From assembly GCF_900129645.1 (NCBI RefSeq), contig NZ_FSQZ01000001.1:1636001-1700000 (forward strand): a stretch of DNA of 64,000 nt, given 5' to 3'. A program made the position numbers and the translations under genes. Source of the DNA: Acetomicrobium flavidum. GTDB taxonomy: Bacteria > Synergistota > Synergistia > Synergistales > Acetomicrobiaceae. Below, one piece after another: positions 1 through 64,000 of this stretch (position 1 is its first letter; every line of letters begins with the position of its first letter). The notes under the pieces were generated by a model. The model saw only the letters and a program-made list of their open reading frames with translations. It was not told the DNA's origin and ran no database searches.

Positions 1-189
1 AGTGGTCTAGATGAAGAGGCCTGGCTCAATTTGGTTCTCTTGCTCCAAAACCTCAATAAGGCCATGATCATCGCTTCCCATGACACGGGTTTTCTTGAAC
101 GCGTAACTCCCAATTGGTACGAGCTTGCCGATGGGAAGTTGATTCCTCTTAAAAATTGCTGCAATAAAGCGACGGAAACCTTCAAATAA
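1..189 (+). CDS. ABC transporter ATP-binding protein, C-terminal fragment (cut by window edge)
   Basis: An open frame enters from the left edge and stops with TAA at 187-189, giving the last 62 residues of a protein. It begins with a D-loop-like SGLDEEAW and has the switch-histidine stretch IIASHDTGFL about 25 residues later, the order seen at the end of ABC ATPase domains. The ending VTPNWYELADGKLIPL fits the final beta strands of such a domain. Walker A, the signature motif and Walker B would lie outside the window, so the transported substrate cannot be judged. The next gene begins about 240 bases later and is probably a separate unit. Confidence 0.7.
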   Translation, partial: SGLDEEAWLNLVLLLQNLNKAMIIASHDTGFLERVTPNWYELADGKLIPLKNCCNKATETFK

Positions 190-427
190 ATGCGTTTTGT
201 CAATTCATGAGATAGCCAGCGGGAAATAGCTGCAAAATTGCTTTTATCGTAGTATTATTAAAGTCACACTATTCCGCTAAAAAATCTGTAGTTATATTAG
301 TTTTTGTACTTGCATTGGTGGCTTGCTACATTATTACATTGTTTAAAACTCAAGTACCATCTTTTGTGATTTCATACAAAAACATGGATATATGCTTGCC
401 AGAACAAGGAAGGTGTGATATTTATTT
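190..427. other. Intergenic region with a weak candidate promoter
   Basis: There are 238 AT-rich bases between the ABC ATPase fragment and the next gene. The only promoter-like pair I see is TTGCAT (310-315) and TATTAC (332-337) separated by 16 bases on the plus strand, ahead of the gene at 428. No terminator hairpin is obvious. Confidence 0.3.
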
Positions 428-868
428 ATGAGTAGTGCGGCTAGAAGACCTTTGACGATCATATTTATAGTCGCTTTTGTTTTGGTTCCTTCCTTCGTTG
501 CTACAGTGCGTAGCACAATGGTTTGCAGTGCAACCAAAATTACCGATATTGTTGTGTGTGAAGATTTAGACAGCAACCTGACTCCTGTCGGGAGAGCTTC
601 AGATTCTCTAAAGTTTCCCTATGGCATAACACAAGTGTGTGTTGTTTTTGCGTTTCAGGGGAGAAGCTATTTTGAAACTTATGTTGAGTGGTTTCACGAG
701 GGTACATTGATACATAACGAGACAGTAGATTTAAGCGGGGAAGGCAAAAAGGTCTTTTATCTTTTGCGTGATGATGGAGCGCCGCTCAAAAAAGGATTGT
801 ACCGGTTTTCGATCATTTGCATGGGAGAACAGTTGGCCAATATTTCTTTTACGGTAGGGGAGGTATAA
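428..868 (+). CDS. Hypothetical exported protein
   Basis: A 146-residue protein that I do not recognise. It opens with a basic stretch (SSAARRP) followed by a hydrophobic run from about residue 9 to 27 (LTIIFIVAFVLVPSFVATV), so it is probably exported or anchored by an N-terminal helix. The remainder is rich in beta-prone residues, with phrases such as YFETYVEWFHEG and GLYRFSIICMGEQ, which would suit a small Ig-like or sandwich fold; that fold is a guess. A purine-rich AAGGAAGGTG lies about 10 bases before the ATG. It ends 3 bases before the aldolase gene and may be cotranscribed with it and rho. Confidence 0.65.
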   Translation: MSSAARRPLTIIFIVAFVLVPSFVATVRSTMVCSATKITDIVVCEDLDSNLTPVGRASDSLKFPYGITQVCVVFAFQGRSYFETYVEWFHEGTLIHNETVDLSGEGKKVFYLLRDDGAPLKKGLYRFSIICMGEQLANISFTVGEV

Positions 869-871
869 TTC

Positions 872-1531
872 GTGAAGTTTTTTCTTGATACAGCCAATAT
901 TTCCGAGATAAAAAAAGGTTTGGAATGGGGAGTAGTGTCTGGCGTCACGACGAACCCATCCTTGGTAGCAAAGGAAAATGCGGACTCATTTCATGATCAT
1001 GTCAAAAAGATAGCAGAAATTGTGCAAGGTCCCGTAAGTGCCGAAGTGATATCAACGAATGTCGATGAAATGGTCGAGGAAGCCAGATTGCTTAGCTCCT
1101 TGGATAAAAATATAGTAATAAAGATTCCGATGACTAAAGATGGTATGTCAGCTACAAAAAAGCTTGTCTCAGAAGGCATTCCAGTTAACGTTACTCTTGT
1201 TTTTTCTCCGCAGCAGGCCTTGTTGGCAGCATTGGCAGGAGCTAGCTATGTTAGCCCTTTTGTTGGTCGTCTGGATGACATAGGCGAGGACGGCATAGGA
1301 GTTGTCAGGGACATGGCGAAGCTTTTCTCCATCCATGAGTTCGATACCAAAATTATTGCAGCAAGCATCAGGCATCCTCGCCATGTTTTTGAGGCAGCCC
1401 TTGCAGGAGCTCACATAATCACTCTTCCTTTTAAGGTTTTAGAGCAAATGTTTAACCATCCTTTAACGGATATAGGGATAAAGAAGTTCTTAGATGATTG
1501 GGAGGTATATATTAAGCATCATGGGTACTAA
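872..1531 (+). CDS. fsa: Fructose-6-phosphate aldolase / transaldolase (TalC/FSA family)
   Basis: This 219-residue protein is a short transaldolase-family TIM barrel, the size of FSA/TalC proteins and much shorter than classical transaldolases. It begins [13 protein letters not shown], has [10 protein letters not shown] at residues 23-32 and the Schiff-base lysine at residue 84 within [12 protein letters not shown]. The later FVGRLDDIG and [12 protein letters not shown] are also family hallmarks. It would interconvert fructose 6-phosphate with dihydroxyacetone plus glyceraldehyde 3-phosphate, or act as a transaldolase; sequence alone does not separate these. The start is GTG with an AGGGGAGG ribosome site at 855-862. 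Its 3' end overlaps the rho start by 11 bases, implying cotranscription. Confidence 0.9.
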
Positions 1532-2864
1532 TACTATAGAAAATCAGACAACAGATGAAACGAAGAAATTAGCCACTGAGGAAGATCAAGAGGTGGTTAC
1601 TCCAGTTCCCCGCCCCAGATATACTTTCAGGGAGTTGATGAAAGCGACAATTCAAGATTTGAGGCAGATCGCTAAGGAGATTTCCGTCCCCTCCGTTACG
1701 ACCCTTAGGCGAAAGGATGACTTGGTTGTCGCCATTCTGGCAAGACAAGCTGATAAGCTGGGGTTGCGCTTTAGCGGTGGTACATTGGAGATCTTGCCTG
1801 AGGGATATGGATTTTTGAGGCCTGCCGGGTTGCTGCCCAGTGACCATGATATTTATGTTTCTGCATCTCAAATCAGGCGCTTTGATCTGCGAAACGGCGA
1901 TGTGGTATGGGGTTTGGTCAGGCCTCCGAAAGATCAGGAGCATTACGATGCATTGTTAAGGGTTGAGATGGTAAACTTCTCCGATCCTGAGATGGCAAGA
2001 CAGCGACCGCACTTTGAGCGCCTCACGCCCATATTTCCAAACGAGAGATTAAAGCTCGAGACTCGTCCAGACATCCTTTCCACGCGTCTTATCGATCTTT
2101 TTGCGCCCATGGGAAAGGGTCAGAGGGCTTTAATAGTTTCTCCTCCAAAGGCTGGTAAGACTACTCTCCTTAAAGATATAGCCAATGCCATCACGATCAA
2201 CAATCCGGAGGTCATTCTTATGGTTCTTCTAATTGATGAAAGGCCCGAAGAGGTTACGGATATGCAGCGTTCCGTTGATGGAGAGATAATAGCCTCAACC
2301 TTTGATCGGCCCGCAGAGGAACATATAAGAGTGGCAAATCTGGCCATTGAGAAGGCAAAGCGCCTTGTAGAGGTGCATAGGGATGTCGTGTTGTTATTAG
2401 ATTCTATTACCCGCTTAGCCAGGGCGTCTAATTTAATCGTGCCGCCATCCGGCAGAACCCTGTCTGGAGGTATGGATCCGGTAGCCTTGCATTTCCCGAA
2501 AAGGTTTTTTGGTGCTGCCAGAAACATTGAAGAGGGTGGAAGTCTTACCATAGTGGGTACGGCCCTGGTTGAGACCGGGAGCAGAATGGATGACGTGATT
2601 TATGAGGAATTTAAGGGTACCGGCAACATGGAAATACATCTGTCGCGGAAATTAGCCGAACAGAGGATCTTCCCGGCGATGGATATTCTCAAGTCTGGCA
2701 CTCGAAGGGAGGAACTTCTTTTAAGCGAGGAGGAACTTACAAAGATATGGACGCTGCGGCGTAGGATAGCGAACCTTGATGAGGCGGATGTATTGAATCT
2801 CATATTGGAAAAATTGCGGCAGACGTCATCCAATAAGGAGTTTTTGATGACGATTAAAGTATAA
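1521..2864 (+). CDS. rho: Transcription termination factor Rho
   Basis: Rho is the hexameric RNA-dependent ATPase that ends many transcripts. The 447-residue product has the N-terminal RNA-binding cold-shock-like domain ([13 protein letters not shown] around residue 80), Walker A in [14 protein letters not shown], Walker B in [14 protein letters not shown] and the R-loop [12 protein letters not shown] longer in-frame start at 1494 lies upstream of the GGAGGT at 1501-1506, so I chose ATG 1521, which also gives the usual Rho length. The first 30 residues are a hydrophilic, threonine- and glutamate-rich extension before the RNA-binding domain. The start overlaps the aldolase stop by 11 bases, so translational coupling is likely. 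Confidence 0.97.
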
Positions 2865-2951
2865 ATTAAAGGTTGCATTCTTCGCGATTTTCGGTTAACT
2901 TTATTCTTGTTTGTAGCACCGTATCCTAGCCTAGCTTTAGGGGGGGAAGAG

Positions 2952-4379
2952 ATGCCAAAGAGCGAAAATATGAGTAACAACTCCTTTAGAAAGAGATTTG
3001 ATTTCTTCATTTTCATTGGGTTAATGTTATCAGCCACTGTCTTCATCACTGTGGCTGCCCTTCAAAGATCGAAAGTTGAAGCGTGGGACGATTTACTTGA
3101 AGGAAAAGAGTACAGCCTGCCTGGTTATCTGATCGTTGATGTAACAGATTTGCTCATGCCTGAAAAGGGAGATTACGATGCCATAGGTCCTCTTCCTGAT
3201 GGTTCCGGGGCTATTGCCTTTAAGGAAGTTACGTTGGGCAGTGAAAAAAAGTCCAAAGATGATGCAGCAGACGTCGAGAATGAATTAAGTAAACTAAAGC
3301 AGGAATATCTGGATGGCGATGAGTCAAATGCTGAGGCAGGTGAAGGTGCAGGAGGTGATTTGGAGTTTCAGGAGGTAACTCCAGATTATCGTGTCCACGA
3401 AGTCCAACAAGGCGAGACATTAGCAACCATTGCCAAAAGATATGCCGAATACGGTATTTCTATGAACGATATTGCTAAGGCAAATCAGATAAGCAATATT
3501 CATAAACTAAACGTCGGTGACTTGCTTTTAATCCCCACATCGAAGGAGAAAGTTGATGTGGTCCTGCAGGAGCTTTTAAGGAGACGCGCTAAGGCCGAGG
3601 AAGAGGCCAAAAAGGCGCCCAAAATAGAGACATCTACTTATATCGTCCAAGAAGGAGACAGCCTTTGGTCCATCGCGAATAAAGTTAACCTCGACATCAA
3701 CACGCTGTTTGGCTGTAACGACTTGAAAAATCCAGACGTATTAAAGCCCGGCACAAAGCTTAGAGTGCCCAATCAGGACGGTATATTTTATAAGGTGGCA
3801 AAGGGTGATACGCTTAGTAAAATAGCAGATAAATATGGTATTTACGTTGATGCCATAGCTGCTGCTAATGGTATAGGCAGCGATACGGTATTAATAGCTG
3901 GCAGTGAAATATTCCTGCCCGGCGCAAAGGAAATCGTCACCTCTTCGTCGACCGGCTCTGGTGCCGTCGTTAAAGCTAGTGATCGTAGCAGTACTAAGGG
4001 CTTTAGATGGCCGCTGAGAGGCAGAATTAACAGCCGCTTTGGATATAGGAAGGACCCATTTTCCGGGCGAAAGGATTTACATACGGGATTAGATATTGGT
4101 GCTTCGAGAGGTACCCGGATAGCAGCAGCTGCCTCTGGCGTTGTGGTTTATGCGGGGTGGATGGGCGGTTATGGACGGACAGTTGTCATCGATCATGGAA
4201 GAGGCCATAGGACACTCTATGGTCATTGCAGCAAGATACTAGTTCGACAAGGGCAAAGAGTTAGCTCAGGCCAAGTCATTGCGGCTGTAGGTGCCACGGG
4301 TAGAGCTACAGGATCCCATCTGCACTTTGAGATCAGAGTGAACAACACGCCTGTTAATCCGTTGAAGTATCTGAGGTGA
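2952..4379 (+). CDS. Membrane-anchored LysM and M23 (lysostaphin-type) peptidoglycan endopeptidase
   Basis: A 475-residue envelope protein with an N-terminal membrane helix (about residues 17-35, FFIFIGLMLSATVFITVAA), an acidic linker, three LysM peptidoglycan-binding repeats (each with a QQGETL, QEGDSL or AKGDTL-type opening) and a C-terminal M23 metallopeptidase domain. The zinc and catalytic residues appear intact: HTGLDIG supplies His and Asp, and SHLHFEIR supplies the HxH motif. It probably trims cross-links or activates amidases during division, as NlpD/EnvC/MepM relatives do. ATG 2952 follows the purine-rich GGGGGGAAG at 2941-2948; an in-frame start at 2907 has no such site. The gene ends just before the phosphomutase. 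Confidence 0.9.
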   Translation: MPKSENMSNNSFRKRFDFFIFIGLMLSATVFITVAALQRSKVEAWDDLLEGKEYSLPGYLIVDVTDLLMPEKGDYDAIGPLPDGSGAIAFKEVTLGSEKKSKDDAADVENELSKLKQEYLDGDESNAEAGEGAGGDLEFQEVTPDYRVHEVQQGETLATIAKRYAEYGISMNDIAKANQISNIHKLNVGDLLLIPTSKEKVDVVLQELLRRRAKAEEEAKKAPKIETSTYIVQEGDSLWSIANKVNLDINTLFGCNDLKNPDVLKPGTKLRVPNQDGIFYKVAKGDTLSKIADKYGIYVDAIAAANGIGSDTVLIAGSEIFLPGAKEIVTSSSTGSGAVVKASDRSSTKGFRWPLRGRINSRFGYRKDPFSGRKDLHTGLDIGASRGTRIAAAASGVVVYAGWMGGYGRTVVIDHGRGHRTLYGHCSKILVRQGQRVSSGQVIAAVGATGRATGSHLHFEIRVNNTPVNPLKYLR

Positions 4380-4384
4380 TGTAT

Positions 4385-5761
4385 ATGATCAAGTTTGGAA
4401 CGGACGGATGGCGTGGCATAATAGCCGATGATTTCACCATGGAGAACGTCAAAAAGGTTAGTTGGGCCATAGGAGAACATGTCCTTGAAAGATTTGGGCC
4501 GGGAGCTGTCGTTTTAGTGGCCCGTGATGGCAGGTTTTTAGGAGAAAGGTTTGTAAAAGTTTCAAGCCAAGTTTTGAGTGGCATGGGGTTGGAGCCGATT
4601 GTGCTGGAAGGGCCAACTGCAACTCCTGTATGTGCTTTTGCGGTTAAACATCTCAATGCCAAGGGCGCTGTAATGTTCACCGCAAGCCATAATCCACCGG
4701 AGTATCAGGGTCTTAAATTCATACCCTTTTATGCCGGTCCGGCGACTCCAGACATAACGTCGGTAATTGAATCATATATTCCCGATGCTCCCGCAAAGAT
4801 AAAGGTAGCAGAAGGGGATGCAAGGACATTTGACCCGACAGAGGATTACATTGCTCATGTGAAATCATTAGTCCAAATAAGCGGAAATGGTCAAGTGGTC
4901 GTGACGGATACCTTGCATGGCGTTGGTGGGAGATATTTACCAAGAATTTTGAGGGAATGCGGCTTCGAGGTAGTGTCCATAAACGAGGAGTTAAGACCTG
5001 ATTTTGCCGGGTTAAGTCCGGAACCCAAAAGGGAAACTCTAGGAAACCTTGCATCTGAGGCCAGAAAGTTAAAAACGCTTGGACTTTCTACTGATGGCGA
5101 TGCCGATCGCTTTGGCATTGTCGATGAGAACGGTGAGTTTTATTCGGCTAATTATATTTTAGCTATTCTCTATAATTATCTTTTGGAATCAGGCAGGAAG
5201 GGCGGTGTAGCAAGGACTGTCGCCACGACTCATATGTTGGATGAGATCGCAAGGATTGCAGGACAACCATCGTGGGAGACTCCTGTGGGCTTTAAATATT
5301 TAGGACAACTGCTCTTGAGGGAAAATGTTTTGCTCGCCGGTGAGGAATCCGGGGGTGCCTCTATAGCTGGCCATATACCCGAAAAAGATGGAATAATGAT
5401 ATGTCTTTTGGTCCTGAAAGCTGTTTGTGATAGCGGGCACCCTTTAAGAGTTTTGCTTGATGATATATACAAAAAACTCGGAGCAAGGTATGTGTCTATC
5501 AGGATGGATTTCAAAATTACCCATGAACGGAAAGAGCAGTTGATATCTGTGATGGACAAATGGAACGATGATACCTTTTGTGGTGAAAATGTCTTATCAT
5601 TGAGGAGAGACGATGGTTTGAAGATAGTTTGCGATAAAGGATGGGTTTTACTTCGCCCATCTGGAACAGAGGATGTCGTGCGCCTTTACATTGAGGCCAA
5701 TGGCGATGATATGTTGGAAAAACTTAAAAAATGTTCCTTGCAAATATTTGGTTTGGACTAG
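4385..5761 (+). CDS. Phosphoglucomutase/phosphomannomutase family protein
   Basis: A 458-residue alpha-D-phosphohexomutase that would interconvert sugar 1- and 6-phosphates. It starts IKFGTDGWRGIIADDF, carries the phosphoserine loop TASHNPPEYQG, the magnesium loop DGDADRFGIVD, the sugar-selecting GEESGG and the phosphate-binding RPSGTEDVVRLY, so all four domains and the catalytic residues are present. It could act on glucose or mannose phosphates; the start differs from typical GlmM. GTG 4376 and ATG 4379 are also in frame, but AGGTGAT at 4374-4380 best serves ATG 4385. It follows the peptidase gene with almost no gap and ends before a hairpin at 5818. Confidence 0.9.
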   Translation: MIKFGTDGWRGIIADDFTMENVKKVSWAIGEHVLERFGPGAVVLVARDGRFLGERFVKVSSQVLSGMGLEPIVLEGPTATPVCAFAVKHLNAKGAVMFTASHNPPEYQGLKFIPFYAGPATPDITSVIESYIPDAPAKIKVAEGDARTFDPTEDYIAHVKSLVQISGNGQVVVTDTLHGVGGRYLPRILRECGFEVVSINEELRPDFAGLSPEPKRETLGNLASEARKLKTLGLSTDGDADRFGIVDENGEFYSANYILAILYNYLLESGRKGGVARTVATTHMLDEIARIAGQPSWETPVGFKYLGQLLLRENVLLAGEESGGASIAGHIPEKDGIMICLLVLKAVCDSGHPLRVLLDDIYKKLGARYVSIRMDFKITHERKEQLISVMDKWNDDTFCGENVLSLRRDDGLKIVCDKGWVLLRPSGTEDVVRLYIEANGDDMLEKLKKCSLQIFGLD

Positions 5762-5781
5762 AAAATGTAAAATAAGCAATT

Positions 5782-5847
5782 TTGACCATGTTATTTCGAT
5801 GTCTGTTTGATATTCTTGGCCGAGAGATGAGCCTCCTCGGCCTTTTT
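5782..5847 (+). promoter_or_regulatory. Candidate pyrG promoter followed directly by an attenuator-like hairpin
   Basis: TTGACC (5782-5787) and TTTGAT (5806-5811), 18 bases apart, would place a transcript start near 5818. At exactly that point lies a hairpin: GGCCGAG (5818-5824), an 11-base loop and CTCGGCC (5836-5842), followed by five T residues (5843-5847). The hairpin could end the preceding operon, but no good promoter fits between it and the pyrG start at 5888. A terminator at the very 5' end of the pyrG transcript recalls the CTP-sensing attenuator of Bacillus pyrG. The layout is seen; the regulatory role is inferred. Confidence 0.5.
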
Positions 5848-5887
5848 AGATGAATGCAAATATGATAACGACGGAGGTAGACCATAG

Positions 5888-7486
<1,599 letters not shown>

Positions 7487-7511
7487 ATAGGGACAGAAAG
7501 GAGAAGCTGCC

Positions 7512-8552
7512 ATGAAAGGGAGGATACTTGCGGTTGCTTTTATAGTAGCGTTAGTTGCTTCAATGGGCAGTATATCGAGCGCAGAGGAAACTGTGGATCA
7601 ACCTCCTTTCGAAATTCTATCTCACATAGAGACACTGACTTACGGTCAGCCTAAAAGCGGTGGATTAATGTCTCGTTTGGCTGAAATAGAAAAAGTTTAT
7701 TTTGGAAGAGAGTTGCCGGGAAGCTTAGCAGAAAGGCAACAAGCTTTTCTAAACTTCCTGGAAAACGGCCTGCCAGAACAGCCGTCCTTTATCTTTAAAT
7801 TGGGCGTTGCAGAGTGGGTCGTGACCCAACAGGTTGGGGAAGGCAATTTAAAGGATCGTCTTGAGGCTTTAGAGAAGTTGCTGGAAGGTGACTCTAAGGC
7901 TGATGGTCCTTTTGCCATGAGGCTTGAGCGCATTGTTGGGATGATATTGCCTGAAGGTATCTCATGGAAAGAGATTGAAGTTCCAAAGCAGAAGGTTTTT
8001 AAAGTAGCATTAAAACACACGTTATCCCTTCAAGAGGTCAAGGTTGGGGATGTAGTTGAGCTTACCATGCAGGGTGACCTTGCGGTGGATAACTCCTTGG
8101 TCGCCCCATCCGGAAGCCGAGTGTTGGGTCACGTGGAAAGCATTAAGCCTCCCAGAAGCTTCGGAAGGCCTTCGGAAATTAAAATAGCCTTCGATCATAT
8201 TGTTCCACTGGATGTAATAAATAAGGTTCCTGTCATATTAGGCCCTGAGGCAGAGAAGGCTAGCAAATCAGATGATTCGGTAGTAGCAGCAGCTGGAGCC
8301 AGCTTTTTTGGAGCAATTTTGCTTGGGCCTTTGGGTTTTGCTGGAGGCATGTTAGTCAAGGGCGATGTTAAGGATGTTCCGGCCGGCACGCCGTTCTATC
8401 TGGAGACAGCGGATGTTGCTCGCGTTAGGGCCTATCCGGTACCGGAGGTGTTGCAGAGCATAATTCGACCATCAGAGGTTCCTGTGCCACAGGAGGAAAA
8501 TGGGAGCACTGAGACGCCCAAGGATCCATCTGAGAAGGGAACTAAACAATGA
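7512..8552 (+). CDS. Hypothetical exported protein with a glycine-rich hydrophobic segment
   Basis: A 346-residue protein with a clear signal peptide (residues 1-24, ending SISSAEE). The N-terminal half contains short related units such as GLMSRLAEIEKVYFG, SLAERQQAFLNFLE and NLKDRLEALEKLLEG, which look like repeated helical pieces. The middle (about 160-240) reads like a beta-rich domain around a polar VAPSGSRVLGHVES. A glycine- and alanine-rich hydrophobic stretch follows (about 255-285, FFGAILLGPLGFAGG), and the tail is proline- and glutamate-rich. I do not recognise the family. It lies between pyrG and the LPS-transport genes with two other exported proteins, so an envelope role is likely. 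Confidence 0.75.
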   Translation: MKGRILAVAFIVALVASMGSISSAEETVDQPPFEILSHIETLTYGQPKSGGLMSRLAEIEKVYFGRELPGSLAERQQAFLNFLENGLPEQPSFIFKLGVAEWVVTQQVGEGNLKDRLEALEKLLEGDSKADGPFAMRLERIVGMILPEGISWKEIEVPKQKVFKVALKHTLSLQEVKVGDVVELTMQGDLAVDNSLVAPSGSRVLGHVESIKPPRSFGRPSEIKIAFDHIVPLDVINKVPVILGPEAEKASKSDDSVVAAAGASFFGAILLGPLGFAGGMLVKGDVKDVPAGTPFYLETADVARVRAYPVPEVLQSIIRPSEVPVPQEENGSTETPKDPSEKGTKQ

Positions 8553-8595
8553 TAGAGAGAATATGATAATTTTGTAAATATTTGGAGGGATTTAA

Positions 8596-9027
8596 ATGAA
8601 AAAGATTAAGGCTCTGGTGCTAGGTTTAGCATTATTTTCAGCTATGGTCTTTGGTAGCCCAACTTATGCCCTCGATGTTTCGGATATAATAGGCGTCATC
8701 GGGGGAGGATTTTTAGTAGAAACCATCGCTGGGCCTCTCAATGACTTTATAAACACTATTACCCTTAACAAAGGGGTCGCTTCAGAAGATATGACTAAAG
8801 TCGTGCCGATAGTTTCCGCAGGGCAGGGCACAAGAATCGGTGCCGCCCAGGTCTCAGGGCCAAAATCTGCTGTAGACAGGACGAAAGCAGTGGCGAGGAT
8901 AGACGCAGTGTTCAAAGATCGCTTTAGAATAGAGATATTAATCCCTATAGACTCTCTTAATCCTCTAGAGCGCTTCAGGAGGGTCCAGGGAGTTGGAATT
9001 TCTGCAGTGATTGACTATAAGCTATAG
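8596..9027 (+). CDS. Hypothetical exported protein
   Basis: A 143-residue protein with a signal peptide (MKKIKALVLGLALFSAMVFG, cleavage probably after TYA). The mature part begins LDVSDIIGVIGGGFLVET, a hydrophobic glycine-containing stretch, and continues with VVPIVSAGQGTRIGAAQVSG and a basic C-terminal half ending in GISAVIDYKL. The pattern resembles a small structural envelope or surface-associated protein, but I cannot name a family. The ribosome site GGAGGG lies 8 bases before the ATG. It is the second of three consecutive exported unknowns ahead of lptC. Confidence 0.7.
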   Translation: MKKIKALVLGLALFSAMVFGSPTYALDVSDIIGVIGGGFLVETIAGPLNDFINTITLNKGVASEDMTKVVPIVSAGQGTRIGAAQVSGPKSAVDRTKAVARIDAVFKDRFRIEILIPIDSLNPLERFRRVQGVGISAVIDYKL

Positions 9028-9090
9028 ACTTAGCATGTGTTAAATATTTCGCAATAATGGCACGCAAGCACTAAAGGAGAGAATTGCTCT

Positions 9091-10302
9091 TTGAGGAAAG
9101 GCAAGAAAATATACCTCTTAGGACTAGCTAGCATTGTGATGATTTATGTACTCTGTCTGCATAGTTTGCCATTGCAGGCTAAGGATGCAAAAGTGGAACT
9201 TGTTGATAAGCTTGAGAGCAATACAGCCTTTCATTGGGGAACTGATTGTCTGGTATGGATAGTTCACTATCCCGAGGACATAGTTGACCCCTGGGTCTCC
9301 ATAGAAGCTTCCAGACAAGGGCTTGGCAAGGAAGAGAGGGAAGCCTATCGCCAAGCCTTTGTCAAGGACTTGAAGATGAAGGAATGCGAGCCATTTCTTA
9401 TGACCATCTATAATTTTGGGACAAAACCTTTGGACCTGAAACCTTTGTCGAAGCATCTTTTTATGTTATTAAATGGCAAGAAAATATCCTTATCGGCCTA
9501 TGACAGTAAATTCGATGAACCGATAAGTGGCATATTGCAAGGATTGATATTTTTCCCAAAGGTAGACTCTAAAGATTTCACTATCACATTGACCGGCATC
9601 TCCCCAAGGGATATGTTTTTCTCGTTCGATTCTAGTAAATTGCAAAATGAAGATATCAAAGTTACTCGATCGACGGAAGAGACTGGAAAACTACCAAGTC
9701 AATCAAAGCCTGTAGCTAAAGTCCAACCAAAGCAATATTCGGGGTCCGATGAGGTCGTTGTGAAATTGCCATCATCTGAAGAAAAGTCCGAACAAAAGAA
9801 AGAAGATTCATCGATGAAACAAAATGAGCCCATCGAACCTTCGGACAATTCTCTAGATTCCGAAGGCAAGTCAAATGCATCGGAGGGATTTCCCCCTTCC
9901 CCGGCACCAGATCCATTGTTAAAAGCTCAGGAAACAAAACATGTTGAAAGCGAGATGGACTTAAAGCTTAAGGAAATGCTCCAGGATGCAGAAAGAGAGA
10001 CGTCCTTGTCTAAGGAAGATGTGGTCACTCTTTTTGTGGAAAGCTGGGTCAATGGAGATCTGGATACCATGTATAGCCTTCTGGACTCCACTACCAAGGA
10101 GCGGTATTCTACCAAGGATTTTAGAGAAATTGCCATGGAATCCAACATACGCTGGGCTTTTAAGGATGGTTATAATATAACCTGGATTGACGAAACGAAG
10201 GCAAAAGTTAGCGGCATTCAAAAACTGCTCTTGGTTAAGGTGGAACGAAGTAAGGTGGTAAGATTGGTTCAAGAGAGGAGAAGGTGGCGCGTTGTCTGGT
10301 AA
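9091..10302 (+). CDS. Hypothetical exported protein with a C-terminal NTF2/SnoaL-like region
   Basis: A 403-residue exported protein. The signal peptide occupies about residues 1-30 (ending LPLQAKDAK). A globular N-terminal domain to about residue 190 has no family I recognise. A low-complexity, serine-, lysine- and glutamate-rich linker spans about 195-300. The last 90 residues (VVTLFVESWVNGDLDTMYSL to the end) resemble an NTF2-like fold of the kind found at the end of cell-envelope proteins. The start is TTG with AAAGGAGAG about 10 bases before it. The end overlaps the start of lptC by 11 bases, so it is probably cotranslated with the LPS-export genes. Confidence 0.7.
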   Translation: MRKGKKIYLLGLASIVMIYVLCLHSLPLQAKDAKVELVDKLESNTAFHWGTDCLVWIVHYPEDIVDPWVSIEASRQGLGKEEREAYRQAFVKDLKMKECEPFLMTIYNFGTKPLDLKPLSKHLFMLLNGKKISLSAYDSKFDEPISGILQGLIFFPKVDSKDFTITLTGISPRDMFFSFDSSKLQNEDIKVTRSTEETGKLPSQSKPVAKVQPKQYSGSDEVVVKLPSSEEKSEQKKEDSSMKQNEPIEPSDNSLDSEGKSNASEGFPPSPAPDPLLKAQETKHVESEMDLKLKEMLQDAERETSLSKEDVVTLFVESWVNGDLDTMYSLLDSTTKERYSTKDFREIAMESNIRWAFKDGYNITWIDETKAKVSGIQKLLLVKVERSKVVRLVQERRRWRVVW

Positions 10303-10837
10303 AAGGCGCAAATACCTCATTGCATCTGTGGCTTTATTGGTGGGTTTGTTTATTGCTTTTTTGATAAGAGATTTGCGTTTATCGAGTGTAGATAGCGATG
10401 AAGAGAAAGTAACTTTTGTAGTAGAAAAAGTTCATTACAAAAATATCATTGATCACGATGTTTATGTTATAGATGCCGAGAAGGGCATAAGGTCAAGCGA
10501 CGAGTACATTTTAGATGATGTATATATTATTATTGAGACTGAAGATGGCAAAATTTGGAATGTAAAGGCTGCCCAAGGCAGTACACCTGATACATCTGGT
10601 GGTATTGTTACTCTAAAGCAGGCAACAGGTGTTACAAAGGTGAACGAGGAGGAGTTTCATTGGCAATCGCCGGAGGTTCAATGGAATCCAAACGATAAGC
10701 TCTTCTTTTTTGATGAGGGCATTCGTGTCCTTGGAGAATCCGTTGAAGTAGAGTCGAAAAAGGGACAAGTTCACCTTTCGGGCGAGATGTATCTGTCAGG
10801 CGGAGCGAGGGTCATATATAAGGCACCTAAAGAATAA
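10292..10837 (+). CDS. lptC: LPS export ABC transporter periplasmic protein LptC
   Basis: A 181-residue protein with one N-terminal membrane helix (about residues 8-25, YLIASVALLVGLFIAFLI) and a periplasmic domain of repeated short beta strands, the layout of LptC. Phrases such as YIIIETEDGKIWNVKA and the ending RVLGESVEVESKKGQVHLSG match the LptC/LptA beta-jellyroll style. LptC links the inner-membrane LptBFG transporter to the periplasmic bridge that carries lipopolysaccharide outward. The start is TTG, overlapping the preceding gene by 11 bases, with AGAGGAGAAGG upstream. The LptD-like gene follows 75 bases later, which supports the call. Confidence 0.75.
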   Translation: MSGKRRKYLIASVALLVGLFIAFLIRDLRLSSVDSDEEKVTFVVEKVHYKNIIDHDVYVIDAEKGIRSSDEYILDDVYIIIETEDGKIWNVKAAQGSTPDTSGGIVTLKQATGVTKVNEEEFHWQSPEVQWNPNDKLFFFDEGIRVLGESVEVESKKGQVHLSGEMYLSGGARVIYKAPKE

Positions 10838-10912
10838 GTTGTCGATGTTTCATTGTTCACCATAGAAAGTCTACCATGGAAGCTTTGATACTTAATAAAA
10901 GGAGAAACACCT

Positions 10913-12628
10913 ATGACCTATAATCGTGCTGATGTATGGGTAAAAAATGTCAACGTAATATTGTTCAGCATATTCTTTCTGTTTCTTTTGTGTGTCGCAA
11001 CGTATGCTCAAAGCCCATCTTCGCAAATAACGTTGGAGGCCGATAGGGTAGTTTATTTTGAGCCTGAGGGACGCGCACAGGCAGAAGGTAATGTGACAAT
11101 TAGACGAGAGGATATAACCCTTAACGCCCCCTATGTTGAGTATTTGGTGGAAAATTCTATGGTCTTTGCTGAAAGCAAAGCAGAAGAGCAGGTCGTGCTC
11201 ATATGGGGAGATAGAACATTAAGGGGCAGCAGGCTGGAATATAACCTAGTCACTAAAGAAGGGACTATGCAAGACGCTTCAGGACAAGAAGGCCCTGTAT
11301 ATATTTATGACGGTAATGTCAGTGTTGCTCCACCCAAGGCGGCATTGGCGAAGGGTTGGTTGGCCAAAGGCGATATAAAAAAGGTAAAAGAGGACACGCA
11401 TATTGCCGTTTGGGAAAACGCAAATTACACAACATGTGATGCACCGAAACCGCATTATAATCTCTATACGACCAAAATGACAGTAATTCCTGACAATAAG
11501 GTAATATTGAGACGCCCAAAAGTATATCTCGATGGCAAATTGTTTTATACTTATCCGTTCAATTATGAGATCAGCTTGAAAGACAAAAAAACGAGCGGAT
11601 CCTTTGTGTATCAATTTAAGGACGATTCCGATAGGGGAACAGGGATTATGGCCTATGGCCCGGTGATATCGGAAGACAGGTTGTCGGTTTATGCCCACGT
11701 TGCCTATTGGACCGAGATGAACGAAGAATGGATGATATCGGGCTCATATAACTTGAATGACCAGTGGGATCTGTTTGCCAGTACTGCTTATACATACAAC
11801 TCCGACGAAGATGAAAAGCGCTATCGACCAGGTTGGGGGGCAAGCTATCATAATCAGGGTTTTTCCGGCAAGGTCTATTGGTCTCAGGCTGAAAGCGTAT
11901 CTATCGAAAAAGAGGCGGGAGTAACTTATAAGGGGGTCTTGTGGCGATCCCCCGAGGTTGAACTCTTCACGCCTTGGATTAATATAGCTTCGGATACGAG
12001 GTCCCGTCTGGCGCTATACTGGGGTCATTATGAGGCAATGGGGATTAGCGGAACACAGGAAGCTTCCGTCGATAGATGGGGTTACGGCTTTGAGGCATCT
12101 CAATCCTTCAAGCCGCTGGATAAAAAGAATAATAACTTTACACCATTTATATGGGCTCAATATCAGAATTTCAGGTACGATGCAAAAAGGCTAAAACGTC
12201 AGGAGATAATAGATGCCGTCTATGGACTGCGATATAGGATCGGCGATTTTCCGATGGTTACAAGCTATGGACAACGCTGGACTACAGGGAATTCGCCCAT
12301 GTCGTGGGATGACTATGACGACAGGCGCGAAATTTACCAAACGGTAGGCATTCCCTTGGGCAGCAGGTGGAAAGTGGCGGTGAGGGCTGCCTATGATTTT
12401 ATGGATGAACATTTAGATGAGGTTGTGGGCAGCCTGGTCTATGATGAACATTGTTACGCCTGGGAGTTAATTTATAGGGACGAAAGGCCCATGTATTATT
12501 CGGACGATGAGGATGATTGGATAGGCCTTAGGCTTGTTATCAAAGCATTCCCGGAGACTAAGATTACCTTCGGCGGAGAGGTGGAGACGATAACGAGTCC
12601 TGCTCAGGAGGTTGGATTTATAAAATGA
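10913..12628 (+). CDS. lptD: LptD/OstA-like LPS-assembly outer membrane protein
   Basis: A 571-residue protein with a signal peptide (about 1-32, ending VATYAQS). An OstA/LptA-like domain follows (about 38-140, including ITLEADRVVYFEPEGRAQAE and LRGSRLEYNLVTKEG), and then a long region rich in alternating aromatic and polar residues, consistent with an outer-membrane beta barrel. It is shorter than proteobacterial LptD (roughly 750-800 residues) and has few cysteines, so the disulfide arrangement known from E. coli is unlikely. It would receive LPS from the bridge and insert it in the outer leaflet. AAAGGAG precedes the ATG, and the stop overlaps the ddl start (ATGA). Confidence 0.75.
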   Translation: MTYNRADVWVKNVNVILFSIFFLFLLCVATYAQSPSSQITLEADRVVYFEPEGRAQAEGNVTIRREDITLNAPYVEYLVENSMVFAESKAEEQVVLIWGDRTLRGSRLEYNLVTKEGTMQDASGQEGPVYIYDGNVSVAPPKAALAKGWLAKGDIKKVKEDTHIAVWENANYTTCDAPKPHYNLYTTKMTVIPDNKVILRRPKVYLDGKLFYTYPFNYEISLKDKKTSGSFVYQFKDDSDRGTGIMAYGPVISEDRLSVYAHVAYWTEMNEEWMISGSYNLNDQWDLFASTAYTYNSDEDEKRYRPGWGASYHNQGFSGKVYWSQAESVSIEKEAGVTYKGVLWRSPEVELFTPWINIASDTRSRLALYWGHYEAMGISGTQEASVDRWGYGFEASQSFKPLDKKNNNFTPFIWAQYQNFRYDAKRLKRQEIIDAVYGLRYRIGDFPMVTSYGQRWTTGNSPMSWDDYDDRREIYQTVGIPLGSRWKVAVRAAYDFMDEHLDEVVGSLVYDEHCYAWELIYRDERPMYYSDDEDDWIGLRLVIKAFPETKITFGGEVETITSPAQEVGFIK

Positions 12629-13584
12629 GTGGCATCAGAGTGTTGGTGTTGTATGGCGGAGAGAGTCCGGAGCGAGAGGTTTCACTCGTCAGCGGAAAGG
12701 CCGTTGTAGAAGCTGCTCGAAATAGTGGATTTAAGGTTATAGATGGTCAGGTTTGTACCACGAGAGATGTAATATCTTTAATACATAAAGGCGATTTCGA
12801 CGTTGTCTTCATTGCCTTGCATGGCGGATGGGGAGAAGACGGAAGGTTACAGGCATTACTCGAATTTTACGGCGTTCCGTACACGGGATCAATGTCGGAA
12901 GCTTGCATGCTTGCGATGAACAAGGCCTTGAGCAAATATAAGTTTCGACGCAATGAAATACCTGTGCCTGATGGAATAGAGGTCGACATGCGTCAAGGCT
13001 TTGAGGCAGCCTATCGAAAGGTCATGGAGTTTTACGATGCCATTGGCAATGAAAAGATGATAATCAAGCCGTCAGGGTGCGGGAGTACTATTGGTGTAAG
13101 CACAGTAACCGAGAAAGACGATGTATCGCCGGCAATGAATTTAGCCTTTAAATATGATAACCTCATCCTTGCTGAACGATACATCTTCGGCAAAGAGCTG
13201 GCGGTAACAGTGTGGGATGACGGTAAGCCTAAAGCTTTTCCTATAATTGAAATAGTTCCCAAAAATTCTATTTATAGCTATAAAGCTAAGTATGTTCCCG
13301 GCGGAAGTGAATATATTGTGCCTGCTCAACTTGATAAATCTATTGCAATGACTGTGCAAGATGTCGCCGTGAAGGCACATTTAAGCTTAGGCTGCAGGCA
13401 GTACAGCAGGGTAGATATACGCCTCGACTTACAGGGAACTCCCTATGTTTTAGAAGTAAATACCGCCCCCGGTTTAACTGCTACTAGCTTGGTCCCGAAA
13501 GCGGCAAAAGCGATTGGGTGGTCCTTTGAGGATCTCGTTTTCCAACTGATAACAACCGCCATTAACAGAGAAAACCACATATAG
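12625..13584 (+). CDS. ddl: D-alanine--D-alanine ligase
   Basis: A 319-residue ATP-grasp enzyme that joins two D-alanines for peptidoglycan precursors. It has the N-terminal VLYGGESPEREVSLVSG, the substrate-loop phrase FIALHGGWGEDGRLQALLEF, YTGSMSEACMLAMNK, the ATP-binding IIKPSGCGSTIGVS, and the metal-binding EVNTAPGLTATSLVPK near the end. In this family the residue after the EVNT(x)PG(M/L)T motif region and the binding-pocket tyrosine or phenylalanine decide D-Ala versus D-Lac use; I cannot settle that here, but nothing suggests a resistance ligase. The start overlaps the LptD-like stop by four bases, tying wall and outer membrane synthesis together. Confidence 0.93.
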   Translation: MSGIRVLVLYGGESPEREVSLVSGKAVVEAARNSGFKVIDGQVCTTRDVISLIHKGDFDVVFIALHGGWGEDGRLQALLEFYGVPYTGSMSEACMLAMNKALSKYKFRRNEIPVPDGIEVDMRQGFEAAYRKVMEFYDAIGNEKMIIKPSGCGSTIGVSTVTEKDDVSPAMNLAFKYDNLILAERYIFGKELAVTVWDDGKPKAFPIIEIVPKNSIYSYKAKYVPGGSEYIVPAQLDKSIAMTVQDVAVKAHLSLGCRQYSRVDIRLDLQGTPYVLEVNTAPGLTATSLVPKAAKAIGWSFEDLVFQLITTAINRENHI

Positions 13585-13648
13585 CATAAATGTTACACGG
13601 CAAATTAAAGCAAGGAGATCTTATGTGAATAAGCTAAAATGCCATCTT

Positions 13649-14143
13649 CTATATTTCGATGCGCAGTATTTTAAGCCTTCTGATTCCACGAGGTGCCCTG
13701 GCTATTACTTCATCGCCAACGGCTTTGCCAATGATTGCCTGCCCGACGGGGCTTGATACGGATATTCTATGATTGTTCGGATCAGTTTCCTCTGAATTTA
13801 CGATCACATACGTGAATTCCTTATTTAAATCTAAATCCTTTAGGGTAACTTTGGTACCTAATGTTACCTGGCTGGTGTCGATTTGATCGTTATCGATGAT
13901 TTTGGCTTTCGATAGTTGCGATTCCAAGAATTGGATTCGTGCCTCAAGCTTGGCCTGGGCTTCTTTGGCTGCATGATATTCGGCATTTTCGCTCAAATCT
14001 CCGAAGGATCTTGCTTCTTCTAATTGTTTCGATATTTCAGATCTGCCGTCACTTCTCAATTTTATCAGTTCAGCTCTTAATTTTTGATACCCTTCCTTTG
14101 TCATTAAAATAACGTCATCGTGTTGAGTTCTTTGCATCGACAT
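13649..14143 (-). CDS. greA: Transcription elongation factor GreA
   Basis: A 164-residue GreA that rescues backtracked RNA polymerase by stimulating transcript cleavage. The N-terminal coiled coil carries the acidic tip in RSFGDLSENAEYHAAKEAQ, and the C-terminal FKBP-like domain includes ISVSSPVGQAIIGKAVGDE. A few extra residues (MSMQRTQHDDV) precede the usual start of the coiled coil. AGGAGGGG lies close before the ATG on the minus strand and a strong promoter lies at 14207-14234. It runs convergently towards ddl with only 64 bases between the two stops. Confidence 0.96.
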   Translation of the reverse strand: MSMQRTQHDDVILMTKEGYQKLRAELIKLRSDGRSEISKQLEEARSFGDLSENAEYHAAKEAQAKLEARIQFLESQLSKAKIIDNDQIDTSQVTLGTKVTLKDLDLNKEFTYVIVNSEETDPNNHRISVSSPVGQAIIGKAVGDEVIARAPRGIRRLKILRIEI

Positions 14144-14206
14144 ACTAAGTGCCCCTCCTTGCGAAAAACCTCATTGTATAAGTCGCGTTATCTTTTAGCT
14201 TTAAGA

Positions 14207-14234
14207 ATTTTACAACATTTGTCGCCGATGTCAA
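14207..14234 (-). promoter_or_regulatory. Sigma-70-type promoter of greA
   Basis: Read on the minus strand, TTGACA (14229-14234) and TAAAAT (14207-14212) are separated by 16 bases. The -35 is a perfect consensus and the -10 matches 5 of 6. The expected start would give a leader of roughly 55 bases before the greA ATG at 14143. Confidence 0.65.
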
Positions 14235-14567
14235 TCAATATATGATATATTACTAATAAGTCTTCGAATTCATATATCACCGATAGAATCCACGTGCAGA
14301 AAAAAGGTAAGGGAAGAAAGCAAATTTTATCCTTCGCTAAAATGCCATTTACATCATGATCAATGCTATCGTTATTCTTGTCATAGTTTAAAAGCCTAAG
14401 CGAAATGTAAATCAGCTATTGCTCTTTGCAAGTAAAAAGAACAATTGTTGGGCATGCATGTCATTGCTACATGATATATCCCCTTTGTTCATGTATAAAT
14501 CCCAGTTTGTAGGCTATAATAATCTCAAACTTACAAGATCATTGTAACGAAAGAGGGAAGGACGAGT
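14235..14567. other. Gene-free region between divergent greA and miaB
   Basis: These AT-rich bases hold no open frame of note and no RNA structure that I can recognise. The greA promoter ends at 14234. On the plus strand the best -10 for miaB is TATAAT at 14515-14520, but a good -35 is not apparent at 17 bases (TGTATA at 14492-14497 is weak). The ribosome site AGAGGGAAGG precedes the miaB ATG. Confidence 0.4.
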
Positions 14568-15920
14568 ATGGCTTTGAGTTTTGCCATGGATATATATGGC
14601 TGTCAAATGAATCAGTACGACGGAGATCGCCTTAGGACTGTTCTAACCCAAAAAGGCTGGCTTGAGACGGATCCGTCATGTGCTGATATTGTGATCATGA
14701 TAACCTGCAGTATTAGGGAAAAGGCCGAGCAAAAGGTGTTAAGCGAGATAGGACGTTACGGACGAATTTATAGGACAAAAGGGAGGCCTGTCTTGGCTGT
14801 TGTAGGCTGCATGGCTCAAAATATGGGTTTGGAGCTGTTGCGGAAGTTCCCTCAGGTGAAGGCAGTGGTGGGGCCAAGACATATAGGACGCCTTCCAGAT
14901 GTTTTAGAGGGAGCCTTAAACCATAAAGCAGTGGCATATTTGGATGAAGATCCAAGGGAAATGGTGGACTTGGAGGTGGCACCTTTAGTTAGAAACAATC
15001 CCTTTAAGGCATTTGTCACCATTGCTCATGGATGCGATAATTTTTGCACATACTGCATTGTGCCTTACGTACGTGGAAGGTTTGTCTCTAGACATCCCAG
15101 CGAAATTTTGAAGGAAGTAAACGAGCTCGTTGAAAGCGGGGTTATCGAAGTTACGCTTCTTGGCCAAAACGTAGATTCCTATGGTAAAGATTTTGATAAC
15201 GGGTATAGGTTTTCTAACCTTTTGAGGGATGTATCGCGTATACCGGGATTACTCAGGGTTCGATTTACTACATCACATCCTAAAGATTTTACTGACGATG
15301 TGATAGAGGTCATGGCTTCAGAGCCGAAAATCTGCCCTGCCATAAATCTGCCAATTCAATCCGGTAGCAACAGAATATTAAAAAAGATGAATCGAGGTTA
15401 TACCGTTGAACACTACGAAGAAATCGTCAATCACATACGCGAAGCAGTGCCCGAGGTTGCCATTACTAGTGATCTGATTGTGGGATTTCCCGGCGAGGCT
15501 GAAGACGACTTTAAAGACACTCTGGAGATGTTAAAAAGGATGCAGTTTGACTTGGTCCATACTGCTGCTTATTCTCCCAGAAATGGCACCCCGGCTGCGG
15601 TTATGCCCGATCAGGTGCCTGAGGAGGAGAAAAAAAGAAGGCTTGCCATTGTCAATGAGCTGCAAGATGGCATTTCTTTACAAAAGAATTTAAGCTTGAT
15701 TGGCAATGTGGTCGAGGTGTTGATCGACGGCTATGCTCCTAAGGGGAAATCCATGTTGCAGGGCAGGACGCCTACCGATAAGGTGGTTCTTATCCCTGGC
15801 GACGAAGATATGTTGGGCAAGTTATGTCAGGTGCATGTTACAAACGCATCCCATTGGTACTTATATGGCGAGATAATTTCATCTAAGGATTTTAGCGATG
15901 TCCTTGAAGTCAAACTTTAA
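14568..15920 (+). CDS. miaB: tRNA-2-methylthio-N6-dimethylallyladenosine synthase MiaB
   Basis: A 450-residue radical-SAM methylthiotransferase that adds a methylthio group to i6A37 in tRNAs. The N-terminal UPF0004 domain supplies three cluster cysteines (YGCQMNQYDGDR, TCSIREKAEQK, VGCMAQ). The radical-SAM domain has CDNFCTYCIVPYVRG with the CxxxCxxC motif near residue 155, and a TRAM domain closes the protein. The TCSIREKAEQ wording is typical of MiaB rather than RimO or MtaB. It heads a long co-directional run; its last 23 bases overlap the comEA start. Confidence 0.95.
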   Translation: MALSFAMDIYGCQMNQYDGDRLRTVLTQKGWLETDPSCADIVIMITCSIREKAEQKVLSEIGRYGRIYRTKGRPVLAVVGCMAQNMGLELLRKFPQVKAVVGPRHIGRLPDVLEGALNHKAVAYLDEDPREMVDLEVAPLVRNNPFKAFVTIAHGCDNFCTYCIVPYVRGRFVSRHPSEILKEVNELVESGVIEVTLLGQNVDSYGKDFDNGYRFSNLLRDVSRIPGLLRVRFTTSHPKDFTDDVIEVMASEPKICPAINLPIQSGSNRILKKMNRGYTVEHYEEIVNHIREAVPEVAITSDLIVGFPGEAEDDFKDTLEMLKRMQFDLVHTAAYSPRNGTPAAVMPDQVPEEEKKRRLAIVNELQDGISLQKNLSLIGNVVEVLIDGYAPKGKSMLQGRTPTDKVVLIPGDEDMLGKLCQVHVTNASHWYLYGEIISSKDFSDVLEVKL

Positions 15921-16605
15921 AAATTACTGTCAAGTTAAGAATTTAAAGTGGCTCCTAGTGGCTCTGTCGTTTTTTATCTTCGCTTTAGGATTTGCCTTTG
16001 CCTATTCCTTGGGAAGTTTAAAGGGGAACGAGTTTAATGCTGAGGAAATTACAATTAAGCCTTTCGAAGGTTCCGAAGTTACAGATCGCGCTAGCGCGAG
16101 GAACGAGGAAGGACAAATGCGCCCTGCCCAAGAAGAGTGGGTGCTATATGTTACCGGTGCAGTTAACAATCCCGGGGTATATAGGTTGCCTCAAGACTCA
16201 AGGGTCTACCAATTAGTTGAAAAGGCAGGTGGACTTACTCCTAAAGCCGATTCGGCTGCAGTCAACTTGGCAGCAAAACTAAACGACGGATGTCATGTGC
16301 ACGTGCCCGAGGTTGGGGAAACTGTTTCCGTCGGCAGGGAAGTATCTAATGTGCCAGTTTCGCAAGGTTATTCTGCACACGTTGTCGATATGGGCTCACA
16401 AAAGACCACTGTGGATTTAAACGATGCCGATATTGGAACTTTGCAAAACCTTCCTGGCATAGGTCCAAAGACGGCCCAAGCGATTGTGGATTACAGGGAG
16501 GCAAAGGGTGGTTTTCGTTCCGTAGAAGAACTGCTCGATGTCAAGGGTATAGGCCCAAAGAAAATGGAGAAGATTAGGCCCTTTGTTACCGTTGGATATC
16601 GATGA
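15898..16605 (+). CDS. comEA: ComEA-like DNA-binding protein (SLBB plus helix-hairpin-helix)
   Basis: A 235-residue protein with an N-terminal membrane helix (about 18-36, WLLVALSFFIFALGFAFAYS), an SLBB domain (about 78-140, LYVTGAVNNPGVYRLPQDS) and a C-terminal pair of helix-hairpin-helix motifs (TLQNLPGIGPKTAQAIVDYR and LLDVKGIGPKKMEKI). This is the standard ComEA design: a membrane-anchored receptor that binds double-stranded DNA outside the inner membrane during transformation. The ATGA overlap with comEC immediately downstream supports the call. Whether the organism is transformable is not shown by the sequence. Confidence 0.9.
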   Translation: MSLKSNFKNYCQVKNLKWLLVALSFFIFALGFAFAYSLGSLKGNEFNAEEITIKPFEGSEVTDRASARNEEGQMRPAQEEWVLYVTGAVNNPGVYRLPQDSRVYQLVEKAGGLTPKADSAAVNLAAKLNDGCHVHVPEVGETVSVGREVSNVPVSQGYSAHVVDMGSQKTTVDLNDADIGTLQNLPGIGPKTAQAIVDYREAKGGFRSVEELLDVKGIGPKKMEKIRPFVTVGYR

Positions 16606-18011
16606 AATTGCTTTATGAAGCTCCGGGTCTGTGCCTGTTAACTTCGCTGGTGATATCGATTCTTTTGACCGCAAAGGGTTTTCCGTTTTGGTTGGCTAGC
16701 GTTGTGGCAGGATCAGTGATGTTGTCTTTAGGTTTCTGTTCCTACGATGGTACAGATGAGGTATTTGTTATTTTGATTTTATGCTTTCTCATAGGTTTGT
16801 CGGGTAGCTTGTGGCTAACATGGAGAGTAACGCATGAGCCAAAATTGCCCGATAGGCTGACGGAAACGGCGATTGTATCTTTCGAAAGGCCCTGGGGAAG
16901 CAAGAGGGCCTTGATTTTAAAGACCGCTCAAGGCAATTATGTTGCCGAAGTAACGCCCAACTTGGCTTTGAGGGAAGGAGATCGCATTAAAGTCAAGGCA
17001 TCGGTATTACCCCTTGAGAAGAAAACTAGCGGATTTAATCCCTACACATACTGGAGGGCCAGGGGTGTGAGTGGCCGTTTGGTGGGATTACAGCTGCTTA
17101 AGTCCAACAAGGGCCGAACCTTTAGCTTATATTGCTGGAGATCGATTTTAAGAAAATGGGTGTTGTTGAACTTTCCGTTAAGGGTACGGGGATATTTACT
17201 GGCTTTATTATTTGGAGTCAAAGATCCGGACCTGGCTCAAGTTCATGCAAGATGGGGCACTTCCCATCTTCTTGCCGTGTCAGGATTTCATGTGGCCCTG
17301 GTTGTCGGAATTGTCTTTCGAGCTTTAAGGCGAACAAGATGGAAGGTTCAAATATCATTATTCCTGTTATTTCTTTATCTGGCCTTTACGGGATTCGCTG
17401 CCAGTGCCATGCGTGCCGGCATAATGGTGGCCTTTATTCTCATGGGAAAGTTGATCGGGCGTCCAATGAAGGCCATTCAGGCGGTGAGCCTGGCAGCTGT
17501 ATGCTTGCTTCTGTGGAGGCCTTGGTTTGTATGGGACGTAGGTTGGAAATTATCGGTGCTTTCGGCCTTGGCCATAGGGTGTATTGACATATTTCCTAAA
17601 AGATTTTCGTTGTTGCTTTCAAGCGCTTTCCTTTGGACCATCACCGCAGGTATAGTCCTTGTAACTTTTAAAACATTGCCCATAGCCGGACTTATTACCA
17701 ACATATTTGCAATTCCAATCTTCGCCATTTTGTTCATGGCAGTCTTATTATCGGTTCCCATTGCTTTGCTGCCGTATGGTTTAGGAGCGACAGTAATTTC
17801 CTTTGTGGAAAAATCGATATTGGCGTTTGAGTATGTATTAAATTGGATGACATCCTTTGTGCCTATGAGCATCGTCGACACTTGGCATTGGCCCTTTATT
17901 TCTCTTGCAGTATTTTTTATCATACTGGCAAGAAAGTTGGAATTAGGTTGTCTTAGAAGTGTTTGTGTCACGATTTGCGGGTTAATGCTTTATGGTGTAT
18001 TGCTATCTTAA
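16602..18011 (+). CDS. comEC: ComEC/Rec2-family DNA uptake channel, short form lacking the C-terminal MBL domain
   Basis: A 469-residue polytopic membrane protein. It has two N-terminal hydrophobic helices, an OB-like soluble part (about 85-150, ending with the family phrase SGFNPYTYWRARGVSG), and the Competence membrane domain with GVKDPDLAQVHARWGTSHLLAVSGFHVALVVG and FAASAMRAGIMVAF. Many ComEC proteins are near 700-800 residues and end in a metallo-beta-lactamase domain; that part is absent here, and coaX starts 18 bases after the stop. Domain-lacking ComEC proteins are known in other bacteria, so this may be natural. It forms a translationally coupled pair with comEA. Confidence 0.88.
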   Translation: MKLLYEAPGLCLLTSLVISILLTAKGFPFWLASVVAGSVMLSLGFCSYDGTDEVFVILILCFLIGLSGSLWLTWRVTHEPKLPDRLTETAIVSFERPWGSKRALILKTAQGNYVAEVTPNLALREGDRIKVKASVLPLEKKTSGFNPYTYWRARGVSGRLVGLQLLKSNKGRTFSLYCWRSILRKWVLLNFPLRVRGYLLALLFGVKDPDLAQVHARWGTSHLLAVSGFHVALVVGIVFRALRRTRWKVQISLFLLFLYLAFTGFAASAMRAGIMVAFILMGKLIGRPMKAIQAVSLAAVCLLLWRPWFVWDVGWKLSVLSALAIGCIDIFPKRFSLLLSSAFLWTITAGIVLVTFKTLPIAGLITNIFAIPIFAILFMAVLLSVPIALLPYGLGATVISFVEKSILAFEYVLNWMTSFVPMSIVDTWHWPFISLAVFFIILARKLELGCLRSVCVTICGLMLYGVLLS

Positions 18012-18029
18012 TGTGAGGGGGGAGCTAAG

Positions 18030-18794
18030 ATGCTATTGGTTTTGGATATAGGCAACACGCATACTTGTGTTGGGATATTCGACGGTGCCTGTTTGGTTAC
18101 CGACTGGAGGCTTACTTCCGAGAGAAGGACAGAAGACGAGCTTGGGATTTACCTTACTGGGCTGCTTCGCATGAGCGGAATAGATCAGAAATTCATATCT
18201 GGCTCCATAATATCGAGTGTTGTTCCGCCTCTTGAAATGGCTTGGCGTGAGGGGATATCTAAATATCTAGGGCTAGAAGCTATGGTCGTCAAATACGAAA
18301 TGAATCTAGGGATTGACGTACAGTATGAAGTGCCAAGTGAAGTCGGCGCCGACAGGCTTGTCAACGCTGTTGCCGCTGTTCATCATTACGGGAGTCCGGT
18401 CATAGTGGTAGATTTCGGTACGGCAGTAACCCTGGATTATGTGACTTCTGATCGTGCTTACCTGGGTGGTGCTATAGCTCCTGGATTGCAGGCTAGCGTC
18501 GAGGCCTTATTCGGAAAAACTGCAAAATTGCCCTTGGTGGCGTTGGATACGCCTAAGAGGGTTATCGGGAGGTCTACATCCGAATCCATGAGATCGGGGA
18601 TAGTCGTCGGTTATGCCGGATTGATCGACGGCTTGGTTGATCGCATGGCGCAGGAGCAAAAGGAAAATCCCAAGGTCATAGCGACCGGTGGCCATGCCGA
18701 GATCGTGGCGAGGTGGTCAAGCAGGATCAACACCGTTGACCCCAATTTAACGTTGGAGGGGTTGAGACTCATATATGAGCGCAACGCCAAGTAA
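18030..18794 (+). CDS. coaX: Type III pantothenate kinase
   Basis: A 254-residue ASKHA-fold kinase that phosphorylates pantothenate, the first step of coenzyme A synthesis. The phosphate loop is LVLDIGNTHTCVGIFDG at the start; GADRLVNAVAAVHHYG and VVDFGTAVTLDYV are the characteristic PANK III motifs, followed by GGAIAPGLQ and ATGGHAEI. The length is typical. A GAGGGGGGAG ribosome site precedes the ATG. Its 3' end overlaps the dus start by 20 bases. Confidence 0.95.
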   Translation: MLLVLDIGNTHTCVGIFDGACLVTDWRLTSERRTEDELGIYLTGLLRMSGIDQKFISGSIISSVVPPLEMAWREGISKYLGLEAMVVKYEMNLGIDVQYEVPSEVGADRLVNAVAAVHHYGSPVIVVDFGTAVTLDYVTSDRAYLGGAIAPGLQASVEALFGKTAKLPLVALDTPKRVIGRSTSESMRSGIVVGYAGLIDGLVDRMAQEQKENPKVIATGGHAEIVARWSSRINTVDPNLTLEGLRLIYERNAK

Positions 18795-19734
18795 TCCTCT
18801 ATGGCTTGCCCCTATGGCCGACGTTACTCTTTGGCCTGTGAGAAAGATGTTTTTCGGTCTTGGCGTAGGGCTTGCTCATACTGAGATGGTCTCTGCCAGG
18901 GCCATCATAGAGAAAAGTCATGTTGCTTATGATATGCTGTATAGACATCCCAAAGAAGGTGCTTTGGTGCTGCAACTTTTTTCGGGCGATATTGACGTTC
19001 TATTGAATGGGGCCAAAGAAGCATTAAAAGTTAATAGGTTTAATGCCTTAGGCATAAACATGGCTTGTCCATCCAGAAAGGTTATGGCTTCAGGAGGAGG
19101 GGCCGCTCTAATATATCGTCCTAATATAGCATCTCGCATGGTGAAAGAGCTCAAAACCCTTGGTTTGCCGGTTTGGGTAAAAACAAGAATTCCAAGCCAT
19201 GACCCGTCAGATGCCTTCAATTGGTGCGAACTTCTTCTGGCTTCAGGTGCGGATAACGTTGCAATACACGCTAGAACCCCTTCGCAGGGTTATAATGGTA
19301 AGTCGGATAGAAAGATCGTAAAGGAGATTGCCGAATCCTTTCCGGGCATGATATCGGCGACGGGGGATGTCTTTTCTGTAAGTGATGTCCTTGAATATAT
19401 AGAGATGGGTTGCGTTGGCGTCATGATTGCTAGGGGAGCATTGAAGGACCCCTTTATTGTAACTGAAGCTTTAAAGGCCTTGGGATATTCGGTTGGCATG
19501 GATGACTCCCTTGGATTTAGGATCAACGTCTTTCGAAGCTTCTTTGAAGATTTAGGGGATATTCGAGATAATATAGCCATGCCCTTGCTTCGTCGCTTTT
19601 TATCATGTATTTTTAAAAATGTACCCAGGGCTTCCTATATTCGTTCTTCATTAGCAAACGCAGGAAGCATTGTAAGGGCCAGGGAATTATATGATGCCTT
19701 TGTAGACGAATTAAAATTGACCTTTCAATTTTAA
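18775..19734 (+). CDS. dus: tRNA dihydrouridine synthase
   Basis: A 319-residue FMN-dependent TIM-barrel enzyme that reduces uridines in tRNA D-loops. It begins NPLWLAPMADVTLWPVRKMF and contains GINMACPSRKVMASGGGAAL, with the catalytic cysteine in the family's NxGCPx position (here MACPSRKV), then VWVKTRIP and VAIHARTPSQGYNGKSD. The phrase MACPSRKVMASGGG differs a little from the usual NMGCPxxKVxxxxxGA. The alanine before the cysteine replaces the usual glycine, which is worth noting but keeps the cysteine. It overlaps coaX by 20 bases and is followed by lysS after 15 bases. Confidence 0.92.
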   Translation: MSATPSNPLWLAPMADVTLWPVRKMFFGLGVGLAHTEMVSARAIIEKSHVAYDMLYRHPKEGALVLQLFSGDIDVLLNGAKEALKVNRFNALGINMACPSRKVMASGGGAALIYRPNIASRMVKELKTLGLPVWVKTRIPSHDPSDAFNWCELLLASGADNVAIHARTPSQGYNGKSDRKIVKEIAESFPGMISATGDVFSVSDVLEYIEMGCVGVMIARGALKDPFIVTEALKALGYSVGMDDSLGFRINVFRSFFEDLGDIRDNIAMPLLRRFLSCIFKNVPRASYIRSSLANAGSIVRARELYDAFVDELKLTFQF

Positions 19735-19749
19735 GGAGGAAAGCGATAA

Positions 19750-23288
<3,539 letters not shown>

Positions 23289-23305
23289 ACTGGGAGGTTG
23301 AGCTT

Positions 23306-23623
23306 ATGGACATGACGTCGGGCGATTTGATCGAAGATATAAGGCGTGTGGCTCGATTAGCCATGCTTGAGTTGAACGAGGAAGAATCTAAGCAAATAGC
23401 CGTGCAATTTAAGATGATACTGGATCAACTTCAGACGTTAGGTGAGCTTGATACCAGTGGTATAAATCCTTTTAGGCTTGAGGACATGGATCCCATGCCG
23501 TGGCGTGCCGACGAAGTACATATATGGAATCGATATAGCGAAGTGCTCTCTCAAGCTCCGGAGTCTGAGGACGGTTATTTTAAAGTGCCGCGAATTGTGA
23601 GGGAAGATAGAGATGAAAAATAA
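23306..23623 (+). CDS. gatC: Asp-tRNA(Asn)/Glu-tRNA(Gln) amidotransferase subunit C
   Basis: GatC is the small subunit that wraps GatA and GatB in the tRNA-dependent amidotransferase. The 105-residue product has the family pattern VARLAMLELNEEESKQIAVQF, LQTLGELDTSGINPF and the ending YFKVPRIV. GGGAGG precedes the ATG. It overlaps gatA by 11 bases, and gatA overlaps gatB by 4, giving a coupled gatCAB operon. Confidence 0.95.
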   Translation: MDMTSGDLIEDIRRVARLAMLELNEEESKQIAVQFKMILDQLQTLGELDTSGINPFRLEDMDPMPWRADEVHIWNRYSEVLSQAPESEDGYFKVPRIVREDRDEK

Positions 23624-25094
23624 CGAATTTTTGAAGCTCTCAGCCATTGAACTGATATCAGGGTATAAAAAAGGGAGTTATACCATATCCGATGTCATAG
23701 AGACAGCGTTGGAGCACATAGAGGCAAATGAGAGAAACCTAAATGCCTTGATAACGCCGATGTACGAAGAGGCTCGCTCAAGGGCGTGGATGCTTGATGC
23801 TGCCCTAAGTAGAGGTGAGGATATGGGGCCTCTCTTTGGTGTGCCTGTCGTCGTCAAGGATAACATAACGATAGACGGCATTAGGACGACGTGCGGAAGC
23901 AGAATGCTTGAAAACTGGATACCTCCGTACAGCGCTCATGTAGTGGAGTGCCTGGAACGGGCAGGCGCGGTCATCATCGGAAAGGCAAACATGGACGAAT
24001 TTGCCATGGGAAGTTCCACTGAGTTTTCGGCCTTTGGGCCAACGCTTAATCCTTGGGATTTATCCAGGGTGCCAGGGGGAAGTTCCGGCGGAAGCGCCGC
24101 ATCTGTAGCTGCGGGTTATGCGCCTATATCCCTAGGGAGTGATACCGGCGGTTCTATCAGGCAGCCGGCCGCCTTTTGTGGGGTATATGGCTTAAAGCCC
24201 ACATATGGCTTGGTCAGCAGATTTGGCCTGGTTGCCTTTGCTTCATCACTGGATCAAATTGGTCCTTTTGCGCGAAATTTGAGCGACTTGGCTGTGGTAT
24301 TACAAGTCATCTCAGAAGCTGACACAAGGGATGCGACCTGTGTCAGAAAGGAAAGGCCAAATTACCTGGATTTTTTAAATGTGGAGTCGTTAAAGGGCTT
24401 TAAAGTTGGTTATCTGTCCGGTTATGAATCCATGGAAATAGATGAAGAGATTAAAAGAGGAGTAACTCAAGCCTTAAGGATATGTCAAGACGCTGGTGCT
24501 GAAATAGTTGAGGTAAAACTTCCGATATCGACGAGATATGGCCTTCCCTGTTACTACACGATAGCGCCGGCAGAGGCAAGCTCAAACTTAGCGCGGTTCG
24601 ATGGAGTTCAATACGGTTTTTCTGTGGAGGCAGAAGATTTGCAAGATCTTTACCTCAAAAGTCGCGGTGCCGGCTTTGGGCCGGAGGTAAAACGAAGGAT
24701 ACTTATCGGCACCTTTGTTTTGGGTTCAAGCAGATATGATGCTTACTACCTGCAAGCTCAAAAGGTCAGACAACTGATAATAAGGGAGTTCGATGCCGCC
24801 TTTTCCCGAGCCGATGTCTTGCTTATGCCTGCCACGCCAACTTTGCCCTTTAGGCGCGGAGAAAAAATGACTGACCCGGTAAAGGCTTACATGGCGGATC
24901 TTTTCACGATACCTGCAAATCTTGCCGGTTTGCCGGGCTTGTCCATGAAGATATCCTTTAGCCACTCGGGCTTGCCGATTGGCGTTCAACTCGTTGGGAA
25001 AAAATTTGGTGAAGGCGACATATTAAAGACAGCTTCCGTTATTGAAAAAGTCATAGGGCCAGCTGTAACCACTTTAGGGGGCGATCGAAAGTGA
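23613..25094 (+). CDS. gatA: Asp-tRNA(Asn)/Glu-tRNA(Gln) amidotransferase subunit A
   Basis: A 493-residue amidase that releases ammonia from glutamine for transamidation of mischarged Glu-tRNA(Gln) or Asp-tRNA(Asn). The Ser-cisSer-Lys triad is visible: the lysine in VVVKDNITIDG, and the two serines in the amidase signature GGSSGGSAASVAAG and LGSDTGGSIRQPA. FCGVYGLKPTYGLVSRFGL and IGPFARNLSDLA are typical GatA phrases. Length is as expected. The presence of this pathway suggests that glutaminyl- and/or asparaginyl-tRNA is made indirectly in this organism. Confidence 0.97.
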   Translation: MKNNEFLKLSAIELISGYKKGSYTISDVIETALEHIEANERNLNALITPMYEEARSRAWMLDAALSRGEDMGPLFGVPVVVKDNITIDGIRTTCGSRMLENWIPPYSAHVVECLERAGAVIIGKANMDEFAMGSSTEFSAFGPTLNPWDLSRVPGGSSGGSAASVAAGYAPISLGSDTGGSIRQPAAFCGVYGLKPTYGLVSRFGLVAFASSLDQIGPFARNLSDLAVVLQVISEADTRDATCVRKERPNYLDFLNVESLKGFKVGYLSGYESMEIDEEIKRGVTQALRICQDAGAEIVEVKLPISTRYGLPCYYTIAPAEASSNLARFDGVQYGFSVEAEDLQDLYLKSRGAGFGPEVKRRILIGTFVLGSSRYDAYYLQAQKVRQLIIREFDAAFSRADVLLMPATPTLPFRRGEKMTDPVKAYMADLFTIPANLAGLPGLSMKISFSHSGLPIGVQLVGKKFGEGDILKTASVIEKVIGPAVTTLGGDRK

Positions 25095-26551
25095 GCAAGT
25101 TCATTCCCGTCATAGGCCTTGAGATACATGTTCAATTGGCCACCAAATCCAAGATGTTTTGTTCCTGTCCAACCGATTATATAGGCGTCAAGCCCAACAG
25201 CCACGTCTGCCCTGTCTGTCTGGGATTGCCCGGATCGCTTCCAGTTATCAACGAAAAAGCCATAATGCTTGCCATAAAGACTGCCCTGGCAATGCGCTGC
25301 AGGGTAAACACCCATACGATATTTCATCGGAAACACTACTTTTACCCTGACCTTCCCAAGGCATATCAAATAAGCCAATATGATTTACCCCTTGCCGTGG
25401 ACGGGCATGTCGAAGTTAGCGCCGACGACGGCAGTGTCCAAAAAATTAGGATACAAAGGCTGCATTTGGAGGAAGATGCAGGAAAGCTGGTGCATTCGGC
25501 CGCAAGCGGAAGGTTGATGGGCGCAGAATACTCCCTTGTCGACTACAACAGGGCAGGTGTTCCATTAATGGAGATAGTCACACACCCTGATATAACTTCT
25601 CCCAGGCAAGCAAGGGAGTTCGTTTCGAGGTTGCGTCAACTCGTGAGGTATTTAGGCGTTTCCGACGGCGATATGGAAGCCGGTTCTCTCAGGGTGGATG
25701 CCAACATCTCCATAATGGAGCCAGGTGGCAAGTATGGGGATAAGGTCGAAGTTAAAAACATGAATTCCCTGCGAGCGCTGGAACGCGCGCTAGAATACGA
25801 ATACCAAAGACAAAGCGAGCTTAAAAGTGAGGGCAAAGCTATCGTTCGAGAGACAAGGCATTGGGATGATGGCGCCAACGTAACCATTTCGAGCAGGAGC
25901 AAGGAAGAAGCTGAAGACTACAGGTATTTTCCGGATCCGGATCTTCCGCCCTTAGTGGTGGATGAGCGGATCATCGTTCAGTTGTGCAAGGAGTTGCCAG
26001 AATTACCTTGGGAAGCGCGAGATAGGTTCATGAGCGATTATGGCCTTCCCTTGGAGGAAGCGGAGATTTTGACAGAACGTAGAGATGTTGCCCTTTTCAT
26101 GGATGAGCTTATAAAACATGGAGCACCCGTAAAATTGGCATCTAACTGGATAAAGACGGAAATACTGAGAGTGTTAAACGAAAAAAATATTTCTGTTGAG
26201 GAGCTTCCAATTCAAACGGCGGAGATCGCCAAGCTGCTTTCGCTGGTGGATAAGGGCGATCTTTCTACGACAGCAGCAAAGGAAGCCTTTAGCGTCATGC
26301 TGGAAAAAGCCGTAACCGTAGAGGAAGCTGTAAATGTGCTGGGACTTAGTGCCGGTAGAGTTACAGGTCATGAGCTGGAAATCGTGGTAAACAAAGTACT
26401 GTCAGAAAATGCGGATGTCGTCGCAGATATCAAGGCAGGCAAGGATACAAAAGGCAAAAAACTGAAGTTCTTACAGGGTATCGTTATGCGTGAGACAAAA
26501 GGTCAAGCGGATCCGAAAGAGGTGCAATCGCTCATCATGAGCAAGATTTAA
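25091..26551 (+). CDS. gatB: Asp-tRNA(Asn)/Glu-tRNA(Gln) amidotransferase subunit B
   Basis: A 486-residue GatB that binds the mischarged tRNA and activates its side chain with ATP. It opens VIGLEIHVQLATKSKMFC, with the zinc-site cysteines in FCSCPTDY and SHVCPVCLGLPG. GLEIHVQL, FHRKHYFYPDLPKAYQISQYD and RVDANISI are family hallmarks, and a YqeY-like helical tail closes the protein. The start is GTG, overlapping gatA by four bases. Confidence 0.97.
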   Translation: MSKFIPVIGLEIHVQLATKSKMFCSCPTDYIGVKPNSHVCPVCLGLPGSLPVINEKAIMLAIKTALAMRCRVNTHTIFHRKHYFYPDLPKAYQISQYDLPLAVDGHVEVSADDGSVQKIRIQRLHLEEDAGKLVHSAASGRLMGAEYSLVDYNRAGVPLMEIVTHPDITSPRQAREFVSRLRQLVRYLGVSDGDMEAGSLRVDANISIMEPGGKYGDKVEVKNMNSLRALERALEYEYQRQSELKSEGKAIVRETRHWDDGANVTISSRSKEEAEDYRYFPDPDLPPLVVDERIIVQLCKELPELPWEARDRFMSDYGLPLEEAEILTERRDVALFMDELIKHGAPVKLASNWIKTEILRVLNEKNISVEELPIQTAEIAKLLSLVDKGDLSTTAAKEAFSVMLEKAVTVEEAVNVLGLSAGRVTGHELEIVVNKVLSENADVVADIKAGKDTKGKKLKFLQGIVMRETKGQADPKEVQSLIMSKI

Positions 26552-26568
26552 ATTAAGGGGGTAGGACG

Positions 26569-28665
26569 ATGGGAACGCGTAAGCCTGAAGACACTAGAAC
26601 TATTGCTGTAGCAGCTCATGGAGGTGCCGGAAAGACATCTTTAGTCGAGGCTATGCTGTACGATGCAGGAGCCATAGGTCGCTTAGGAAAAATTGAAGAG
26701 GGTAACACCGTAAGCGATTTCGATTTAGAGGAGCAGAAAAGGCAAATTTCCATAAATACGTCTGTGATCACCTTCGACTACAAAGGCAAAAACTTGTTTG
26801 TCCTTGATACCCCTGGATACGCAGACTTCGTCGGAGAGTTGCGCTCAGGCATGAGAGTGGCCGATTCGGTTGTGATATTGGTAAGCGGCGTCGACGGAGT
26901 AGAGGTTCAAACGGAGAAGGCCTATGACTTTGCCAGCGACTTCTCCATTCCTGTCATCTTTTTCATCAACAAGTTGGACAGGGATAATGCAGACTACGAT
27001 AAGACATTGAAAGAAATACAGCAGGTTTTGACCGATAAGGCCCTTCCCCTGTTCCTTCCAATTGGCCAAGAAAGCAACTTCAAAGGCGTGGTAAATGTCT
27101 TAAGTGGCAAGGCTTATGTTTATAAAGGAGGCGGAAGCAAGGAATTCGAGGAGAGTACACCTCCGGCCGATCTTGAAGATAAACTTGCCGCAGCCAAAGA
27201 AGCCCTCATAGAAAGGATCGTTGAGGTTGACGACGATCTGATGATGCGCTACCTAGACGGCGAGGAGCTAAAGGAAGAAGAGCTGACAGCGGCGCTTAAA
27301 AAGGCCGTATTTCAAAGGGTTGTCATGCCGGTATTGCCCGGCTCAGCCATAGCAAACGTCGGTGTATTTCAGCTGCTGGATGTCATAAGCGACATACTGC
27401 CTTCACCTGTGGATATGTTTCCGAGAAAGGCGATAAATGCGGAAGGCAAAGAGATCGAGGTAAAACCCGATCCGGACGAAAAGTTTAGCTCCTTGTGCTT
27501 CAAGGTAATGGTAGATCCATATGTGGGAAAACTGTCCTTTATAAGGGTTTTTTCCGGAAAACTTGCATCGGATCAATCGGTGTACATAGTAAACAAAAAG
27601 GTGGAGGAACGAATTAGCTCCTTAAGATTTATGAAAGGCAAAGAGGGCAAGGATGTCAAAGAGGTGATTGTGGGTGATATCGTAGCAATCCCGAAATTGC
27701 AAAACGCAGCTGTTGGAGACACCATAGCCGTTAAGGGGGTAGATTTCCTGTTTCCCCCCATTCAATTTCCAAATCCCGTCTACAGCTTGGCAGTTGTCCC
27801 TAAAAGCAGAGCCGACGAGGATAAGCTGTCCAACGCGATTCACCGTATGTTGGAAGAAGACCCCACCTTGCGCTATGAGAAAAACATCGAAACTGGAGAC
27901 CATTTGTTATCCGGAATGGGTGATCTCCACCTGGACATAGTGCTATCTCGCATCAAAGAGCGTTACGGTGTCGAGCTTGAGACGCGCCTTCCGCGGGTAC
28001 CTTACAGGGAAACCATCAGAAAGCCGTCTAAAGCTCAGGGCAAATATAAAAAGCAAACCGGAGGGAGAGGGCAATACGGGGATGTATGGCTCGAACTTCA
28101 ACCTTTGGAACGAGGATCTGGTTTACAGTTCGAGGATCGAATTGTCGGTGGGGTAGTGCCCAAACAATATATCCCGGCCGTCGAAAAGGGATTAAGAGAA
28201 GCTGCCCAAAAGGGAGTGCTTGCGGGATATCCAGCGATCGACTTTAAGGCCATCCTTTATGATGGTTCCTATCATGAGGTTGACTCGTCGGAAATGGCTT
28301 TCAAAATAGCCGCTTCGATGGCTTTCAAAAAATGCTTCGTCGAAGCATCTCCTGTATTGCTTGAGCCGATCATGAACGTCGAAGTGGTGGTGCCGGAGGA
28401 GTATCTTGGTGATGTAATGGGCGATTTAAATTCAAGGCGCGGGAGGATAATGGGCATCGAAAGCAGGGGAAGGTTCCAGGTCGTCAAGGCACAGGTGCCA
28501 TTGGCCGAGATGTTCAGATACGCCATTGTGCTTCGGTCCATGACTTCTGGGAGAGGTAACTTTTCCATGGAATTCTCTCACTATGAGGAAGTGCCGCAGG
28601 ATTTGGCCAAAAAGATCATAGCACAGGCCCAGGTAGAATCCGAGGAGGAAGCTGCGTCCAAGTGA
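26569..28665 (+). CDS. fusA: Elongation factor G paralogue (EF-G2-like translational GTPase)
   Basis: A 698-residue protein with all five EF-G domains. The G1 loop is AVAAHGGAGKTSLVEAML, where typical EF-G has AHIDAGKT; G3 is LFVLDTPGYADF and G4 is NKLDRDN. The N-terminal phrase RLGKIEEGNTVSDFDLEEQKR and the gapped HGGAGKT loop are typical of the EF-G-II/EF-G2 group rather than the canonical str-operon EF-G. It is not beside rpsL/rpsG/tuf, which fits a second copy. The exact role of EF-G2 proteins is unsettled. It follows gatB by 17 bases and ends before a strong hairpin. Confidence 0.92.
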   Translation: MGTRKPEDTRTIAVAAHGGAGKTSLVEAMLYDAGAIGRLGKIEEGNTVSDFDLEEQKRQISINTSVITFDYKGKNLFVLDTPGYADFVGELRSGMRVADSVVILVSGVDGVEVQTEKAYDFASDFSIPVIFFINKLDRDNADYDKTLKEIQQVLTDKALPLFLPIGQESNFKGVVNVLSGKAYVYKGGGSKEFEESTPPADLEDKLAAAKEALIERIVEVDDDLMMRYLDGEELKEEELTAALKKAVFQRVVMPVLPGSAIANVGVFQLLDVISDILPSPVDMFPRKAINAEGKEIEVKPDPDEKFSSLCFKVMVDPYVGKLSFIRVFSGKLASDQSVYIVNKKVEERISSLRFMKGKEGKDVKEVIVGDIVAIPKLQNAAVGDTIAVKGVDFLFPPIQFPNPVYSLAVVPKSRADEDKLSNAIHRMLEEDPTLRYEKNIETGDHLLSGMGDLHLDIVLSRIKERYGVELETRLPRVPYRETIRKPSKAQGKYKKQTGGRGQYGDVWLELQPLERGSGLQFEDRIVGGVVPKQYIPAVEKGLREAAQKGVLAGYPAIDFKAILYDGSYHEVDSSEMAFKIAASMAFKKCFVEASPVLLEPIMNVEVVVPEEYLGDVMGDLNSRRGRIMGIESRGRFQVVKAQVPLAEMFRYAIVLRSMTSGRGNFSMEFSHYEEVPQDLAKKIIAQAQVESEEEAASK

Positions 28666-28691
28666 TTGCCCTTTAACGCATGTTACATATC

Positions 28692-28733
28692 GCATATAAA
28701 TAAGCGGGAGCGAACTCCCGCTTATTTATATGC
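28692..28733. terminator. Bidirectional terminator: perfect 19-bp inverted repeat
   Basis: GCATATAAATAAGCGGGAG (28692-28710), loop CGAA, and its exact complement (28715-28733). The GC-rich core sits next to the loop and the A/T flanks supply a U-rich tail in both directions. It lies between the convergent stops of the EF-G paralogue (28665) and the redox fusion gene (28747), so it probably ends both operons. Confidence 0.85.
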
Positions 28734-28746
28734 CCGTTTACGCGAT

Positions 28747-31700
28747 TTACTTAATCATCGTAAGCAAGCGCGATAGGCTCATGACGTTTTTTGGGGGGAC
28801 TATGGCTTCCTTCTGCTCCAGCACTGCTCCGGACAAATTCGTGACGTGTCCGCGCCTTTCGTGCCACCCTGTTATGGGCATGATTATACGAGCGCTTATG
28901 TCGTCGTAGGTTTTAGAGGACAGCAAAGCACAATCAACGCCTTTGTCAACTGCAAAAAACATCTTTCTTACCCATCGGTCAGGTTCTATCAAAAGTACTT
29001 TGCTTATCTTTCCTTCTTTTATCATGCTCAAGTTTTCAGTCGTAGGCGTTAGCATATTGCCTAGAATGCGTAATGCCCCTTCGGTATTAGCTCCACGATA
29101 AAGAGGCAGGTAAGTGCATTTGTCAAGTTTACTGCATAGTTTCAGCAACGCTTGCGACGAAACGATGCTTGAAGCTACTTTGGGTCCTACCAAAACCAAG
29201 GGGCGTTTGGCGTTTATCAAGACATCTTTGGCCTCTTTTATTTTGTCCTCGCTTATCTCGTAGAGCCTCGAGGCTTCCTTGGTGAGACCGCTATCGAGGG
29301 ATTCAAGCAGGGCGGACAGGTCCGTCATATCTGTCTTAAGCATTATCGTAGATCCTTTATCGAGCAATCCCGGAGTGCTTCCAAGGTATATTATCTTTAG
29401 GGCTCCCGCTCGAACTCTTTTGCGAAGAAGCGTTGGGATGAGTGGAAGTTCTTGATCCAAATTGTCGTCGATCACAAAGGCCACGTCTGCCTCGAAGAGC
29501 TGTCCTAACGTACCTCTTCTTTGCCCCTCGTTGGCGGTTAAGGTCAAGAAGGGCTTAAACTCGTCTGCCTCGGGCAAGGATATTACGGCATTGGGCGCCA
29601 AATTCGTTAAGGTGTCCTTTATGGCCTCATAATCTTCGTTGCTTAAGGAGTTGCCGAGCAATATGGAGATATTGTCGTTTGAACGCAGAAAATTCGATAT
29701 CTTTTCTAAAGCTTCGGGGTTAAAGTCAGGACATGGTTTTGCTGAGTTTAGGTGGAAAGTCCGTGCTTTATGGCAAGTCAGTCCTTTTGTGGGGGATACG
29801 GCAGAGTTCAAATCGGAGTTAACTCGAACTACGCTACGTCCAGTTTTGTCGGAATTTATGACAACTTCGCACCCCAATGAACATTCTCCGCATGTAGTTT
29901 TTGTTTCCATGGGAACCTCGCTGTGCGGCCAGCGCTGCCTTCGCTTTTCGGTCAATGCCCCAACAGGACAAAGTTGCACGCAAATTCCACATCCAGTACA
30001 TTCGGCCTCGTCCAATGGCTTTAGGTATGCGTCGTGAATGGTAGATACAAAACCGCGGTTTATGAAGTCGATGGCATGCAATCCGACTATTTCATCGCAT
30101 GCCCTGACACATCGTCCGCATAGTATGCATTTGTCCATGTTCCTATCGTAGTAGCGAAGCTTTTCTTCGAAGCGCTTGACCTTCTCGCCACTAAGCCGCG
30201 TCGGAGATGCCTCGTATTTGACTGAGTAGGCGCGCAATTTGCACTCAAATATATCGGGACAGCCGCATTCCATGCAACGGCTCCCATCGTGTTTGATTTG
30301 CTCTTCCGTTAAGCCTTTGTTAAATTCCTCGAATGGCATGCTTAGCCTTTCATGAGCAGGAAGCACTTTGGGATGTTCGCGGGGTTGTTTTTCTCTGTCG
30401 AGAAAATCCTGGGGGCCTAGGTCGTCTCGCGTTACGTCGCACTCGTAAGGGCTCTTTGCACATCCCTTCGTTATATAGTGATGTATGGATTCAGCCGCGA
30501 AATGGCCTTCTCCTATGGCAGCTATGGCTATGTCGGGGCCCGTCTTTAGGTCTCCGCAGGCAAACACTCCTCCTATGGGGGTGGCGAAGTTTTCATCGAC
30601 CAGGATCCTTCGACCATCGTGTATCTCAGGCGGAAGGACTTTCAAGACAGGCCTTTGGCCGATGGCTGCTATTACAGTATCCACAGTTACGACAAAGGTC
30701 TCTCCCGTGGGAATGGGCCTTCTTCTGCCCGATGCATCTGGTTCTCCTAAGGCCATCTTTTCACACACGATTTCGCGCACCCGTCCGTCGCCCCTTATCT
30801 CCTTTGGAGCTGCCAGATAGATGAAATTAATGCCTTCTTCCATGGCCTCCTCTATCTCTATATCTTCAGCGGGCATTTCTTGTCTCGTGCGCCTATATAT
30901 GACCGTTACTTCCTCGGCACCCAGCCTCTTGGCGCATCGGCAGGCGTCCATGGCAGTATTGCCGCCGCCTATGACGGCTACCTTTTTGCCGATGTCCACT
31001 GATACGTGGTTGTTTACGTCGTATAAGAATTCTATCCCGGCCAATACTCCCTTGAGATTCTCTCCGGGTACGTTAAGGGGCGTGCTTTGCCAACAACCGA
31101 AGGCAAGCAACACGGCGTCATGTCCTCTTTGAAGTTCTTCCAACGTCATGTTCCTTCCTAAGGCCATATTGGTCTTGACGTTAATGCCCCATGACAACAG
31201 CCAATCTATTTCTTTCTTTAAGACGTCCTTTGGAAGCCTATAGCCGGGTATCCCATAGCGCATCATGCCGCCAAGCTCTTGTTCCTTCTCATATATTGTG
31301 ACCTGGTATCCTTTTTTCCTCAAGAAAAAGGCAGCAGATAACCCTGCCGGTCCGCCTCCCACTATGGCAACACTGTGACCATTATCCTTGATATCGTCTA
31401 TGTGCCCAAGGTTGCCACGCTTTAGTGCCCAGTCTCCCACGAAGCGCTTTATTTCCCTTATGGAGACCGGCTCTTCGTCTACGAAATTTCTTCTGCATTT
31501 TTCTTGGCAAGGTGCCGGACAGATCCTGCCTATAGAGGCTGGCAGCGTAACATTTTCGTGAAGCAGGTCCAAAGCCTCTTTATATAAGCCCGATACAGCC
31601 AGATTGACGTATCCTTGTACGTCTCCCCTGGCCGGACAAGCTAAGGTGCATGGTGGTCTGCAATCTCCCACATGATCGGACAGAAGCAATTCCAGGGCAG

Positions 31701-31962
31701 TCTTTCTTGCAAGCCTGGCCTTTTCAGTGTCAGTGTATATTTCCATGCCATTTGAGATCTTGTTGGAACAAGCCCTAACCAAGGTTTTGGCGCCCTTAAC
31801 TTCAACGAGACATACGGAACACCCTCCATGAACCGATAAGTGTGGATCGTAGCAAAGGTACGGGATCTCCACGCCGCAGTCCTGGCAAAGCTCTAAGATT
31901 GTCTGTCCCGGAAAGCCGTATACTTCACGACCATTTAGCAATACCCTTACGTTTCGTTCCAT
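28747..31962 (-). CDS. NuoG-like / GltD-type flavoprotein fusion subunit of a putative electron-bifurcating NAD(P)H:ferredoxin oxidoreductase
   Basis: A 1071-residue multidomain redox protein. In order: a NuoG/HydA-like [2Fe-2S] ferredoxin (Cys37, 48, 51, 65) with the following His-Cys region; a GltD/NfnB/SfrB-type flavoprotein with FAD site VAIVGGGPAGLSAAFFL (about 198-214) and NAD(P) site VAVIGGGNTAMDACR (328-342); cysteine pairs near 563-574; two [4Fe-4S] motifs (CILCGRCVRAC about 612-622 and CTGCGICVQLCP about 655-666); and a NuoG-type molybdopterin-oxidoreductase domain with CGECSLGC at 691-698. The last domain looks degenerate. I use the ATG after GAGGAGG; an in-frame GTG at 31980 lies inside that site. 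With the NuoF and NuoE partners this resembles the Sporomusa Stn transhydrogenase and the Bfu family; activity is inferred. Confidence 0.85.
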   Translation of the reverse strand: MERNVRVLLNGREVYGFPGQTILELCQDCGVEIPYLCYDPHLSVHGGCSVCLVEVKGAKTLVRACSNKISNGMEIYTDTEKARLARKTALELLLSDHVGDCRPPCTLACPARGDVQGYVNLAVSGLYKEALDLLHENVTLPASIGRICPAPCQEKCRRNFVDEEPVSIREIKRFVGDWALKRGNLGHIDDIKDNGHSVAIVGGGPAGLSAAFFLRKKGYQVTIYEKEQELGGMMRYGIPGYRLPKDVLKKEIDWLLSWGINVKTNMALGRNMTLEELQRGHDAVLLAFGCWQSTPLNVPGENLKGVLAGIEFLYDVNNHVSVDIGKKVAVIGGGNTAMDACRCAKRLGAEEVTVIYRRTRQEMPAEDIEIEEAMEEGINFIYLAAPKEIRGDGRVREIVCEKMALGEPDASGRRRPIPTGETFVVTVDTVIAAIGQRPVLKVLPPEIHDGRRILVDENFATPIGGVFACGDLKTGPDIAIAAIGEGHFAAESIHHYITKGCAKSPYECDVTRDDLGPQDFLDREKQPREHPKVLPAHERLSMPFEEFNKGLTEEQIKHDGSRCMECGCPDIFECKLRAYSVKYEASPTRLSGEKVKRFEEKLRYYDRNMDKCILCGRCVRACDEIVGLHAIDFINRGFVSTIHDAYLKPLDEAECTGCGICVQLCPVGALTEKRRQRWPHSEVPMETKTTCGECSLGCEVVINSDKTGRSVVRVNSDLNSAVSPTKGLTCHKARTFHLNSAKPCPDFNPEALEKISNFLRSNDNISILLGNSLSNEDYEAIKDTLTNLAPNAVISLPEADEFKPFLTLTANEGQRRGTLGQLFEADVAFVIDDNLDQELPLIPTLLRKRVRAGALKIIYLGSTPGLLDKGSTIMLKTDMTDLSALLESLDSGLTKEASRLYEISEDKIKEAKDVLINAKRPLVLVGPKVASSIVSSQALLKLCSKLDKCTYLPLYRGANTEGALRILGNMLTPTTENLSMIKEGKISKVLLIEPDRWVRKMFFAVDKGVDCALLSSKTYDDISARIIMPITGWHERRGHVTNLSGAVLEQKEAIVPPKNVMSLSRLLTMIK

Positions 31963-31979
31963 ATTTCGAAGCCTCCTCA

Positions 31980-33752
31980 CTACTCAACGGATATGGCGGA
32001 GACAGGACATGTCTGTTTGCATTGTCCGCATCTTACACATTTAGAGTCGTCTATCTCATGAGGTTCCTTGACCTTCCCAGTTATGGCGCTAACTGGGCAA
32101 ATTCTGGCGCATCTGGTGCATCCGATGCATTTTTCGCTATCTATGACATAATGTATCAGCGAAGGACATACCTTTGCAGGACAACGCCTGTCCTTTACGT
32201 GGGCTTCGTATTCCTCTCTAAAATACTTAAGGGTGGTAAGCACCGGATTTGGCGCCGTTTGACCCAGTCCGCAAAGAGAACCTTCTTTCACCTGCAAGGC
32301 CAGTTCGTAAAGTAGATCCAAGTCTTCCATCTTACCCTTACCTTCGCTGATGCGCTCAAGTATTTCCAGCATCCTCTTTGTGCCTATCCTACAAAATGGG
32401 CATTTGCCACAGGATTCTCGCTGTGTAAAATTCAGGAAGAATTTGGCCACGTCTACGACGCAGCTTGTCTCGTCCAAGACAATCATTCCGCCCGATCCCA
32501 TGATGGCACCCGTTGCCGTGATTGACTCGTAATCTATGGGAGTATCCAAGAGTCGTGACGGTATGCAACCTCCAGAAGGGCCACCCATCTGTACTGCCTT
32601 TATGTTCTTTCCACCGGCAATACCGCCGCCTATGTCGAAAATTACCTCCCTGATGGGCATTCCCATGGGCACTTCGACAAGCCCGCCTTTGGCCACCTTT
32701 CCGGCCAATGCAAAAACTTTGGTTCCTTTGCTTCTTTCCGTGCCATAACGCGCAAACTCGTTAGCACCGTGCCTTATGATCCAAGGCACGTTTGCGTAAG
32801 TCTCTACATTGTTTATGTTGGTAGGTTTCCCCCAGACACCGCTTTCGGCAGGGAAGGGAGGTCTAGGACGAGGCATACCTCTTTTTCCTTCGATAGATGC
32901 TATTAATGCCGTCTCTTCGCCACATACGAAGGCTCCGGCTCCCTCCTTTATCTCTATGTCGAAATTAAAACCGCTGCCCAATATGTCACTGCCAAGGAAA
33001 TTTTCTTGCCTCGCCTGGTTTAGGGCTATGTTAAGCCTCTTTATGGCAAGCGGATATTCTGCGCGACAGTAAATGTAGCCATGAGAAGCACCAACGGCAT
33101 AGGCACATATTATCATCCCCTCGATCACGGCATGAGGATCGCCCTCGAGTACGGATCTGTCCATGAAAGCACCAGGGTCTCCTTCGTCGGCATTGCATAT
33201 GATATATTTGGGCTCCTCCTTAGCCTGTCTGGTGAACTTCCATTTTAGTCCGGTGGGAAAGCCAGCTCCGCCTCGACCTCGTAGGCCCGATCTGTAGACC
33301 TCGTCTATAACCTCTTCTGGAGGCATGGTTTTCAATGCCTTTGCAAGCGCTTTATATGCTCCTCTAGATATGGCCTCATCTATCCTTTCGGGGTCTATAA
33401 TCCCGCAATTTGCCAGGACTATCCGAACCTGCTTGTTCATCCTCCTGTTTTCCGGGGCTTCCTCGATCTCGTTGCTATAAACAACTTTTTCTCTTAGTGT
33501 TTGAGTAGGCGAAAATGACGAATTTACAAGCTCCTGTGCCAAGGCGGGAGTCATATCTCCATAGATTGTCCTTTTGCCGTCAATGTCAACTTCCACAAGC
33601 GGTTCATAAGAACACAATCCAATACAACCAACCTGCTTTAATATGACCTCATTCTTGCCTTCAAGGAGTTTTTTAAGCTCTTTGTAAACAGGTTCAGCTC
33701 CAGAGGCAAGCCCGCAACTGGCCATGCCCACTCGCACAGTGATCTTAGCCAT
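31980..33752 (-). CDS. nuoF: NuoF/HydB-like FMN- and NAD(H)-binding subunit with fused ferredoxin domains
   Basis: A 590-residue subunit. The N-terminal thioredoxin-like domain has cysteines at 13, 43 and 47 (MASCGLASG, GCIGLCSYEP). The NuoF core carries GLRGRGGAGFPTGLKW, CNADEGDPGAFMDRSV and GAGAFVCGEETALIASIEGK for FMN and NAD, then the SLBB part and the [4Fe-4S] motif SCGKCPFCRIGTKRM. Two further [4Fe-4S] motifs close the protein (CIGCTRCARICP and CVRCGQCKQTCP). The fused N- and C-terminal domains match HydB of bifurcating hydrogenases and BfuB rather than complex I NuoF. ATG 33752 follows AGAGGTG; GTG 33764 is also in frame. It overlaps no neighbour and is cotranscribed with the genes on both sides. 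Confidence 0.92.
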   Translation of the reverse strand: MAKITVRVGMASCGLASGAEPVYKELKKLLEGKNEVILKQVGCIGLCSYEPLVEVDIDGKRTIYGDMTPALAQELVNSSFSPTQTLREKVVYSNEIEEAPENRRMNKQVRIVLANCGIIDPERIDEAISRGAYKALAKALKTMPPEEVIDEVYRSGLRGRGGAGFPTGLKWKFTRQAKEEPKYIICNADEGDPGAFMDRSVLEGDPHAVIEGMIICAYAVGASHGYIYCRAEYPLAIKRLNIALNQARQENFLGSDILGSGFNFDIEIKEGAGAFVCGEETALIASIEGKRGMPRPRPPFPAESGVWGKPTNINNVETYANVPWIIRHGANEFARYGTERSKGTKVFALAGKVAKGGLVEVPMGMPIREVIFDIGGGIAGGKNIKAVQMGGPSGGCIPSRLLDTPIDYESITATGAIMGSGGMIVLDETSCVVDVAKFFLNFTQRESCGKCPFCRIGTKRMLEILERISEGKGKMEDLDLLYELALQVKEGSLCGLGQTAPNPVLTTLKYFREEYEAHVKDRRCPAKVCPSLIHYVIDSEKCIGCTRCARICPVSAITGKVKEPHEIDDSKCVRCGQCKQTCPVSAISVE

Positions 33753-33756
33753 TATT

Positions 33757-34245
33757 TTATTCACCTCTTTCAGCTTTTCGATAGGATTCGAGCACCTTCA
33801 CGGCCTTATCGGGCGTCAGACGACCATAAACATCGTCTCCTACCATCATGACAGGTGCCAGGCTGCAACATCCAAGACAGGCAACTAGTTCCAGGGTAAA
33901 AAGGCCGTCGTCTGTAGTCTCACCTTCCGAAACGCCCAAGTACCTCATTACCTCTTGTGCTATGAGCAGGGAACCCTGTACATGACAAGCCGTACCCCTA
34001 CATAGCTTTATAGTATACTTGCCCAAGGGCTTAAACCTGAAAGCGGCATAAAAGGTTGCTACGCCGTAAAGGGTTGCCTCTGGTATATCAAGCTCTTTTG
34101 CTACCTTGCTGACAACTTCTTGGGGTAGATACCCAAATGTGTCTTGAATCTTGGATAGGAGTTGTATCGTGATGCCCCTCTTGCCCTTGAAGCTTTCAAC
34201 GATATCTCTTATCGCCTGTTCGTCATCTTGTTCGACAGAAAGCAT
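33757..34245 (-). CDS. nuoE: NuoE/HydC-like [2Fe-2S] subunit
   Basis: A 162-residue thioredoxin-fold ferredoxin, first gene of the redox operon. The four cluster cysteines are visible in LCRGTACHV and VACLGCCSLAPV. The N-terminal helical part includes LPQEVVSKVAKELDIPEATLYGVATFYAAF, typical of NuoE and HydC. It passes electrons to or from the NuoF-like partner. TAAGGAGGG precedes the ATG. The stop lies a few bases before the NuoF-like start. Confidence 0.93.
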   Translation of the reverse strand: MLSVEQDDEQAIRDIVESFKGKRGITIQLLSKIQDTFGYLPQEVVSKVAKELDIPEATLYGVATFYAAFRFKPLGKYTIKLCRGTACHVQGSLLIAQEVMRYLGVSEGETTDDGLFTLELVACLGCCSLAPVMMVGDDVYGRLTPDKAVKVLESYRKAERGE

Positions 34246-34295
34246 TAACTTCCCTCCTTAATTAAGGCCAACATTTTTCTAAAACACGAGCATAT

Positions 34296-34319
34296 AATAT
34301 AACACCAACCTGTATGGCA
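34296..34319 (-). promoter_or_regulatory. Candidate extended -10 promoter of the redox operon
   Basis: On the minus strand TATATT (34296-34301) is preceded by TGT (34302-34304), an extended -10. A weak -35 (TTTATG) lies 16 bases upstream. The leader would be about 45 bases. It faces away from the glutaredoxin promoter, so the two form a divergent pair. Confidence 0.4.
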
Positions 34320-34347
34320 TAAAAGCTACATATCTTATTTTGAATTA

Positions 34348-34376
34348 TTGCACCTTTTGGGGTAATGTGTTATAGT
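34348..34376 (+). promoter_or_regulatory. Sigma-70-type promoter of the glutaredoxin/pgi unit
   Basis: TTGCAC (34348-34353) and TATAGT (34371-34376) are 17 bases apart, and TGT immediately precedes the -10, giving an extended -10. The start would lie near 34383, about 48 bases before the glutaredoxin ATG. Confidence 0.7.
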
Positions 34377-34430
34377 CCATATGACAGATGTTTGGTATGC
34401 CTAATTTTAATTTAAGGGAAGGTGAAATCC

Positions 34431-34676
34431 ATGAAAGTCAAGGTTTATAGCACACCCACGTGTCCTTGGTGTACTAAGGTCAAGGAACATTTGCGAGAAT
34501 TGGGCGTAGAATACGATGAAATTGATGTCAGCAAGGATAGGGCTGCTGCTATGGAGATGGTAAGACAGACCGGACAGATGGGAGTGCCTGTAACTTTTAT
34601 AGGCGATGAATTTGTCGTAGGTTATGATCCGCAGGCCATTGATGAGCTTTTGAGGGAAAATGACCTGTTAGCTTGA
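34431..34676 (+). CDS. Glutaredoxin-family protein
   Basis: An 81-residue thioredoxin-fold protein with the redox motif CPWC near the start (YSTPTCPWCTKVKEHL), the cis-proline stretch GVPVTFIGDEFVVGYD and a short C-terminal helix. It belongs with the NrdH/glutaredoxin-like small proteins seen in anaerobes, which reduce disulfides with electrons from thioredoxin reductase or similar. The ATG follows GGGAAGGTG by six bases; an in-frame GTG at 34422 lies in that site. The pgi gene follows after 28 bases. Confidence 0.9.
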   Translation: MKVKVYSTPTCPWCTKVKEHLRELGVEYDEIDVSKDRAAAMEMVRQTGQMGVPVTFIGDEFVVGYDPQAIDELLRENDLLA

Positions 34677-34704
34677 TGTTAATAGTAAAAAGGAGGAACG
34701 CGCT

Positions 34705-36078
34705 TTGGATGAGCTTCTGAGCATGTCTATAGGTGGTGCCATTTTTAGCGGTAACTCTTCTATAGAAGATGAGATCGATCGTTTGTCTATAAAAATAGAA
34801 GAAGCAGATGTACATTTACGCGAAAAGGGCAGGGACGATGCGGATGGTTACGGATGGGTCAATTTGCCCTATCAGGATTTGACAAAAATCATAGAGACGG
34901 CCGATTGGCTTGCCCGTTCCGATGCGATCGTTCAGATCGGAATAGGGGGCTCTGCTTTGGGCAACAGGATGCTCGTAAATGCGCTTCTTCCTCCTTTTTA
35001 CAATGAACTCGAGGCGCCCTTAAGACGCGGACCAAGATTTTATTTGTTGGAAAATTCCGATCCGGCAACTGCGGCAGCTGTGCTAAACAGGATCGATGTA
35101 TCAAAGACCGCTTTTGTTGTCGTCAGCAAGTCCGGTAGCACGACAGAGACCATCGCTCATTTCCTTTGGGTATGGCAGATAGTCAGGGATAAACTAGGCA
35201 ACAAAGCTCAAGAACACTTTTTAGTGATAACTGACCCCAAAAAAGGTGCTTTGCGAAAGTTTGCTAAGGCTACTGGTTGTAGGAGCCTAGGAATTCCCGA
35301 AAGCGTCGGTGGGAGGTATTCCGTTTTGACTTCCGTGGGCCTTGCAACAGCCGCTGCAGTTGGTATCGATATAGAGAAGCTGCTCCTTGGAGCAAGGCAG
35401 ATGGACCAAAGGCTCGCAATGCGGCAACAAACTTGGGAAAATCCGGCTTGGGCCTTGGCGGCTTTAAATGTCATCCATGCAAGGCTTGGAAGAAATATGG
35501 CGGTCATGATGCCCTATGGAGATGGGCTTTTGGCCTTTGCCGAATGGTTTGCTCAGCTATGGGGAGAAAGCTTGGGTAAAAACGGGTTTGGTACAACTCC
35601 TGTTCGCGCCCTGGGAGCAATTGATCAGCATTCGCAGCTTCAACTTTATATGGAAGGTCCCGACGATAAGCTCATCACCATGATCGATGTTCAAAACAGG
35701 CCAGGCTTTGAGTTGCCAAGAAAAATTGAAGATGATGTTTTAAGGGAATTTGACTTTCTGTGCGACAAGACCTTGGGGGATCTTTTAAGCATAGAGGCTC
35801 GTTCGACGGCTTCCGCCTTGATCAAGGCAGGAAAGCCGGTCGTTTACTTAAAGATACCGGAGATCTCCGAGATATATGTTGGGGCATTAGTCTTTTTCTA
35901 CGAGTACGTGACGGCGTTGGTCGGGCTTTTGATGGATATTAACCCCTTTGATCAACCGGGAGTTGAACAGGGTAAACGTTACATATATTCCCTAATGGGA
36001 CGTCCGGGGTATCAGGAATATGAAAGTGAAGTCGAAAAATACTTCGGAATTTGCAGCAAGTTTGAGATCATAGTTTAA
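34705..36078 (+). CDS. pgi: Glucose-6-phosphate isomerase
   Basis: A 457-residue isomerase of glycolysis, interconverting glucose 6-phosphate and fructose 6-phosphate. Family signatures include IGIGGSALGNRML, VVSKSGSTTETI and GIPESVGGRYSVLTSVG, and the catalytic region LGAIDQHSQLQLYMEGP with its histidine. The C-terminal part has INPFDQPGVEQGKRY. The size is that of the compact bacterial PGI type. The start is TTG, served by AAGGAGG at 34689-34695. It probably shares the glutaredoxin promoter. Confidence 0.96.
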   Translation: MDELLSMSIGGAIFSGNSSIEDEIDRLSIKIEEADVHLREKGRDDADGYGWVNLPYQDLTKIIETADWLARSDAIVQIGIGGSALGNRMLVNALLPPFYNELEAPLRRGPRFYLLENSDPATAAAVLNRIDVSKTAFVVVSKSGSTTETIAHFLWVWQIVRDKLGNKAQEHFLVITDPKKGALRKFAKATGCRSLGIPESVGGRYSVLTSVGLATAAAVGIDIEKLLLGARQMDQRLAMRQQTWENPAWALAALNVIHARLGRNMAVMMPYGDGLLAFAEWFAQLWGESLGKNGFGTTPVRALGAIDQHSQLQLYMEGPDDKLITMIDVQNRPGFELPRKIEDDVLREFDFLCDKTLGDLLSIEARSTASALIKAGKPVVYLKIPEISEIYVGALVFFYEYVTALVGLLMDINPFDQPGVEQGKRYIYSLMGRPGYQEYESEVEKYFGICSKFEIIV

Positions 36079-36151
36079 TAGCAACACGTGCCTGTTTTAT
36101 TGCAGAAGAAGCAAAAGGCTAGTAAGAAATAGGCGATGGAGGAAAACATAA

Positions 36152-36904
36152 ATGACGGAGGCACCATTGCTTTACTTAGATGATATAACAGTTAGCAGAG
36201 AGAACGGTAAGAAGCTGCTTGACAAGGTTACTATAAAGGTCGGGCATGGCGAGATAACGGGAGTGTTGGGCCGAAACGGTGCAGGCAAGACGACGCTTGC
36301 TTACACCATCATGGGGTTGCCCTCCTACAAGCCTGATTCGGGACGGATATTTTTTGAGGGCGAAGACATAACGGGCCTTTCTATAACGGAGAGGGCCAGG
36401 CTAGGGATAACTTTGGCATGGCAGTACCCGGCAAGGTACGAAGGCATAACGGTAGCAGAATATTTAAGGTTATCCCGAAGGGACGCAACAAAACGCGAAC
36501 TGGAGGAAGCCTTGGATTTCATTCAGATGGAAGCCTTTTACCTAGACAGGTTCGTCGATAAGGCTCTATCGGGAGGGGAAAGAAAGAGGCTTGAGCTTGC
36601 CTCGGTTTATTTGATGCGACCTAAGCTTGCCATACTTGACGAACCCGATTCGGGCGTCGATATGCTCGCCATCGGAGATGTCGTTAGGCTTTTCAAGAGG
36701 CTTGCTGATTTTGGGAGTAGCGTCTTGGTGATAACGCACAGGGATGATATAGCATCCGCATGCGATAGGGCTTATCTGTTGTGTAACGGGAAGGTGATGC
36801 TCGAGGGACAACCGGTAGCCGTGAAACAATACTACATGTCCTTGTGTGGACCATGTTCCGATCCGCTCTTAGCCAGCGAGGTGACTTCTAATGAATCTAA
36901 ATGA
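36152..36904 (+). CDS. sufC: SufC-like Fe-S assembly ATPase
   Basis: A 250-residue ABC ATPase: Walker A LGRNGAGKTTLAYTI, signature ALSGGERKRLELASV, Walker B LAILDEPDSGVDML and switch His in VLVITHRDD. The phrase DEPDSGVDMLAIGDVV matches SufC (DEPDSGLDIDAL in E. coli). With the next gene it forms a SufCB pair with no SufD, SufS, SufU or SufA beside it, which suits the minimal 'SMS' type of Fe-S scaffold described for anaerobes and archaea. GGAGG precedes the ATG. The 3' end overlaps sufB by 14 bases. Confidence 0.92.
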   Translation: MTEAPLLYLDDITVSRENGKKLLDKVTIKVGHGEITGVLGRNGAGKTTLAYTIMGLPSYKPDSGRIFFEGEDITGLSITERARLGITLAWQYPARYEGITVAEYLRLSRRDATKRELEEALDFIQMEAFYLDRFVDKALSGGERKRLELASVYLMRPKLAILDEPDSGVDMLAIGDVVRLFKRLADFGSSVLVITHRDDIASACDRAYLLCNGKVMLEGQPVAVKQYYMSLCGPCSDPLLASEVTSNESK

Positions 36905-37826
36905 AGAATATTCAACCTTGATAGAAATCGCTCGAAAGACCGGGGATCCCATTAAATCCGATGAGGCACATGTGATAGTTCATGCCAATAACATTCTCGC
37001 CTCAAAGGATGTGCCGGGCCTTGTGATTGACGCTGAAGAAACCGAATATGGCATCAGGGCAACCTTTACCGTAAAGGCAGGATTTGTCTTAAAAAAACCT
37101 GTACATCTTTGTTTTGGCCATTTGGGCAAAGAGGGCAAACAGGTCATAGAAAGCAAGATCGTTTTAGAAGATGGGGCTAAGGCCAAATTTTACTCTCACT
37201 GTATTTTCCCTAATGCCATTGAGTTTCTTCATGCCATGGAGGGAGATATAGTCGTGGGAAAAGGTGCCGATATGACCTACGAGGAAGTACACGTACACGG
37301 TCCGGAAGGCAAGATAGAGGTACGGCCAGTGACGCGCGTCATCGTCAACGAAAAGGGCAGGTATGTCAGTAACTTTGCCCTTATAGAAGGTCGAGTAGGC
37401 ATTTTGTCCCTCGATGTAGATGTTGACGTCATAGGACGGTTGGGAAGTGCCGAGATCACGTCAAAAATTTATGGCAAATACGACGACCAGTGCAGCGTCA
37501 AGGACGTGATTCGCCTTTCAGGCGAAAACTCAAGCGGCTTGGCCAAGGCAAGGGTTGTGCTAAAAGACCATAGCTTCGGAAAGTTTTATGGAGAGGTGCA
37601 AGGAGCTGCGGAAGGGGCTAAGGGCCATGTGGATTGCACTGAAGTAGTTCAAGGATATGCCAAGGCAGAGGCTGTGCCCGTGGTCTCGGTCATTCATCCC
37701 GGGGCGGAGATAACGCACGAGGCAGCCATAGGCAAAATAGCGAATGAAAAGCTCTGGGGGTTGATGGCCAAGGGTTTAAGCGAAAACGAAGCTATAGACG
37801 TCATAGTTTCGGGCCTTTTGCGGTAA
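36891..37826 (+). CDS. sufB: SufB/SufD-like Fe-S cluster scaffold, short form
   Basis: A 311-residue SufBD-family protein with the right-handed beta-helix core, about two thirds of the length of classical SufB. Recognisable family phrases are SHCIFPNAIEFLHAME, YVSNFALIEGRVGILSLDV, HSFGKFYGEVQGAAEGAKGHVDC and the ending VSVIHPGAEITHEAAIGKI followed by LMAKGLSENEAIDVIVSG. The SufC partner overlaps upstream. The short length and the absence of other suf genes suggest that one SufB-type subunit forms the scaffold with SufC. This organism makes many Fe-S enzymes, including several in this window. Confidence 0.9.
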   Translation: MNLNEEYSTLIEIARKTGDPIKSDEAHVIVHANNILASKDVPGLVIDAEETEYGIRATFTVKAGFVLKKPVHLCFGHLGKEGKQVIESKIVLEDGAKAKFYSHCIFPNAIEFLHAMEGDIVVGKGADMTYEEVHVHGPEGKIEVRPVTRVIVNEKGRYVSNFALIEGRVGILSLDVDVDVIGRLGSAEITSKIYGKYDDQCSVKDVIRLSGENSSGLAKARVVLKDHSFGKFYGEVQGAAEGAKGHVDCTEVVQGYAKAEAVPVVSVIHPGAEITHEAAIGKIANEKLWGLMAKGLSENEAIDVIVSGLLR

Positions 37827-37832
37827 AGGTCT

Positions 37833-38219
37833 ATGTCTGCGCAAGAACAGGAACTTTTTGCCTTGGCGAAAGAGGCTCGTGAGAGTGCATACGCTCCATA
37901 TTCGGACTTTAAAGTGGGGGCGGCCCTTCTTGGCGAGTCAGGCACTATATATTTGGGGTGTAACGTGGAAAATGCTTCCTTCGGTCTTACTGTGTGCGCT
38001 GAAAGGATAGCCCTCTTTAAGGCCGTTTCGGAGGGGGAGCGGGTTTTTAAGGCGATAGCCATATACGCCGGCAGCAAGTCGGTACCTCCTTGCGGAGCAT
38101 GCCTTCAAGTAATGGCGGAATTTGGGGATCTTGATATCCTTTTGTTTGATTCGAAAGGAAGCTACGTAAAGTGGCGGATTTCGGAGCTTTTGCCTCAGGC
38201 CTTTCGCCTCAATGGCTAG
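37833..38219 (+). CDS. cdd: Cytidine deaminase
   Basis: A 128-residue zinc enzyme that deaminates cytidine and deoxycytidine for pyrimidine salvage. The zinc and catalytic motifs are CAERIALFKA (with the catalytic glutamate) and PPCGACLQVMAEF. It starts just after sufB stops (6 bases), and its last 11 bases overlap the convergent tRNA-thiolation gene. The active site and length are those of homotetrameric bacterial CDAs. The pyrimidine phosphorylase at 62442 belongs to the same salvage pathway. Confidence 0.95.
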   Translation: MSAQEQELFALAKEARESAYAPYSDFKVGAALLGESGTIYLGCNVENASFGLTVCAERIALFKAVSEGERVFKAIAIYAGSKSVPPCGACLQVMAEFGDLDILLFDSKGSYVKWRISELLPQAFRLNG

Positions 38220-38931
38220 TAGTCCAAAGGGCTCTCTTAAGGGCTGTTAACGCGCTATACTCCCCTTGGGGAGCCTCTTTTGTTATCTCGTTTAACAGTT
38301 CCTTCATGAACTTCCTTTTGGTATTATCGCCGTAAGGGCATTTGGGGCTACTCAAAGGGATTTTTACTAAGGAGGCTGCGGACAGTATCTCTTTTTCAGG
38401 CAGATATATTAGGGGCCTTATCACCCATGTTTGTGTCCGGCTTTGCCAAGTCTTGGGTTGCAACGTATGAAATCTTCCAGAGTAAAACATGTTGAGCATC
38501 AACGTCACAATAGCGTCTGTGAGGTGATGCCCCAACGCCAATTTTGCAAACCCCTTTTCGTGGGCTATTCCGCTTAAGATTCCCCTTCTCATGTTGGCAC
38601 AAAAGCTACAGGGCGAGCTTTCGTTTCGAAGCTTTATTATCTCAAAGATGGGATAGGGGTAGTAAATGTGGGGTATGTCAAGGCTTTTACAAAAATCCCT
38701 GAGCTCTAAGGCGTCAAAATTGCCTCCAGTTGGATCCACCGTCAATGCTGTAATGCTAAACTTCGTGGGGCTCACTTGCTGTAGGTGTTTTAGGGCCAAA
38801 AGTAATAAGGTACTGTCCTTTCCGCCAGACAGCCCCACCAACACGTTGTCACCGTCTTCGATCATCGAATAGGCACATACGGCTTCGCCTACTGCGTGCT
38901 TGATTTGTTCGGGCAAAAATACCATGCGCAT
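38209..38931 (-). CDS. ttcA: tRNA 2-thiolation protein, TtcA family
   Basis: A 240-residue PP-loop protein with the ATP-pyrophosphatase motif VLVGLSGGKDSTLLLLAL and a cluster-binding CxxC in SSPCSFCANMRRGIL, plus a third cysteine in SPKCPYGDNTKR. This set is typical of the TtcA group, which thiolates cytidine 32 or related positions in tRNA with a [4Fe-4S] cluster. Start choice is uncertain: ATG 38931 and 38925 lie close together, and longer frames to 38973 would cover the promoter of the divergent regulator. No strong ribosome site is seen. The 3' end overlaps cdd by 11 bases. Confidence 0.88.
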   Translation of the reverse strand: MRMVFLPEQIKHAVGEAVCAYSMIEDGDNVLVGLSGGKDSTLLLLALKHLQQVSPTKFSITALTVDPTGGNFDALELRDFCKSLDIPHIYYPYPIFEIIKLRNESSPCSFCANMRRGILSGIAHEKGFAKLALGHHLTDAIVTLMLNMFYSGRFHTLQPKTWQSRTQTWVIRPLIYLPEKEILSAASLVKIPLSSPKCPYGDNTKRKFMKELLNEITKEAPQGEYSALTALKRALWTTSH

Positions 38932-38979
38932 CACCAGGTAAAAGCATATCATTTTTTTCTTTTCTGTAAACAAAACATG

Positions 38980-38985
38980 TATAAT
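38980..38985 (+). promoter_or_regulatory. Candidate -10 element of the GntR regulator gene
   Basis: TATAAT lies about 38 bases before the GTG start at 39023. The -35 region (T-rich, TTTCTT-like) is poor. The -10 is a perfect consensus in an otherwise AT-rich stretch. Confidence 0.45.
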
Positions 38986-39022
38986 TAAGGTTACTCTTGA
39001 GGGGATAGCTGGAGGTGTATTA

Positions 39023-39670
39023 GTGAGACGTTATCAAGTTTTGTCATCTGTGGATTATGTATATAAAGAATTACGTCGTATGATAATGAATAAAGAATTT
39101 AAACCCGGACAGCGCCTTCCGGAATTGTCGTTAGCCGAGCAGCTGAACGTAAGCCGCACCCCCGTGAGGGAGGCTTTAAGACGTCTTGCAAGCGAAGGAC
39201 TTGTTGTCATAATACCCAATGAGGGCGCCAGGCTAGCTAATCCATCAAGAAAGGAAATTGAAGACACTTTTGAAATTAGAGCGCACCTGGAATGTTTGGC
39301 CATCGAGAAAGCAGTACCCAACATAAGGCCCTTACAGATTTGCATGCTTGAAGAGGAAATAGAAAAAGAGGAAAATATTTTTCCAGAAAAAGACCTGGAA
39401 AAATATTTGGAAGTAAATAATGCCTTTCACAAAATTATTGCGGAAGCCAGTGGCAACATAGTTCTGTACGAACTTATAGATAATATACTTTCTCGGTCCT
39501 TTGTATATTTAGTGCTCTTTGGGTCCTTTTTTGACCTCGAAGATAACCCTAGTCTCGACGAACATCGAGAAATCGTCAAAGCCCTAAAAGAGCGAGATGC
39601 TAAAAAAGCAGTTGAGCTAATGAGATCTCATGTTCTATCCTCCTGCAGGTTTGCGCAGGATCTGAACTAA
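39023..39670 (+). CDS. GntR-family transcriptional regulator (FadR/FCD type)
   Basis: A 215-residue regulator. The N-terminal winged helix (YVYKELRRMIMNKEFKPGQR, then LAEQLNVSRTPVREALRRL) is of GntR type. The C-terminal all-helical FCD domain has ECLAIEKAV, VNNAFHKIIAEASGN and the ending MRSHVLSS, whose histidines usually bind a metal and an organic-acid or amino-acid effector. The start is GTG after GGAGGTG. It sits at the head of the GcvP-like cluster with a palindrome-containing promoter between it and the next gene, so it probably controls that cluster and senses its substrate. Confidence 0.92.
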   Translation: MRRYQVLSSVDYVYKELRRMIMNKEFKPGQRLPELSLAEQLNVSRTPVREALRRLASEGLVVIIPNEGARLANPSRKEIEDTFEIRAHLECLAIEKAVPNIRPLQICMLEEEIEKEENIFPEKDLEKYLEVNNAFHKIIAEASGNIVLYELIDNILSRSFVYLVLFGSFFDLEDNPSLDEHREIVKALKERDAKKAVELMRSHVLSSCRFAQDLN

Positions 39671-39754
39671 CCCGCCTGTATCATCTCATTAACCTGAAGA
39701 TATATTTTTTCTCTACTCGCAATTAAGACTATTGCGTTCAATTTTTGTTCGGTA

Positions 39755-39795
39755 TTGACAAAGTTGTCAAAATCATGTATGAATACCTTGTATTC
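39755..39795 (+). promoter_or_regulatory. Promoter of the GcvP-like cluster with two inverted repeats
   Basis: TTGACA (39755-39760) and TATGAA (39778-39783) are 17 bases apart. The -35 lies inside a perfect palindrome, TTGACAA-AG-TTGTCAA (39755-39770), and a second perfect repeat, GAATAC-CTT-GTATTC (39781-39795), covers the end of the -10 and the start site. FCD-type GntR operators are usually short palindromes with TTGT and ACAA halves, so the first is a good candidate site for the regulator encoded just upstream. Confidence 0.65.
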
Positions 39796-39840
39796 CAAGA
39801 ATACTATATGAGGATTTGATAAGCTGGGAGGTGTTTTTAA

Positions 39841-41241
39841 TTGAAAGATAAAAATAATTTCATTTATCCCTACATCCCAAATTCGTTGCTCGAATTTAAG
39901 CAGTCTATGATGAGGGAAATAGGAATAAACGAGGTAGATGAGCTTTATCAAGATATTCCGAAAGAACTTAGATTCAAAGGAAAGATGAATTTGCCCAAGC
40001 CCCTACATTCGGAAATGGATCTAAAACGACACATGGAGGAAATATTATCTAAGAACAGGACATGCGAGGAAAATGTCAGCTTTCTGGGGGCCGGTTGTTG
40101 GCGGCATTATGTACCGGCCATTTGTGACGAGATCAACAGCAGAGCTGAGTTTTTGACGGCTTATGCAGGTGAACCCTACGAAGACCATGGAAGGTTTCAA
40201 GCGCTCTTCGAATATGAAAGCATGATGGCAGAACTCGTCGATATGGACGTGGTAAACGTACCAACCTATGATGGAGCGCAAGCTGCAGCGACTTCCTTGC
40301 GGATGGCCTCAAGGATTACCGGGAGAAAAGAGGTTTTAATTGCCGGTGCAATACATCCTGAAAGATTGCTCGTGATTAAGAATTATTTAAACCCCGACAT
40401 TAAGGTCATATCGGTAAATTACGATAAGGTTTCAGGTCAGGTCGACCTTGAGGACTTAAGGCAAAAAGTTTCTTCAAAGACTGCCGCAATTTACTTTGAA
40501 AATCCCACATATTTCGGATGCATAGAATGCCAAGGCGAAAACATTTCGCGAATAGCTCACGAAGAGGGAGCCCTCATGGTGACCTTCGTCGATCCCATTT
40601 CTTTGGGCGTCATTGCCCCTCCTTCCCATTATGGGGCAGATATTGTGTGTGGCGATATACAACCGCTTGGAATTCACATGAATTACGGTGGTGGATGCGG
40701 AGGTTTTATCGCGACTCGTGACGAAGAAAAATTTGTGATGGAATACCCGTCACGTTTATTTGGAATAACCAGGACGGTCGTCGAAGGCGAATGGGGTTTC
40801 GGGGACGTGGCATATGAAAGGACCTCTTTCGCCAAGAGGGAAGAGGGCAAGGAATTCGTTGGAACTGCAGCTGCGCTTTGGGGCATTACCGCAGGGGTTT
40901 ACTTGGCTTTGATAGGGCCTCAGGGAATGAAGGATATAGGCAAAACGATCATGCAAAAGGCTCAGTATGCTGCCCGTAAACTTTCCGCGATAAATGGAGT
41001 AAAGGCGCCCTTGCACGATGCACCGTATTTCAAGGAGTTTGTAGTTGACTTTAATGCCACGGGCATAACTGTGGAAGAGGTCAACAATGCCTTGCTCAAG
41101 GAAGGAATTTTTGGGGGTAAGGATTTGTCCAGGGAATTTCCTCCTTTAGGGCAAAGTGCTCTTTATTGCATTACGGAAGTACATTCAAAAAATGATATAG
41201 ACCATCTCGTTGAAACATTAAATGAAATACTTACACGATAA
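39841..41241 (+). CDS. gcvPA: GcvPA-like PLP-fold protein (glycine dehydrogenase subunit 1 family, divergent)
   Basis: A 466-residue homologue of the alpha half of the two-subunit glycine decarboxylase. The family frame is clear: SFLGAGCWRHYVPAICDEI (80-98), FQALFEYESMMAEL, PTYDGAQAAATSLRMAS, and GDIQPLGIHMNYGGGCGGF (271-289). But the loop that is usually TPYQPE reads AGEPYEDHGR (109-118), and the highly conserved TREQHIRREKATSNICT segment is replaced by VAYERTSFAKREEGKEFVGT (323-342). These changes suggest a different substrate or partner. The start is TTG after GGGAGGTG. No gcvT or gcvH lies nearby. Annotation pipelines would call it gcvPA; I treat the glycine activity as unproven. Confidence 0.8.
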   Translation: MKDKNNFIYPYIPNSLLEFKQSMMREIGINEVDELYQDIPKELRFKGKMNLPKPLHSEMDLKRHMEEILSKNRTCEENVSFLGAGCWRHYVPAICDEINSRAEFLTAYAGEPYEDHGRFQALFEYESMMAELVDMDVVNVPTYDGAQAAATSLRMASRITGRKEVLIAGAIHPERLLVIKNYLNPDIKVISVNYDKVSGQVDLEDLRQKVSSKTAAIYFENPTYFGCIECQGENISRIAHEEGALMVTFVDPISLGVIAPPSHYGADIVCGDIQPLGIHMNYGGGCGGFIATRDEEKFVMEYPSRLFGITRTVVEGEWGFGDVAYERTSFAKREEGKEFVGTAAALWGITAGVYLALIGPQGMKDIGKTIMQKAQYAARKLSAINGVKAPLHDAPYFKEFVVDFNATGITVEEVNNALLKEGIFGGKDLSREFPPLGQSALYCITEVHSKNDIDHLVETLNEILTR

Positions 41242-41320
41242 GTTTCCGGAAAGATATTTCTGACGCCTTTATTTTAGTTGTAATCTGGGCATCTTAGTTT
41301 TTTTAGAAGGGAGAAATAAC

Positions 41321-42892
41321 ATGCTAGAGAATAAAAAGGCTAAATTGAGGAATTTCCATCAGGCCCATTGGGATGAACCGGTCATATTTGAATTAAGCGC
41401 CAAGGGGGCAAGGGGCATACTCGTGCCTGAGGCTGAAGAGGAAATAAAAGCAGAAGTGGGAGACGGCATTTCAAGAATTCCGGCGCACCTTCGAAGAAAG
41501 GAGCCGCCAGCGCTGCCGGAATTGTTTCAAGCACAAGTTTTAAGGCATTATCTTCATCTTTCTCAGGCAACTTTGGGGGCTGACCTGAACATCGAGATAG
41601 GACAGGGAACGTGTACCATAAAATACAGCCCAAAAATTAATGAAAGCTTTGCCACATCTTCGAAAGTTACGGAATTACATCCCTTTCAGGCGGAGGGTAC
41701 CGTACAAGGGGCGCTTGAAATACTTTACAAGACCGACATGTTTTTAAGGGAAATATCAGGGCTGTCTCGCTTCGTATTTCAGCCGGGAGGTGGTTCCCAT
41801 GGGCTATTTGCCATTGCATCTATGATAAGAGCGTATCATGAGTCGCGCGGTGAATCAGGTAAGAGGGATGAAATTATAACCACGATCTTTTCTCACCCAT
41901 CGAACGCCGCAGCAGCGGCAGTCAAGGGTTTTAAGGTCATAACGTTATACCCTGATAAGGATGGCTATCCCGATGTAGATGCTCTCAGGGAAGCTGTCTC
42001 AGATAGGACTGCAGGTCTTATGATAACGAATCCCGAAGATCATGGATTGTTTAACTCCAAGATCGCTGAGTTTACGCGGATCGTTCATGAGGCAGGAGGG
42101 CTTTGCAGTTATGATCAGGCCAATGCCAATGGCATTTTAGGCATGACGAGGGCTTTGGAGGGAGGATTTGATTTTTGTTTCTTCAACCTGCACAAAACTT
42201 TCTCATCTCCTCATGGCTGTGGGGGTCCGGCTGTTGGAGCAGTTGGTGTAAGGGAGGAGTTTGAGCAGTTTTTGCCGGTTCCCTTGATTGACTTCGATGG
42301 GGAAAAGTATTTCTTGAATTACGATGTTAAAAATAGCATCGGAAAGGTGCGGATGTTTTACGGCGTTCTTCCAGTAGTGGCAAGGGCATATGCATGGATA
42401 ATGAGCTTGGGCGAAGAAGGACTCAAGGAGGTGGCAAGGATAGCTGTGTTGAACAACAATTACTTGATGAGAAACATTTCAAAAATACGTGGTGCTACCA
42501 TTCCCTATGATGCCCCGGGCAAGCATCGGTTGGAGCAAGTTAGATATAGTTGGGAGAAATTGACGAAAGATACAGGCGTTACGACCGAAGATGTCCAACG
42601 TAGAATGTGTGATTTCGGCATGCATTATTGGACAAGCCATCATCCTTGGATAATCCCGGAACCCTTTACTTTGGAGCCTACTGAGTCTTACTCAAAGGAA
42701 GAACTGGATGAATATGTAGCTGCTTTAAAGCAAGTCTCGGAAGAAGCTTATACAGACCCAGAGAAGGTAAAAAACGCTCCTTACAATAGTTGTATCCATA
42801 AGATAGATCCCTCGTTATTGGATGATCCAAAGAAATGGGCCATAACGTGGCGTTCATATCTTAAAAAACACGGGAAGGATATCGATGCATAA
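41321..42892 (+). CDS. gcvPB: GcvPB-like PLP-dependent protein (glycine dehydrogenase subunit 2 family, divergent)
   Basis: A 523-residue homologue of the PLP-carrying half of two-subunit glycine decarboxylase, slightly longer than usual (about 480-490). The Schiff-base lysine is Lys292 in FFNLHKTFSSPHGCGGPAVG. Changes from the usual pattern include IEIGQGTCTIKYSPKINES where the family has FYPLGSCTMKYNPKINE, FSHPSNAAAAAV for DSAHGTNPASAAM, YDQANANGILG for YDGANLNAIMG, and GCGGPA for GGGGPG. The catalytic lysine and the stacking histidine are kept. It follows the PA-like gene by 79 bases and overlaps the kinase-like gene by 8. Confidence 0.8.
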   Translation: MLENKKAKLRNFHQAHWDEPVIFELSAKGARGILVPEAEEEIKAEVGDGISRIPAHLRRKEPPALPELFQAQVLRHYLHLSQATLGADLNIEIGQGTCTIKYSPKINESFATSSKVTELHPFQAEGTVQGALEILYKTDMFLREISGLSRFVFQPGGGSHGLFAIASMIRAYHESRGESGKRDEIITTIFSHPSNAAAAAVKGFKVITLYPDKDGYPDVDALREAVSDRTAGLMITNPEDHGLFNSKIAEFTRIVHEAGGLCSYDQANANGILGMTRALEGGFDFCFFNLHKTFSSPHGCGGPAVGAVGVREEFEQFLPVPLIDFDGEKYFLNYDVKNSIGKVRMFYGVLPVVARAYAWIMSLGEEGLKEVARIAVLNNNYLMRNISKIRGATIPYDAPGKHRLEQVRYSWEKLTKDTGVTTEDVQRRMCDFGMHYWTSHHPWIIPEPFTLEPTESYSKEELDEYVAALKQVSEEAYTDPEKVKNAPYNSCIHKIDPSLLDDPKKWAITWRSYLKKHGKDIDA

Positions 42893-43997
42893 GGTAGGGT
42901 TGATCGTAAATCCCATAGCGGGCATGGGCGGAAAGGTAGGCTTAAAAGGAACTGATGGCTCTGAAATAGTAGCACTTGCGCGAAAACTTGGCGCTACCGC
43001 CGAAGCACCTTTTCGTGCCCTACAAGCTCTAAAGGAGCTTGAGATTTTAAAAGATAGCATAGAGATAATAGCATGTCCTGGAGCTATGGGGGAAAGCGTA
43101 GCGAAGAAGTGCGGGTTTAAAGTGGGCATCATAGGACCTGCGAAGGAAGAAACCTCTGCCGAAGATACACGTCGAGCAGCATCGGAAATGATGAAGCTGC
43201 AAATTGAATTGTTGCTCTTTGCCGGCGGCGATGGAACGGCCCGCGACATATACAGCTCAATAAAGGATTCAGGGCCAGTCATAGGAATACCTGCCGGGGT
43301 AAAGATGCACTCCTCGATCTTTGCACTCAATCCCAAAAGGGCAGGAGAGTTAGCTCTTCTTTACTTGACCGGAAAGGTAAAAGAGCTTAGAGAGGCGGAA
43401 GTTATGGACATCGATGAAGAGCTGTTTAGAAAAGGCGTTGTGTGCGCCAGGCTTTACGGTTACTTAAAAATCCCCTTCGAAAGAAGATATGTCCAAAACG
43501 TAAAGGCTGCCACCCCTCCAAGTGAAAAATACGAACAGGAAGTAATTGCCGCTGAGGTAGTAGAAAATATGGAACAAGGCTGCATTTACATAGTAGGTCC
43601 AGGCACCACTACGAGGCAGATTATGCAGTTATTGGGTTTAGATTACAGTTTGCTTGGAGTGGATGTTGTAAGCAACGGAAAACTTCTTGCCAAGGACGTC
43701 TCGGAAAAACAACTGTTAGAAATCATCGACGACAAACGTTCCAAACTGATAGTCACACCTATTGGAGGACAAGGATATATCTTAGGTCGAGGAAATCAGC
43801 AATTGAGCCCGAGGATCATCAAAAAGATAGGAAAGGACAACATAATAGTCGTTTCCACCAAGGACAAGCTGCATTCCTTGAAAGGGGCTCCACTTCTTGT
43901 GGATAGCGGCGACGGCGAAGTCGATGAAATGCTTGTCGGATATATAAAGGTTATTACTGGCTATAAAGAATACGCCATATATCTTGTTTCTTTTTAG
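42885..43997 (+). CDS. ATP-NAD kinase/AcoX-family protein
   Basis: A 370-residue protein of the predicted polyphosphate- or ATP-dependent NAD kinase family (COG3199), which includes AcoX of acetoin clusters. The diacylglycerol-kinase-like fold is marked by GLIVNPIAGMGGKVGLKGTD at the start, the GGDG motif in LLLFAGGDGTARDIY (about 110-124), and GIPAGVKMHSSIFALNP. A C-terminal half includes GPGTTTRQIMQLLGLDYSLLGVDV and VTPIGGQGYILGRGNQQLSP, typical of the group. It may phosphorylate NAD or another small metabolite. It is coupled to the GcvPB-like gene by an 8-base overlap. Confidence 0.85.
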   Translation: MHKVGLIVNPIAGMGGKVGLKGTDGSEIVALARKLGATAEAPFRALQALKELEILKDSIEIIACPGAMGESVAKKCGFKVGIIGPAKEETSAEDTRRAASEMMKLQIELLLFAGGDGTARDIYSSIKDSGPVIGIPAGVKMHSSIFALNPKRAGELALLYLTGKVKELREAEVMDIDEELFRKGVVCARLYGYLKIPFERRYVQNVKAATPPSEKYEQEVIAAEVVENMEQGCIYIVGPGTTTRQIMQLLGLDYSLLGVDVVSNGKLLAKDVSEKQLLEIIDDKRSKLIVTPIGGQGYILGRGNQQLSPRIIKKIGKDNIIVVSTKDKLHSLKGAPLLVDSGDGEVDEMLVGYIKVITGYKEYAIYLVSF

Positions 43998-44075
43998 GAT
44001 GGGGCTGAGGCAAATCATAGTTTCTACCAAATGCCCTTAATTCAAGTAGATACTTTCAAACAGAAGGTGAAGAAA

Positions 44076-44858
44076 ATGATGAAAGATAGAGATGTTCTGT
44101 CGCTGGAAGGAAAAGTAGCCGCAGTTACAGGTGCTGCATCGGGCATCGGGCATGCTACAGCCGAACTTCTTGCAAAATTTGGTGCACAGGTAGTTTTACT
44201 CGATGTCGATGAAGCAAAAGGCGAGTTGTCTGCCCAAAAGATAGTGGATCAGGGCGGGAAAGCATGTTTTATGAAATGCGACGTTACTTCGGAAAAAGCC
44301 TGCAAAAAGGTCATTGAAGAGATAAAAGACAAATTTGGCAGGCTCGATATCTTACATAACAATGCGGGCATCATCATTAGGAAGACCGTAGTCGAATTAG
44401 ATGAGAAGGAATGGAATCTGGCTGTAGATGTCTGTTTAAAGGGAACATATTTGCTTTCAAAACATGCCATACCGCTTATGGCTGCAGGTGGTGGAGGCAG
44501 CATCATAAACACCGGCTCTGGATGGGGTCTAAAAGGTGGGGAAAAGGCAGCTTCCTACTGTGCTGCGAAAGGCGGCGTTGTAAACCTCACGCGTGCGATG
44601 GCCATAGATCATGGGAGGGATAATATCAGGGTAAATTGTGTTTGTCCCGGCGACATAGATACACCTTTGCTTAGAGGAGAAGCACGTCAACTTGGGGTTA
44701 ACGAAGAAGAGTTTCTGCAGTCCTCTGCCAGAGAAAGGCCTTTGGGAAGGATAGGAACTCCTAAAGATATAGCTAATGCAGTTTTGTTTTTGGCAAGCGA
44801 TCTATCTAAATGGATAACGGGTGCTGTATTGGTAGTGGATGGCGGTGGGTTAGCCTAA
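44076..44858 (+). CDS. Short-chain dehydrogenase/reductase
   Basis: A 260-residue classical SDR. The cofactor loop is AAVTGAASGIGHATAELL; the aspartate in VVLLDVDEA favours NAD(H). NNAG is present in DILHNNAGIIIR. The catalytic Ser, Tyr and Lys are in INTGSGWGLKGGEKAASYCAAKGG, and the substrate loop follows NCVCPGDIDTPLLRGEA. This is close to the 3-oxoacyl-ACP reductase/diol dehydrogenase type, so the substrate is open. I chose ATG 44076 with AAGGTG six bases upstream; a frame reaching 44031 has no ribosome site. It belongs to the GcvP-like cluster. Confidence 0.88.
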   Translation: MMKDRDVLSLEGKVAAVTGAASGIGHATAELLAKFGAQVVLLDVDEAKGELSAQKIVDQGGKACFMKCDVTSEKACKKVIEEIKDKFGRLDILHNNAGIIIRKTVVELDEKEWNLAVDVCLKGTYLLSKHAIPLMAAGGGGSIINTGSGWGLKGGEKAASYCAAKGGVVNLTRAMAIDHGRDNIRVNCVCPGDIDTPLLRGEARQLGVNEEEFLQSSARERPLGRIGTPKDIANAVLFLASDLSKWITGAVLVVDGGGLA

Positions 44859-44958
44859 TAATAACCGAACCAATAATTATTAAAACTATGTAAAGATTAC
44901 ATATATTTGGAGCATGTTTTAAAAAGGCATGTCCCTTTGTTGTTTTTATAAACACCAC

Positions 44959-44986
44959 TTGAGTTGGTATTGAGACCTGGTATATT
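44959..44986 (+). promoter_or_regulatory. Candidate promoter of the symporter gene
   Basis: TTGAGT (44959-44964) and TATATT (44981-44986) are 16 bases apart, with TGG directly before the -10 (extended -10). The leader to the symporter ATG would be about 65 bases. This suggests that the symporter can be expressed apart from the genes before it. Confidence 0.55.
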
Positions 44987-45055
44987 AGGTGCATGATCCG
45001 ACGTCCAATAACCCGGAAAAAGCATGATAATTAAGTGATTGGAGGAACAGCAAAG

Positions 45056-46417
45056 ATGTTTTTCCTATCGATAGCTCTTACAATAATATTTGTCATTTCG
45101 ATAGGCATCATAGCTTCGGGCAGGAAAGTAGATGCAGAAGGGTACTCGTTAGCTGGTCGAAAGGCAAACCCCTTTGCCGTTTCTGGAATATTGCTCGGTG
45201 CCCTAGTTGGTGGTGCATCTACCGTAGGCACCACGGAAATGGCATACGTTTACGGCTTATCTGCATGGTGGTTTACTTTAGGCGGGGGGATAGGGTCGCT
45301 CTTGTTAGCTCTATTTATCGCTGAGCCATTAAGGAATTCTAAAGTTACTACATTAGCACAATTTTTGTCGAAGCATTACGGTTTACAGATGAGCCGTCTG
45401 GCTGCAATAGGTTCCGTCATCGGCACTCTGATGGCTATCGTGGCGCAATTCCTTGCCGCCTCCGCTTTGTTATCGGCTATTGTACCGTTACCTTCTTGGA
45501 CCTTGAATGTGATGATTGCCATTTTAATCCTTGTTTTTATATATTCGGGCGGCACTAAAAGTTACAGCGCTATTGGACAGGTAAAATTGATCTTGCTGTA
45601 CTTGACTTTAATTGTTTGTGGCGTAGTAGCCTATAGATTAGGCAGCACACCACTAGCGCTTGTTAGAGAGCTACCGAGATTCCCATATTTTTCGCTTTTT
45701 GCAAGGGGAATATCCAAGGAGCTTAATTCCTGTCTATCGCTGATTGTCGGGACTTTAGGCACGCAGATTTATGCTCAGGCAGTTCTTTCGGCATCGAGCG
45801 AAAGGACGGCGAAAAGAGGGGCGTTGCTCTCGGCGATTTTAATGCCTCCTATTGGACTTTTGGGGATTTGGGTTGGACTAACACTAAGAAAAGAAGGCGT
45901 TGTAATAGAACCTGCGCAGGCTCTTCCCTATTTTTTGTGTACATATCTTCCTAAAGCCTTTAGCGGCATCGCTTGGGCAACCCTTTTCATAACTTCCCTA
46001 GGAACCGCAGCTGGTCTGTCTTTGGGAGTTGCCACGACTGTATCTTACGACCTTTACCTTTCATTTAAAAGGAAACTAGCATCTAGCAGTAAGATGCTTT
46101 TAATAAATAGAGTCAGTCTGCTTTGCGTGATCGTCGTATCGTTAATAATTAGTTTAAAGGCAGCTAATTCTCTTATACTACAGTGGAGCTATCTTAGTAT
46201 GGGATTAAGAGGTGCAAGCGTTTTTGTGCCGTTGATGGCGGCTATATTTTTTGGTGTCCTTTCTCCCGGCATGGCACTGCTATCGGGCGTTGTCGGCATA
46301 ACAATAGCTTGCCTATGGCCAATATTGATGCTTCCTGGAGAGGGCATCTTACTTGGCGTATGCGCTTCTGCCGCAATAGCCGCGTTCGACATATACAGGA
46401 ACAAGAAGACACGTTAA
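45056..46417 (+). CDS. Sodium:solute symporter family (SSS) transporter
   Basis: A 453-residue polytopic inner-membrane protein of the LeuT-like SSS family (PutP/SGLT relatives), with about 12-13 hydrophobic segments. Typical phrases are DAEGYSLAGRKANPFAVSG (the SxAGR-type element near residue 36), ALVGGASTVGTTEMAYVYG and SGGTKSYSAIGQVKLI. It would bring in an amino acid, carboxylate or sugar with sodium. Its place at the end of the GcvP-like cluster suggests that it imports the substrate of that pathway. ATG 45056 follows TTGGAGGA; GTG 45035 is in frame but upstream of that site. The stop lies in an inverted repeat. Confidence 0.9.
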   Translation: MFFLSIALTIIFVISIGIIASGRKVDAEGYSLAGRKANPFAVSGILLGALVGGASTVGTTEMAYVYGLSAWWFTLGGGIGSLLLALFIAEPLRNSKVTTLAQFLSKHYGLQMSRLAAIGSVIGTLMAIVAQFLAASALLSAIVPLPSWTLNVMIAILILVFIYSGGTKSYSAIGQVKLILLYLTLIVCGVVAYRLGSTPLALVRELPRFPYFSLFARGISKELNSCLSLIVGTLGTQIYAQAVLSASSERTAKRGALLSAILMPPIGLLGIWVGLTLRKEGVVIEPAQALPYFLCTYLPKAFSGIAWATLFITSLGTAAGLSLGVATTVSYDLYLSFKRKLASSSKMLLINRVSLLCVIVVSLIISLKAANSLILQWSYLSMGLRGASVFVPLMAAIFFGVLSPGMALLSGVVGITIACLWPILMLPGEGILLGVCASAAIAAFDIYRNKKTR

Positions 46418-46437
46418 GGTTTCACGTGTCTTCTTGT
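46401..46437. terminator. 14-bp inverted repeat between convergent genes
   Basis: ACAAGAAGACACGT (46401-46414), a 9-base loop and its exact complement (46424-46437). The left arm codes for the last residues of the symporter and the loop contains its TAA. It probably acts as a terminator between the symporter and fliD (which ends at 46472), although no long T run follows on either side. Confidence 0.6.
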
Positions 46438-46471
46438 GAACTTGTGCTTTACTGGCTGTGTGCCTTTGTAG

Positions 46472-47941
46472 TTATGATGACTTGCCGACGGATCCAAGTT
46501 GAGAAACGATCCCAGACAGCCAACTTGCCTGTTGGCTTAGTTGGGATAAAATTGTTTCCATTTGCGAGTATTGTTCTATCAATCCCTTTTCTTTTATGGC
46601 AAGCCTATTCTCGAAGTCGGCAATCCTTTTATCTATTGCGTTTATCCGATCATTCAGGTAGTTAACCTCGCTAGCAAGCCGTCCCTTCGTTACGACTGTA
46701 GAGCCTACTGTGACAGGAACGTTATCTACGGTATCACCTATGAAATTATCGAGTTTAGTCATGACCGTGGTCATGAGAGAAGAGACATCATTAGAATTTG
46801 TGGTCATCGCTTCCATAAATTTATCGGCGTCGAATACGAGCTTTCCACTTTTGCCGTAATCCGTGGATTCAGTCGTTATCCCAATCTGAGATAGCATTTT
46901 AAAGGCGCCACTCGTGGCTATGGGGTCTGAAATAATGGCCCGTAGCCGAGATTTAGTTTGCCATAGCAAGGGGTCTCCTCTAAGCATGCCTATTCTTTTT
47001 TGGTAATCTTCCGTAGGATCTTCGATCGGCTCTTCGGAAACTCTGATGTTTATCCAGTCTATGGCATTATTGTAAGCTTCTACGAAATCGCTAATGGCAT
47101 TTACCGCTTTTTCGGCGTCCAGCACTACATCGGCGACAACATGTCCTGTTCCTTTTAGGTTAAACGTAAGTCCGTTTATTAGATCGCTTATCTCGTTTCC
47201 GGACCTTTGGACCTCTAGGCCGTCTATTTTAAGTTTGGCATCTTGTGCTGTCTTTAGAGTGTTGGTAAAGGTCGAGCCGTCCCAAATTTGAATAGCACCA
47301 AGAATATCGTTGGTGTCTGTGACCTTTATGGCGTTGGCTTCCCCGGTGCTGTTACTGGTCAATATTAGCCGATTGTCCAATATCTTTGCCGTTACGCCGA
47401 TGCTTTCCCCCTCGCTGGTTTTAGCAGAATTGATCTTAGAGGCCAAAGATGACAACGTATCGCTGCTTGTCACCTGAATTGTTGCTATATTGTCTCCGGT
47501 CCCTATGGTAAAGCTTCCGCTGGTAAAGTCCTGAATGAGGTCTGCCATGGTCTTTGTCGGGTCATCGATCCGCGCACTTGCTACGCTATGTGCCTGTGCC
47601 AACTGCAAGACCTCGATGTCGTATCTTGCAATTTCAGCGTCGGGCGTCGCTGTTATGCTCAATACAGACGATGGGTCTAACGAGCTTCCAAGGTTAGTCA
47701 TCTCCGCTGTCTTTGCGAGGTAGGTGGAAGAAAGTTTAAGCGACGTCAGGCTTGAGCGTAATGTCTTGAAGTTTGCGCTGAATTCATCATATAGGTCCTT
47801 TTTGAATTCCAGCTTTTCTTTCTCTGCAGTCCAAATGTCTGTGATCTTTCGTTCCTGTTCCATTACTTTGTCTATCATTGTTCCCCAATCTATGCCGGAG
47901 GCAAGTCCGGTAACTTGAAAAAGGGGATCAGTTGTAGCCAT
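46472..47941 (-). CDS. fliD: Flagellar filament cap protein FliD
   Basis: A 489-residue flagellar hook-associated protein 2. The N-terminal region FQVTGLASGIDWGTMIDKVM and the helical stretch KKDLYDEFSANFKTLRSSL match FliD_N, and the C-terminal coiled-coil part ends with IEQYSQMETILSQLSQQASWLS as in FliD_C. The central domains are beta-rich, threonine- and serine-rich, and variable as expected. FliD pentamers cap the filament and fold incoming flagellin. No other flagellar gene is in the window. GGGAGGAT precedes the ATG, and a sigma-28-like promoter lies at 47987-48013. Confidence 0.95.
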   Translation of the reverse strand: MATTDPLFQVTGLASGIDWGTMIDKVMEQERKITDIWTAEKEKLEFKKDLYDEFSANFKTLRSSLTSLKLSSTYLAKTAEMTNLGSSLDPSSVLSITATPDAEIARYDIEVLQLAQAHSVASARIDDPTKTMADLIQDFTSGSFTIGTGDNIATIQVTSSDTLSSLASKINSAKTSEGESIGVTAKILDNRLILTSNSTGEANAIKVTDTNDILGAIQIWDGSTFTNTLKTAQDAKLKIDGLEVQRSGNEISDLINGLTFNLKGTGHVVADVVLDAEKAVNAISDFVEAYNNAIDWINIRVSEEPIEDPTEDYQKRIGMLRGDPLLWQTKSRLRAIISDPIATSGAFKMLSQIGITTESTDYGKSGKLVFDADKFMEAMTTNSNDVSSLMTTVMTKLDNFIGDTVDNVPVTVGSTVVTKGRLASEVNYLNDRINAIDKRIADFENRLAIKEKGLIEQYSQMETILSQLSQQASWLSGIVSQLGSVGKSS

Positions 47942-47986
47942 GAGAATATCCTCCCTTATGGGAAATCATCTAAACTGCTATAAATT

Positions 47987-48013
47987 ATATCGACGTATAA
48001 TGCCACAATCTTA
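47987..48013 (-). promoter_or_regulatory. Sigma-28 (FliA/SigD)-like promoter of fliD
   Basis: On the minus strand TAAG (48010-48013) is followed after exactly 15 bases by GTCGATAT (47987-47994). The known sigma-28 consensus is TAAA-N15-GCCGATAA, or GCCGATAT for Bacillus SigD. The site matches 3 of 4 and 7 of 8 against the latter. A sigma-70 -10 (TATAAT) overlaps it but lacks a -35. Confidence 0.6.
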
Positions 48014-48089
48014 AGTTGTACGGTATTGCCTAATGGTAAAATATATTACTGCGAGTATAAGTGTATGTAGTTCTTTTGGAGGAACTCAG

Positions 48090-49082
48090 TTGAAGATAAA
48101 CCCGCAGAAAATCAGAAAAGTCTTGGTCATAGGGCTTTCGTGCCTCGGCGATATGGTAATGGCATCAGCTGCCCTGTGGAACTTGAGGCTTTATTTGCCT
48201 AGCGCCAAATTTACGGTCTGGGTAGGCCCGAGAGCACTGGGTGCAGTCTCGGAGGATCCTCTATGGGATGAAATTTTTGTGTATGATAGGGGTGGAGAAT
48301 TTGCCGGTCTTCCTGGAAGAATTAAGGCCTGCAAACTGATGAGGCTTGGCAGTTATGATTTGGTGATAGATCTTAGGTCTACGCTGATGCCCTTGTTTTC
48401 AGGGGCGATTTATGCCCCTCTTTGGGGCTTAAGAGAGTGTTTATTGCCAAAGAGCCTGCATGAAGCGGAACGGACGCTTCAGGCGATGACCTCAATTGGG
48501 GTGCCCATAAGGATCAGACAGTTGAGGTTTTACATACCGCAAGAGCTTAAAGAGTTGATTCAGGCAAAATACATGGATAAACTGCAAGGGCGAAAATTGG
48601 TGATATTTAATCCAGGCGCAAATTGGCCTCCAAAGAGGTGGCCCGTGGACAACTTTGTGGGACTGGGCGTTAAGTTGATATCGAAATATAATGCCGTTAT
48701 AGGAGTTATAGGCTACTCCGATGAGGAAGAAAGATTGGGCAAACAAGTTTTAAGCGCACTCGATAAAAATAGCGCATTAGACTTAACGGGCAAATTGCCT
48801 TTGAAAGAGCTAGGGGCATTACTTGAGTCATCATCTCTCTTTGTTACCAACGATACTGGGACGCTACACATAGGCAGCGCTGTTGGTGTTCCAATGGTTG
48901 GACTTTACGGTCCTTCAAGTCCCGAACGATATGGCCCCTGGGGCACGCGACATCGCATAGTTGCGCCTTCCCTTCCCTGCGCTCCGTGCATAGGTAAAAA
49001 GTGTTTGTACGGGGATTTTGCCTGTATCTCTAAAATAAAGGTTGAAGAGGTATTTAACGCCTGCGAAGAGCTCTTACATTAG
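48090..49082 (+). CDS. Glycosyltransferase family 9 (heptosyltransferase-like)
   Basis: A 330-residue GT-B enzyme of family 9, which transfers heptose from ADP-heptose to LPS core or related acceptors. It has the N-terminal VLVIGLSCLGDMVMASAALW, the middle phrase IFNPGANWPPKRWPVDNF for nucleotide-sugar binding, FVTNDTGTLHIGSAVGVPMVGLYGPSSPERYGPW, and cysteines near the end (CAPCIGKKC). The start is TTG 48090 after GGAGG; a longer ATG frame (48033) runs through that ribosome site. It opens the heptose operon and probably uses a sugar nucleotide made by its neighbours. Confidence 0.9.
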   Translation: MKINPQKIRKVLVIGLSCLGDMVMASAALWNLRLYLPSAKFTVWVGPRALGAVSEDPLWDEIFVYDRGGEFAGLPGRIKACKLMRLGSYDLVIDLRSTLMPLFSGAIYAPLWGLRECLLPKSLHEAERTLQAMTSIGVPIRIRQLRFYIPQELKELIQAKYMDKLQGRKLVIFNPGANWPPKRWPVDNFVGLGVKLISKYNAVIGVIGYSDEEERLGKQVLSALDKNSALDLTGKLPLKELGALLESSSLFVTNDTGTLHIGSAVGVPMVGLYGPSSPERYGPWGTRHRIVAPSLPCAPCIGKKCLYGDFACISKIKVEEVFNACEELLH

Positions 49083-49094
49083 GAGAGGTGAATT

Positions 49095-49673
49095 TTGTTG
49101 CTTTCAAATATAGAAGAACAGATCAAAGCCTCGATCGAGGTTAAAAAGATGATCCTGGATAAACCTTATCTAGAAGCGGTTGAAAGAGCCGCGAACTTAA
49201 TGATAGAGGCTTATAGACATGGCGGCAAGGTGCTTTTCTGTGGGAATGGCGGTTCTGCTGCAGACGCTCAGCACTTGGCAGCTGAGCTTGTTGGAAGGTT
49301 TAAAAAGGAAAGAAGGGCCCTTCCGGCCATTGCTTTACACGTCAATACGAGCGCTTTGACTGCAATAGCCAACGATTACAGTTATAGCGAGGTTTTTGTA
49401 AGACAACTTGAAGCTTTTGGTATGGAAGGAGATGTATTGGTTGGCATCTCCACCAGCGGCAAGAGCGAAAATGTCCTAAGGGCCTTGGCTCGAGCCAGGG
49501 ATAAGGGTTTAAAGACAATCGCTCTTGTCGGGATGGATGATTCAAGGGTCACGCCCCTTTGCGATGTCGTTTTAGGGGTACCGTCGTACGACACACCTAG
49601 GGTCCAGGAGGTACATATGCTTTGGGGGCATATCATCTGCGGGTTGGTGGAGGGAGAGCTTTTTCATGGTTAA
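49095..49673 (+). CDS. gmhA: Phosphoheptose isomerase GmhA
   Basis: A 192-residue SIS-domain isomerase that converts sedoheptulose 7-phosphate to D-glycero-D-manno-heptose 7-phosphate, the first committed step of heptose synthesis. It has KVLFCGNGGSAADAQHLAAELVGRF, the phrase VNTSALTAIANDYSYSEVFVRQL and GISTSGKSENVLRAL, all typical of GmhA. The start is TTG (49095 or 49098) after GAGAGGTG. The stop overlaps the nucleotidyltransferase start by eight bases. Confidence 0.94.
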   Translation: MLLSNIEEQIKASIEVKKMILDKPYLEAVERAANLMIEAYRHGGKVLFCGNGGSAADAQHLAAELVGRFKKERRALPAIALHVNTSALTAIANDYSYSEVFVRQLEAFGMEGDVLVGISTSGKSENVLRALARARDKGLKTIALVGMDDSRVTPLCDVVLGVPSYDTPRVQEVHMLWGHIICGLVEGELFHG

Positions 49674-50394
49674 CAACGGTAAACTAGCCGTCATCCTTGC
49701 CGGTGGCTTGGGCACTAGGCTTAGAAAGGTCGTCTCTGATGTGCCAAAATCGCTGGCGCCCATAGCGGGAAGGCCTTTCTTGGATTGGTTGCTGATGGCG
49801 CTTTGCCGGAAGGGTGTGGATGAGGTATTGCTTCTTTTAGGGTATGGCGCCGAAAAGATCAAGGCCTTCGTTGGCAACGGCAGTAAATGGGGAATTAAGG
49901 TGACTTACAGCTTAGAAGATGAGCCGCTGGATAAAGCCGGGGCATTAAGGAATGCTTTATCGTTGATAAGCAGACCAACCTTTTTCTTTTTAAACGGAGA
50001 TACATTGCTGGATCTCAATTTTGACGAGATGCTTTCCTTTCACCTTAGCAAGAAAGCAAAGCTGACCATAGCAGTTAGGCCCTGGAAGGATCTTTCTCGC
50101 GTCGATCCCGTCAAAATAGATGATGAATTTAAGATTACCACCTTTGGTGTTAAAGACGTTCCATCGGAAGACGATGGGCTTTGGCTGGTTAATGGTGGCC
50201 TCTATGTGGTTGAGAAAGATATAGTAGAAGGACTTCCTCTGAAGCGTTTATCATGGGAAGCAACCGTGATACCTGATCTTGTTGAACGAGGTGTCGTGTA
50301 TGCTTATGTATCGAACGGTTACTTCATAGATATCGGGGTTCCCGATGATTATTTCCGGGCGCAAAGAGAGATACCGGAGATTTTAAGGCCTTAG
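49666..50394 (+). CDS. hddC: D-glycero-alpha-D-manno-heptose 1-phosphate guanylyltransferase-like (HddC)
   Basis: A 242-residue nucleotidyltransferase with the GT-A loop AVILAGGLGTRLRKVVSDVPKS, the metal-site FFLNGDTLLDLNFDEML, and FIDIGVPDDYFRAQ at the end. This form is close to HddC, which makes GDP-D-alpha-D-heptose, and its position between gmhA and gmhB supports a heptose role. A kinase (HddA) to make the 1-phosphate is not in the window. A generic glucose- or mannose-1-phosphate transferase remains possible. It overlaps gmhA by eight bases. Confidence 0.8.
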   Translation: MVNNGKLAVILAGGLGTRLRKVVSDVPKSLAPIAGRPFLDWLLMALCRKGVDEVLLLLGYGAEKIKAFVGNGSKWGIKVTYSLEDEPLDKAGALRNALSLISRPTFFFLNGDTLLDLNFDEMLSFHLSKKAKLTIAVRPWKDLSRVDPVKIDDEFKITTFGVKDVPSEDDGLWLVNGGLYVVEKDIVEGLPLKRLSWEATVIPDLVERGVVYAYVSNGYFIDIGVPDDYFRAQREIPEILRP

Positions 50395-50405
50395 GGGGTA
50401 TTCAG

Positions 50406-51392
50406 TTGAAAAAGGTATTTATCACGGGCATCGGTGGTTTCATAGGATCTCATCTTGCCAAGCACATGGCTGAAATGGGATATGAGGTTTACGGTTCATA
50501 CTTTCGTCCGACTTCGGATATTGGTAATGTCCTTTCCTCAGCTACCAAAGTTTATAATGTAGATGTAAGATACAAGCCACACCTCAAGGAAGCCTTGGCC
50601 GAAGTAAGGCCTGATGTGGTATATCATCTTGCCGCCCAAAGCTATCCTATGGTGTCCTTTAAAGAACCTCTTTACACCATGGAAACTAATGTACTGGGCA
50701 CGGTAAATTTATTTGAGTTACTTGTAGAGCTAGGGTTAAAATCTTCAAGGATAATGCTAGCTTCTTCTACAGCCGCATATGGATTTATTGATCCTTCGGA
50801 GACCCCTGTTAGAGAAGATCAACCCTTTAGGCCCGCCCATGTGTATGGGGTTTCCAAAGCTTCCCAGGATCTGCTCGGGTTTACCTACTTTAATGCCTAC
50901 GGCCTTGATATAATAAGGCTTCGAATAGGCAACTGCGTAGGTCCCGGAAGAAAAGGAGAAGTTGTGTCCGATTTCACTTACAGGCGAGCTCAAATTGAGC
51001 TTGGAATTATCGAGCCGATCTTTCGTGTTGGGAACCTTCATACCAAACGAGCCTTCCTCGATGTAAGGGATGCCGTAGAAGGCTTTTTGCTCCTTCAAGA
51101 GAGGGGCAAAAGTGGTGAGGCTTATAACATATCCGGTGAAATACCTTGTTCCATTGAAGAGCTCTTGGAAGTTGTACTAAAAAGTTGTCCGGTAAGGGTA
51201 AAAGTCGTAGTCGACCAAGACCTTGTTCGCGAGAAGGACGAGCCAATTTATTGGAACGACTTGAGCAAGATAAAAAGAGAGACGGGCTTTACCCAAAGGA
51301 TACCGCTAGAACGAACGGTTGAAGATATGGTGAAATGGTGGTTAGACAACTTAAAAAAGAGAGAGGGCGATGGTTGTGTATGTCGAAATTGA
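50406..51392 (+). CDS. NAD-dependent epimerase/dehydratase (GDP-mannose 4,6-dehydratase-like)
   Basis: A 328-residue extended SDR. It has the NAD loop KVFITGIGGFIGSHLAKHM, YHLAAQSYPMVSFKEP, the catalytic YGVSK near residue 147 and SSTAAYG before it. The wording VVYHLAAQSYPMVSFKEPLYTMETNVLGTVNLFE resembles GDP-mannose 4,6-dehydratases and the GDP-heptose dehydratase type. Next to the HddC-like protein it may modify GDP-heptose to a deoxy form. The start is TTG after GGGGGTATTCAG. It overlaps the next gene by 23 bases. Confidence 0.85.
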   Translation: MKKVFITGIGGFIGSHLAKHMAEMGYEVYGSYFRPTSDIGNVLSSATKVYNVDVRYKPHLKEALAEVRPDVVYHLAAQSYPMVSFKEPLYTMETNVLGTVNLFELLVELGLKSSRIMLASSTAAYGFIDPSETPVREDQPFRPAHVYGVSKASQDLLGFTYFNAYGLDIIRLRIGNCVGPGRKGEVVSDFTYRRAQIELGIIEPIFRVGNLHTKRAFLDVRDAVEGFLLLQERGKSGEAYNISGEIPCSIEELLEVVLKSCPVRVKVVVDQDLVREKDEPIYWNDLSKIKRETGFTQRIPLERTVEDMVKWWLDNLKKREGDGCVCRN

Positions 51393-51804
51393 CGGTGAAA
51401 AGCGCGACGTTAGGGAATTGGTCATAGAGGCTTTGGAAGAGACAAAAAAGTATATTCCGGTCGTCATTCAGGGTGTAGATTTGGTTGCCGATAAACTTGA
51501 AAAGGAGGAAACGCAGGAAGCGCTGGATTTGATGGCCAAATTGATGGAGGGCATCAGCTGGGTTATGAAGGTCATTCAAAACAGCATAATGTTGCTCGGG
51601 CTTAAGGGGGAAAATGTAGCTGACGGAAAATTGATTGAGGCCAGCCAGGCGTTAACCCATTCACTTGAGGATGCCATGCCCTCCCTCCAGGATGGTAAAT
51701 TCTTTGAATTGGCCTATCGATTAAGGGAAGAGATATTGCCCAGGTTCAGGGATATGAAGCCCTACGTTGATGAACTCCACGACATAGCCACAAAGGAGGA
51801 GTAA
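51370..51804 (+). CDS. Hypothetical helical protein in the heptose operon
   Basis: A 144-residue acidic, helix-rich protein that I do not recognise. It opens with a short beta phrase (MVVYVEIDGEKRDVRELV) and continues as amphipathic helices, for example LVADKLEKEETQEALDLMAK and LTHSLEDAMPSLQDGKFF. There is no signal peptide or membrane helix. It overlaps the epimerase gene by 23 bases and precedes gmhB by 4 bases, so it is surely translated as part of this operon. A regulatory or scaffolding role in envelope sugar synthesis is possible but not shown. Confidence 0.75.
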   Translation: MVVYVEIDGEKRDVRELVIEALEETKKYIPVVIQGVDLVADKLEKEETQEALDLMAKLMEGISWVMKVIQNSIMLLGLKGENVADGKLIEASQALTHSLEDAMPSLQDGKFFELAYRLREEILPRFRDMKPYVDELHDIATKEE

Positions 51805-51808
51805 ATCT

Positions 51809-52360
51809 TTGAGGGCTGCGATTTTCCTGGATCGGGATGGGACGCTAATTCGAGAGGTTGGCTATCTTTCTTCTCTGACACAAATAGAAATACTGCCTGA
51901 TGTGCCGAAGGCTCTTAAACTACTCAAATCATTAGGATATCTCTTGATAATCGTCACAAATCAAAGTGGCGTTGCAAGGGGTTTCTTTGACGAACCCTTT
52001 GTCTTGCAAGTTCACAGCGTCCTTCAGGAAAGGTTTATCGAACAAGGTGCTAGGATAGATGCCTTTTACTACTGTCCTCATCACCCAACCGAGGGCAAGC
52101 CGCCATATGATATAGACTGTGACTGCAGGAAGCCCAAAACGGGCATGTTGAAGAAAGCCGCAAGTGAACATGACATTGATATATCCAGATCTTGGGTGAT
52201 TGGGGATTCTTTGGTTGACGCTCAGCTTGCCCAGAACGCTGGTTGCAAGGGCATCTTCCTTAAAGTGGACTGTGACTTGTTGTTACCTCCTTGCTGCATA
52301 GTAAAACCTGACCTCTGGGAAGCAGCCAGTTACATAGCATCTCAAGGTGCTTTGCGCTAA
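51809..52360 (+). CDS. gmhB: D-glycero-D-manno-heptose 1,7-bisphosphate 7-phosphatase GmhB
   Basis: A 183-residue HAD phosphatase. The nucleophile motif is AIFLDRDGTLIREVGYL; motif II is in IVTNQSGVARGFF; the zinc-loop cysteines and histidines are in YYCPHHPTEGKPPYDIDCDCRKP; and the acidic motif is in WVIGDSLVDAQLAQNAG. The CPHHP...CDCRKP zinc loop is diagnostic of GmhB. It removes the 7-phosphate before nucleotidyl transfer. The start is TTG with AAAGGAGGAG upstream. It has a long heptose partner set (GmhA, HddC-like, GT9) in the same operon. Confidence 0.93.
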   Translation: MRAAIFLDRDGTLIREVGYLSSLTQIEILPDVPKALKLLKSLGYLLIIVTNQSGVARGFFDEPFVLQVHSVLQERFIEQGARIDAFYYCPHHPTEGKPPYDIDCDCRKPKTGMLKKAASEHDIDISRSWVIGDSLVDAQLAQNAGCKGIFLKVDCDLLLPPCCIVKPDLWEAASYIASQGALR

Positions 52361-52417
52361 ATTTTGCATTGATATGTGATGCCCAGATGATTCTAGCCAA
52401 ATGGGAGGCCTGATCCT

Positions 52418-53458
52418 TTGTCGCTGAAGAGGGGTTTATTGTACTTCATCGGATTAACCGTAGGTGTAGGCGCTTTAGCATTGTATTACACCAGCGATAA
52501 TGAGACATGGCATATACTTTCTAGGGCGAGGTGCTCTGGAATTGCTGTAGCTTTTATTGTATCAGCCGTAGGATGGATATCTGATGCCCTTCGCATACAG
52601 GTAATAGCCGATATCATGGAAGAACACATAGAATTTAAGACGTCTCTTCAATTGGTCTTTTTAAATTCCTTTGGTTCTGCCATTACCCCTTTTCAAGGTG
52701 GCGGAGGACCCCTTTTAATATATGTGCTTCACGGTAAGGGCATTCCCATTGGAAAGGGAGTAGCTTTAACCTTGGTTAGGACTATCTTTACGGTTTTAAT
52801 GTTAGGTTTGTTCGTGCCGTTATCTTTTCTTTTTGTTCCGGAAGTATTAAAGGAAAGCGCAGCTATGACTGGTATATTTTTGTATGCAATAATATTTGGG
52901 CTTTTGTTCGGCGGGTTGATAGTCGTAAGCATAACCAAATCCGAAACCGTCAAACGCATCGCGAAGATCGTTACCCTGTGGATGGATCGGTTGAAGTTAT
53001 TTAGGATGAGCGTACTCTCAACAGTTCGTTTTTTAAACAAACAAATTGACCTGTATAAACAAAACATGAAATTGCTCTTCAGGGGTGGGGTTTTGAAGTT
53101 CCTGTTGGTCGTTTTATTGACAGCCTTATATCTTGTTTCTTTAATAGGCACTTTACCAGCACTTGCCTGGGCATTGGGAATGCATGTATCCATTGAAAAG
53201 ACAATCCTTGTCCAAGGGTTGTTTTTGTTTGTGCTTTATTTTGTTCCTACTCCTGGAGCCAGCGGAATAGCGGAAGGAGGAGGCGTGGCTGTTTACAAGG
53301 TCTTATTCCCCCTCAACATGACGGGGGTCCTTTCGATAGGATGGCGTTTTTTAGTCCACTATTTACCGACCCTTATTGGGGCAGTTATGGCGGTCGAAAT
53401 GATAGGGTTAGAAATAATGTCTAAGATCATGCGAGGCAAGGATGATGAACTTAACTGA
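52418..53458 (+). CDS. UPF0104/AglD-MprF-type integral membrane protein
   Basis: A 346-residue membrane protein with about 8 hydrophobic segments. The family phrases are FLNSFGSAITPFQGGGGPLLIYVLHGKGI and FVPTPGASGIAEGGGVAVY, the conserved core of the lysylphosphatidylglycerol synthase membrane part (MprF-like flippase domain). Such proteins occur in polysaccharide and lipid-linked sugar clusters. A flippase or glycolipid role is inferred from the heptose operon. The start is TTG after GGGAGG. Its last 17 bases overlap the methyltransferase gene. Confidence 0.85.
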   Translation: MSLKRGLLYFIGLTVGVGALALYYTSDNETWHILSRARCSGIAVAFIVSAVGWISDALRIQVIADIMEEHIEFKTSLQLVFLNSFGSAITPFQGGGGPLLIYVLHGKGIPIGKGVALTLVRTIFTVLMLGLFVPLSFLFVPEVLKESAAMTGIFLYAIIFGLLFGGLIVVSITKSETVKRIAKIVTLWMDRLKLFRMSVLSTVRFLNKQIDLYKQNMKLLFRGGVLKFLLVVLLTALYLVSLIGTLPALAWALGMHVSIEKTILVQGLFLFVLYFVPTPGASGIAEGGGVAVYKVLFPLNMTGVLSIGWRFLVHYLPTLIGAVMAVEMIGLEIMSKIMRGKDDELN

Positions 53459-54011
53459 TATAAGAAGTGTCGCATTTAAATGGAGAGGCGGATTGTGGAC
53501 TGTTCTGTACCTCATAATTTTATTGCTTGCTAAGCCTACGCGCGAAGGCATATTCTTTGGGCTCATCTTTGTAATTGCAGGACAGATGGTAAGATGTTGG
53601 GCAGCCGGCTCCATTGGGCTTTATAGAGGTGTTGAAGTTAAAGCATCCAAACTGGTTACATGGGGCCCCTATGCCTTTGTCAGGAATCCCTTATATCTTG
53701 GTAATGGTCTAATAGGGTTTGGGTGGGCCATTATGGCCGGCGGATGGTCCGTTTCTTTATTTGTCACATCGTTTGTGATAATCTACTGCTTTTTGATAAT
53801 CCCCTATGAAGAAGCTTTTTTGGAAAATAAATTTGGCGACAGCTATCTTAGATACAAGGCAAGAACTGGAGCTCTTTTAATTAGAAGATGGCCAAAAAAA
53901 GATGAAATAAGCGGGCCATTTTCGTTAGAGGTATTGCTGAAAAGCGAGAAGCATTCTATATACGTTACCCTAGTTGGGACAATATTACTTATAACGAGAT
54001 TGTGGTGGTAA
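53442..54011 (+). CDS. Isoprenylcysteine carboxyl methyltransferase (ICMT)-like membrane protein
   Basis: A 189-residue membrane protein with three or four helices and the ICMT/PEMT signature: TWGPYAFVRNPLYLGNGLIG (about 73-92) followed by FLIIPYEEAFLENKFGDSYLRYKAR. Those motifs bind S-adenosylmethionine. In bacteria such proteins methylate lipids or other membrane substrates, and their true substrate is often unknown. It overlaps the flippase-like gene by 17 bases and precedes ogt by 3 bases. Two in-frame ATGs lie at the start; the upstream one follows GGCAAGGATG. Confidence 0.85.
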   Translation: MMNLTDIRSVAFKWRGGLWTVLYLIILLLAKPTREGIFFGLIFVIAGQMVRCWAAGSIGLYRGVEVKASKLVTWGPYAFVRNPLYLGNGLIGFGWAIMAGGWSVSLFVTSFVIIYCFLIIPYEEAFLENKFGDSYLRYKARTGALLIRRWPKKDEISGPFSLEVLLKSEKHSIYVTLVGTILLITRLWW

Positions 54012-54014
54012 AAC

Positions 54015-54527
54015 GTGGAAATTATTCTAGTAGATCCAAGGTCCATAGTGCCCACGTTATGCGTACTGGGAAGCCCCGTTTGCCGTTTCGAAGTCATATA
54101 TAGCAATGAGATAATTTTAAGTGTTGGCCCAACCGACAAGTTGACACAATGTGAAGCTCCATCCTGGTTGAAGGAAGCTTGGGATGCAATTTGGAATGGC
54201 GAAATGCCTGAGGTGATATTGGGGACGACCAAAAGAATTTCGGATTTCGCCCAAAAAGTATATCGCATTGTGAGAGAGATACCCATTGGGGAGACCAAAA
54301 CTTACGGCGAGGTGGCCTTTTTAGTCGGCAAGCCAAAAGGGGCAAGGGCTGTAGGCTCGATCTTGAGAAGTAACCCCTGGCCCCTCTTTATACCCTGTCA
54401 TAGGGTCATAGGTAAAAGCGGCAAACTTTTAGGTTATGGCGGAGCGCAAGGAATCGAATTAAAGGGACGCCTTTTGGCTTACGAAGCTGACAAATGTCGT
54501 AGTCTATACTATCCTCCATCCGTATAA
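54015..54527 (+). CDS. ogt: Methylated-DNA--protein-cysteine methyltransferase
   Basis: A 170-residue repair protein that takes the methyl group from O6-methylguanine onto its own cysteine. The active-site phrase is PLFIPCHRVIGKSGKLLGYGG and the helix-turn-helix region IPIGETKTYGEVAFLVGKPKGARAVGSILRSNPWP precedes it. The N-terminal domain is short and weakly conserved, as usual. The start is GTG. It is the last gene of the operon; its end overlaps the convergent malic-enzyme-like gene by 24 bases. Confidence 0.92.
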   Translation: MEIILVDPRSIVPTLCVLGSPVCRFEVIYSNEIILSVGPTDKLTQCEAPSWLKEAWDAIWNGEMPEVILGTTKRISDFAQKVYRIVREIPIGETKTYGEVAFLVGKPKGARAVGSILRSNPWPLFIPCHRVIGKSGKLLGYGGAQGIELKGRLLAYEADKCRSLYYPPSV

Positions 54528-55748
54528 TCTTTCCCATGTTTGTGCATACACTTTATTTTTAGGTATGGGATTCAGCGCTATGCCTTCCTCGACAGCGGCC
54601 TGAGCAACGGCTTCGGCTATTCGAGGAGTTGTCTCATCGCAAAATATGGGAGGCACTATATGGTCAGGAGAAAGGCGATTTTGGTCTACGGAGTTGGCAA
54701 AGCCATCTGCTGCCTCTAACAGCATTTTTGTTGTTATGGCAGCGGCACGTACATCAAGAGCTCCTCTCATTATGCCAGGGTATACCTGGAAACTGGCGAT
54801 TGGATTGATCGTCGCGGTCCAAAATTGGCTGCTTGCCACTATCGCGGCTCCAATTTCTTTGGCGAGAGCAGGGCTTATCTCCGGTTCGGGCATGGCCATG
54901 CTGAAGACAATGGGTTCCTTATTCATAAGCTTTATGTAATCTGGGTCAAGCGCATCCTTGGCCGATAATCCTATAAATACGTCCGCATTGCTCATGGCCA
55001 GTTTTAGATCTTGATAGTCAGCGTCTATGCCAAGCCTTTCAGCCAGTTTAGCCTGTTCCTGGTTCATAAATGGGTTTGCAGGCGTAAGGATTCCATGGCT
55101 ATTGACCATGACGATTTGTCTTGCACCCGCATCAAGGAGTAGTCGTGCCGTTGATATGCCTGCCTTGCCAGCCCCCCATATCGTTATTTTTATATCTTGA
55201 AGTTTTTTTCCGACCACTATTAAGGCGTTTTTAAGGGCTCCAAGAAGCGCTACTGCTATCCCGTAGTGGTCATCCGAAAAAACGGGGATGTCCAAAGTGC
55301 TTTGCAACTCCTCCAAAATCCTAAAGGAAGTTACCGACGTTATGTTGGATAAATTAAGGCCGCCTACGGTCGGAGTGATAAACCTGCACATCTGTACGAT
55401 TTCCTCAGCGCTTTTGGCTTCAAGGCAGACAGGGAAGGCGTTGATGTCCCCAAAGGTCTTGTATATCAAGCATTTCCCTTCAAGTATCGGCAGCACGGCG
55501 TAAGGATTTGGCTCTTCAAAATTTAATATGGAAGACCCATTGGATACCACAAAGATGCAATTACCCCTTCCCGTGTATTCGAAGGAGGCGTCTTGGTCCT
55601 TGTCTATGATATTTGCTACAGCGAGACTTCCGGGAAAGTAGTTGCAGGCAAGGTCATCCGTCGTGCGAAGCCTGCTAGATGGATACACTGTTACCTTGCC
55701 TTTAACTCGCTTGTGTAACTCGATTGCGCGATGCCATTCAGTTGACAT
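54504..55748 (-). CDS. Malic-enzyme-like NAD-binding protein with altered metal site
   Basis: A 414-residue protein with the malic enzyme fold: FEYTGRGNCIFVVSNGSSI (tyrosine near 58), EGKCLIYKTFGDINAFPVCL (Lys97), and the dehydrogenase Rossmann part KITIWGAGKAGISTARLLLDAG (about 187-207). The metal-binding acidic pair, normally in GGINLEDI, reads GGLNLSNI (Ser134, Asn135), and the next aspartates survive in VFSDDHYGIAVALLGALKNA. The GLGDLG stretch is also replaced. Ordinary oxidative decarboxylation of malate is therefore doubtful. It may act on another hydroxyacid or have lost catalysis. The downstream MBL-fold gene is not coupled by overlap. Confidence 0.85.
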   Translation of the reverse strand: MSTEWHRAIELHKRVKGKVTVYPSSRLRTTDDLACNYFPGSLAVANIIDKDQDASFEYTGRGNCIFVVSNGSSILNFEEPNPYAVLPILEGKCLIYKTFGDINAFPVCLEAKSAEEIVQMCRFITPTVGGLNLSNITSVTSFRILEELQSTLDIPVFSDDHYGIAVALLGALKNALIVVGKKLQDIKITIWGAGKAGISTARLLLDAGARQIVMVNSHGILTPANPFMNQEQAKLAERLGIDADYQDLKLAMSNADVFIGLSAKDALDPDYIKLMNKEPIVFSMAMPEPEISPALAKEIGAAIVASSQFWTATINPIASFQVYPGIMRGALDVRAAAITTKMLLEAADGFANSVDQNRLSPDHIVPPIFCDETTPRIAEAVAQAAVEEGIALNPIPKNKVYAQTWERLYGWRIV

Positions 55749-55760
55749 AAATTATCCTCC

Positions 55761-56567
55761 TCATAAATTAGACTCGATATCCTCTAAATCAAACTCCTGT
55801 CCGTCAAATGGCGCTATTACCTTACAACTGTCATTTGTCAAGTTATGGGCTATTTTTTCCGGCCCGGCCTCTATCACGCCTTTACCAAAGTGATTCAGTA
55901 TAATAGCCTTAGGTGCAATGATATCTCTTATCAATGCTATGTGGTCTGCGGCTAAATGGTCTATTCCATTTCTAATGTGATGAAATGTCATATTGACTAC
56001 TAAAAGCTCGCAATCGCTATACCTTCTTATGATTTCCTCGTCATATCGCGTATCACTGATAAACCCCAGAGTTTTCAATTTAGAATGTCTCAATATGAAA
56101 CCATAGCACTCTACGCCGTGATGTATGAGCTTGATAGCTTCAATATTTCCATCGGGTATGTACACCATTTTTTTGTCCTGCCAGTAGCTAATGCATCCTA
56201 TTTTCGAGTGGTAATGGGAAAGTAACACGCGCCCTTCTCCCAAGGCGGCGTCTTCTGGCAAGAGGAGCGTTCCCCGCTTTTTAAAACCTCCATGCGTAAC
56301 GGCTTCTATCATGACGTTTATATCGTTGCTGTGGTCCAGGTGCTTATGGGTTAAGATGATCATTTCTATATCTTCCGGGTTAAAGGGTTTGCCAGCCTCA
56401 CAAATTCTGACCAGCGAACCTGGTCCCGGATCGATTATGGCATGATATCCGTAAAGCCCCAACCATATACCACCAGTTGAGCGGGTTTGATTAATCATCA
56501 CAAACCTTGCTCCTCCGGTACCTAGAAACTTTAAAAATGCCCCATCGTAGAGCCGGTTTTGCTGCAT
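55761..56567 (-). CDS. MBL-fold metal-dependent hydrolase
   Basis: A 268-residue metallo-beta-lactamase-fold protein with the metal motif THKHLDHSNDINV and further ligands in FISDTRYDEEII and LNHFGKG. The start FLKFLGTGGARFVM resembles the RNase Z/PhnP-like branch, which cleaves phosphodiesters, but no single function is assured. I chose ATG 56567 after AAGGAG; a longer frame to 56630 runs back inside the isochorismatase gene. The two genes are nearly contiguous and cotranscribed. The malic-enzyme-like gene follows after 12 bases. Confidence 0.88.
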   Translation of the reverse strand: MQQNRLYDGAFLKFLGTGGARFVMINQTRSTGGIWLGLYGYHAIIDPGPGSLVRICEAGKPFNPEDIEMIILTHKHLDHSNDINVMIEAVTHGGFKKRGTLLLPEDAALGEGRVLLSHYHSKIGCISYWQDKKMVYIPDGNIEAIKLIHHGVECYGFILRHSKLKTLGFISDTRYDEEIIRRYSDCELLVVNMTFHHIRNGIDHLAADHIALIRDIIAPKAIILNHFGKGVIEAGPEKIAHNLTNDSCKVIAPFDGQEFDLEDIESNL

Positions 56568-56571
56568 ATGA

Positions 56572-57129
56572 TCATTGCTCCTTAAAGTAGGGTAACAGCT
56601 GTTTGAATTCTGGCGTGCCAGATACGCCAAGCCACTGATAAACTATGCTTTCAGTTGGCAATACAAGGGCGCCACATTGAGAAAGCGTTCCAAGGGCTGC
56701 TAGGTGATGTTGCTCACGCCTGCTACCCGATGCCTCCGATGCCACTATCACGGAGTAACCTTCCTTTAACAGATCAAGGGCAGTAGCTAATACGCATATA
56801 TGGGTTTCTATGCCGGCCAATACTATTTGTTCCCTTTCTTTGCCCAAGAACTCGATGAATCCCGGTTCATCGCAACAGGAAAAATGCACCTTTTCGAAAC
56901 GAGGCGTTTCGGGAGCAAGGAGGCATGATATGTCCGAAGCTGTATGGCCAAGCCCCTTAGGATACTGTTCAGTGTATTTTATGGGGATAGACAGCAGTTG
57001 TGCGCTTTTTAATAAAAGCTTAATGTGTTTTATAATTGATTCATTGCCTGTTATGTTTGGCAGCAAACGTTCCTGGACATCTATAATCACCAGTTGGGAC
57101 AGATTTTTCTTGAGCGTGTAAGACGTCAT
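56572..57129 (-). CDS. Isochorismatase/cysteine hydrolase-family protein
   Basis: A 185-residue hydrolase of the YcaC/isochorismatase type. The active-site Asp is in LVIIDVQERLLPNITGN; the Lys is in RFEKVHFSCC; the catalytic Cys is in VLAGIETHICVLATALDLL. It follows the YcaC subgroup, with ESIVYQWLGVSGTPEFKQLLP near the end. The native substrate of this subgroup is mostly unknown. ATG 57129 has GAAAGGAG upstream. The longer frame to 57270 covers a promoter-like intergenic stretch and is rejected. It leads the three-gene minus-strand unit. Confidence 0.88.
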   Translation of the reverse strand: MTSYTLKKNLSQLVIIDVQERLLPNITGNESIIKHIKLLLKSAQLLSIPIKYTEQYPKGLGHTASDISCLLAPETPRFEKVHFSCCDEPGFIEFLGKEREQIVLAGIETHICVLATALDLLKEGYSVIVASEASGSRREQHHLAALGTLSQCGALVLPTESIVYQWLGVSGTPEFKQLLPYFKEQ

Positions 57130-57268
57130 AAGATATAATCTCCTTTCTAAGGTATGCTTATATTTATTTTGCTTCAAAAGTAGTATTTTTTCTACTGGAA
57201 ATTTTGTTCCCGTTATGTTATTCTCGTTCGGCCATCGGTTGCATATGATGGCAGGAGGTGTATAAGCC

Positions 57269-57904
57269 ATGGCAGGTAAGAAAGATAAGCATAATGCAAA
57301 CGATGATGAACAAGTTTATGTGGAGGACTTGCTCAAGATGATGTCATTGCAAGACTATCCGCCGTTCATCGAGAGATTGCTCTCTCAAATGCAGGGGTTT
57401 ATGTGGGGATTTGTGTCTGACGGTGAGGAGGTTAAAAGGGTAGAGGAGCTTGCATCTGAAGGATATGATCTCGATGATCCTCAATATTTGCTCGAGCAAT
57501 TAGCATGGATTAAAGAATATGCCGATTTGATAACTCCCGAGATTGAGGAATGCAATCGTGAAGAGGCTGTTATATTATCGTTTACCCCTATAGATAACGA
57601 TGAGGCAATAAGATGGGCCGTTGATCATGCAGCCTTGTTTGCCCGCGGTATTTGCCGCAGGATATGGATCTTAGGAGAAAACTGGGATTTGAGTGAGGTG
57701 CTTCAGTACTCAAAGCATATAAAGGCACTTGCAAAGATAGGCGTATCGATAAGGTTTCTCCTTCTGACGCCTTGGGGGTGGACGGAGGTTCCTCTCTTTA
57801 AGGAAATAAGCGGTGACGAAAAGCGTGGCCTGCTTTGGAAGGAAAGGCATAAAAAGAGAAATAACAATCTGCCAAAGGGAAACGACGAAGGAAAGACGCC
57901 ATAG
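57269..57904 (+). CDS. Hypothetical protein
   Basis: A 211-residue soluble protein that I do not recognise. It has a charged N-terminus (MAGKKDKHNANDDEQ), a helical middle (DLLKMMSLQDYPPFIERLLSQM), a possible alpha/beta core (EAVILSFTPIDNDEAIRWAV, then ICRRIWILGENWDLSEVL and VSIRFLLLTPWGWTEVP), and a lysine- and asparagine-rich tail. The last two core strands with a helix between suggest a Rossmann-like or universal-stress-like fold, which is a guess. GGCAGGAGGTG precedes the ATG. A strong hairpin follows the stop, so it is probably a single-gene transcript. Confidence 0.7.
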   Translation: MAGKKDKHNANDDEQVYVEDLLKMMSLQDYPPFIERLLSQMQGFMWGFVSDGEEVKRVEELASEGYDLDDPQYLLEQLAWIKEYADLITPEIEECNREEAVILSFTPIDNDEAIRWAVDHAALFARGICRRIWILGENWDLSEVLQYSKHIKALAKIGVSIRFLLLTPWGWTEVPLFKEISGDEKRGLLWKERHKKRNNNLPKGNDEGKTP

Positions 57905-57907
57905 TTA

Positions 57908-57934
57908 CATAGAGGGGCAAGTTGCCCCTCTATG
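57908..57934. terminator. Terminator hairpin between convergent genes
   Basis: CATAGAGGGGC (57908-57918), loop AAGTT, GCCCCTCTATG (57924-57934): a perfect 11-bp stem, followed by a T-rich stretch (GTTATTATAG). It lies between the stop of the hypothetical gene (57904) and the end of nhaC (57951). Confidence 0.8.
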
Positions 57935-57950
57935 GTTATTATAGCTGTTA

Positions 57951-59375
57951 TTATTCGGTCAATTGGTTAATTTGGAGGACCGTTTCAGGTTCTTCATCAA
58001 TTCTGGTCATAGTTATATTAAAATAACCGAAAACGAGTAATGTCAGTACCGTTAGGTAGTTAAAGCACGCATAGGGGTCATAAAGGAATGGAGTTATGCC
58101 CAGCGTTCCCTTTATGAAAGCACCGCATGTGTTCCATGGAACCAATGGCGAGGTTACGGTTCCAGCGCATTCCAGGGCTCTTGAAAGGTTTTTGGGATGA
58201 AGCCCCATCTTTCTGTAGGCATTTGCATACATGCGACCAGGCAGGACTATTGAAATATATTGTTCCGGCAACAGCATGTTTGATGTTATGCATGTAGCTG
58301 CAGTTGCTGCAACCAGATTTCCAACGGTCTTAACTTTTTTGAGAAGAGCATTTACCAATACTTCGAGTTGTTTTGTCTTTTCCATTATGCCTCCAAACAT
58401 CATTGCTATTATGGTAAGGGATATCGAATACATCATTCCCGTGAGCCCTCCGGCAGTAAGAAGTCCATCTATCATGGCGTTGCCTGATTGGCTCACATAA
58501 CCTCCATATCCAGCGTTTACTATGTTGCCGAAATTGACGTCCTGAAATATGAATGCTGCTATGGCTCCGGCTATGATGCCGATCGTTATCCCTGGGATTG
58601 CAGGAGCCTTCAGTGCTATGCAGATTATGACAATGAGCGGGGGCAACAATAGAAGAGGATTGATGTTAAACTGCGCCGACAGCGCATCTTGAATAGCCTT
58701 TATCTGAGACATATCCATGTTTGAAGAGGAATACCTCATTCCCAAAAGAAAGAATATCAAAAGAGACAAAGGATAGGATACCGCGCTCACCTTAATTGTG
58801 TGTTTGACATGTGTAAATATATCGGTGCCAGCCATGGCAGGAGCCAAGTTAGTCGTATCCGATAAAGGCGATATTTTGTCGCCAAAGTAGGCTCCACTTA
58901 CGATGGCACCGCCAGTTTGAGCAGGCGGTATTCCAAGCCCGGCCCCAATGCCCATCAGTGCAATTCCCATTGTGCCCATGGTACCCCATGACGTCCCGGT
59001 GGCCAGGGATACTATCGAGCAAATTAATAGAGTTGCAACTAAAAAGAATTTTGGAGAAATTATCATAAGTCCATAGTAAATCATGGAGGGTACTACGCCT
59101 GCTTCTATCCAAACTCCTATAAGAACTCCTATGATTGCCAATATGACTATCGCTTGTAATGCTTGAGTAATACCCTGCATCATGCCCATTTCTATGTCCT
59201 TCCATTTGTATCCGACTTTTAGGGCGATGATGCTCGCAAAAAGCGATCCCATCATCAGCGGAACGTGGGGATCCGTATGGTAGACGGCAAGGCATACTGC
59301 CATCACAATTACCAGCAGCCCTATTGAAACCAAAGAATCGATGATACTTGGTCTAGGCTCTTCCTTCGTGCCCAT
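57951..59375 (-). CDS. nhaC: NhaC-family Na+/H+ antiporter
   Basis: A 474-residue membrane protein with about 11-12 helices. The conserved core is LLICSIVSLATGTSWGTMGTMG and VSGAYFGDKISPLSDTTNLAPAMAGTD, the NhaC signature, with an inverted-repeat partner later on (ITSNMLLPEQYISIVLPGRM). It would exchange Na+ for H+, or an organic anion pair as in malate-lactate antiporters of this family. It is the last gene of the minus-strand module, separated from the MoaD-like gene by a hairpin. ATG 59375 is served by GAGGGGGT; a TTG at 59381 is in frame. Confidence 0.92.
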   Translation of the reverse strand: MGTKEEPRPSIIDSLVSIGLLVIVMAVCLAVYHTDPHVPLMMGSLFASIIALKVGYKWKDIEMGMMQGITQALQAIVILAIIGVLIGVWIEAGVVPSMIYYGLMIISPKFFLVATLLICSIVSLATGTSWGTMGTMGIALMGIGAGLGIPPAQTGGAIVSGAYFGDKISPLSDTTNLAPAMAGTDIFTHVKHTIKVSAVSYPLSLLIFFLLGMRYSSSNMDMSQIKAIQDALSAQFNINPLLLLPPLIVIICIALKAPAIPGITIGIIAGAIAAFIFQDVNFGNIVNAGYGGYVSQSGNAMIDGLLTAGGLTGMMYSISLTIIAMMFGGIMEKTKQLEVLVNALLKKVKTVGNLVAATAATCITSNMLLPEQYISIVLPGRMYANAYRKMGLHPKNLSRALECAGTVTSPLVPWNTCGAFIKGTLGITPFLYDPYACFNYLTVLTLLVFGYFNITMTRIDEEPETVLQINQLTE

Positions 59376-59408
59376 TATCAATACCCCCTCTGCCTTATGA
59401 TTTTTAAA

Positions 59409-59447
59409 TGAGGTGCTCTAACGGCAAATTTCCACTAGAGCACCTCA
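59409..59447. terminator. 12-bp inverted repeat upstream of nhaC
   Basis: TGAGGTGCTCTA (59409-59420), a 15-base loop and its exact complement (59436-59447). It lies between the MoaD-like gene and nhaC, transcribed on the minus strand. It may end the tungsten-enzyme transcript partly or fully, though its T tail is weak. Confidence 0.55.
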
Positions 59448-59500
59448 AATCTTTATAAGCTATTTCATTATCGAGCAGACTATTTAATTAGTAACCAATT

Positions 59501-59698
59501 TTACCCGCCGCTTATCATGTGGATGACCTGGACGTCGTCGCCGTCATTAACAACGGTAGTCTCAAATTTGTCGCGAGGAATCGGTTTGTCGTTTATCCAA
59601 ACCCCAATCATGGGAAATATAAATTTCTTGGCTTCCAGGATATCCTTGACGGTCATCCCTGGATGCCACTCCATTTCCTCGCCGTTTACCTTTATCAT
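59501..59698 (-). CDS. MoaD/ThiS-family sulfur carrier protein
   Basis: A 65-residue ubiquitin-fold protein ending in the Gly-Gly tail used for adenylation and thiocarboxylate formation (HMISGG). It starts MIKVNGEEMEWHPGMTVKDI, like ThiS and MoaD. It sits 12 bases after the aldehyde oxidoreductase gene and just before the terminator, so it is more likely to serve tungstopterin (molybdopterin-type) cofactor synthesis for that enzyme than thiamine synthesis. It could also be a general sulfur carrier. Cofactor-specific partners are not in the window. Confidence 0.88.
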   Translation of the reverse strand: MIKVNGEEMEWHPGMTVKDILEAKKFIFPMIGVWINDKPIPRDKFETTVVNDGDDVQVIHMISGG

Positions 59699-59710
59699 GT
59701 TTGCCCCTCC

Positions 59711-61879
59711 TTAACTTTCCCATTCATCCTCGGGCTTAAGGTGTCTTTTTACTACCTCAACAACTTCCGGATAGTCGATCCCCAAACGCCTTAACGTCTC
59801 GATTGTTGGTATGCCGTTTTTGTTCCACCCTCTGCGCCTGTATACGGCATCGACGAGCTGCTCCCATTGGGACAAACGGTAATTTTGCAGCTTTTTGATC
59901 TTTTCCTCCGTCGAGAGATTTTCGGGGTCGATGCCTGCAGCTTTCAGCTCATTGTCATAGTAGTCGCTTCTTGCTTCCCATTCATCGGGAAACACCGGCC
60001 CTATTGCCCGCAAGGGGATGTTGTGGTCTTTTCGAGTCCCCCTGCCTAGCCTTAACTGAAAGACCCGCTGGAAGTTGTAAACCCTTTCGGATTGTATTAT
60101 CAGCTCTTCCTTGGTGATTTTCTTTCCGGTCACGGCGTTAAAAAGGTCTACGTAATTTTGGACGTGTTCAGGCACCTTGGCAGCTTCAATGCCTTTATAT
60201 TTGATGGCGTTGTCGGCTGGCTCAATGTCGTTCCATGGTAGTTTGCACAAGCCCACCAAAGAAAACCATAGCCTGAAGTTGGGGAAGTAATGCAAAGCTT
60301 CGGCCTTATCCTCGAACGTGGGTAATTGCTTGTTCACTCTGTCCATGAAGATCAGCCAGGCCTCGTCGTGTTGCGGTCCTTTTAGCGTGAGGAAATATCC
60401 GCCCCATTGAGCGACAGATTCCTTTGGTACATATTCCGATACCTCCAGGCCTTGACCTTCCATGCCTATGTTTTCGAGAACATCGCTAGGAGCTCCATAC
60501 TTTTCGGCAAATATCTTTTTCATCCGGTGGATACCAAGGCCAACAATGCGGGCAAACTCGTCGTCGCCACGCCCCATCCTGTGTATTAGCTCCATGATGT
60601 CATCCTTTGCCCCGAATTTCAACTCAAGTCCGTTAGTGATTTCCTTGTTAAGGAAACCAAGCTCGTAGCATTCGCACACGAAAGCTATGCCCGTTCCCAA
60701 GGATATGGTATCCAGTCCGTAATGATCGGCGTAGAAGTTGGCCTCGATGATCCATTCGGGATCGAAAACGCCAATATTGGAACCTAAACCGGCACAGGTC
60801 TCATACTCAGGTCCATCTACCGTAACTTTCCTGCCCTTTAGGGGGCCGGTTTTGAGCTCGAATTTATCGGCAGCTTTAGCGCAAGCCATGGAGCATCCAT
60901 ACCAACATCCATCGGGGATTCCTTGGGTGAATATCCGTTCAAAGACCTTTGAGTGGATCTTTGAGGCGTCCTTGTGTTGGCCGAACTTGTAGTTATGCAC
61001 TGGGAGGAGGTGATATTCGTTCATTATCTCGTTTAAATGTGGAGTACCAACCTTGCGCATCTTGTTTTGCTGGTCATCAAGGTCTCGAATCTCCTTGTGG
61101 AGTTTTAGGCCAACCCGTTGAAGTGTGGTTAGGTCCGCTGGGTTATTGCTCGAGGGCCCAATGCCTCTTTTCTTGACCACGATAGCTGCTAATTTTTTGT
61201 CGCGAAAGACCGTGCCGCCTCCGCCTCTTCCGGCTTGTTTTAGACGAGGTGTCTTTCGACGGAGATCGTAGAAGCTCATGTTAAGACATCCCCAGTAACT
61301 GTTTTCTGCGCCCTTGCCGGTAGACACCACCGATATGTTTCGCTTATCCTCCTCGTCTTCCGCGAAATATTCATGCAAGGCTTCGGTCACCGTAACGGCA
61401 TTTACTTCTTCAAAGGGCGATTCATAAATCTCAACTCTATTGTTATCTCCATCGATGAAGACGACGATGTCGCGATCGGCTTTTCCCTGGATTTCCAGTG
61501 CATCCCACCCCGAGAATTTAAGTAGCGGGCCAAAGTAACCGCCAGCATTGCTATCGTATGTTTGCTCCGTTAATGGTGAGATAAACACTGTATAACATTT
61601 GCCTGAACCAGGGTACTGGGTTATTCCACACAAAGGTCCCCCTGATATTACAATTTCATTTTCGGGATCGTTCCATTTTGTCGTATCCTTCACAGCGTCC
61701 CAAAGCAGCTTAAGGCCAAAGCCCCTTCCTCCTATGAACTTTTCCTTCATATCTTCAGATACGGGTCTTTCCTCGAAGCTAAAATTGCTGATGTTAACGT
61801 AAAGCGTCCTTCCGGCGTATCCTCTATAAATATTCACAGGTTTGTATTCCCATCTTGCGAGGAGCCTCATCTTGTCCAT
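59711..61879 (-). CDS. worL: Tungsten-containing aldehyde:ferredoxin oxidoreductase, large subunit (WorL-type)
   Basis: A 722-residue member of the AOR family, which oxidises aldehydes to acids with ferredoxin as acceptor using a tungsten-bispterin centre. N-terminal AOR phrases are VNIYRGYAGRTLYVNISNFS, KFIGGRGFGLKLLWD and the cofactor-binding GRGGGGTVFRDKKLAAIVVK. The [4Fe-4S] cluster cysteines appear in GCWYGCSMACAKAADKF and the fourth in the later LVGLCKLPWND. It is longer than the roughly 600-residue archaeal enzymes. With the four-cluster ferredoxin encoded just upstream it matches the heterodimeric WOR type reported from Acetomicrobium and gut bacteria (large WorL, small WorS). AAAGGGGGA precedes the ATG. 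Confidence 0.9.
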   Translation of the reverse strand: MDKMRLLARWEYKPVNIYRGYAGRTLYVNISNFSFEERPVSEDMKEKFIGGRGFGLKLLWDAVKDTTKWNDPENEIVISGGPLCGITQYPGSGKCYTVFISPLTEQTYDSNAGGYFGPLLKFSGWDALEIQGKADRDIVVFIDGDNNRVEIYESPFEEVNAVTVTEALHEYFAEDEEDKRNISVVSTGKGAENSYWGCLNMSFYDLRRKTPRLKQAGRGGGGTVFRDKKLAAIVVKKRGIGPSSNNPADLTTLQRVGLKLHKEIRDLDDQQNKMRKVGTPHLNEIMNEYHLLPVHNYKFGQHKDASKIHSKVFERIFTQGIPDGCWYGCSMACAKAADKFELKTGPLKGRKVTVDGPEYETCAGLGSNIGVFDPEWIIEANFYADHYGLDTISLGTGIAFVCECYELGFLNKEITNGLELKFGAKDDIMELIHRMGRGDDEFARIVGLGIHRMKKIFAEKYGAPSDVLENIGMEGQGLEVSEYVPKESVAQWGGYFLTLKGPQHDEAWLIFMDRVNKQLPTFEDKAEALHYFPNFRLWFSLVGLCKLPWNDIEPADNAIKYKGIEAAKVPEHVQNYVDLFNAVTGKKITKEELIIQSERVYNFQRVFQLRLGRGTRKDHNIPLRAIGPVFPDEWEARSDYYDNELKAAGIDPENLSTEEKIKKLQNYRLSQWEQLVDAVYRRRGWNKNGIPTIETLRRLGIDYPEVVEVVKRHLKPEDEWES

Positions 61880-61897
61880 TAAATTTTCCCCCTTTCG

Positions 61898-62281
61898 CTA
61901 ATCTTGCTCCAATACTAGTGCCTCTGGCGGACATATCTTACTGCAGATGCCGCAGGCTATACACTTAAAGGGTTTTTCCTTGTTATCGGCAGTGAACATG
62001 CTTTCCGTTGGACAAAACCCGGCACACATAAGGCATCCTACGCACTTGCTCTCGTCAATTCTGACAACTCCCTGAGCATCTCTACCTATGGCTAGAGTGG
62101 GGCAGGTATCGATACACACACCGCATTGGTTGCATACGTTAATCACGTACCCCGAATCGCCCTGTGTCACCCTGATTCTGGACAGCTCCTTATCTTCTTC
62201 TTTGAACCAAGTCTTGGAGCAAGTTAACATACAGCTTTCGCATCCTACGCATCGTTCCGGATAAGCTGCAAGCCGCTTCAT
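61898..62281 (-). CDS. worS: Four-cluster [4Fe-4S] ferredoxin subunit (WorS-type)
   Basis: A 127-residue protein with 16 cysteines in four cluster motifs: CVGCESCMLTC (11-21), CNQCGVCIDTC (50-60), CVGCLMCAGFC (80-90) and CIACGICSKIC (107-117). It is the polyferredoxin partner of the AOR large subunit, carrying electrons from the tungsten site to ferredoxin or to a bifurcating partner. The gene leads the module, 18 bases before the large subunit gene. Its ATG follows AAGGGGGGGAAG. The promoter lies in the divergent region up to 62441. Confidence 0.9.
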   Translation of the reverse strand: MKRLAAYPERCVGCESCMLTCSKTWFKEEDKELSRIRVTQGDSGYVINVCNQCGVCIDTCPTLAIGRDAQGVVRIDESKCVGCLMCAGFCPTESMFTADNKEKPFKCIACGICSKICPPEALVLEQD

Positions 62282-62344
62282 GGCTTCCCCCCCTTGTTCT
62301 TCGGATGTAAACCATTTCCCCCTAAGGTAGTATACTTAATGGTA

Positions 62345-62358
62345 ATTATACCGTATAA
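62345..62358. promoter_or_regulatory. Palindrome overlapping a -10 in the divergent wor/pdp region
   Basis: TTATAC-C-GTATAA (62346-62358) is a perfect 6-1-6 palindrome. On the minus strand it contains TATAAT (62345-62350), a good -10 for worS, with a poor -35 upstream. It may be an operator, or just a symmetric AT-rich promoter. Confidence 0.4.
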
Positions 62359-62441
62359 ATTATTATGAAACTACTATCGAAGGTGCAATTTACGTTGATT
62401 CATATAAGATAAAAAAATAAAGCCTATGGGAGGCAATTTTC

Positions 62442-63770
62442 ATGATCAGAGCTGTGGATGTCATTAGAAAAAAGAGGGACGGTGTGCCCCTGGGAGACGA
62501 TGAAATAGATTACTTTCTAAAGGGCTGCTGCAGTGGTGATATTCCCGATTATCAAACGGCAGCATTCTTAATGGCCACGTATTTTAGGGGAATGAACGAG
62601 AAAGAAGTATTCTCGCTTACTGATTCTATGGTACGTTCTGGCAAAGTGGTTGACCTTTCTGGCATTAAAGGCACGAAAGTAGATAAACACAGCACTGGCG
62701 GAGTGGCCGATACCACGACCTTAGTCGTGTGTCCACTTGTCGCGTCATGCGGAGCGCCCATATCCAAGATGTCTGGCAGGGGGCTCGGTCATACTGGAGG
62801 TACTCTCGATAAGCTCGAAGCGATCCCCGGCATGAAGGTCTCTCTAACGCTTGATGAGTTCGTCAATATCGTAAATTCAGTTGGAATTTCGATAATAAGC
62901 CAGACTGACGATCTCGTTCCCGCGGATAAAAAGCTTTACTCCTTAAGAGATGTTACGGCCACTGTCGATTCCATTCCCCTCATAGCCAGTTCCGTCATGA
63001 GCAAGAAGATCGCCGGCGGTTCTGATGTCATTGTTTTGGACGTAAAGGTCGGCAAGGGCGCCTTCATGAAGGATTTGAAGGACGCCATGGCGTTGGCTAA
63101 GATGATGGTAAACATCGGTGAAACTTCTGGCAGGCGTACGGTGGCAGTTTTGACGGACATGAATCAACCTCTGGGCAGGGCAATAGGTAATTCCTTGGAA
63201 GTAATAGAGGCATGTGAGGCTTTAAAGGGCAGAGGGCCATCCGAGTTGATGGAAGTGTGTCTGGCTCTTGGTAGCTATATGCTTATTTTAGCTGGTATAG
63301 CGCAAAGTTTTGATATTGCCTCAAAGATGTTGCAAGATGCTTTGGTGAGTGGAAGAGGGATGGACAAACTGAAGGAGATGGTGAAAGCGCAAGGCGGTGA
63401 TATTAACGCTTTAGAAGATTATTCCTTGTTGCCCCAAGCAAAGATAAAGTATGAGTTAAAGGCTCAGGAAGACTTCTATATTTCGGAGCTGGATGCGGAA
63501 AAGCTTGGGCTGTGCGCCATGAAGCTTGGTGCGGGAAGAGCTAAAAAGGAAGATAAAATTGACCTTGCCGTTGGCATGGTCGTCAATAAAAAGGTTGGAG
63601 ATTACGTTAGTAGCGGTGAAAGCGTCGTTACCATTCATGGAAATGATGAAAGGCTTGTCGAAGAAGTGTTGCCTGAGATCAAAAGTGCAGTTAAAACGTC
63701 GAAACAAAAGGTGGCAAAAGGAAAGTTAATACATGCAGTAGTCCAACGAGGCTTGGCGCAATTTCTTTGA
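62442..63770 (+). CDS. pdp: Pyrimidine-nucleoside (thymidine) phosphorylase
   Basis: A 442-residue enzyme that splits thymidine, deoxyuridine or uridine with phosphate, for pyrimidine salvage. The N-terminal helical domain MIRAVDVIRKKRDGVPLGDDEIDYF is followed by KGTKVDKHSTGGVADTTTL, the phosphate and nucleoside site, and SGRGLGHTGGTLDKLEAI. The KHSTGGVAD signature and length match Pdp/DeoA. Nearest DeoA versus Pdp cannot be settled here. GGGAGG precedes the ATG. It works in the same pathway as the cytidine deaminase at 37833. A tRNA gene with its own promoter follows. Confidence 0.93.
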   Translation: MIRAVDVIRKKRDGVPLGDDEIDYFLKGCCSGDIPDYQTAAFLMATYFRGMNEKEVFSLTDSMVRSGKVVDLSGIKGTKVDKHSTGGVADTTTLVVCPLVASCGAPISKMSGRGLGHTGGTLDKLEAIPGMKVSLTLDEFVNIVNSVGISIISQTDDLVPADKKLYSLRDVTATVDSIPLIASSVMSKKIAGGSDVIVLDVKVGKGAFMKDLKDAMALAKMMVNIGETSGRRTVAVLTDMNQPLGRAIGNSLEVIEACEALKGRGPSELMEVCLALGSYMLILAGIAQSFDIASKMLQDALVSGRGMDKLKEMVKAQGGDINALEDYSLLPQAKIKYELKAQEDFYISELDAEKLGLCAMKLGAGRAKKEDKIDLAVGMVVNKKVGDYVSSGESVVTIHGNDERLVEEVLPEIKSAVKTSKQKVAKGKLIHAVVQRGLAQFL

Positions 63771-63826
63771 TCTACCAGGTCGGGTTAAGTTCGATGGGTT
63801 ACTGCGAGATTTTTAGAAACTTGTGG

Positions 63827-63855
63827 TTGAAAGCCGTGCTTGTTAATGATAATAT
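63827..63855 (+). promoter_or_regulatory. Promoter of tRNA-Pro
   Basis: TTGAAA (63827-63832) and TAATAT (63850-63855) are 17 bases apart, with TGA directly before the -10 as an extended element. Transcription would start just before the tRNA at 63865. Confidence 0.55.
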
Positions 63856-63864
63856 GATCGCGTT

Positions 63865-63942
<78 letters not shown>

Positions 63943-63957
63943 TTTTTTTGATCAATA

Positions 63958-63986
63958 TTGACTATTCTAGCGGGTTTCGGTATACT
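63958..63986 (+). promoter_or_regulatory. Strong sigma-70 promoter reading off the window end
   Basis: TTGACT (63958-63963) and TATACT (63981-63986) are 17 bases apart. GGAGGAA at 63994-64000 looks like a ribosome site, so a gene probably starts just beyond the window with almost no leader. The alternative is a leader that includes that site. Confidence 0.65.
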
Positions 63987-64000
63987 TTGCATTGGAGGAA

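Follow-up and report, generated by a model that had tools for sequence, protein, structure and literature searches.

Can a protein built on the malic-enzyme fold still be a malic enzyme (ME) when the acidic pair that holds its metal is missing? This question is raised by an open reading frame at positions 54504-55748 on the minus strand of a 64,000-nucleotide stretch of the Acetomicrobium flavidum genome (the whole stretch is referred to as the window), for which an earlier note, made from the sequence alone, had claimed a malic-enzyme fold without its metal-binding Glu-Asp pair. The frame starts with ATG, directly preceded by AGGAGG, and ends with TAG, and its product, a protein of 414 amino acids, was examined by Pfam search, structure alignment, AF2 modelling and Foldseek comparison. 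As judged from the residues tested, this ME-like protein is a relative of ME by descent, but is not a ME.

Two Pfam profiles, PF03949 (57.2 bits; cut-off 23.5) and PF00390 (26.9 bits; cut-off 23.1), were both matched above the cut-off level, and the ME of Thermotoga maritima (2hae) was aligned to residues 8-372 with an E value of 1.3e-75. The AF2 model, which holds no metal, gave a mean pLDDT of 92.3 and a pTM of 0.92, and the 50 PDB matches listed by Foldseek for this model were malic enzymes or MaeB; the identity to the T. maritima ME was 36%, and one of the matches listed, 2dvm, carries the title PH1275 protein. In NCBIfam, the protein stayed below the cut-off for all three families matched. 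The best of these was the MaeB family of NADP-dependent ME (NF009501; structures 9krw and 6zng), which is also represented among the top Foldseek matches, but the score of 213.8 bits over residues 7-404 is far below the cut-off of 1178 bits, and the match ends at position 420 of a profile 764 positions long. Malolactic enzyme (NF041582), belonging to the same superfamily, gave 51.3 bits and the cut-off of 850 was not approached. The nearest likeness was to the small NAD(P)-dependent ME such as T. maritima TM0542 (2hae/1vl6) and those of Pyrococcus horikoshii (1ww8), phytoplasma (5cee), and Entamoeba histolytica (3nv9), with which the two-domain fold is shared over nearly the full length.

According to the study of the E. 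histolytica enzyme (PMC11944484), ME cannot catalyse without a divalent metal; the small ME is given a Tyr, Lys and Asp triad and the metal ligands Glu, Asp and Asp, the third-ligand Asp equivalent is called "particularly crucial" for metal binding, and Lys120 is named as the catalytic Lys, Glu118 standing two positions ahead of it. When these roles were mapped onto the window protein, the triad was found to be retained as Tyr37, Lys92, and Asp159, and the third metal ligand as Asp160. The catalytic Lys was placed at Lys92 in EGK, because the spacing of Glu118 and Lys120 fits this motif (our mapping; PMC11944484). The earlier note had stated that the tyrosine, Lys97, and the later aspartates remain; Tyr37, Lys97, Asp159, and Asp160 are indeed all kept, but the catalytic residue is Lys92 and not Lys97. 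The Glu-Asp pair is lost as had been claimed: GGINLEDI of the Thermotoga ME reads GGLNLSNI in a stretch aligned with 2hae without gaps, placing Ser134-Asn135 (codons at 55344-55349, minus strand) at the canonical ligand positions, and Asp160 is the only member of the ligand set that is kept. The canonical TDG..GLGDIG segment, also claimed to be replaced, reads SNGSSILNFEEP.

The Rossmann part had been regarded as intact, which holds for the fold and for the GxGxxG motif, but not for the remaining cofactor contacts. The ANP motif reads AMP (Met286), and the NQINN loop reads NPIAS (Ala318-Ser319) with a two-residue insertion, Trp310-Thr311 (codons at 54816-54821, minus strand), in the loop equivalent to DFPNQINN. 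An acidic residue ends beta2 of the Rossmann domain in NAD-type ME; in the window protein the Asp is replaced by Asn216. Around the triad Asp, canonical His-Asp-Asp-Gln-His/Gln is replaced by Ser158-Asp159-Asp160-His161-Tyr162 (codons at 55263-55277, minus strand; roles mapped from PMC11944484). Beyond the metal pair, the substrate or cofactor positions 158, 216, 286, 318, and 319 are invariant in canonical ME and differ in the window protein. In summary of the comparison with small NAD(P)-dependent ME, the triad, the third metal Asp and GxGxxG are shared, but Ser-Asn, AMP, NPIAS with its insertion, the beta2 Asn and the Ser before Asp-Asp are not; the C-terminal stretch is also unlike that of small ME and is common to a subfamily within Synergistota (see below).

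The replacement at the metal site is shared by all genomes of the genus that were searched. A single-sequence search of genome contigs detected three Acetomicrobium loci, the relatives named by it being Acetomicrobium at 77-78% identity, and the gene was present with its frame open over the full length in all six Acetomicrobium genomes searched, including that of the window. Ser-Asn was found at the metal pair in each of the six, and therefore the substitution is not attributable to chance or sequencing error. Besides this change of Glu-Asp to Ser-Asn, the features that set Acetomicrobium apart from its relatives are Gln161 to His, Asn319 to Ser and the Trp310-Thr311 insertion; the latter is present in 6/6 Acetomicrobium rows, and 52/53 relatives and all 12 canonical rows have a gap at this site. 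The dN/dS ratio (NG86) was 0.044-0.065 for the six pairs that four close genomes provide (dS was saturated in the remaining nine of the 15 pairs), and 0.046-0.111 by YN00 in the three of these six pairs for which it was estimable; the corresponding NG86 value for the canonical ME of the genus was 0.031-0.049 (three close pairs). Both the claim that the replacement is conserved in relatives and the claim that this full-length protein is not a decaying pseudogene were thereby borne out. Within a set of 80 positions of active-site and cofactor motifs picked by us, 68 were invariant among three Acetomicrobium lineages (window, G004, and G003), against 220 of 334 positions elsewhere (Fisher p 4e-4). 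Ligand-bearing relatives gave a comparable contrast, with 66/80 and 61/80 of the same set invariant, the value for the canonical ME of the genus was 76/80, and motif conservation was 0.85 for Acetomicrobium, 0.82 for the ligand-bearing f10 rows and 0.95 for the canonical ME of the genus. Motif conservation in Acetomicrobium is therefore close to that of ligand-bearing rows and lower than that of canonical ME, indicating constraint, not the kind of chemistry.

An ordinary ME is encoded elsewhere in the same genome as a separate second gene, with GGINLEDI, HDDQQGTA, ANP, and NQINN. Among canonical ME of Synergistota, all 40 sequences fetched for comparison retain Glu-Asp, Asp-Asp, ANP, NQ-x-NN, and the beta2 Asp, the first alignment, with 12 canonical rows, shows no exception either (the beta2 Asp, both acidic pairs, ANP, and NN were examined there), and 10 of 10 ME matches in viral_contigs are canonical including Glu-Asp, as far as each sequence reaches. 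The canonical ME of Synergistota are 34-41% identical to the window protein among the matches listed for 185 genomes, and those of the genus itself 31-32%. At one locus of the genus (L012, genome G002), the canonical ME forms the C-terminal end of a 768-residue open frame, which may be a fusion or an artefact of assembly; its counterparts elsewhere are 444-447 residues in length.

For relatives of the window protein, a total of 389 genomes were searched, consisting of 185 from Synergistota and 204 from outside the phylum. The ME-like subfamily was identified in at least 59 of the 185 Synergistota genomes, i.e. the six of Acetomicrobium and 53 others at 39-49% identity; this count was made from the best-scoring matches listed and from reading of the motifs, by which low-scoring fragments could be missed. 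Outside Synergistota, the subfamily was not seen in the limited sample examined: five of the best outside matches are canonical, with the motifs looked for intact as far as the sequences reach, one of the five being a fragment. Among the matches listed in a full-text literature search, judged by titles and the openings of abstracts, no ME paralogue of Synergistota and no metal-free ME was found. The alignment consisted of 71 non-identical rows and the tree of 70, L014 being left out as near-identical to L100. In this quick maximum-likelihood tree, 59 ME-like rows were split from 11 canonical rows with an SH-aLRT support of 100, and the window protein was located on the subfamily side. The six Acetomicrobium rows formed one clade (support 100) on a stem of 0.99 changes per column. 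The program warns, however, of long branches coming together where the subfamily and the genus's own canonical ME join, and the tree does not fix the branching order inside the subfamily.

In the 53 relatives, substrate and cofactor positions are altered, but the metal pair is mostly kept. Glu-Asp is present in 46 and Asp-Asp in four (together 50/53), and EN, EG, and EH are found once each. The ANP Asn and the first Asn of NN are absent from all 53, and the beta2 Asp is changed to Asn in 49. In place of the canonical YTPGV, HDD, ANP, and NQxNN, the family mostly has Y-V/I-PGS, CDD, ALP, and NxMPN, respectively; the subfamily residues are recognized in the window protein as Ser41 (instead of Val), Ser158 (instead of His), Met286 (instead of Asn), and Asn216. 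Lys92 is present in 53/53 relatives and Tyr37 in 51/53, one of the two exceptions being a truncated row; Lys97 is common to 12/12 canonical, 6/6 Acetomicrobium and 52/53 relative rows, and Asp160 is invariant across all 71 rows of the alignment. The simplest reading of this pattern would be that the loss of Glu-Asp is a late step, the substrate and cofactor residues of the subfamily having changed earlier while Glu-Asp was kept. If any missing ligand is counted as a loss, the tree of 70 rows requires three changes, each of them within the subfamily. Further subfamily losses were noted in L081 (G149; Glu-Gly), L084 (G144; Glu-His with Gly-Asp), and L075 (G139; Glu-Asn); the two of the three changes that fall outside Acetomicrobium sit in draft genomes, for which sequence errors are possible. 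The paralogue family of Synergistota, the late loss of Glu-Asp that it suggests and the ordinary ME elsewhere in the genome are all points that the earlier reading had missed.

The organization of neighbouring genes supplies a further view of the subfamily. Upstream of the ME-like gene in the window is a gene for an MBL-fold hydrolase with HxHxDH (55761-56567, minus strand; PF12706, 48 bits), for which ATG at 56567 is the putative start, the mechanical open reading frame starting with TTG at 56630. It is preceded by a gene for an isochorismatase-like hydrolase (56572-57126, minus strand, with a putative start at 57126; PF00857, 110.1 bits), of which the closest structures are MAR1-type and other isochorismatase-family proteins. 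These three genes presumably form an operon, with the isochorismatase-like gene as the first. A set of 59 locus rows was compared, which represents 58 distinct places (L005 and L009 are the same place) and does not include that of the window. Relatives of the flanking genes, with their relative orientation conserved, were found for an unknown protein in 54, a PEMT-like protein in 51, an LPG_synthase_TM-like protein in 49, isochorismatase in 46, and MBL in 37. Fewer than 90 nucleotides separate the ME-like gene from the preceding MBL or isochorismatase gene in 54 of 59 rows. The neighbours in the window (isochorismatase, MBL, PEMT-like, and LPG_synthase_TM-like) match this arrangement. The ME-like loci are orthologous, and the subfamily is inherited at one conserved locus.

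HxHxDH was present in 50 of 50 best-match MBL frames, counted as one per locus identifier with repeated places included, and an MBL gene was detected in 78 of the 185 Synergistota genomes (E 1e-20). MBL and ME-like proteins as an obligate pair were not supported by the distribution, both being present in 37 genomes, ME-like alone in 22 and MBL alone in 41. In L048, L058, and L073, a class I/II aminotransferase gene (PF00155) separates ME-like from MBL or isochorismatase, and in L075 such a gene lies just downstream of the ME-like gene. These neighbours may suggest chemistry on amino or oxo acids, but their number is too small for a conclusion, and the gene order as a whole points to no clear substrate. 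In L060, the frame at 4775-5959 (plus strand), just before the ME-like gene, resembles an aminotransferase by appearance alone.

Several other genes around the locus were also noted. The unknown protein of 211 amino acids (57269-57904, plus strand) is encoded divergently beside the ME-like locus in the 54 rows mentioned above. It gave no Pfam match in a search to E 10 and no good PDB fold match (best E 0.41), its AF2 model being of moderate quality (mean pLDDT 74.3), and Arg115, Asp119, Cys129, Trp133, and His150 are among its invariant residues (49 rows). Beyond it in the window are genes for an NhaC-type Na+/H+ antiporter (57951-59381, minus strand) and an aldehyde:ferredoxin oxidoreductase (59711-61879, minus strand), and in 22 of the 59 locus rows a relative of the latter is also encoded close to ME-like.

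What the protein does can be approached by weighing several explanations. The best of them, in which we place somewhat less than even confidence, is that the Acetomicrobium protein would be a neofunctionalised ME paralogue that no longer decarboxylates malate and turns over another acid with NAD(P) and independently of metal. That it could instead be an ordinary ME with misaligned ligands and an unchanged reaction, as the overall fold and the identity to the T. maritima ME might suggest, is highly improbable, since the motif alignment is ungapped, the canonical-invariant positions listed above differ in addition to the ligands, and a canonical ME is already present in the same genome. Decay into a pseudogene has only the loss of catalytic ligands in its favour and carries next to no weight; it was rejected on the basis of the open frames in 6/6 genomes, the low dN/dS and the motif constraint, the same replacements being fixed across three lineages at approximately 77-78% identity. 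A different or weaker ion might be held by Asp160, perhaps together with Asp159, His161, Ser134/Asn135, and the carboxylates of the substrate. Because Asp160 is kept and His161 is new, such an altered site is conceivable, if rather improbable: Asp160 is invariant and its equivalent is called crucial for the E. histolytica enzyme (PMC11944484), and His161 is invariant in 6/6 Acetomicrobium rows, but in all six genomes neutral residues stand in place of two of the three protein ligands, and the motif set yielded no new invariant acid. The screen behind the last statement, for Asp, Glu, His, or Cys invariant in the six Acetomicrobium rows and present in less than 10% of the 53 relatives, returned seven residues, Glu4, His6, Asp31, Glu110, His161, His218, and Glu231, with none of the acids inside our motif set. 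Asp31 is located two residues ahead of the Tyr motif, His161 directly after the Asp-Asp motif and His218 in the beta2 cofactor motif, and the replaced TDG..GLGD segment carries no acid common to all six rows (Glu79 and Asp81 are each found in 5/6). A shifted loop supplying the acidic ligands, which the earlier note had named as the way in which its reading could fail, is therefore unsupported within the motif set.

The main rival is a pseudoenzyme, in which the ME fold would be kept for ligand binding or regulation, such as nucleotide or organic-acid sensing or protein pairing, with no redox catalysis. The alteration of the metal pair, the ANP Asn, the NN pair, and the NAD Asp all together, and the long stem of the Acetomicrobium clade, are in agreement with this possibility, and with the NAD Asp and the ANP Asn both changed, the binding of NAD itself could be lost. 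Tyr37, Lys92, Asp159, and GxGxxG are nevertheless retained, Lys92 throughout the relatives, and conservation is higher in the motifs than over the remainder of the protein, although binding in the absence of catalysis would give an identical pattern of conservation. A ligand-binding pseudoenzyme accounts for nearly as much of the observations as a metal-free oxidoreductase; taken by itself, we consider it a serious but doubtful candidate.

For the metal-independent enzyme favoured here, the following order of events may be proposed. In the first step, after duplication of a small bacterial ME, the pocket for the substrate and the contacts to the cofactor would have been rebuilt with the triad kept, the metal ligands being retained in most lineages of the subfamily. 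Since the nicotinamide ribose touches the ANP motif in the E. histolytica ME (PMC11944484), the subfamily probably altered the holding of both cofactor and substrate. In the second step, on the stem of Acetomicrobium, Glu-Asp of the first metal motif would have been changed to Ser-Asn. With this change two negative ligands and an ion of two positive charges are removed together, leaving the charge of the pocket unchanged, and therefore the metal site could go cleanly. The protein would still bind NAD(P), and Lys92 and Asp159 (and Tyr37) would serve hydride transfer or acid-base chemistry, in a reaction on a different hydroxy- or oxo-acid that proceeds without decarboxylation assisted by Mn or Mg. 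Because Lys92, Asp159, and Tyr37 remain, a metal-free oxidoreductase is plausible. In shikimate dehydrogenase, a Lys-Asp pair supports hydride transfer without metal; the likeness to such metal-free Lys-Asp dehydrogenases is a proposal and concerns the mechanism only, and the window protein is not a member of that group. The whole scheme taken together, namely an ME scaffold that underwent a charge-neutral deletion of its metal site and became a metal-independent NAD(P)-linked enzyme for a new substrate, with its relatives recording that the pocket changed first and the metal was lost last and with at least two further losses, is put forward tentatively, being an unlikely scheme to hold in full.

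For genome annotation these results carry a warning: at least 59 of 185 Synergistota genomes carry an ME-fold protein whose reaction is probably not that of malic enzyme, and metabolic models could therefore gain a false malate route. For the family itself, a conserved relative of ME lacking two of three metal ligands, together with 50 orthologues that have kept the ligands, would make up a natural series for the loss of a metal and the change of a reaction.
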